26,678 bases of DNA, taken from a virus. Under the pieces are notes generated by a model that saw nothing but the letters and a program-made list of their open reading frames with translations, had not been told where the DNA came from and ran no database searches. Shown here piece after piece: positions 1-26,678 of this stretch. Position 1 is the stretch's first letter. Each line of letters begins with the position of its first letter. The stretch lies in the IMG/VR virus record IMGVR_UViG_3300045921_000309, positions 1 to 26,678 of that record. One strand, written 5' to 3'. The position numbers were made by a program, and so were the translations under genes.

Positions 1-74
1 CTTTCAACTTTAATAAGATTCCCATCTGGATCTAAAAGATAGTCCCCTACCTCTACTTGATAGCCTTGAAGCAT
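1..74 (-). CDS. Partial hypothetical protein, N-terminus only
   Basis: An open frame starts with ATG two bases after the stop of the upstream phospholipase-like gene (TGAG-ATG arrangement) and leaves the window after 24 complete codons. The visible residues begin MLQGYQVEVGDYLLDPDGNL, a polar stretch with no recognisable motif. The tight spacing suggests translational coupling to the preceding gene. Function unknown. Confidence 0.5.
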   Translation of the reverse strand, partial: MLQGYQVEVGDYLLDPDGNLIKVE

Positions 75-75
75 C

Positions 76-333
76 TCAATATCGCCAAAAGTACCAGCCA
101 ACTGCCCTCACTATACCATAATAAACCCTAGCTTTAAGCTGATAATAAAGACTATCCCCAGCAGCAGCTAGCATAGCATTATAGAATTTCTTATCTACTT
201 CTTTCCTAGATAAAGGATTCCCCTTTTCTTCCTTCATCACGTACATGTCATCGTGCCATTTGCAAGCAGTACGGAATCTCTTACAACGCCCTATTCCAAA
301 AATCCCACATTCATCAACATTATCGACAGGCAT
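76..333 (-). CDS. Small phospholipase-A2-like protein
   Basis: This 85-residue protein contains ACKWHDDMYV at residues 23-32 and, about 15 residues later, VDKKFYNAML. The spacing resembles the catalytic core of prokaryotic phospholipase A2, where a Cys-x-x-His-Asp segment on one helix is followed by an Asp-x-x-Phe-x-x-x-Met segment on the antiparallel helix. His27 and Asp28 would be the catalytic and calcium-side residues and Asp47 the supporting acid. If active it would hydrolyse a phospholipid acyl ester, for instance during entry or lysis. No signal peptide is visible. A CGGAGA Shine-Dalgarno lies eight bases before the ATG. It diverges from the methyltransferase gene with only 43 bp between. 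The assignment is by motif only; it could instead be another small helical cysteine protein. Confidence 0.5.
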   Translation of the reverse strand: MPVDNVDECGIFGIGRCKRFRTACKWHDDMYVMKEEKGNPLSRKEVDKKFYNAMLAAAGDSLYYQLKARVYYGIVRAVGWYFWRY

Positions 334-376
334 TTAGCTATCTCCGTTTATAAGATACTTTATTATAAAAATAGCT

Positions 377-1354
377 ATGACAAAACTATCAAATAGAAAC
401 TTAATCAATGCAAGGAAAGCTAAGCAAGATGAGTTTTATACTCAATTAAGTGACATTGAGAAAGAGTTAGCACATTATGAAGACCAGTTTCATGGCAAAA
501 TAGTTTATTGTAACTGCGATAATCCTTATGAGAGTAATTTCTTTAAGTACTTTACTTTAAATTTTAACAAACTAGGACTAAAGAAACTTATCACTACAAA
601 CTATCATTCAACCCCAATTAGGGTTGAAATCAATGAAGTATTAGAGCCTATTAAAGATGATGTTATAGAGCTATTAAGACATAATAAGAACGTCTCTACC
701 TTTCTTCACGGTGATGGAGACTTTAGAAGTGAGGAGTGCATAGAGTTATTAAAACAAGCTGATATTGTAGTAACTAATCCTCCATTCTCGTTATTTAGGG
801 AATACGTTACTCAACTAATAAGGTATGAGAAAAAGTTTTTAATCTTAGGGAATCAAAACGCAATAACATGTAAAGAAGTTTTCAAATATATTAAAGAAAA
901 TAAACTTTGGCTTGGATATAATAACAGTAGCATAAAATGGTTTAGGATACCAACAGATTACGACATAACAACAAAATCAAAGAAAATTATAAATGGGATT
1001 ACATATGTTAGTTTTGGATGCATTGTTTGGTTTACTAATTTAGATAAAACCAAATACTTTAAACCATTAGTCTTATATAAGAAATACTCCCCCGAAGAAT
1101 ATCCAAGATACGATAACTACGATGCTATTGACGTTAATAGAGTCTCAGATATTCCGATAGATTATAATGGAGTCATGGGAGTCCCAAGAAGTTTCATGAC
1201 TAAATATAATCCCGAACATTTTGAGATTGTTGGTTTATCAAGACATAATGACCAAAATGCAGATGGCGGCTACTGGAAAGGTGGTAAGAAAGATGCCACT
1301 ATAAATGGTAAGTTCGTTTATACAAGAATTCTAATTAAACATAAAAAAAGCTAA
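377..1354 (+). CDS. EcoRI-type adenine-specific DNA methyltransferase
   Basis: The 325-residue protein closely follows the EcoRI methylase family. The start resembles M.EcoRI (KAKQDEFYTQLSDIEKEL, residues 14-31), followed by VYCNCDNPYESNFFKYF and the catalytic motif IV VVTNPPFSLFREY with NPPF at residues 134-137. These enzymes transfer a methyl group from S-adenosylmethionine to adenine N6; M.EcoRI modifies GAATTC, but the target here cannot be read from sequence. Full family length. It is the only plus-strand gene in the left arm and no restriction endonuclease is adjacent, so it is an orphan methylase, probably protecting phage DNA or altering host methylation. There is no Shine-Dalgarno; a TATTAT -10-like hexamer at 361-366 would put the transcript start within a few bases of the ATG. 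Confidence 0.92.
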   Translation: MTKLSNRNLINARKAKQDEFYTQLSDIEKELAHYEDQFHGKIVYCNCDNPYESNFFKYFTLNFNKLGLKKLITTNYHSTPIRVEINEVLEPIKDDVIELLRHNKNVSTFLHGDGDFRSEECIELLKQADIVVTNPPFSLFREYVTQLIRYEKKFLILGNQNAITCKEVFKYIKENKLWLGYNNSSIKWFRIPTDYDITTKSKKIINGITYVSFGCIVWFTNLDKTKYFKPLVLYKKYSPEEYPRYDNYDAIDVNRVSDIPIDYNGVMGVPRSFMTKYNPEHFEIVGLSRHNDQNADGGYWKGGKKDATINGKFVYTRILIKHKKS

Positions 1355-1376
1355 GCTATATATAAACCTTAAAACT

Positions 1377-1796
1377 TCACTCTATCAAATCTTCTAACAA
1401 AACCCCTTTAGCTCTTTCTTCCGTAGTAAGCTCACAGTCATCTAGGTTTCCAGTGACCCCTGAAGCATCTCCAATAATGCCTGTAGCATCTCCAGAAAGC
1501 CCTGAGACATCACCAGTAAGCCAAGAAACAGAACCTCGAAGTCCAGAGACATCTCCTCTAATTCCTGAGACATAACCTCTTATCAGTACATCCCCAGAAA
1601 TCCCTGAGACATCTCCTACAATCTGGGAAACGTCCCCTCTTAGATTTGAGACATCTCCATAAATCATTGAGGCATCTCCTAGAATATTCGTGCAATCTCC
1701 TCTAAGCTGAGCGAGACTTCCTAAAAGACCTTTATGCCCGCCTATACCTTGAGAATGAAAGAGCTCTTTAGGGATTCTTTTTAGGGCTTTCTTCAT
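1377..1796 (-). CDS. Heptapeptide GDVSGxx-repeat protein
   Basis: A 139-residue protein with about thirteen units of seven residues at residues 28-117, consensus V-S-G-L-x-G-D. One unit (VLIRGY) is short by one residue. The repeats are followed by a non-repeated end, NLDDCELTTEERAKGVLLED, which resembles the conserved end of GDVTGL-repeat proteins I know from other phages and bacteria. The regular Gly-Asp and small residues suggest a solenoid or beta-helix; cell location is unknown and there is no signal peptide. ATG at 1796 is preferred over the GTG one codon earlier, though neither has a convincing Shine-Dalgarno. It is the last gene of a three-gene cassette with the two genes upstream. Function unknown. 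Confidence 0.75.
   Translation of the reverse strand: MKKALKRIPKELFHSQGIGGHKGLLGSLAQLRGDCTNILGDASMIYGDVSNLRGDVSQIVGDVSGISGDVLIRGYVSGIRGDVSGLRGSVSWLTGDVSGLSGDATGIIGDASGVTGNLDDCELTTEERAKGVLLEDLIE
1446..1715 (-). repeat. 21-bp coding tandem repeats
   Basis: About thirteen degenerate 21-bp units, read on the plus strand as variations of CCTGAGACATCTCC plus seven variable bases. They encode the seven-residue GDVSGxx units. One unit lacks three bases, so the reading frame is kept. Confidence 0.85.
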
Positions 1797-1811
1797 CACT
1801 TGTTAATAGCT

Positions 1812-2135
1812 TTAATCAACAATCTTTCTTTTCATCTCACTGAAATAATCATATTCATTAACTGGCTCATACTCATATTCTCCAACTGGAATCTCAAAAT
1901 CTCTATGTTCTCCTCTAGCTTTAATTCCTTTTACATTATGCTCTATACGGATTGGGCTATTTTTCACTTTAAAATAAGTCTTACCTTCATATTCATACCA
2001 CTCTATATTTTCTAAACTAGAAGGCTCATGAACATGGTGCCCCTCGCCTTCTGCAAAGAAGGTTCTTTCAACTCTCTTTGCTCCTTCTGGAATTTTAGAA
2101 GATTCAAAACAAATATCACCTTGTTGCTTTTGCAT
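1812..2135 (-). CDS. Small hypothetical protein with GHHVHE motif
   Basis: This 107-residue protein has a GDICFESSKIPEGAKRV start, AEGEGHHVHEP at about residues 29-39, a segment SPIRIEHN, and an acidic aromatic end IPVGEYEYEPVNEYDYFSE. The order resembles a family of small phage proteins I recall with GEVTGHAH, a Thr-His segment near residue 65, and IPxGxYEVxxxREYD near the end, often next to GDVTGL-repeat and DUF6745 genes. The His-rich segments could bind metal, but this is inference. The Shine-Dalgarno AGGAGA lies before ATG 2135; the gene follows the DUF6745-like gene by 18 bp. Function unknown. Confidence 0.75.
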   Translation of the reverse strand: MQKQQGDICFESSKIPEGAKRVERTFFAEGEGHHVHEPSSLENIEWYEYEGKTYFKVKNSPIRIEHNVKGIKARGEHRDFEIPVGEYEYEPVNEYDYFSEMKRKIVD

Positions 2136-2153
2136 AATTTTATTCTCCTGTTT

Positions 2154-3653
2154 TTAAGTTAATTCTTCTGGCTTCCATTCCCTAGTCTTATCTCCGTACC
2201 TTCTCCAATTAAGAGCTTCTTGAACGGTAAAACAATCTCGTGGAACACCTTCTACATGAATAGCATCTGTTGACATATTATTCATCTTTAAGAAATGGGC
2301 TGGTCCTGCTTCTAGTCCTAAATCTAAAGACAGTAACTCGTATTTACTTCTCTTTCCAAACTTAGACTCATAATCAGTGTCAAGGACTTTTCCTTTTAAT
2401 TGCTTAACTAAATTAGTAACTCCTAATCTTTTTAAGACCTCTCTTCTTTGGTCTACGTTTTCTATCTTTAGAATCTCTTTTGCATCTAATTTATCAACAG
2501 GGGTTTCAACCATCCATTTCTCAACTTGTACACCATTTAAAGTCCAAATAGAGAAACCATCTCTCCATCTATGAGATGGTCCAGTATCACAATGAGCTTG
2601 ATTGTCCTTGTTAATTTTAATGTACTCAGGGAAATCGCAAACTAAACAAAACTCTGAGTGTAGGTATCTAAAGCCCCCTTCTTTGGCACATTCTTCGTAA
2701 GGCTCCCACGCTTTAAATTGAGGTAAGTCTAATCCTAAAACATCCCTACAGGCTTCTACGTAACAAGGGAAAGAAGCCCACATATTTCCTCCTTGATAAG
2801 CCAAGTCCCAACTTTTAAGTCTTTTTTTGAAAGTTTCAAAAGAAATATTTACAAACATCTTACATAACTCCCACTCCCATGAATGAGTAGCAGAATCAAT
2901 AGCAGTTTCGGTAGCTAATCGGGTAGCAGAATCGATAACAGAATTGGGAACAAAATAGGTAGCAGAAGTGATAGCAGAAAGGGCAGTAAAAAGGGTAGTA
3001 GAATTATTAGCAGGAAAGGTAGCAAACCGAGTAATAGAATCGATAAAAGAATTGATAGTAGAACGAGTATCAGTCCAAGTGGCAGACTTGATAGCAAAAC
3101 GAGTAGCAGAAGTGGTAGCAAGAAAGGTAGTAGAAGAGGTAGCAGCGAAGGTGGCAGAATCAGTAGCTAACTGGATAGCAGAGCGAGTAGCAGAAGAGGT
3201 AGCAGAAGAGGTAGCAGGATCAGTAGCTAATTGGGTAGCAAGCCGAGTAGCAGAGCGGATAACAGGCTCGGTAACAAAATAAGTATCAGAATGGGCAGCA
3301 AACTTAATAGCGGAATCAATAGCAAGTTCAGTAGTAATGCGGGTAGCGGAATCAATAATAGCTTCGGTAGCAGCGAAGGTAACAGTATCAATACCAGAAT
3401 CGTAATAAAGAGAAGCAATGGTGCCTGCTACTGCCATCACATAAGGAGAAGGAACAATAATAACTTTAGGTTCTTTTAATCCAGCTACTTTATATAATTC
3501 TTTAATAGCAGGAACTATTTTCTTCTCATCAATTCTATCAGTTCTAAATGCTATCTTAGTCCACTTGTCTACTAACAAAGCACAAGCCTCCTTTTCTTCT
3601 TTAGTTAATCCACCTTCTGCTCTAGTCTTTGTTCTTACAATACTATTTCCCAT
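2154..3653 (-). CDS. DUF6745-like protein with tetrapeptide-repeat domain
   Basis: The 499-residue protein has three parts. Residues 1-85 contain IVPAIKELYKVAGLKEPKVI followed by VPSPY, like the N-terminal Y-x-x-AGL-x-x-P / SP region of DUF6745 proteins. Residues 88-258 are about 42 degenerate four-residue units of the type SATR. Residues 259-499 include HRWRDGFSIWTLNGVQVEKW, then VPRDCFTVQEALNWRR near the end, matching the DUF6745 pattern of a WRDG-WHG-VxxP segment and a terminal EALAWR. The family has no experimentally known role that I can cite. ATG 3653 is preferred over GTG 3659 because AGGTAGGT precedes it; the upstream gene's stop is at 3660. It heads the three-gene cassette. The repeat region is open in other frames too, so those frames are shadows. 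Confidence 0.8.
   Translation of the reverse strand: MGNSIVRTKTRAEGGLTKEEKEACALLVDKWTKIAFRTDRIDEKKIVPAIKELYKVAGLKEPKVIIVPSPYVMAVAGTIASLYYDSGIDTVTFAATEAIIDSATRITTELAIDSAIKFAAHSDTYFVTEPVIRSATRLATQLATDPATSSATSSATRSAIQLATDSATFAATSSTTFLATTSATRFAIKSATWTDTRSTINSFIDSITRFATFPANNSTTLFTALSAITSATYFVPNSVIDSATRLATETAIDSATHSWEWELCKMFVNISFETFKKRLKSWDLAYQGGNMWASFPCYVEACRDVLGLDLPQFKAWEPYEECAKEGGFRYLHSEFCLVCDFPEYIKINKDNQAHCDTGPSHRWRDGFSIWTLNGVQVEKWMVETPVDKLDAKEILKIENVDQRREVLKRLGVTNLVKQLKGKVLDTDYESKFGKRSKYELLSLDLGLEAGPAHFLKMNNMSTDAIHVEGVPRDCFTVQEALNWRRYGDKTREWKPEELT
2880..3392 (-). repeat. 12-bp coding tandem repeats
   Basis: About 42 units of 12 bp, seen on the plus strand as GTAGCAGAANNN variations (for example GTAGCAGAAGAG twice in a row near 3187-3210). 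They encode tetrapeptides such as SATR, LATE, SATS. Unit length is constant while the third and fourth residues vary, which is typical of repeats that change by slippage or recombination. Confidence 0.9.
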
Positions 3654-3659
3654 AATCAC

Positions 3660-4646
3660 CTACCTAAAATTCCCTTCTCTAAATGCAGGATTTACAATCC
3701 CATAGCTTTTCCCATTAACGACTACTCTAACTCTTTTAGGAAGCTTATAGCCCCATACTTCAAAGTAGTATCTATGTAGTTTTTCAAATGACCCATAATA
3801 AGGAGCCCTTGCTACAACTTTGCCATCTTCAGTAATAAGCTCACATTTACTAGCTTTAATTGGAGCAAGCACTAATACTTTATTTTCTCGAGCAGTAGGA
3901 GTGTCGTTTATTTGCTCAGCATGACTCTTTAGTAACCATCCTTTTTCTAGGAAAGTCCTTCCTTTCTCTGTAGCTAGATACGCTAGGGACTCAATAAGCT
4001 CTTTAGTAGGCTTAGCTTTTCTATCTTTTCTTTGGGTTTTATCTTTTTCATTTCGCTTTAGATTTAGCTGATATGTCCAAAAGAAAAACCACTCAGCTTT
4101 CTGCCATCTTCTTTTATCTTTTGAGACAGGCATATCAACAGCGGCTTTTCCATCATAAGAGAAGTTAAACCTTCCTTGACGAGGTACTTGATTATCAGCT
4201 CTATGTACTTCGTTTTTATATTTACTTGATAATTCCCCGCCTCCTCCAAGATATGGGGTATTAATTACTTCTATATTAGAAAGTCCTTCAAATACTTTCT
4301 CCACATCAGCACAGACTAAATCCGCTTTCTCTTTCCGCCAAATATGCTCACAAGCTGGAGAGACTTCAAATTGAATCTTAGGGAAATCTTTAACTAGATT
4401 TCTTACTTCCTTTGCTTGGTTAAGTATCTCAGCTTCAAAGCCGTTAAAGTTATGATTATCACGCCAGCAAAGATGAAAGCGAATAAAGGGACAAAGTCCA
4501 GTTTTAGCAAGTTTTCTTGCAACAGGTAACGAAGACCCAAACCCGTCTACAAAAGAAAAGAACCCTGCTCCAAATCCTTTTGGGTGAGCCTTTAGGATTA
4601 CATCTTCGTAACGGGCACCGCCTAGATAATCGATTGCAAATTTCAT
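3660..4646 (-). CDS. Unassigned 328-residue protein, possible TIM-barrel hydrolase
   Basis: I do not recognise this family with certainty. Residues 23-62 read FSFVDGFGSSLPVARKLAKT then CPFIRFHLCWRDNHNFNGF; further on are FEVSPACEHIW, VINTPYLGGGGEL and FNFSYDGKAAVDMPV. Alternating hydrophobic strands that end in Asp, Glu or aromatic residues, spaced across about 180 residues, resemble beta/alpha-barrel glycoside hydrolases. The last 130 residues contain a basic stretch (KRNEKDKTQRKDRKAKPTKE) and a beta-rich end. No signal peptide. It starts in a four-base ATGA overlap with the helix-turn-helix gene and stops next to the start of the DUF6745-like gene, so all three are one operon. A cell-wall-related role is possible but unproven. 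Confidence 0.75.
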   Translation of the reverse strand: MKFAIDYLGGARYEDVILKAHPKGFGAGFFSFVDGFGSSLPVARKLAKTGLCPFIRFHLCWRDNHNFNGFEAEILNQAKEVRNLVKDFPKIQFEVSPACEHIWRKEKADLVCADVEKVFEGLSNIEVINTPYLGGGGELSSKYKNEVHRADNQVPRQGRFNFSYDGKAAVDMPVSKDKRRWQKAEWFFFWTYQLNLKRNEKDKTQRKDRKAKPTKELIESLAYLATEKGRTFLEKGWLLKSHAEQINDTPTARENKVLVLAPIKASKCELITEDGKVVARAPYYGSFEKLHRYYFEVWGYKLPKRVRVVVNGKSYGIVNPAFREGNFR

Positions 4647-4867
4647 AATTTCTCGTATGGTCTTAATTCAGGTACAATCTGCTTGACTTTAGCATAGTTT
4701 AATTTAGCAGGATGAACGCCTAGCTCTTCAGCAACCCAAGCACAGCTATTTAGGCATACTCCCTTATTTACCCATCTATAGATGATTTGTCTTGAAACAC
4801 CTAACTCTTTAGATGCTTTAGCAAGTGTTCCGTAACGGTCTAAAAACATTTGTTTTATCTTATTCAT
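4643..4867 (-). CDS. Small helix-turn-helix DNA-binding protein
   Basis: A 74-residue protein, MNKIKQMFLDRYGTLAKASK followed by ELGVSRQIIYRWVNKG, in which TLAKASKELGVSRQIIYRW is a good Cro/YdaS-like helix-turn-helix (helix, Gly turn, recognition helix). The rest, AWVAEELGVHPAKLNY, forms the usual following helix. ATG 4867 is chosen because AGGAGG lies just upstream; an earlier in-frame ATG at 4888 overlaps the previous stop and would run through that ribosome site. The gene overlaps the next one by four bases. Probably a transcription factor acting on phage promoters; target unknown. Confidence 0.75.
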   Translation of the reverse strand: MNKIKQMFLDRYGTLAKASKELGVSRQIIYRWVNKGVCLNSCAWVAEELGVHPAKLNYAKVKQIVPELRPYEKL

Positions 4868-4884
4868 TCTTCCTCCTCTAATTC

Positions 4885-5568
4885 TCATATAGATCCTCCT
4901 CTACATCTTCTTATTTCTTTTTTACTTTTCTCTGATATTCTCCAAGACTCAGGGGAAGTTTCAGAGCTAAAACCTTTTACATTAAAAAGACTATTCATTA
5001 AAAAATTTTCTTCTTCTTGGTCATGAGATAAACCTAATAAAAGATGTCCCCATTCATGCATCATAATAGCTATTGATTGTGATACTCTTATTGCTCCAGT
5101 GTTTTGTTTTATTAAAAAGTTTCCAAATCCTATTCCTGCAAGAATGTTCATTTCTCTTTTAGGTTTAAAACCTTTCCAGCATCCAGTAATTGCTCCTCCT
5201 CCTATCCAGTAAGTTTCTTGATATTCAATAGGAGGAAGAACAAAGTAGTGAGCTACTTTATCGACCTTATATTCTTTATTTACTTTAAGCTCTTTATACA
5301 GTCCCCAAATACAATCACTAGCAGTGGTATTCCAAGACAAGCAACCAAAATAGACTTCTGGTGAAATTCTTTTTAGGTACTTAATTTTTAGTGTTACTTT
5401 TTGGCTTGTTAGTTTTTGAAACAATCTATGAGCTCTTTTTATTTCTTTAACTTTATCTTGATAGTAACCACCTATTTCATTTTCAAAGTAGTTATAGTGA
5501 TAAACATTTAAGATTGGTCTTGAACAAGCTAGATTAGTAAGAAGTAGAATAATTAAGTATTTCATCAT
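4885..5568 (-). CDS. Exported zinc-metalloprotease-like protein
   Basis: The 227-residue protein starts with MMKYLIILLLTNLACS, a short hydrophobic signal with a Cys at residue 15; it may be a lipoprotein signal although Asn at -3 is atypical of a lipobox. Near residue 170 is MMHEWGHLLLGLSHD, a HExxH zinc site followed by Gly and a third His, with LMNSLF about ten residues later as a possible Met-turn. Metzincins have HExxHxxGxxH; here one extra residue separates the HExxH from Gly, so the family is uncertain. The product should act outside the cytoplasm, perhaps on host surface or matrix proteins. Several Cys residues could form disulphides. The start is preceded by GAGAGA. It lies 13 bp after the previous gene's stop. 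Confidence 0.7.
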   Translation of the reverse strand: MMKYLIILLLTNLACSRPILNVYHYNYFENEIGGYYQDKVKEIKRAHRLFQKLTSQKVTLKIKYLKRISPEVYFGCLSWNTTASDCIWGLYKELKVNKEYKVDKVAHYFVLPPIEYQETYWIGGGAITGCWKGFKPKREMNILAGIGFGNFLIKQNTGAIRVSQSIAIMMHEWGHLLLGLSHDQEEENFLMNSLFNVKGFSSETSPESWRISEKSKKEIRRCRGGSI

Positions 5569-5581
5569 AATTCTCTCATAA

Positions 5582-5962
5582 CTAATCTTTTAGTGTAGAA
5601 ACTTGTATTATGGCTAAATCTAGTAGGTTTTTTAGATGTTTGTGCCACAGACTTTCCATGCATGCTTTTTCTTTTTCTAAGAAGTGTTCTGGATAAGATA
5701 TTTGTGCCCCCGTTTTGATTCTTAGTTTTAAATCTTCAATTACTTCTAATAGGTCTGATTTTGTTAGTGGCTTCCATGATTTTATTCTTTCAATGTTTTC
5801 GTTTCTTCTTTTTCTTTCTTCTTCGTTAAGGGTTTGAAGGTAGAGGTCAGAATGGTAAGCAAACTTTCTGCTTCCATTAGTACTAGCCATTGCTTTTTGT
5901 TTTTTCTCCACCATACTGTTGGGATTGTATCCGTTGCGTCTTTCTTTGCTTGTTCTATCCAT
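5582..5962 (-). CDS. Hypothetical protein overlapping the resolvase gene
   Basis: The C-terminal two thirds (residues about 45-126) look like real helical protein: NEEERKRRNENIERIKSW, then LTKSDLLEVIEDLKLRI and a segment HFLEKEKACMESLWHKHLKN. The frame is open from 5962, where AAGGGG precedes the ATG by five bases, giving a 180-base overlap with the resolvase gene in another frame. Another ATG at 5890 would shorten the overlap to about 110 bases but has a poorly spaced GGAG. No ATG exists after that until residue 104, so some overlap seems unavoidable unless a rare start codon is used. Function unknown. Confidence 0.5.
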   Translation of the reverse strand: MDRTSKERRNGYNPNSMVEKKQKAMASTNGSRKFAYHSDLYLQTLNEEERKRRNENIERIKSWKPLTKSDLLEVIEDLKLRIKTGAQISYPEHFLEKEKACMESLWHKHLKNLLDLAIIQVSTLKD

Positions 5963-6150
5963 TGATACCCCTTAAAGTTTTCAGTTCTTTTTACTTCAAT
6001 ATGAAGAAAGTCTAAGTCAGGACAGGTAACATCAGATGTTCCTTCTGTTCCTGAGTATTGCTGAGTGCGTCTAGCTTTAAGCCCAAAGGATTTTAATAAG
6101 TCTCTTAATTCTCTTTCTCCCCTTGAGCCTTTTTGCTTTGAATTAGTCAT
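5782..6150 (-). CDS. Holliday-junction-resolvase-like PD-(D/E)XK nuclease
   Basis: This 122-residue protein has KGSRGERELRDLLKSFG at residues 7-23, followed by RRTQQYSG, TSDVTCPDLDFLHIEVKR at about 38-55, then the helix YQWIEQAKKDA. This is the order of Hjc-type and related phage PD-(D/E)XK nucleases: a Glu in the first helix (RGERE), an Asp (SDV), and an ExK (IEVKR) that bind magnesium. It probably cleaves branched DNA during phage replication or before packaging. Length fits the family. It starts eight bases inside the end of the upstream gene, so expression is coupled. The last 25 residues are a highly charged Lys/Glu tail where the next gene overlaps. Confidence 0.85.
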   Translation of the reverse strand: MTNSKQKGSRGERELRDLLKSFGLKARRTQQYSGTEGTSDVTCPDLDFLHIEVKRTENFKGYQWIEQAKKDATDTIPTVWWRKNKKQWLVLMEAESLLTILTSTFKPLTKKKEKEETKTLKE

Positions 6151-6604
6151 ATAGCTTTACTGACTTTCTCCACCCTTCGCTTTCTACTCTAGGTGACACT
6201 ACTAAGTCAAGAAAATCTTTTATAAAAATGTCAAACACCGTTTTATGCTCTATCATTTTCCAGTATTGACTTTTATAGATTAGGTATAGGTCTAGGGGGT
6301 TACCTTTGTGGTTAAGAAATAAAGTGCTTTTAAAGGCTAATAATTGGTCGTAGGGAAGATATTTTGAGGTTAGGTATACTCCGATACCAACCAAGTTAGA
6401 AGTCTCGTTATAGGGCGATTTTGTGGCTATAAGGTAGTGGTGGTAGTTATGAGGGTAAGCTATAAGTTGGTTCTGAAGGATTAGCTTTGGAAATGAGAAG
6501 CAGGCACGCTTTTTGATACGAGATATTTTCTCGTTTTGCGATTTCTTTTGCCTTGTTTGCGTAGTCTTTAGTTTTTTCTCCAAAGGTATCAGCGAAAAGG
6601 TCAT
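6143..6604 (-). CDS. Hypothetical protein
   Basis: I do not recognise this 153-residue protein. The N-terminal 50 residues are basic (LEKKLKTTQTRQKKSQNEKI) and correspond to a 158-base overlap with the upstream gene; the remaining part is a compact hydrophobic/aromatic sequence (YHHYLIATKSPYNETSNLVG, YLPYDQLLAFKSTLFLNHKG, VFDIFIKDFLDLVV). GGGAGA lies eight bases before ATG 6604, but that site is inside the upstream coding region. No ATG or GTG closer to the upstream stop is present in frame, so the overlap is probably genuine. It overlaps the resolvase start by eight bases. Confidence 0.55.
   Translation of the reverse strand: MTFSLIPLEKKLKTTQTRQKKSQNEKISRIKKRACFSFPKLILQNQLIAYPHNYHHYLIATKSPYNETSNLVGIGVYLTSKYLPYDQLLAFKSTLFLNHKGNPLDLYLIYKSQYWKMIEHKTVFDIFIKDFLDLVVSPRVESEGWRKSVKLYD
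6406..6428 (+). repeat. 23-bp dispersed repeat, copy 1 (inside coding sequence)
   Basis: CGTTATAGGGCGATTTTGTG followed by GCT lies within the minus-strand gene 6143-6604. Two intergenic copies are at 8055 and 9460. Confidence 0.7.
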
Positions 6605-6986
6605 AGATTCGTTCTCCCATATAAAAGTTTTCAGATGGCTCTAAGTGGGTAGTATAGCCTCCAGTAGGGTGAGAGGTTCTTACTTCTACAAAATCGCCAT
6701 GAGGAATAAAGGTTTCTTGTTTTATAAAGTTTTTAGTTTCCTTAGGCTCTTTAATCATAGTAAGCCATAAAGTGGAGCCTTTTAGGTTTCCCATTAAGAT
6801 TAGATTTCTTTGATAGTATCTTTCTAGGATTACTGCTTTATCAAAGGAGTCATGACCTGAGTAAAGGACTTCATAAACTTTATTTGGGGTTTCAGCTAAG
6901 ACTCTTAGGTAAGGTGTATCATCTTTTGATTCTCTAATCTCTGGGATAGTGATTATTGTCATTGATTCAGAAAAGAATTTAGACAT
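6447..6986 (-). CDS. Hypothetical protein, first gene of the leftward operon
   Basis: The 179-residue protein is unassigned. It begins MSKFFSESMTIITIPEIRES and contains beta-rich segments (TPYLRVLAETPNKVYEVLYSG, broken by loops) and a helical end, YANKAKEIAKRENISYQKAC. No catalytic motif stands out. A weak Shine-Dalgarno AAGGA is nine bases before the ATG. Only about 22 bp separate its start from an intrinsic terminator, so it and the genes downstream depend on readthrough of that terminator or on a promoter upstream of it. Confidence 0.7.
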   Translation of the reverse strand: MSKFFSESMTIITIPEIRESKDDTPYLRVLAETPNKVYEVLYSGHDSFDKAVILERYYQRNLILMGNLKGSTLWLTMIKEPKETKNFIKQETFIPHGDFVEVRTSHPTGGYTTHLEPSENFYMGERIYDLFADTFGEKTKDYANKAKEIAKRENISYQKACLLLISKANPSEPTYSLPS

Positions 6987-7008
6987 AAAGCATTTTCCTT
7001 TTTTGAAT

Positions 7009-7042
7009 AAAAAAGGGAGCTATCAAGAATTTGATAGCCCCC
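7009..7042 (-). terminator. Intrinsic terminator in front of the leftward operon
   Basis: On the minus strand an 11-bp stem (GGGGGCTATCA pairing with TGATAGCTCCC, one G-T pair) with a six-base loop is followed directly by six T residues. It ends transcripts from the SSB-like gene but also lies between the nearest visible promoter and the gene starting at 6986. Confidence 0.8.
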
Positions 7043-7080
7043 CAAACCTTAGGAGAACTAGCTATAAAAACTAATCCTTC

Positions 7081-7114
7081 TCTATATTGACACTATCGAG
7101 CATAAATGTCAAGT
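7081..7114 (-). promoter_or_regulatory. Candidate minus-strand promoter with TGACACTA element
   Basis: On the minus strand TTGACA (7109-7114) is followed by CAATAT at 17 bp or TATAGA at 20 bp. The word TAGTGTCA lies inside the spacer (TGACACTA at 7088-7095 on the plus strand). TTGACA and TGTCAA at the two ends form an inverted repeat. A transcript would run straight into the terminator at 7042-7009. Confidence 0.45.
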
Positions 7115-7122
7115 AGATTTTT

Positions 7123-7752
7123 TTAGATATTTATATTTTTATCATCATCTAAATCAAAGGGAAGGTCATCATCATCAAAGGCGATTTCTTCCTTTTTAGA
7201 GGGAATATCTTTGTCGATAGTGATTTCTGGTTTCTTTTCTCGTTTTGCGTTAAAGTCCCTAAATTGAATTACTTCAGTGCTTTGAGCATCAAAGGGTGAT
7301 GGGTAATTAGTTTTAGGGTGAGGATAAAAGTCTTTTACGATATTTAGTTTTTCCCCATCTGGTTTTGTCCAAATATCAAGCTCTAAGACAAAGTCACAGC
7401 CTACTAGCATTTCAAGATATTTGGTTAAACGAGCGGCATCTTTATCGATACCATCAAAATCACCAGCACTAGCAAAGAGGAGAATTTCTTTTAGTTTAGC
7501 TCTAAGTCTTGAGCGGTCAGCTACTGTAGCAGGGACAGTCCAAGCTACTTTGAAAGTATGGTCGCCTATTCCCCAAAAGTGGAAACGAAAGTGAGGTTTT
7601 AGTCCATAGGATTTTCCATTAATGATTTTCTCTTTCATCCCTTGAGAGATTTCATGAAGGACGGCTTGGTATCGTCCCGGTGAAACTATCTCTTGTGGTT
7701 TTCCAGTGTATTTAGATTCTTTTTCTTCAAATAATCCAATCTTAAAAGTCAT
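7123..7752 (-). CDS. Single-strand DNA-binding-like protein with acidic tail
   Basis: A 209-residue protein when started at ATG 7752, which has AAGGAG eight bases upstream; the longer frame to 7782 lacks such a site. The body (SPGRYQAVLHEIS, PHFRFHFWGIGDHTFKVAWT, CDFVLELDIWTKPDGEKLNI) is beta-rich with many aromatic and basic residues, as expected for an OB-fold. The end is very acidic with AFDDDDLPFDLDDD; DDDLPF resembles the C-terminal tip that SSBs use to recruit partners, though here nine more residues follow. It likely coats single-stranded DNA during replication or recombination, consistent with the nearby resolvase-like gene. Identity is inferred from the fold pattern and tail, not from a clear family match. 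Confidence 0.6.
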   Translation of the reverse strand: MTFKIGLFEEKESKYTGKPQEIVSPGRYQAVLHEISQGMKEKIINGKSYGLKPHFRFHFWGIGDHTFKVAWTVPATVADRSRLRAKLKEILLFASAGDFDGIDKDAARLTKYLEMLVGCDFVLELDIWTKPDGEKLNIVKDFYPHPKTNYPSPFDAQSTEVIQFRDFNAKREKKPEITIDKDIPSKKEEIAFDDDDLPFDLDDDKNINI

Positions 7753-7810
7753 AATATTGTTCTCCTTAAAAATGCCCCCCATAACCGAAATTATGAGAGA
7801 AAGTTATTCT

Positions 7811-7833
7811 ATTATACTAACATAATGACACTA
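7811..7833 (-). promoter_or_regulatory. Promoter of the SSB-like gene with TGACACTA element
   Basis: A perfect minus-strand -10 TATAAT (7811-7816) lies about 55 bp before ATG 7752. The expected -35 position has only CCCAAT. The word TGACACTA (7826-7833, plus orientation) occupies the spacer, suggesting regulation at this site. Confidence 0.55.
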
Positions 7834-7899
7834 ATTGGGAAAGAAAAAATCAAAATCAAATCTAAAAACTTTTTTGGATTTTTTTCTTTTGAAACTAAG
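7833..7899 (+). repeat. Duplicated control block, copy 1
   Basis: AATTGGGAA at 7833 is followed 44 bp later by GATTTTTTTCTTTTGAAACT. The same two blocks at the same distance occur at 9603-9668; the sequence between them is AT-rich and diverged. Confidence 0.6.
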
Positions 7900-8054
7900 G
7901 ACGATTTTAGTGTTTTTTATCTAATTTAGTCTTAGCTAACCCCCTCTTAGAGGTTAAGGCTAGATACTAATAGCCTCTATAAGCCACGTAAAGCCCTCTT
8001 AGAGGCTATAATTAGGTTTAGTCCTAGTTACCCTATAGGCTTATAGGGAAAACG

Positions 8055-8077
8055 CGTTATAGGGCAATTATGTGGCT
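8055..8077 (+). repeat. 23-bp dispersed repeat, copy 2
   Basis: Begins CGTTATAGGGCAATTATGTG and matches the copies at 6406 and 9460 apart from two or three bases. Confidence 0.75.
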
Positions 8078-8112
8078 TTAAAGCCATAAGCATATTTAAT
8101 CGGGTTAGGACT

Positions 8113-8147
8113 AATATAAAAAGGTTCCCTAGATTAGGAAGCCTTTT
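8113..8147 (-). terminator. Intrinsic terminator after the LPD1-like gene
   Basis: On the minus strand AAAAGG-C-TTCC pairs with GGAACCTTTT around an eight-base loop (8129-8136), followed by TTTTTATATT. It is about 30 bp after the stop of the LPD1-like gene. A further outer stem GGGTTAG/CTAACCC surrounds it. Confidence 0.65.
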
Positions 8148-8178
8148 AATCTAACCCTAATTTAAAAAGCCTTAAAGC

Positions 8179-9207
8179 TTACCAATTGCCTAGTACTTCC
8201 TTAAGTAACGCGGTTAACTCGTCGTTAAGTTTTGGGAAGTAAGCGGTTTCCACTAGGGCAAACTCAGAGAATTGACCTAGTAAGTAAGCTTCAACGGCTC
8301 TAGCAAAAATTTCAGACCGCTGTAAATAGTAGCTACTGTTAGTAGTTCCTTTGCTTAGTAAGTAGTCTCTATAAGTTCCTACGGTTTCTTTAGATATTCT
8401 ACCACTAATGCCATCATGTAAGTGGTCTAGGTAGTGACCTACTTCGTGGACAATAGCCCCTATAGTATGCCGATTAACGCTAATTAGTAGCCTTGAACTA
8501 TCGTAGTAGGCGACTGATCCTCCGTTTCCTCTAGCACCAAAAGCCCAAGAAAGTCGTGATAAGCTAGGTAGGTTCTTTTTGTTCCAAGTTCTTAAGAAAG
8601 TTGCTAGCTCTTTTATGATGTAGCCTCTTTCCTTGTCTGTTACAGAGTTTCCAAACTGAACAGCCTTACAGTGAGCTTTAAGGTATTCGGTATCGGTTTC
8701 TATGGTCTTTGATTGTTCAAAATTTGACCACTTGAATGTTTTGCCTTTTTCTTCGGTGAAAGAAGCCTTAGGCTTTAGTTTCTTTCTTTGGGCATAAATA
8801 TAATGCTGAAAGCCCCTCGAAGTTTGCTTAAAAAGCCATAGGTCTTTAGTAAGCTTATTTGAAGCCTTCAAGATAGCCCTATACTCTTTTAGGGATTCTG
8901 TAGTGCTTTCTTTTAGTAGCTTACGTAAGTAGCCCTCTGTCTCGTTTAACTGAATACCAAAGGATAAGAAAAATTTTTCTTTTAAAATCGCTTCTACCAT
9001 AGGTAGGCTAGGCGAATCTTTTAGTATTTCAGTCTTTAAGGCTAAGTTTAATTCCTTTAGCCTTTTGTTTGATGCTCTTCTTTTTTCCTTTTCTTCGTTG
9101 GTCTCATACGTATCAAAGCGGTGCCTATGAGCTCCGTAAACATCTAGCCCTAAATTAGGGATAGTTGAAGGTCTTGCGTTATAGTGTTTTATTTCTTGTG
9201 TTTCCAT
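8179..9207 (-). CDS. LPD1-type metallopeptidase-like protein
   Basis: The 342-residue protein has a charged helical N-terminal half and a C-terminal domain beginning near residue 185: RLSWAFGARGNGGSVAYYDS, LLISVNRHTIGAIVHEVGHY then LDH, and YLQRSEIFARAVEAYLLGQF. This is the layout of the large polyvalent protein-associated domain LPD1, in which HEVGH binds zinc and the Glu of SEIFARA acts as a further ligand. Such domains occur in phage and conjugative polyproteins thought to be delivered with DNA or to process proteins early in infection. AAGGAG lies before the ATG, in a sequence identical to that in front of the gene at 9997. It is a single-gene unit with its own promoter and terminator. 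Confidence 0.75.
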   Translation of the reverse strand: METQEIKHYNARPSTIPNLGLDVYGAHRHRFDTYETNEEKEKRRASNKRLKELNLALKTEILKDSPSLPMVEAILKEKFFLSFGIQLNETEGYLRKLLKESTTESLKEYRAILKASNKLTKDLWLFKQTSRGFQHYIYAQRKKLKPKASFTEEKGKTFKWSNFEQSKTIETDTEYLKAHCKAVQFGNSVTDKERGYIIKELATFLRTWNKKNLPSLSRLSWAFGARGNGGSVAYYDSSRLLISVNRHTIGAIVHEVGHYLDHLHDGISGRISKETVGTYRDYLLSKGTTNSSYYLQRSEIFARAVEAYLLGQFSEFALVETAYFPKLNDELTALLKEVLGNW

Positions 9208-9255
9208 AGTTTAATTCTCCTTAAGGTTAAAAAGGCATAATTGCCTATAACTCTA

Positions 9256-9285
9256 ACTATAGTCTAAGTAGTGTCATTAAGTCAA
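9256..9285 (-). promoter_or_regulatory. Promoter of the LPD1-like gene
   Basis: On the minus strand TTGACT (9280-9285), an 18-bp spacer and TATAGT (9256-9261) form a good vegetative promoter about 50 bp before the ATG. TGACACTA (9269-9276) sits in the spacer. Confidence 0.7.
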
Positions 9286-9459
9286 GAAAGAAATCTAAAA
9301 AAAATCTAAGAAAGTAAAAAAAACTACCCCATTGATGGTTGAGATGATGAAAAGAAATCTCACCCTCTAAGCTATTACCCTTTTAAAGCCACAGAAACGC
9401 CCCTAGAAGCTTAGAACTAGCTTTAGGGTAGGGTAGGGTATAGGTTAAAGGAGAAAATG

Positions 9460-9482
9460 CGTTATAGGGCAATTTTGTGGTT
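9460..9482 (+). repeat. 23-bp dispersed repeat, copy 3
   Basis: CGTTATAGGGCAATTTTGTG followed by GTT; differs from the copy at 6406 in two positions. Confidence 0.75.
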
Positions 9483-9602
9483 TTAGGGTAAAACAGTAAT
9501 TTAACCCCCTACCCAGTAATTTAAAACGGTATTTAAATTTTAATACCCCCCTAGCTTTGGATTGAGAAAGGAAAGTCCACTTTAATCAAATTAGCCTGAT
9601 GA

Positions 9603-9668
9603 AATTGGGAAGGTAAAAAATTGGTTTTAGTTTGGTTAAATTTTCCGATTTTTTCTTTTGAAACTTAG
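9603..9668 (+). repeat. Duplicated control block, copy 2
   Basis: AATTGGGAA at 9603 and GATTTTTTCTTTTGAAACT at 9647 repeat the arrangement of 7833-7899 with identical spacing. Confidence 0.6.
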
Positions 9669-9743
9669 AAAGATTTTTAGGTTTAAGTCTTAGGTTACTA
9701 GCCACCACGACTAGGCATAACGCTGTTTTAGAATGCTCATCCT

Positions 9744-9761
9744 AGAATGAATGTTCATTCT
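9744..9761. repeat. 18-bp palindrome, exact copy A
   Basis: AGAATGAATGTTCATTCT: arms AGAATGA/TCATTCT with a four-base centre. An identical copy lies at 10881 and two variants at 9770 and 11120. Probably a protein-binding site. Confidence 0.7.
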
Positions 9762-9769
9762 CTAAGCAT

Positions 9770-9787
9770 AGAATGAGCGTTCTTTCT
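9770..9787. repeat. 18-bp palindrome, variant
   Basis: AGAATGAGCGTTCTTTCT, 26 bp after the exact copy at 9744; the right arm has one change. Confidence 0.55.
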
Positions 9788-9910
9788 AGTTAATTTTAGA
9801 ACTGTGTTTTAGTTTCTCAGCATAAATCCTCCTATTATATATTACTGGCACTATAGCACTGAATCCATCAATCAATCAAATAAAAAAATTAAAAAACTAT
9901 AAAAAAAATA

Positions 9911-9940
9911 TTGACACTATAACTAATCAATGATTATATT
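9911..9940 (+). promoter_or_regulatory. Promoter of gene 9997-10668
   Basis: Consensus TTGACA (9911-9916) with TTATAT at 17 bp or TATATT at 18 bp. TGACACTA (9912-9919) overlaps the -35. Transcription would start near 9946, inside overlapping palindromes. Confidence 0.75.
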
Positions 9941-9942
9941 AA

Positions 9943-9963
9943 ATTCATCAGATGAATATCTGA
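9943..9963. promoter_or_regulatory. Overlapping palindromic operator at transcription start
   Basis: ATTCAT-CAG-ATGAAT (9943-9957) overlaps TCAGAT-GAAT-ATCTGA (9948-9963). Both are perfect and sit at the predicted start point, the usual place for a repressor site. Confidence 0.55.
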
Positions 9964-9996
9964 TTTAATGAATAAACTTTTTAGGAGAATTAAACT

Positions 9997-10668
9997 ATGG
10001 AAAACAATAGCAATAAGCCAACAATAAAATTTATTTTAGATAAAGAAGATTTAGACCTAATCGAAGAAGATTGCAGCCTAATAGAATTTAATAAAAATCT
10101 AAGGCAATTGATCTGCTGCTCGATCAATGATGAAAATCCATATGAAGAGCGAATCGGATGGAATTTGCACCATGAAGGAATTAAAGACCACATATTGATT
10201 CAATTAAATCCACCTAAGCAATGGATTGATATTTTGCAGGAAGGAATGAATTCAATTGAATTTAATTCAGATGGATCTGCAATTCTATCGAATCTCAAAG
10301 GAGAATTTAAAATCGATTCAAATCAAATCATAAAATATAATAAAAAAATAAAATTTATCAATGATACCGACGAAATTGAATCATATTTTTATGATTGTCA
10401 GATATATTTCTTAGAGTATGATTTCTTTAGTCTGAAGGAAGACCTTGAAGACTATGCTCTATATCTATATCGCGAAAATAATGAATATCGCTATGATAGA
10501 ATTGAATTTGATCGATATGAATTTCTCCGAGCATATATGGAGAGGAAATACGACTATTTAAATGATTGGATCAAGAATTCAAATGATGAGAATGAAATCA
10601 ATCAAATCAAATGCATGATGGAATCGATTGAGAAAAGGCAGGATAAGTTTAACCTGTATTTACCTTAA
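9997..10668 (+). CDS. Unknown acidic protein in a self-contained (moron-like) unit
   Basis: The 223-residue protein is unlike any family I know. It is acidic and Tyr/Asn/Ile-rich, with helical segments such as KEDLDLIEEDCSLIEFNKNL and a Tyr-rich stretch YALYLYRENNEYRYDRIEFD, and no signal peptide or membrane segment. Nucleotide usage differs from the neighbours: it is rich in words like ATTGAATT and ATCGA and poor in the CTTAG/CTAG words common elsewhere, suggesting separate origin. It has its own strong promoter, palindromic operator, an AGGAGA Shine-Dalgarno and an intrinsic terminator. Such units are often expressed from prophage or early in infection, for example for exclusion or host modification, but no function is assigned. 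Confidence 0.8.
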   Translation: MENNSNKPTIKFILDKEDLDLIEEDCSLIEFNKNLRQLICCSINDENPYEERIGWNLHHEGIKDHILIQLNPPKQWIDILQEGMNSIEFNSDGSAILSNLKGEFKIDSNQIIKYNKKIKFINDTDEIESYFYDCQIYFLEYDFFSLKEDLEDYALYLYRENNEYRYDRIEFDRYEFLRAYMERKYDYLNDWIKNSNDENEINQIKCMMESIEKRQDKFNLYLP

Positions 10669-10692
10669 TAAAATCCTTAACTAGGAAAGTTT

Positions 10693-10722
10693 AAAGGGAG
10701 CTTTAAGTGGCTCCCTTTTTTT
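10693..10722 (+). terminator. Intrinsic terminator of gene 9997-10668
   Basis: GGGAGC (10696-10701) pairs with GCTCCC (10710-10715) around an eight-base loop, preceded by AAA and followed by seven T residues. Confidence 0.85.
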
Positions 10723-10880
10723 ACTGTACCACTGTGGGACGCTTTCCGTAAACTTTACCGAAAGTAAAACAGCGTTATAGGTTTTTAAGAGCGTAAGGTT
10801 TTTTTACGCTTAATTACGTTTTTTACATACTTACACTCGCTCAAACACACCCACTCACTCACCACACCTCCCTAAGCCTT

Positions 10881-10898
10881 AGAATGAATGTTCATTCT
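10881..10898. repeat. 18-bp palindrome, exact copy B
   Basis: AGAATGAATGTTCATTCT, identical to the copy at 9744, more than 1.1 kb away on the other side of the moron-like gene. Confidence 0.7.
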
Positions 10899-10973
10899 AG
10901 CGGGTAGTTTTTTTTACCAAACTGCTTAGTTTATATTTGATTCCTGAGTAGATTTAAATAGTTAAGTGGTTTT

Positions 10974-11001
10974 CTGCACTAGTATTAGAAAACTAGTGCA
11001 G
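10974..11001. repeat. Perfect 10-bp inverted repeat
   Basis: CTGCACTAGT and ACTAGTGCAG flank the eight-base loop ATTAGAAA. There is no T run on either side, so it is more likely a protein site or a DNA/RNA hairpin than a terminator. Confidence 0.65.
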
Positions 11002-11119
11002 TTAGGGAAGCAAGAACTATGCCAAAACACTGTTTTAGCGGGGGCTAGGACTAGGACATTGGGACGGGATAGGTATAGATTTCGGACGGATTTGGGTAAT
11101 TAGGATGGCAGATCCAGTT

Positions 11120-11137
11120 AGAGTGAGCGTTCATTCT
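11120..11137. repeat. 18-bp palindrome, variant
   Basis: AGAGTGAGCGTTCATTCT; the right arm is identical to the exact copies and the left arm has one change. Confidence 0.55.
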
Positions 11138-11287
11138 ATCCCCCCTATTAGCAAGAATCATGCCAATTTTAGTATCCCTATTGGGGTAGGATTTGTAGGA
11201 TTAGATTGATATTAACCCATTGGGGTCAGGGGAGGGGAGAGGGGGAATTGGGGACTCCCCCAAACAGAGATTTTTTATTTTTTATTC

Positions 11288-11351
11288 TGACACTATCGCC
11301 TGAGTTAGATTTAGGTTTTATTTTTTTTTCTTGGTATGTATTGTAGTGTCA
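11288..11351. promoter_or_regulatory. Paired TGACACTA elements upstream of the structured region
   Basis: TGACACTA at 11288-11295 and its complement TAGTGTCA at 11344-11351 face each other 48 bp apart, directly before the hairpin-rich region. A promoter is likely here, but I see no clear -35/-10 pair. Confidence 0.4.
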
Positions 11352-11364
11352 CCTTGCCTAAGTT

Positions 11365-11885
11365 TTTCTAGTACCGAGCTAGCGAGGTACTAGTTAGTTA
11401 AGTTTAGTTATTTAATACTAATTTACTTATATATTACTTATTTAATTAGTTTATATATTAGTTAAGGGATAACCTCTCTGAGAGAGGGAACTGAGCAAGA
11501 CCAAGCCATTACTAACTAAAATAAAAAAAATTAGTTAGTTTGTACTTGGCTTAACTTAAAGGTTAACCCCCCGTCGGTCGGTCACCTCGCAGTAACTTCT
11601 TTGAACTTCTAGTTTTATACTAGAAGCTAGGCAGGAAATCCTATACTCCCGTTTAATCAAAGCCCTCGCCAAAAACTATTAGGTTCTTGGGACTCCGCAA
11701 GGAAGAGACCAAGTTACTAGCTACCTCTTCCCATGTAGGTTGCTGTCGACGCAGAGCCTACTCACTTAGCTTTTTAAGGAACTGCTCAATCCTAGATTTT
11801 AAACCACAAGTCTTTAAGACTCAGAGTTTATTTTACAAGAAGCAAATCTTAACTTCTCAACAACCAAAATCTTAGGGGTTGTGTA
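11365..11885 (+). ncRNA. Candidate large structured RNA
   Basis: About 520 bp without a credible ORF contain many perfect complementary arms: CTAGTACC/GGTACTAG (11368, 11386), CCTCTCT/AGAGAGG (11473, 11481), ACTAACTAA/TTAGTTAGT (11511, 11531) enclosed by CCAAG/CTTGG, CTTCTAGT/ACTAGAAG (11606, 11619), CTTGG/CCAAG (11686, 11709) containing TCC-GCAA-GGA with a GNRA loop, GGAAGAG/CTCTTCC (11701, 11725), GTAGG/CCTAC (11735, 11757), AGTCTT/AAGACT (11809, 11816), ACAACC/GGTTGT (11860, 11877). The GNRA loop favours the plus strand. Two arms near 11701 compete, so alternative folds are possible. Phages carry large ornate RNAs (ROOL, GOLLD) of similar size; I cannot match this to either by eye. The only frame (TTG start, 11687-11875) looks non-protein. 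Confidence 0.4.
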
Positions 11886-11934
11886 TGTAAGTCTTAATCT
11901 ACTTAAAAATTTTCTAATTGTCCACCCTTTAATA

Positions 11935-11964
11935 TTGACACTAAACATAAACTTATGTCACTAT
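11935..11964 (+). promoter_or_regulatory. Promoter/operator of the ribbon-helix-helix gene
   Basis: TTGACA (11935-11940) with CACTAT at 18 bp (11959-11964) would start transcription at about 11971, the A of the ATG. TGACACTA overlaps the -35, and TGTCACTATCAC overlaps the -10, forming TGACA...TGTCA ends, as for an autoregulated gene. Confidence 0.55.
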
Positions 11965-11970
11965 CACTTT

Positions 11971-12126
11971 ATGGCTAATAGGGCTCATTACATGTACAAC
12001 AAAGAAATCGTTAGGATAACTCTTAGACTGGATAAAACCATTCACTCTAAACTTAAAAAATTAAACTATCGTTCTATAAACGAAGCTATAAACATACTTT
12101 TAGACAAAGCTTTAAAACAAAAATAA
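11971..12126 (+). CDS. Ribbon-helix-helix transcriptional regulator
   Basis: A 51-residue protein, MANRAHYMYNKEIVRITLRL then DKTIHSKLKKLNYRSINEAI and a final helix INILLDKALKQK. The strand VRITLRLD followed by two helices (IHSKLKKLNY, SINEAINILLDKAL) is the Arc/CopG ribbon-helix-helix fold, which binds DNA as a dimer through the strand. ATG 11971 is chosen because the longer frame from GTG 11881 would translate the promoter; ATG 11992 is a further option. There is no Shine-Dalgarno, so a leaderless transcript is likely. It is the first gene of the rightward block, and its promoter carries the TGACACTA word shared by other phage promoters, so it may be their regulator. Confidence 0.75.
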   Translation: MANRAHYMYNKEIVRITLRLDKTIHSKLKKLNYRSINEAINILLDKALKQK

Positions 12127-12169
12127 CTAATGCTAACTTTAAACCAACTTGTTAATATTCCCCCTATAA

Positions 12170-12394
12170 GTGAGCGAATTAAAAGATTTAGAAAACCGTC
12201 TAACCCTATTAGAGTCTCAAATGCTTAATGAGTTACGTCATATAAAAACTTCTATGGACAATTTCTCATTAAAGTTAGAACATATCTTAGCTTTACACTT
12301 AAAAATCATTTATTGGTTATTGGCTGTAATAACAATAACCTTAGTGGGGGTTAAGGGTGTTGAGCAACTTATAAAACTTGGAGGTGTATCATGA
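12170..12394 (+). CDS. XhlA-like coiled-coil membrane protein (holin accessory)
   Basis: This 74-residue protein starts at GTG 12170, directly after an in-frame stop. Residues 1-40 are a heptad-like coiled coil (LKDLENRLTLLESQMLNELR), and residues about 46-62 are one membrane helix (IIYWLLAVITITLVGV). The arrangement is that of XhlA-type proteins, which sit in the inner membrane and help holin-mediated lysis. No Shine-Dalgarno is visible before the GTG; an internal ATG at 12221 would cut the coiled coil. The stop overlaps the next ATG by four bases. Placing lysis genes before terminase is common in several phage groups. Confidence 0.6.
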   Translation: MSELKDLENRLTLLESQMLNELRHIKTSMDNFSLKLEHILALHLKIIYWLLAVITITLVGVKGVEQLIKLGGVS

Positions 12395-12591
12395 AATTAC
12401 TTAAGAAAATTGATGGATGGAAATCCATTCTTTCTTACATAGGAATAAACCTAAGTTCAGGTTCTTTTTTACCTATAGAAGCTATTAGTGAAGCCATAGC
12501 TAATCCAACAGCAAATTCTATTTTTAACGCTGTAGTTCATGTAGGATTAGCTTTAGGACTAACTCACAGAGCAATTAAAAATGTTAAGTGA
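12391..12591 (+). CDS. Small membrane-associated protein, holin candidate
   Basis: A 66-residue protein with an amphipathic start (MKLLKKIDGWKSILSYIGIN) and a hydrophobic segment near residues 42-56 (SIFNAVVHVGLALGLTH). Short phage proteins of the form NGWKT-xxGY ... NIxNxxxxxLLALGxxHRxxKN are annotated as holin-like, and this one fits that outline. GGAGGT lies six bases before the ATG, which overlaps the stop of the XhlA-like gene. Holin activity is inferred from size, hydrophobicity and partner. Confidence 0.5.
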   Translation: MKLLKKIDGWKSILSYIGINLSSGSFLPIEAISEAIANPTANSIFNAVVHVGLALGLTHRAIKNVK

Positions 12592-12856
12592 TAAAACAGC
12601 TTTAGTCTTAGAAGGAATTCGTAGGAGGCTAATTCAAGAATTAGATTTTGATGATATTCCTTCTGAGTACTTAATTGCTCAAGCAAAGAAAATACAAAAA
12701 GAAAAACTAGAAGAAATAATTGGGGGATGTTTAAAATCTCTTAATAATACAGAACTAGAGGGGGTGATTAAATTTTATGAAAAAGAAGGGCAAAAAGAAG
12801 AAAAAAGGTTGTTGAATGAAAAGCCCGTTTCCTTCGGACAGAAAAGTAACAAATGA
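12581..12856 (+). CDS. Hypothetical helical protein
   Basis: The 91-residue protein is mostly charged helix (ALVLEGIRRRLIQELDFDDI, LIAQAKKIQKEKLEEIIGG). It overlaps the upstream stop by 11 bases and the next start by 41. No Shine-Dalgarno is seen, so it is probably translated by coupling. Its place before the small terminase suggests a packaging or lysis accessory role, but nothing in the sequence identifies it. Confidence 0.6.
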   Translation: MLSDKTALVLEGIRRRLIQELDFDDIPSEYLIAQAKKIQKEKLEEIIGGCLKSLNNTELEGVIKFYEKEGQKEEKRLLNEKPVSFGQKSNK

Positions 12857-13334
12857 GCAGTGGGGGATTTATTCTGCTAAAATCTTTAACGACATTGTCG
12901 TTCATGGTCTTAAGGAACACGAGGTAGTTCAAAAATACAAAGACGAAATGCCTCCTGAAGTTTTAGTAACCATCTTTAGGAGGCAAGACCTTAAAAAATC
13001 AGTTAAACATCATTTAGAGTTAGTAGAAAAAGAATTTTTAGAAGTAAATCTTCCCTTAATCTTAGAAGCTAAAGCCTTAGCATTAACAATAACTCATAAA
13101 AAACTAGCTGATATTCTTTCTAACACAGAACTTTTAAACAATCTTTCAGTAGCAGACTTAAGAAGTTTAGTTTCTCAAGCTAAAGAACTAAACGAGATGA
13201 TAAGACTTGAACAAGGTCAATCAACAGAAATTGTAGAACACAGAAACTTAGACAAAGAAACCATTTTGGCTTTAATAGAGGAGGCTAAAAGTGACCCAGT
13301 CCTTAACGGACTACCAGATACAAGCTCTTCTTAA
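12816..13334 (+). CDS. Probable terminase small subunit
   Basis: A 172-residue, helix-rich protein immediately before the large terminase and overlapping it by 44 bases. It begins with an HTH-like segment (FNDIVVHGLKEHEVVQKYKD, residues 24-43) followed by long helices (VKHHLELVEKEFLEVNLPLI; LSVADLRSLVSQAKELNEMI), matching the layout of small terminases: N-terminal DNA binding, then oligomerisation helices. It would recognise phage DNA and feed it to the motor. AAAGG precedes the ATG. The assignment rests on position and helical layout rather than a motif. Confidence 0.6.
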   Translation: MKSPFPSDRKVTNEQWGIYSAKIFNDIVVHGLKEHEVVQKYKDEMPPEVLVTIFRRQDLKKSVKHHLELVEKEFLEVNLPLILEAKALALTITHKKLADILSNTELLNNLSVADLRSLVSQAKELNEMIRLEQGQSTEIVEHRNLDKETILALIEEAKSDPVLNGLPDTSSS

Positions 13335-14760
13335 GCATAAAGAAACTATTGGTAAGTTTCATGCATTTCTTAAAGCTACAAACACTTATCCACATGAAGG
13401 GCAATGGAAAGTAATCTTAGCTTTTTTTAAAGAGAAAAAAACTCGTCTCTTTGTTCAATGTGGAAGAAAGTGGGGTAAATCTTTTTGTGGTTTGTATATA
13501 GCTTGGAGGTTTGCCCTAGAAAATCCAAACTCTTTAACTTACATCATAGCTCCTACTAGGGTTCAAGCTGGTCAAATCTATTGGCAGCCTAAAAGACTTC
13601 AAACTTTTGGTCCTTCGGAGTTTTTAGATGATTCACTAAAATCTGAGTTTACTATCTACTTTAAAAACTCTTCTCAAATCATTCTTGGTGGTTCTGATAA
13701 AGCTCAAGCTCTAAGAGGTATTACTCCTGACTTACTTATCTATGATGAAACTAGAGACATAGACGAAGAATTTGATAACGCTATGCGTCCTAACCTTGCT
13801 GCTAAAAACGCAAGTATACTTTCTTTCTCTACACCTCCCGACAAAGAGTGTCATTACACAAGAATGAGGGATTTTTGGTTAAAGCAAGTAGCTAAAAACG
13901 AACCTGCTTACTTTTACATAGAAGCCCCTACATCATCTAATCCACTAATAGATAAAAAATTCTTAGAAGAAGAAAAGCAAAGACTATCAGAAACAGGAAG
14001 ACTAGCTGAATATGAACGAGAGTACGAAGGTAAATACATTCCCGGTGGTGCTAGTGCCGTTATTCCTATGTGGCATAAGTACAAAGACAAAATAATTAAA
14101 CCCCATCACTTAATGATGAAGATGATTGAGGGTGAAAAGAAGAAATGGGACTTTTACACTTTCTCAGATCCAGCTCAATCTTGTTTTGCTGTTTTGTTTG
14201 TTGCTCATAACTCTTATACGTCTCAGCTTTTAATCTTAGATGAAATCTATGAACTAGACAGAATGAAGACCCATGCTTCTAGGATTTTTCCTGTAATCCA
14301 AGAAAAGTGCTTATCTATTTATGACAGAGACGACCTTTGGTCTCATTACTATGACCCTGCTGAAAGTTGGTTTCAGGTTTCTGTTTATGACATGTTTGAT
14401 GTTTCTTTGTTAGCCGTTAAAAAACGGGGGGCTAAATCTCCTGAAAGGGTTTCTTTAATCAAAGACATGATTACAACCCCTAATACCCTCTTTGTCTCCG
14501 ATAGATGTAAAAAATTTGATTGGGAAATATCTAACTGGTGCTACAAAGAAGATGGAACCCTTCCTGATAAAGACGACCACCTAATCGACAACCTTTTTTA
14601 TGTCCTTGAGGTTACAGCCTTCTCTGTTAGACCTGAAGTAGACAAAGAACTATTCCCTCTTGAAGATGGGGAAGAATTTGAAAAAGACACTGGAACTTTT
14701 GAGGACTTTATGAAAGAATTAGTCCTTAAACAAGACGCCTTTGCTTTTATGGATAAATAG
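13291..14760 (+). CDS. Terminase large subunit
   Basis: The 489-residue protein is the ATP-driven packaging motor and nuclease. The ATPase domain has a Walker A variant GRKWGKS at residues 58-64 and Walker B LLIYDE at 148-153, followed by the coupling motif FSTPP (179-183). The segment SNPLIDKKFLEEEKQRLSE and YEREYEGKYIPGG leads to an RNase-H-like nuclease domain with FSDPAQS (Asp 293), LLILDEIYEL and DDHLIDNLFY near residue 430 as the metal ligands. Full family length. The start is GTG 13291, six bases after AGGAGG, within the end of the small subunit gene. Confidence 0.95.
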   Translation: MTQSLTDYQIQALLKHKETIGKFHAFLKATNTYPHEGQWKVILAFFKEKKTRLFVQCGRKWGKSFCGLYIAWRFALENPNSLTYIIAPTRVQAGQIYWQPKRLQTFGPSEFLDDSLKSEFTIYFKNSSQIILGGSDKAQALRGITPDLLIYDETRDIDEEFDNAMRPNLAAKNASILSFSTPPDKECHYTRMRDFWLKQVAKNEPAYFYIEAPTSSNPLIDKKFLEEEKQRLSETGRLAEYEREYEGKYIPGGASAVIPMWHKYKDKIIKPHHLMMKMIEGEKKKWDFYTFSDPAQSCFAVLFVAHNSYTSQLLILDEIYELDRMKTHASRIFPVIQEKCLSIYDRDDLWSHYYDPAESWFQVSVYDMFDVSLLAVKKRGAKSPERVSLIKDMITTPNTLFVSDRCKKFDWEISNWCYKEDGTLPDKDDHLIDNLFYVLEVTAFSVRPEVDKELFPLEDGEEFEKDTGTFEDFMKELVLKQDAFAFMDK

Positions 14761-14763
14761 CCT

Positions 14764-15042
14764 ATGACACAAACACCTCCAGTCTTTTACGTTGACGTCC
14801 TTTCCCAAGCTGCCATTAAAGCCCTCTCAGATTGGATACCAATGCTAGCTGAGATGAAGGCTGAAATAGCCTCTCTAAGCCACAAAATTGACCTATACGA
14901 GGCGAAAATAGAAGAGCTTGAGTCTAAGGTAGGACAAAGCCAAGAAAACGCCACAGAAACGATTTTTGGGCGTAAGGCTTACTATAAAAAACTAGCTGAA
15001 GAGGTAGAAGACGAACTCATTAACGGACCTAAAGTAGCTTAA
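14764..15042 (+). CDS. Coiled-coil protein between terminase and portal
   Basis: A 92-residue protein with a heptad-rich middle (IPMLAEMKAEIASLSHKIDL then YEAKIEELESKVGQSQ) and an acidic helical end. It starts three bases after the terminase stop with no Shine-Dalgarno, so it is probably translated by coupling. Unknown function; position suggests a packaging or portal accessory protein. Confidence 0.65.
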   Translation: MTQTPPVFYVDVLSQAAIKALSDWIPMLAEMKAEIASLSHKIDLYEAKIEELESKVGQSQENATETIFGRKAYYKKLAEEVEDELINGPKVA

Positions 15043-15043
15043 T

Positions 15044-17083
15044 ATGCAAAACCTAGCCCTAGAACAGTACATAGCAGACGGAAGAAAAGCCCTAAAACCC
15101 ATCTGGTGTGAAAAAGACTGGAAAAGTAAAACAACGTTTGTAAAATGGTTTTTAGAGAATCTCTCAGCTTTAGAAGAAATTCATGAATCTAGGATAGTAT
15201 CTCAACAAAACTATCTTGCTTGGTATCTTGGGTGGTATGACTCTAACCTTGAGTATCGTCTAATTAGACCAACCAGAAGAAACTATAGCTTAACCGACTA
15301 CTCTGTCCCTACAATGATAAATCAACTCTTCTTCCTTACAGAGGCTTCTGTAGCTAAAGAGTCTCTTCAAAAACCTACTTTTGAAGTTTTACCTAGCAAC
15401 GTAGAAGAATCAGGAGACAGGTTATCTTCTAGGTCAATGAAACCACTCCTTGATACTCTTGCAAGAAAAAATAACTCAGAAATTCTTTTTCAAGAAAACT
15501 CAAGAAGAACTAAAGTTTTTGGAGAAAATTACATCTATGTTGGTTGGGATAAAGACTTTACTACTTTTGATGACTCTGGAACTACTATTATTGGCGATGT
15601 GGTTATTCGTGCTATAGAACCTTATTACGTCTTATACCCAACTAGAAAGAGCTGGGATGAAGTCGAATATGTAACTATACTTTGGGATGTTCTTAATAAA
15701 GAAGAAGCTGAAAAGATATATAAAGTTTCCCTAGAAAAAGATTCTACTAACACAGTTTATGGCTTTCAAAGACCAGATACTCCAACTAAAACTCCTGATG
15801 AAGTAGTAGTCTATAAATTCTTCCACAAACCTACTGTTCATGTCCCTAATGGTATTGTAGCTACCATTATTGGAAATAAAGTCGTTGAGTTTAATACAGA
15901 AAAATATCCTTATGACCATAAACAACTTCCTTTAGTTAGAAGAACTGATATTGATGTTCCAGGAAGCGTATTTGCTGAATCTGTTTATCGTTGGGCAGTT
16001 CCTATTCAACACCAAATAAACAAACACTACTACCTAAACTCAAGAGCTATTCTTCTAGCAAGCCATCCTAAGTGGATGATGTATAAAGGAGCTTGTGACA
16101 TTAAATCTCTAGGAAATGCTGCAACTATAGTCCAAGTTAAACCAGGAATGGGTTATCCTCAGCTAGCCGTTTTTAACTCCATCTCCCAAGATAATCTTCA
16201 GCTTCTAAGTTTATACGAAAGAAATTTACAAATAGTTTTTGGTATTCAAGGCGTTTCTCTTGGAACTCCTCCTCCGGGTTCAAGAAGTAAGAACATGCTT
16301 GATTTTTATGCAGAAGAAGAAAGACGAAGAAATTCAACTCAACTAATCAAACACAATGAATGCATCAGACAAGTCTTTCAATTAGCCGCTTCTGTTGTTG
16401 GTTCTTACTATCCAGTAAATCCTGAAAGAATGGTTAGGATTCTTGGTAGTGATGCTAATTGGGAAATTAGAAAAATTGGAGACTTTAGATTCTCTTCAGA
16501 GTATGAAGTCATTGTTCAAAACTCAAACGGATTCTCTGATTCTATTCAAGGAAGAATGGAAGAAATTGAAAAACTTCTTCAAATGTTTCCCGGTTCCATA
16601 TCTCCTCAACAAGCCTTTAATATTTTGCAATATAAGATACCTGAAAAGTATTACGACATTGTGACAGTAGCTCTTAAATCTGCTCAAGCAGAAAATGAAA
16701 TGTTCTTAGATGGAAATCTTTTACAAGACCCTGATATTGGAGAAGACCATTTAGTACACTTAGAGCAACATTATTTACTTCTTCAAACTAGAAACTACAA
16801 AGAAGACACTCAACTTAGAAAAGAATATTTTGAACACCATATTGGAATTCACGAAATGGTTTTATATGATAAAATTCAAACTAACCCAATGTTAGGTGAA
16901 ATGGTAAAAAGCAAATTCCCATATTTCCCAGTATTCTTTAGACCAGAACCAGAATTGCCACCGCCACCACCACCTATGCCACCACCTATGCCAAATGAAG
17001 ATTTATCAAAACAAGGTGCACCACAAGAGCTACCTCCTCAAAATGGTGTACCTCAAGAAGAAATGAATATGATTAACCAATAA
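15044..17083 (+). CDS. Portal protein
   Basis: A 679-residue protein in the standard position between terminase and scaffold. The N-terminal part (residues 1-110, with RIVSQQNYLAWYLGWYDSN and RNYSLTDYSVPTMINQLFFL) and the later segments GENYIYVGWDK, RAIEPYYVLYPT, DVPGSVFAESVYRWAVPIQH (then QINKHYYLNSRAIL) are typical of large podovirus-type portals: wing, crown and stem helix. The dodecameric portal forms the DNA channel at one capsid vertex. The end is proline-rich (PELPPPPPPMPPPMP) and disordered. The start has no Shine-Dalgarno and lies one base after the upstream stop. Confidence 0.85.
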   Translation: MQNLALEQYIADGRKALKPIWCEKDWKSKTTFVKWFLENLSALEEIHESRIVSQQNYLAWYLGWYDSNLEYRLIRPTRRNYSLTDYSVPTMINQLFFLTEASVAKESLQKPTFEVLPSNVEESGDRLSSRSMKPLLDTLARKNNSEILFQENSRRTKVFGENYIYVGWDKDFTTFDDSGTTIIGDVVIRAIEPYYVLYPTRKSWDEVEYVTILWDVLNKEEAEKIYKVSLEKDSTNTVYGFQRPDTPTKTPDEVVVYKFFHKPTVHVPNGIVATIIGNKVVEFNTEKYPYDHKQLPLVRRTDIDVPGSVFAESVYRWAVPIQHQINKHYYLNSRAILLASHPKWMMYKGACDIKSLGNAATIVQVKPGMGYPQLAVFNSISQDNLQLLSLYERNLQIVFGIQGVSLGTPPPGSRSKNMLDFYAEEERRRNSTQLIKHNECIRQVFQLAASVVGSYYPVNPERMVRILGSDANWEIRKIGDFRFSSEYEVIVQNSNGFSDSIQGRMEEIEKLLQMFPGSISPQQAFNILQYKIPEKYYDIVTVALKSAQAENEMFLDGNLLQDPDIGEDHLVHLEQHYLLLQTRNYKEDTQLRKEYFEHHIGIHEMVLYDKIQTNPMLGEMVKSKFPYFPVFFRPEPELPPPPPPMPPPMPNEDLSKQGAPQELPPQNGVPQEEMNMINQ

Positions 17084-17093
17084 GGAGTTTATT

Positions 17094-17252
17094 ATGGATA
17101 GATTAACAGAATTACAAGCAGAAGCATTTAGGATTATAAGATTTATAGAACAAGCACAAGTTAAACTTCAACAAATAAATAAGGAGATAAATGAGCTTGA
17201 AACCACTAATAACAATAAAACAGAAGAAAGAGATAGCGAACCTCAAGGATGA
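17094..17252 (+). CDS. Small coiled-coil protein after portal
   Basis: A 52-residue frame, MDRLTELQAEAFRIIRFIEQ followed by AQVKLQQINKEINELETTNN and a charged tail. AAGGAG stands eight bases before the ATG and 10 bases after the portal stop. Its last 62 bases overlap the next gene in another frame, and both starts have good ribosome sites. Helical with heptad spacing; possibly a virion or scaffold accessory. Function unknown. Confidence 0.6.
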   Translation: MDRLTELQAEAFRIIRFIEQAQVKLQQINKEINELETTNNNKTEERDSEPQG

Positions 17253-17385
17253 CATTCAAGACTTTGCTGATGCTATCAATGCCGAAGTAACAGCAGAGCT
17301 AGCTACTGAAGATGGGTTTGAGCATTTAGTGTTCACGCCTAAATCTTGGGCTAAAAGAGAACAACCAAAGCTATTTGAAGATTAA
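17191..17385 (+). CDS. Small hypothetical protein
   Basis: The 64-residue protein (MSLKPLITIKQKKEIANLKD, DIQDFADAINAEVTAELATE and a C-terminal TPKSWAKREQPKLFED) is helical and acidic, without a known motif. AAGGAG lies five bases before the ATG inside the preceding small gene. The following scaffold promoter begins 13 bp after the stop. Confidence 0.6.
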   Translation: MSLKPLITIKQKKEIANLKDDIQDFADAINAEVTAELATEDGFEHLVFTPKSWAKREQPKLFED

Positions 17386-17397
17386 CCTTAAAAGGCT

Positions 17398-17430
17398 TTG
17401 ACACTAAAGTTTATTTTGTGACATTATAAT
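17398..17430 (+). promoter_or_regulatory. Promoter of the scaffold gene with TGACACTA element
   Basis: TTGACA (17398-17403), with TGACACTA at 17399-17406, is followed by CATTAT at 18 bp or a perfect TATAAT (17425-17430) at 21 bp. With TATAAT the start point falls on the ATG at 17437, giving a leaderless message; no Shine-Dalgarno is present. Confidence 0.6.
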
Positions 17431-17436
17431 GCATAT

Positions 17437-18570
17437 ATGAGCGAAGAAGGAGCTATTACAGGAACCGACACAGGAACTAATACAGAAACTAATACAGAAA
17501 CTACAGAGAAAAAGAAGGTTAACTTTGATAGTCCTCTTCCTTTTATGAGTCCTGAAGAGGATCAAGCTTTAGAATCTCAAGAAAAAGAGACTAAAGAGAA
17601 TACAGAAGAAGAAAGTCCAGAAGAGAAAAAGCCTTCTGATTGGGATGATTCTCCGCCTGAAGTTGAAACATTGATATTTAACAATGAAATGTATGAAGTC
17701 CCTAAAGATTGTACTGTTCAAGTAAAAGTAGCGGGGAAGCTTTATGATATTCCCTTAGAAGAACTTAAAAGTAATTATGCTGGAAAGCAGTATTACGATA
17801 AAAAACTCTCTGAAGTAGATTTAAAATCCAAGCAGGTTCAAAGAGAAAAAGAGCAAATAGAAGCAGTTCTTTCTAACTATTCAAGGCTTTTAGCTGATGA
17901 CCCTATATCAGCTTTAAGCTTAGGGTTTGAGGCTTCTGGGCTAGATGAAGAAACCGCTTTAAGAAAAGTTTATGCCACCATAATAAAAGAAGCGACTAAT
18001 TTTATTAAAATGGATGAGCAAGCTCAAGTAGCTTTTTTAGAAAAGAAACTTCTTGATAGAAAGAGAAATCAAATTGAGGGCGAAAAAAGAAAGCTAACCC
18101 AAGAGAGAACTCAAGCTGAACAAGAAAGGTGGATTTCTTCTGAACTGCAAGCTAGAGGCAAGACTTGGCAGGATTTTGCTAACGCTTTTGAGACCTATAA
18201 CCGTATTGCAGAGCAAAACCCTGTTTTAAAACTAGACCCATCTTCTCCTATTGAAGAGCAAGCAAAAAGAGTCTTGTCTTTTATGGATGAATCTGAGAAA
18301 TTTATACAAGTAGCTTCTATAGCCGAAAAATATCAAGCACCTGAAGAGGTTCTCTTTGATGTGTTTGATGTGATTAAGGCTAATAAGCTTGACCCTAGTG
18401 ACGCTGATTATTTTTTTAAAGAGTTATTAGGGAAAAGAGACCGAAAGGCGGAGAAGGCTTCTCCTAAACCTAAAGCGGGACCTCAAAAAGAAACAAAACC
18501 TTCTGAGGAGGAGGAATGGAGAAAGAGGCTTAAGGAGTCCTTAAAGTCTCCACTACCGTTCATGTCTTAA
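17437..18570 (+). CDS. Head scaffolding protein
   Basis: A 377-residue, highly charged protein directly before the major capsid gene, as expected for an internal scaffold that guides procapsid assembly and then leaves. The N-terminus is Thr/Glu-rich and disordered; residues about 85-115 form a small folded segment (VQVKVAGKLYDIPLEELKSN); residues 120-330 are long helices (KKLLDRKRNQIEGEKRKLTQ and neighbours). The heptapeptide SPLPFMS occurs at residues 32-38 and again as the last seven residues, encoded by different synonymous codons at every degenerate position. The C-terminal end of scaffolds commonly binds the capsid protein. The start lacks a Shine-Dalgarno. Confidence 0.8.
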   Translation: MSEEGAITGTDTGTNTETNTETTEKKKVNFDSPLPFMSPEEDQALESQEKETKENTEEESPEEKKPSDWDDSPPEVETLIFNNEMYEVPKDCTVQVKVAGKLYDIPLEELKSNYAGKQYYDKKLSEVDLKSKQVQREKEQIEAVLSNYSRLLADDPISALSLGFEASGLDEETALRKVYATIIKEATNFIKMDEQAQVAFLEKKLLDRKRNQIEGEKRKLTQERTQAEQERWISSELQARGKTWQDFANAFETYNRIAEQNPVLKLDPSSPIEEQAKRVLSFMDESEKFIQVASIAEKYQAPEEVLFDVFDVIKANKLDPSDADYFFKELLGKRDRKAEKASPKPKAGPQKETKPSEEEEWRKRLKESLKSPLPFMS

Positions 18571-18577
18571 TAGTTAA

Positions 18578-18618
18578 GACCTCCGAAGGAAGGGATTAAA
18601 ACTTTTTTTTGGGAGGTC
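18578..18618 (+). promoter_or_regulatory. Hairpin that can mask the capsid gene ribosome site
   Basis: GACCTCC (18578-18584) is perfectly complementary to GGAGGTC (18612-18618), which contains the Shine-Dalgarno of the major capsid gene six bases before its ATG. The 27-base loop includes a run of eight T residues. It could control translation of the capsid gene. Confidence 0.5.
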
Positions 18619-18622
18619 AAAT

Positions 18623-19834
18623 ATGTCTTTCGGGGGTACCGATTTACAGAAAGCTCTTGACGATGTAAACGCACAAGAGCTGTTTAAGATAGATTTTCTC
18701 GAGTATTACGAGAATACTTTTAATACTGCTTCCCCTTTCTGGGAAAGGGTTAAAAAGCCAAAAACTTTTGTAGGTAAGAGACTTGAATTTCCAGCTCCTT
18801 TAGGCTTTATGGGTGCTGCTGGTTCTGGAAAGATACCAGAGAGTCGTCCTGCTAAGTATGCAACCGTAAATATCACTTCTAAGAAAATGTATGCGAAAGG
18901 TCTAATAGAGAGGGAGGCTCTTGGTGAGGCTTCAAACTCTAAGGGTGCTTTCGTTGATGCTCTTAAGGAGTTGGTAAGAAAAACTGCAGAAGCTGATACT
19001 TTTAACCATCAAAGGGCTGCTTTTGGGAGTGGAACTGGGGCTCTTGGTACGATTCAGTCTGTAGTTGATAACGGAGGTGGGCAGTACACTTTAGTTATTA
19101 CTACAGGTACTTGGAAGAGTGCTAACTGGGAAGAAGAGATGCTTGTAAACATTCAGTCAGGTAATACCGACTTGTTTGTTATTAGTTCCGTTACTGAATC
19201 TACAAGAACAGTAGTTGTTCAAAGACAAGCTGGGGGAACTAAAGTCCCTGCTGTTAACGATGTAGTGTTTATGCAAAGCTCTGAGAATAACGATATTCTT
19301 GGGCTTGAGGGAGTATGCTTAGCTACTTCTGGTACTTTGTATGGAGTTAACGTTCAAAGAAGGTGGAAGTCTTATCAAATTCTTAATTATGGTGTAGCGA
19401 TTGACCATAAGCTTTTTAATAAGCTTTGTTTAGGAGTTGAAAAGTCCACTGGTAAAACTCCAAAGTTAGCAATTACTTCATATCTACTTTATGAAGCAGT
19501 GCTAAACACAATGGAAAGCCAAAAGAGGTATGCTCAGCCTAGCTCTAACACTGGTAACTACTCATTTAGGGGAGTTGAGATTATGACCTCATCTGGACCT
19601 ATTGAGCTTTTCCCTGACAGATTCTGTAGGGATGATATGGTGTATGTTCTTAACCCTGATTATATAGCTTATTACAGAAGACCAAATTCTGGATGGGTGA
19701 ATGAGGACGTTAAGAATCCTTATGGAATGTTGAGGGTAGTGGATGATGACCAGTTTGAGCTAAGACATGCTACTTATGGTCAATTATTTATTGCTCCTAC
19801 CTTTCAAGGTGTAGCAACTGGTGTATTAGCATAG
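18623..19834 (+). CDS. Major capsid protein
   Basis: A 403-residue protein following the scaffold. It has an N-terminal helical arm (LQKALDDVNAQELFKIDFLE), a mid region EFPAPLGFMGAAGSGKIPES and KKMYAKGLIEREALGEASNS typical of the extended loop and spine helix of HK97-fold capsid proteins, a helix near residue 115 (FVDALKELVRKTAEADTFNH), an inserted beta domain (GTIQSVVDNGGGQYTLVITT) and the P-domain strands near the end (YVLNPDYIAYYRR). It forms the icosahedral shell. GGGAGG lies before the ATG and can be sequestered by an upstream sequence. Identity rests on position, size and fold pattern. Confidence 0.8.
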   Translation: MSFGGTDLQKALDDVNAQELFKIDFLEYYENTFNTASPFWERVKKPKTFVGKRLEFPAPLGFMGAAGSGKIPESRPAKYATVNITSKKMYAKGLIEREALGEASNSKGAFVDALKELVRKTAEADTFNHQRAAFGSGTGALGTIQSVVDNGGGQYTLVITTGTWKSANWEEEMLVNIQSGNTDLFVISSVTESTRTVVVQRQAGGTKVPAVNDVVFMQSSENNDILGLEGVCLATSGTLYGVNVQRRWKSYQILNYGVAIDHKLFNKLCLGVEKSTGKTPKLAITSYLLYEAVLNTMESQKRYAQPSSNTGNYSFRGVEIMTSSGPIELFPDRFCRDDMVYVLNPDYIAYYRRPNSGWVNEDVKNPYGMLRVVDDDQFELRHATYGQLFIAPTFQGVATGVLA

Positions 19835-19842
19835 GAGGAACT

Positions 19843-20355
19843 ATGGCTTTAAATGGAAATATAGATTTATCAAATGGAGTTATGATTTCTGCTGAAAGCG
19901 GGAAGGTAACTCTAGGAACAGTGGGAGACCAGCCAATTCAGTTCTTCGCTAATAACGCTGCGACTAGGGGAATAATGGAGCTTAGGGTTTCAACTGCTGA
20001 AGCTAATATGGCTTCAGGTCCAGCGACTCTAACTGGAATTATTCCTGATGGAGCTTTTGTTATTGGAGTAAGTGCTGTTATTACTGAGGCTTTAGTAGGA
20101 GCTGGTGTAACTGGGGTTCAGCTTGGAGATGGTAGCAGTGCAAACTATTGGGGAGCTATAAACGCTCTTACAGTAGGTTCTGCTCTTAATCCAGCTGGAA
20201 GAACTTCAGGTGCTACTTTTGGAACCAACCTTATTAACGGAATAATTGCGATTGCTCCTGTAAATATCATTGTTGATGATGTTGGTGGAACTACTACTGC
20301 TGGAAAGGTTAGGGTGAATGTTTATTACTTCGCACTACCTAATCCAAATACGTAA
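19843..20355 (+). CDS. Capsid decoration or head-fibre protein
   Basis: This 170-residue protein is rich in Gly, Ala, Thr and Val, with beta character and almost no charge. Its first 45 residues (LNGNIDLSNGVMISAESGKV, then LGTVGDQPIQFF) resemble the N-terminus of the next gene's product, suggesting a shared attachment segment. The remainder (GAFVIGVSAVITEALVGAGV and neighbours) looks like a beta-sandwich. It follows the capsid gene by eight bases with AGGAGG before the ATG and is closed off by a terminator, so it is made together with the capsid protein in high amount. Confidence 0.65.
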   Translation: MALNGNIDLSNGVMISAESGKVTLGTVGDQPIQFFANNAATRGIMELRVSTAEANMASGPATLTGIIPDGAFVIGVSAVITEALVGAGVTGVQLGDGSSANYWGAINALTVGSALNPAGRTSGATFGTNLINGIIAIAPVNIIVDDVGGTTTAGKVRVNVYYFALPNPNT

Positions 20356-20363
20356 TTAAAATA

Positions 20364-20390
20364 GGGGGAGCTTAGTCTCCCCCATTTTTT
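20364..20390 (+). terminator. Intrinsic terminator after the capsid/decoration genes
   Basis: GGGGGAG (20364-20370) pairs with CTCCCCC (20377-20383) around CTTAGT, followed by A and six T residues. Downstream genes are in the same direction, so it probably lowers rather than abolishes their expression. Confidence 0.85.
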
Positions 20391-20403
20391 AGGGATTTTG
20401 CAT

Positions 20404-21477
20404 ATGAGCTTTAATGGCTTTTTAGATTTATCAGGAACCCCTTCTTTAATAGCAACAAATGGAAATAAACTTGTTCTTGGTACACAAGGTGACCAAGACA
20501 TAGAGTTTATTAGAAATGGTCAAACTGTTTTTAGAGTAACAAATGCTGGAGTAGTTGCTCAGTTTGATTTACCAAATAATGTTTGGCTACAAACTCGTAA
20601 TGCGGCTAATACTGCTGATTTAAACCTTTTAAGAGCTAATACAAGTAATGATACTGAATTAAACGTAGCTCAAACGGATGGTTCTATTAGATTTACTATA
20701 AATGGAATACTTGGAGCAGCTGTTCAACAGACCTCAGGGGCAAACGTTAATGTTTTTAGGGTTCACTCTCCAGATACTACAAGGATTATATCTATAGGAT
20801 CTACAAATGGTGGAATTCTTTATTGTGGAACTGAGACCAACCATTCTCTTCGCTTAATGACTAATAATATTACTCGCTTAATACTAGCGAATGATGGAAC
20901 TAGTTTATTATCACAAACAGGTGCAAATTTTGCGATTGGAACTGCAGATTTTAATAATTTACAATTTAGAACTAATAATACTACTCGCTTTGAAATAGCA
21001 GGGGACGGAAGCAGTGTAACAATATATCCAGTAGGAGGGGGGTGTTCATTTGGAACCGCTCCAACTGGAGTTTTGAAACTTAAAACACAAAACCTTAACC
21101 GTTGGCAAATAACTACTGGTGGCTCGCTAATACAAGATGTTGATGGTGGTAATTTTGTATTAAGCAAAGCTAATACTGCTATTATATTGCCTGTAGCTAC
21201 GGGTATATCAGCAGCAGGAACTAACTCAGCTACAGCAACAGCCTTATCAATGGTAATAAACAATGTAACTACAGTAGCTTCTGGTACTGGTGTTAGGCTT
21301 TGGGCAGCAGGAGTGGGAGCTACTATTGTAGTTAGAAATAGTGGAGCTAACCCTTTATTAGTTTATCCAAATACTGGTGGAACAATAAATGGTGGAGCTG
21401 TTGATGCTGGGGTTACGGTAGCAGTAGGAACTAGTGTAAGTTTTTATGTTATAGCAGATAATACTTGGGTAACATAA
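20404..21477 (+). CDS. Fibre-like virion protein with beta repeats
   Basis: The 357-residue protein starts at ATG 20404; a TTG two codons earlier is possible but AGGGA favours the ATG. After an N-terminal segment shared with the upstream product (FNGFLDLSG, GNKLVLGTQGDQDIEF), several units of about 33-35 residues follow the pattern GT-x-L-x-F/L-x-TNN-TRF-x-I-x-x-DGS (for example NSHRL-like NHSLRLMTNNITRLILANDG and NLQFRTNNTTRFEIAGDGSS). Such repeats are common in phage fibres and beta-helical stalks. The C-terminal 90 residues are Ala/Gly/Thr-rich (VVRNSGANPLLVYPNTGGTI), likely a compact tip. It is probably a head or tail fibre; ligand unknown. Confidence 0.7.
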   Translation: MSFNGFLDLSGTPSLIATNGNKLVLGTQGDQDIEFIRNGQTVFRVTNAGVVAQFDLPNNVWLQTRNAANTADLNLLRANTSNDTELNVAQTDGSIRFTINGILGAAVQQTSGANVNVFRVHSPDTTRIISIGSTNGGILYCGTETNHSLRLMTNNITRLILANDGTSLLSQTGANFAIGTADFNNLQFRTNNTTRFEIAGDGSSVTIYPVGGGCSFGTAPTGVLKLKTQNLNRWQITTGGSLIQDVDGGNFVLSKANTAIILPVATGISAAGTNSATATALSMVINNVTTVASGTGVRLWAAGVGATIVVRNSGANPLLVYPNTGGTINGGAVDAGVTVAVGTSVSFYVIADNTWVT

Positions 21478-21504
21478 AGGGAGAATATATCGGGAGGAGA
21501 AGTA

Positions 21505-21828
21505 ATGACGATAAAAACAACTGGATTATTTACAGCAACAAATGCGTCGCCGATAACCAACACAGCTTCTACTCAAATAATATCTGCTCCTCCAGCTGGG
21601 GCTAACAGATATATAACTAGTATTTCGGTAGTTAATGATTCTTCTACAGCAACTAGGGTAGATATATTAGATGGGACTACGATTGTTTATAGATTTAGAG
21701 TTACTAATACAAACAATCCAACTCAAGCTTTTAATCCTCCAATTAGAATTTCTGGGGATTTGAATGCTCAGTGCGCAACAACAGGTACATCAACATTTGT
21801 AAGTGTAAGTGGCTTTCTTGATTTATGA
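21505..21828 (+). CDS. Small beta-sandwich virion protein
   Basis: The 107-residue protein is Thr/Asn/Ser-rich with alternating strands (YITSISVVNDSSTATRVDIL, TIVYRFRVTNTNNPTQAFNP) and ends in STFVSVSGFLDL. Such small beta proteins next to fibre genes are often decoration or fibre-head proteins. GGAGGAG lies just before the ATG. Its stop overlaps the next start by four bases. Confidence 0.65.
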   Translation: MTIKTTGLFTATNASPITNTASTQIISAPPAGANRYITSISVVNDSSTATRVDILDGTTIVYRFRVTNTNNPTQAFNPPIRISGDLNAQCATTGTSTFVSVSGFLDL

Positions 21829-22265
21829 AGAGCTTTTGGGACAAGCTAGTAGATGGAATTTCAGATGCTGCAAGTGGGATAAACTTAGGCTCTTTACTTG
21901 AGTCCGGAATTGGAGCAGGGGCTACTCTTTGGGGGCTTAAAGGACAGCAACGTTTAGCTAAGCAACAAAGAGAGGAAGTAGCTAAGCAAAGAGAATTTGA
22001 AAATATGCTTGCCCTTATGAAGTTTGGGCTTGAAATGGAAAGATTAAACAGGGGGGATGGGGGTGCTGTTGCGGCTCGTAAAAAGGAGGCTTTAGCTAAT
22101 TTAATTCAAGCTAATTTAGAAAGTAGAATTAAAATGAATGAAGATGCTTTAAGAGCTAAACTTCAATCTCCTGAAGTTTATTTAAAGGCTGGAGAATTAG
22201 CTAATCAGGCTTTTGGAAATCTATCAACAAGATTAGGGGAAGCAGGGTTAAGAAAGGGGGGGTAA
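21825..22265 (+). CDS. Internal virion protein candidate
   Basis: A 146-residue helical protein with a Gly/Ala-rich amphipathic N-terminus (ISDAASGINLGSLLESGIGA) followed by long charged helices (LAKQQREEVAKQREFENMLA; ALANLIQANLESRIKMNED). This resembles small podovirus internal or ejection proteins that enter the cell with the DNA. It overlaps the previous gene by four bases and is directly followed by a larger glycine-rich protein that may be its partner. Function inferred from composition and position. Confidence 0.55.
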   Translation: MKSFWDKLVDGISDAASGINLGSLLESGIGAGATLWGLKGQQRLAKQQREEVAKQREFENMLALMKFGLEMERLNRGDGGAVAARKKEALANLIQANLESRIKMNEDALRAKLQSPEVYLKAGELANQAFGNLSTRLGEAGLRKGG

Positions 22266-23393
22266 GTGTCTGAAGAAACAAAAACCCCATCTCCTGAAGA
22301 ACAAGCCTTACTTGAACTTATAAAAGACTACTTAGCTAGGGAGGGGATGGATCTACTTCCTACTCCTTCGCTTTCTAGTTTAATAACCTCTAAAACGCCT
22401 AATATGAGCTTTGCTGGGGAGATTCCTTCTAAAGCTATGTCTTATGAGGGGCCAGCTACGATAAGCGAATCTGGGGCAATTACGCCCGCTTCAGAGCCTT
22501 TTACGGTTTTAGGTCAAACTCCTTCTTTGCTTGGTAATTGGTCTAGTGGGGCTGGGTTTGGAGCTGGTGGGTATGGAGCTGGGAACTTAGTTGGTCCTTT
22601 GTTTGGAGCTAAAAGAGCTTATGACCTATTTTCTTCTGGAAGCCATGCTAATGACCCAAGACATCTTAAAAGAGACTTAAAAAGAGGTGCTCAATCTGGA
22701 GCTTTAATTGGTTCTTACTTTGGTCCTGCTGGGGCAGCTATAGGGGCTGGGATTGGAGGATTAAGTGGTCTTATTAAGACTATGACTGGGGGTAAGAAAA
22801 GTAAAGACCAGTACAACAGAGATGAAGTTAGAAAGCAATTAGAGGCTTTAGGTATTGCTTCTAAGATAAATGGTTCTCACCACGTTACTTTATCTGATGG
22901 AAGTAAGTTTAATATAGGATTAGATGGAAAGACTCCTGTGTATAAAATGGATCTGAACAATAAACTTGTTCAAGACCTAATTCCTTATGTTTTACCTTTA
23001 TCTTATACGGTTGTTGGTAGAAATGATAAGGAATCTCAAGCTACAAGACAAAAGAAAATTGATGACTTAACTGGATATTTAGTTAATGCAGCTATTTCTA
23101 ATGCTGGTGGGGATATAGAGAAAGCTAAGGCTAACATTAAAGGATTCTATAAGATAAATATAGATCCATCTTTATTCCCTGAAGAGCAAAAAGCTGTTTT
23201 AAATCAAAAGTTAAAAGAGATGATACCCGAGCCTTCTATGCCTAGCTTTAATTTTGGTGGGGGTGGAGGAGGTGGGAGAAGAGTTATCCCTAATTTTCAA
23301 ATGCCAAATTTGAATCAACTTATAGATAAGTATGTAAACCCATATTTAGGACAACAAGATAATCAGTTTAGTAGTATTTTTGGAGGTAAATAA
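22266..23393 (+). CDS. Glycine-rich ejection/pilot protein candidate
   Basis: This 375-residue protein starts at GTG immediately after the upstream stop, with a G-rich run as ribosome site. Residues 90-115 are Gly-rich (GAGFGAGGYGAGNLVGPLFG) and about 140-170 form a glycine-zipper membrane-like stretch (SGALIGSYFGPAGAAIGAGI). A folded region follows (HHVTLSDGSKFNIGLDGKTP) and a second Gly run (GGGGGGG) precedes a C-terminal segment. Membrane-active glycine zippers and a virion gene context suggest an ejected protein that crosses the host membrane. Family not recognised. Confidence 0.55.
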   Translation: MSEETKTPSPEEQALLELIKDYLAREGMDLLPTPSLSSLITSKTPNMSFAGEIPSKAMSYEGPATISESGAITPASEPFTVLGQTPSLLGNWSSGAGFGAGGYGAGNLVGPLFGAKRAYDLFSSGSHANDPRHLKRDLKRGAQSGALIGSYFGPAGAAIGAGIGGLSGLIKTMTGGKKSKDQYNRDEVRKQLEALGIASKINGSHHVTLSDGSKFNIGLDGKTPVYKMDLNNKLVQDLIPYVLPLSYTVVGRNDKESQATRQKKIDDLTGYLVNAAISNAGGDIEKAKANIKGFYKINIDPSLFPEEQKAVLNQKLKEMIPEPSMPSFNFGGGGGGGRRVIPNFQMPNLNQLIDKYVNPYLGQQDNQFSSIFGGK

Positions 23394-23602
23394 TGGATGC
23401 ACTTAAAGAAATTAAATCAGCTTTGGAAGCGGCTCTTAGAGCAGTTAATGCTGCTTTGGGCGAAGATTCTAAGGTGGAAGATACAGAGGGAGAAGAGGAA
23501 GATATGGAAGAGGAAGTTAATGAAGAAGAGAGCGAAGAGCCCTCAGCTCCTGATAAGAAGAAGATACTTTTAATCGGTCTTAAAAAGAAGCTAGGTAAAT
23601 GA
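23393..23602 (+). CDS. Small acidic protein
   Basis: The 69-residue protein has an Ala/Leu helix (MDALKEIKSALEAALRAVNA), a very acidic middle (about 18 Glu/Asp in 35 residues) and a basic end KKKILLIGLKKKLGK. Start and stop overlap the neighbours (TAATG and ATGA), so translation is coupled. Such bipolar small proteins can act as internal head or assembly chaperones; function unknown. Confidence 0.65.
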   Translation: MDALKEIKSALEAALRAVNAALGEDSKVEDTEGEEEDMEEEVNEEESEEPSAPDKKKILLIGLKKKLGK

Positions 23603-24501
23603 GATATTGTGATTCTTTAGAGTCTTTAATAACAAAGGCTAGACTACAATCTAATAACTCTGATTATTCCTCTTCTCAGGGGAATCCTCAGAGTTTATTT
23701 GAGATGTATGCGAATGAAGCACAGGATAATCTTCAAACGCAAATAATTAACAATTATCCACAGGAGTTTGTAGAATTTTATGAAAAAGCCATTACTACTC
23801 ATACGGAATTCGTTACTGTTCCCGATGATATTTTTAGTAATAACAGAATTATTTCTGTTGAGTATTCTCATACTGGGGATTCTAAAGATTATTTCCCATT
23901 AAATCCTAGAACGGTAAAAGAGAGACTTTCAAATCAATCTTCTTATCCATCTTTTTATATAAGAATAAGTGATAAGATATATCTTAACCCTATTCCTTCT
24001 ACTGGGAAGGTAAGAATTGCTTACTATAGAGAGCTTGATGACATTAAAGTTCCTACTACTACTGTTTTTGGCACTCCATCTGGTAGCACTATTACTTCTG
24101 CTAGTAATATCGGACTTCAGGAGTATTTATGTGTTTCTAATAGGTTTGGAGAGGTTCTTTTAAGAGGAGCTAAAATAGCAAACGTATCAGGTACTACTAT
24201 TACTGTCTTTGGTAATGTAGCTGATTATTTAGTATCTGGAGTTACTTTAGCTAATTTAGCTGGTCAGAATATCACGATAGGGAAATATACTACCACTCAT
24301 TCTAAACTTCCTAAGATTTGTGAGAGGTATCTTATTACTTATATGGCAAAAAGAGCGTTAGCTAAAGATTCTTCTAGCCAAGCAGGAATTGAAGATGGAG
24401 AGCTTGCTAGGATGGAAGCTCAGATTTTGGAGTCTTTTGCTCAACCTACTGAAGATGTTTATACGATTCCTATTTTAGATAGGGGAATCCTTCGTGGCTA
24501 A
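23599..24501 (+). CDS. Adaptor (head-tail connector)-like protein
   Basis: A 300-residue protein whose start is helical (LESLITKARLQSNNSDYSSS, LFEMYANEAQDNLQTQIINN), then VPDDIFSNNRIISVEYSHTG, YYRELDDIKVP-like strands, and a helical end (LITYMAKRALAKDSSSQAGI, LARMEAQILESF). This is the outline of podovirus adaptor proteins that dock under the portal: helical hairpin, beta insertion, C-terminal helix. A variable beta region (residues 150-215) interrupts it. It precedes the large nozzle-like gene, overlapping it by eight bases. Confidence 0.6.
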   Translation: MRYCDSLESLITKARLQSNNSDYSSSQGNPQSLFEMYANEAQDNLQTQIINNYPQEFVEFYEKAITTHTEFVTVPDDIFSNNRIISVEYSHTGDSKDYFPLNPRTVKERLSNQSSYPSFYIRISDKIYLNPIPSTGKVRIAYYRELDDIKVPTTTVFGTPSGSTITSASNIGLQEYLCVSNRFGEVLLRGAKIANVSGTTITVFGNVADYLVSGVTLANLAGQNITIGKYTTTHSKLPKICERYLITYMAKRALAKDSSSQAGIEDGELARMEAQILESFAQPTEDVYTIPILDRGILRG

Positions 24502-26678
24502 AAGAGTAATCTGGACTAGAAATTTTGAAGACTTTAGAGGTTTAGATAGAAAATCTAGTCCTTTAACAGCTGATCCTAATTCAGCTATTGAGCTTTTAAA
24601 TTTTAGGTCTTCAGAAGGTAAATCTATTCAAGGTGTAGAAGGATATACAGTTAGGACAAATTATGGTCCCTGTGCTGGTCTTCATAATTATATCAGACTT
24701 AATACTGATACTGGAGAAGTTGAAGAAGAGCTTTTAGCTTGTAATAACTATTTATGGAGACTAAAAGAGGCTAGCTTTTCAATTAGTCATTCTTCTTTTA
24801 ATGGTGCTAATGTTGAGATTTATTTAGAGCCTATTGTTGGTTCTCCAAACGCCTTAAACTTTAAAATAGATGTTAATAGTGTAAATGTTTATACCTACAA
24901 TGTAGGAGATAACAGCTTTCCTAATAATAATATAGTAACTCCTACTATATGGGATTTATGTTTACATTTAAATTCTAATACTTCATATACGATTACTTAT
25001 CCAATTAAATCAGGGAAAATAGCTAATTCTGTAACTACGATTGACTCAGCTACTCCACTTCTTTTTGAAGCAGGGCATACATTAGAAATATATGATTGCT
25101 CTTCTGCTTATATAAATGATTCTACCCCTTGTAACTTGATTCCTTTTTATGTTCAAAGACAGACTGCTTCAAATACCTTTCAAATTTCTACTTATTATGA
25201 TGAGCAAAATGGAGCTAGAACATTATTTAGTAAATATGTTGGAGCTGGAGCAGTTCAAGCTTATGCAATAGAAAGAGTAGAAAAAATAAATTCTACTACT
25301 TTTACTTGTTATTTTAAGTATTGGGACCCTGTTCCTCAAGGTCTTCCTATAATGGGGAATGATGCGGCTGTAGATGCAACAAGAAGAAGCTCAATGTTTA
25401 ATTATCCTGTAATGGAGAGTTTCTTTAGGGGCTTTGTAAATTCAGAGGTTCAAATACCTTCAATGGCAAACTTAAGGGACGTTTGCTACATAGGGCATAA
25501 GTATATTCCCGGTGAGCCTTATACTATGTCAGGGGCTACTTATTATAGAAATGGAAAGCCTGACTTAATGAGAGGAAGACTTCTTAAGTATGATGGTCAA
25601 TCGGTTAGAGCTGCTGGTTCTATTAGACCTAGAAAGGTAACTGCTACTGCGGTAGCAGGTGGTGGGTTTCTTTCTGCTGGAAGGTACAAATGGAGAATAA
25701 GGTATAGAATTGATGATGCTCAAGGGAATTCTTATTTTTCTAATTATACCGACTCTCCAGCAATTACGGCGTCTAACAATGGCTCTGCTACCGTTACATA
25801 TTCTCCCTTTATTCAAAGTGATGTTACTTTTACTACAACAGGAGCTTCTACTAAAAATATAATTCCACTTAATACTACTACCATAGCGACAGGGGATTTA
25901 CAGATAGGGGATATTTTAATAACTCCAGAAGTAAATGATACAGCTAGAGTTTATCAAGTAAATCAAATTTACGACACTCAAATTGTTGTAGATCCAGCTC
26001 CTAATCCTCCTATTCCTAGTGGAACAGTTTTAAGAAGAGCAACAGGACTTCCTTATTGTCCAAGATTTGCAGTAGCTACTTCTCTTAGTGCTCCAACAGT
26101 AACTACAGTAACGATTAACGGTGAGCCTGTTAGGGTTGCAAAACTTACAGTTAAAAGGGGACACTCTTTTACTGATGGAGATTGGATTACTCTTTCTAGT
26201 TCTAAGCTTATCCTCATACTCCCTCATACCCGTAACAAAAAACCAACTCACGCCTCTGTTGCTTCTAGGACTTATCGAGTTAGACTTCTTTCTAGGGAAG
26301 AAAGGCTTCAAGTTAAAGGTGCATTAAGCCTAGATGAAACTCATTTAGTTTGGAATGCTGATATTCATGGATCGGTTGGAGCCTTGCTGAGTACTTCTGT
26401 CACTGAAGGGATGTTAGCTGAGATATATAGAACGAAGGCGAATGGAGTAGATTTTTATTTAGAAGCAATAGCTACTTTAAGTCATTTATCTACTAATACT
26501 TATACTTCTACAAAAGCAGATTCTGAGCTTGGGGCTTTACTTATAGATCAACCTATTGGTCAAGAATTTGACCCTCCTCCATCTGGGCATTTACTAACAG
26601 CACATCAGGGGTGTTTAGTTGTAGCTGGAGAGGAGCCTAATACTATTAAATGGAGTTTGCCCGGTGAGCATGAATATT
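24494..26678 (+). CDS. Tail nozzle-like protein, C-terminus outside the window
   Basis: The frame opens at GTG 24494 within the end of the adaptor-like gene and stays open to the window edge, giving at least 728 residues. It begins MAKRVIWTRNFEDFRGLDRK, and SPLTADPNSAIELLNFRSSE then GVEGYTVRTNYGP. This resembles the F-x-G-x-D ... N-F-x-x-x-x-G-x-x-x-x-R-x-G opening of podovirus tail nozzle and tail-stabilisation proteins. The rest is beta-rich with Tyr/Asn/Thr, including RYKWRIRYRIDDAQGNSYFS. The protein would form the hexameric tail tube below the adaptor. The missing end prevents length comparison. Confidence 0.7.
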   Translation, partial: MAKRVIWTRNFEDFRGLDRKSSPLTADPNSAIELLNFRSSEGKSIQGVEGYTVRTNYGPCAGLHNYIRLNTDTGEVEEELLACNNYLWRLKEASFSISHSSFNGANVEIYLEPIVGSPNALNFKIDVNSVNVYTYNVGDNSFPNNNIVTPTIWDLCLHLNSNTSYTITYPIKSGKIANSVTTIDSATPLLFEAGHTLEIYDCSSAYINDSTPCNLIPFYVQRQTASNTFQISTYYDEQNGARTLFSKYVGAGAVQAYAIERVEKINSTTFTCYFKYWDPVPQGLPIMGNDAAVDATRRSSMFNYPVMESFFRGFVNSEVQIPSMANLRDVCYIGHKYIPGEPYTMSGATYYRNGKPDLMRGRLLKYDGQSVRAAGSIRPRKVTATAVAGGGFLSAGRYKWRIRYRIDDAQGNSYFSNYTDSPAITASNNGSATVTYSPFIQSDVTFTTTGASTKNIIPLNTTTIATGDLQIGDILITPEVNDTARVYQVNQIYDTQIVVDPAPNPPIPSGTVLRRATGLPYCPRFAVATSLSAPTVTTVTINGEPVRVAKLTVKRGHSFTDGDWITLSSSKLILILPHTRNKKPTHASVASRTYRVRLLSREERLQVKGALSLDETHLVWNADIHGSVGALLSTSVTEGMLAEIYRTKANGVDFYLEAIATLSHLSTNTYTSTKADSELGALLIDQPIGQEFDPPPSGHLLTAHQGCLVVAGEEPNTIKWSLPGEHEY

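Follow-up and report, generated by a model that had tools for sequence, protein, structure and literature searches.

Just upstream of the late genes of a tailed phage lies an interval (11365-11885) for which an earlier note had proposed a large structured RNA. The locus raises the question whether this block acts as RNA, and if so from which strand, or as DNA. The window, i.e. the whole stretch of DNA analysed here, is the phage's 26,678-base IMG/VR record, in which the late genes occupy the plus strand of the right half and the early genes the minus strand of the left half. The late genes serving as landmarks are:

13291-14757, plus strand: terminase large subunit (TerL), by PHROG match
15044-17080, plus strand: portal, by PHROG match
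18623-19831, plus strand: major-capsid-like protein, by position and conservation in relatives

Elsewhere, the window encodes an EcoRI-type adenine methyltransferase (377-1351; Pfam PF13651, 400 bits), near which no EcoRI nuclease gene was noticed, and, at 2154-3659 and 1377-1799, two minus-strand short-repeat proteins of the SATRLATDSATxxAT and GDVSGxxGDVS types. One other sample yielded a pair of contigs, L002 and L021, belonging to this phage species. Identity between the window and this sister phage is 98 % for TerL, 97 % for the capsid and ~97 % for the DNA across the TerL-portal stretch; the GDVSGxxGDVS-type repeat protein is present in two differing copies in the sister contig.

The noncoding interval and the apparent DNA sites around it

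The interval was described as lacking a credible ORF, and this holds, the longest frames reaching 62 aa on the plus strand (from a TTG start) and 44 aa on the minus strand. The perfect complementary arms listed in the same place do exist, among them a stem of 9 bp at 11511-11519/11531-11539, and ten pairs, one of them G-U, make up another stem at 11604-11613/11619-11628, but as evidence for a structured RNA the arms fare worse, their number being barely above chance: 33 arms of at least 5 bp were counted against a dinucleotide-shuffle mean of 25.4 (6 of 100 shuffles were as high), and 13 of at least 6 bp against a mean of 7.4 (7 of 200 shuffles). Since the excess over dinucleotide shuffles is slight, the list of arm pairs alone is no evidence. 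The reported GNRA motif (CTTGG-GAC-TCC-GCAA-GGA-AGAGA-CCAAG) is present on the plus strand at 11686-11713; the hairpin is not formed in the minus-strand fold predicted below.

Several apparent DNA sites surround the interval. Four near-identical 20-bp palindromes, TAGAATGAACGTTCATTCTA, are found at 9743-9762, 9769-9788, 10880-10899 and 11119-11138 (expected by chance, 0) and are likely phage repressor operators. The motif TGACACTA occurs nine times (at 6194, 7088, 7826, 9269, 9912, 11288, 11344, 11936 and 17399) against 0.8 expected, mostly in promoter-like noncoding stretches and often with an inverted TGTCA nearby, which makes it a candidate regulator site overlapping -35 elements. Two promoter-like features lie between the block and the late genes:

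11935-11960, plus strand: TTGACACTA -35-like element, presumed late promoter; shares the repeat AATATTGACACTA with the promoter of the gene at 9997
11924-11896, minus strand: promoter-like site TGGACA-17-TAGATT (consensus scan, 9 of 12 matches)

Such crowded intergenic surroundings, i.e. the four palindromes, the nine TGACACTA copies, an AT-rich tract and divergent promoters, speak for the main rival to an RNA, namely that the block is a DNA control region (a replication origin, late-promoter control or a packaging site) whose repeats are protein sites or DNA structures.

Folding of the two strands

When folded as RNA, the minus strand of 11365-11885 gave a z-score of -4.9, with none of 100 shuffles as low, against -2.8 for the plus strand. 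On the minus strand, the best-folded domain, hereafter the core (11460-11892), reaches -135.6 kcal/mol (z -4.1); its ensemble diversity there is 37.4, compared with a shuffle mean of 113 and again with none of 100 shuffles as low, whereas the plus strand (-109.0 kcal/mol, ensemble diversity 114.6) resembles its shuffles. The minus-strand diversity is also the lowest in a comparison with 366 further windows of 433 nt from the two strands of this phage, and the energy excess of the core is the largest among the 64 windows tested, one coding window nearly equalling it. According to these models, the fold of the core is single and well defined, and it is that of the minus strand. Its predicted parts are:

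11460-11892, minus strand: candidate structured noncoding RNA, core domain of ~430 nt, delimited by fold and conservation
11882-11860, minus strand: first (5') hairpin
11854-11848/11466-11460, minus strand: outer closing helix (mean pair probability 0.83)
11792-11782/11498-11488, minus strand: 11-bp stem closing the multiloop (mean pair probability 0.94)
11488-11792, minus strand: central eight-arm multiloop, on which MFE and centroid agree
11780-11762, minus strand: multiloop arm
11761-11735, minus strand: arm with a 7-nt loop, GUCGACA, holding a 6-nt palindrome
11732-11700, minus strand: arm of 8-bp and 5-bp stems (pair probabilities 0.96 and 0.80) with a UAAC loop
11697-11658, minus strand: arm of 8-bp and 7-bp stems, from pair probabilities; carries the L002 substitution at 11686
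11651-11632, minus strand: multiloop arm
11628-11604, minus strand: arm with a 10-bp stem, from pair probabilities; carries the L002 substitution at 11628
11593-11554, minus strand: multiloop arm
11550-11500, minus strand: arm of 7-bp and 9-bp stems (pair probabilities 0.96 and 0.99)
11487-11473, minus strand: hairpin 3' of the 11-bp stem

The outer helix additionally encloses two side hairpins, at 11846-11832 and 11830-11800. The GUCGACA loop is a possible self-kissing loop, a role suggested by its palindrome, and among about ten loops one such palindrome may well occur by chance.

From a DNA element, similar folds of the two strands would be expected, whereas the defined fold appears on the minus strand only and with RNA parameters only; under DNA parameters both strands are alike and unremarkable, with a poorly defined structure. 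The fold signal thus depends on RNA pairing, with 23 of the 140 pairs of the minus-strand fold being G-U. Therefore, the strand asymmetry and the result with DNA parameters favour a minus-strand RNA, and we consider a DNA control region rather unlikely.

If the late transcript began with a long structured leader on the plus strand, e.g. an antiterminator or regulator, this would agree with the position of the block directly upstream of the late genes, and no terminator in the plus direction was found between the core and these genes. The leader would, however, have to be formed by a strand that folds like random sequence in the core, and the presumed late promoter at 11935 lies on the downstream side of the block, facing away from it, which leaves this explanation very improbable. 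Of the earlier proposal, a large structured RNA is therefore retained as the best reading, but on the minus strand and directed away from the late genes. The choice of strand matters, as the visible hairpins alone had pointed to the wrong one.

Conservation in a sister phage and the search for relatives

The minus-strand candidate was also compared with its counterpart in L002, from which the core differs by two substitutions and one 2-nt indel in 426 nt (99.5 % identical). In TerL and four small late genes taken together, 15 of 251 fourfold synonymous sites are changed, so that the core (2 of 426) is the more conserved (Fisher p 1.6e-5), and it is likewise more conserved than the AT-rich linker adjoining it (Fisher p about 1e-5):

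11394-11459: AT-rich linker of variable sequence, bounding the conserved core on the left; five substitutions in 11400-11449

The majority of the substitutions between the window and L002 in this region fall in the linker, and because the linker varies freely, conservation stops at the end of the predicted outer helix. The two substitutions in the core are both located in helices, and on the minus strand neither breaks its pair: G-U becomes A-U in L002 at 11686 and A-U becomes G-U at 11628, each shifting the folding energy by ~0.1 kcal/mol; the 2-nt insertion of L002 sits at the base of the arm 11500-11550. These two one-sided, compatible changes are consistent with the fold, and taken alone they are weak evidence; a covarying double change was not found between the two sequences.

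It might be argued that the block is a functionless noncoding stretch that folds well by chance and was conserved through recent common descent or local recombination. The comparison involves only two close sequences, the adjacent small genes have also diverged little (4 of 83 fourfold sites), and another window is nearly equal in energy excess. Nevertheless, the conservation of the core exceeds that of both the synonymous sites and the AT-rich linker, and its ensemble diversity remains the lowest against the 366 windows, making chance an improbable explanation.

Scans with TerL, the MCP, a degenerate terminase Walker A pattern and the TerL alignment recovered the wider family, i.e. more than 100 phages with TerL proteins about 30-44 % identical; the members examined share the gene order and have capsids about 29-51 % identical. 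When a covariance model of four core arms (R1, 136 nt) was run over ~1.4 Mb of family and candidate sequence, only the window and L002 matched convincingly, and L238 gave a weak match (E 0.095). Exact-pattern scans of IMG/VR with core segments likewise gave L002 as the only real match, the others being rejected for having little in common beyond the seed, and blastn against phage and plasmid records returned nothing or short matches at chance level. In 386 cyanobacterial genomes, R1 gave three weak matches (best E 1.9e-4), which were rejected as chance; the one inspected closely (L459) overlaps an ORF end and owes its alignment mainly to a terminator-like hairpin.

The large fold was found in none of the relatives examined. 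The leader of the closest phage of differing sequence, L290 (TerL 44 %), has no comparable fold; in this phage and L369 (G003), the late operon starts with a largely noncoding leader of ~1.9 kb holding long imperfect direct repeats, GATA and CA microsatellites and AT tracts. Many relatives possess a noncoding stretch upstream of the late operon that is mostly unremarkable as an RNA fold. Their long gaps upstream of TerL had at first been read as the same RNA, a reading rejected because the folds are mostly unremarkable; the gaps of L181, L231, L213 and L209 hold starts of small leftward genes, promoters and one covarying hairpin, not a large RNA. About 20 relatives (L181, L184, L193, L209, L213, L231, L234, L264, L268 and others) have this hairpin immediately upstream of the late promoter, about 1530-1560 nt before TerL; its GAGCGAAGCGA loop is invariant and its AT-rich stem covaries strongly. 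One group of relatives has a leftward and a rightward promoter with the hairpin between them, close to the rightward one. The GAGCGAAGCGA loop contains GCGAAGC, an unusually stable DNA mini-hairpin. The covarying hairpin near the late promoter and the mostly weak RNA structure of the relatives' noncoding stretch add to the case for DNA control.

The window carries a hairpin of its own to the left of the linker:

11368-11393: separate 8-bp hairpin with the loop GAGCTAGCGA, resembling the relatives' GAGCGAAGCGA loop

The homology of the two hairpins is uncertain. The distance from the window's hairpin to the presumed late promoter at 11935 is ~540 nt, core included, compared with roughly 20-25 nt in the relatives by alignment. 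Based on this difference in spacing, the core looks like a lineage-specific addition, a view that depends on the uncertain hairpin homology.

Known RNA families and the possible role of the candidate

In phages and prophages, ROOL is often, though not universally, encoded near tRNA genes, and its multimers form a nanocage that kissing loops and A-minor contacts hold together. Phages and prophages carry it as a large, intricately folded noncoding RNA in which several hairpins surround junctions (PMC12286853). GOLLD is an ornate phage-encoded RNA, in many cases longer than 800 nt and often near tRNA islands, and both RNAs assemble as RNA only (PMC12286853).

The earlier note had considered a divergent member of either family; such membership is not recognisable. 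Rfam cmscan gave no matches at gathering thresholds over the whole window and nothing credible at E <= 10 in 10650-12200; specifically, no ROOL covariance-model match was seen in either search, nor was the conserved 3' domain of GOLLD matched at gathering or at E <= 10. Likewise, neither a group I or group II intron catalytic core (E <= 10) nor HEARO (RF02033; 10650-12200, E <= 10) was matched. The E-value mode of the search does see remote members, because a divergent HEARO was detected in L002 at E 0.23.

The latter belongs to an insertion near the small-terminase gene of L002 (about 4059-5420, corresponding to about 12824 of the window) that is absent from the window and consists of an IsrB-like gene with the divergent HEARO-like RNA just upstream. 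The encoded RRXRR protein is 62-64 % identical to cyanobacterial plasmid proteins and 69 % to a protein of a Synechococcus MAG. A short copy of the end of the IsrB element (GACTAAAGTCGGGGGCTTGTAAGGAGTATGGCTTT), perhaps a solo element end, lies downstream of the portal gene at L002 9850-9890, a position filled in the window by ~180 bases of different sequence (17249-17428). The core is distinct from this guide RNA: the insertion lies ~0.9 kb away and in L002 only, whereas the core is present in both phages and has no adjacent ORF of the IsrB kind.

The candidate resembles ROOL as a large folded noncoding phage RNA with hairpins around junctions, and GOLLD as a phage-encoded ornate RNA, the candidate being known in both comparisons from its predicted fold. 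One palindromic loop in that fold recalls the kissing loops of ROOL. Unlike ROOL, the candidate has no Rfam match, no nearby tRNA genes (ARAGORN found none in the 26.7-kb window) and a core of ~430 nt; unlike GOLLD, it has neither an Rfam match nor a tRNA island, and against the more than 800 nt of many GOLLD RNAs stands a well-defined domain of ~430 nt, which is a predicted domain and not a mapped transcript length. By analogy, the best reading is an RNA similar in kind to ROOL and GOLLD, and we claim identity with neither.

Taken together, we give about an even chance to the minus strand of 11460-11892 encoding a free-standing structured noncoding RNA of ~430 nt or more, directed leftward and probably acting in trans as a scaffold or particle, and we keep it at the level of a candidate. 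We infer its transcription, ends, function and any multimer formation as follows. Transcription would run leftward, probably driven by the promoter-like site 11924-11896 a short way upstream of the late genes, and the RNA would then begin near 11889, immediately ahead of the first helix; promoter-like sites are equally frequent in shuffled sequences, and what supports this one is its position. No terminator was found on the minus strand near the 3' end of the core. The transcript would then fold into the outer helix, the side hairpins and the 11-bp stem closing the eight-arm multiloop, and would most likely act in trans during infection as a scaffold or particle, by analogy with ROOL and GOLLD. 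It is tempting to speculate that the candidate, encoded on the strand opposite the late operon, represents a new class of ornate phage RNA that is unrelated to ROOL and GOLLD and may form dimers or multimers via the palindromic GUCGAC loop, a fuller proposal that we regard as doubtful.

To our knowledge, few large ornate phage RNA classes are known, and their functions are open. If the candidate is a further, unrelated class, located between divergent operons and away from tRNAs, it would suggest that phages have repeatedly evolved large folded RNAs.
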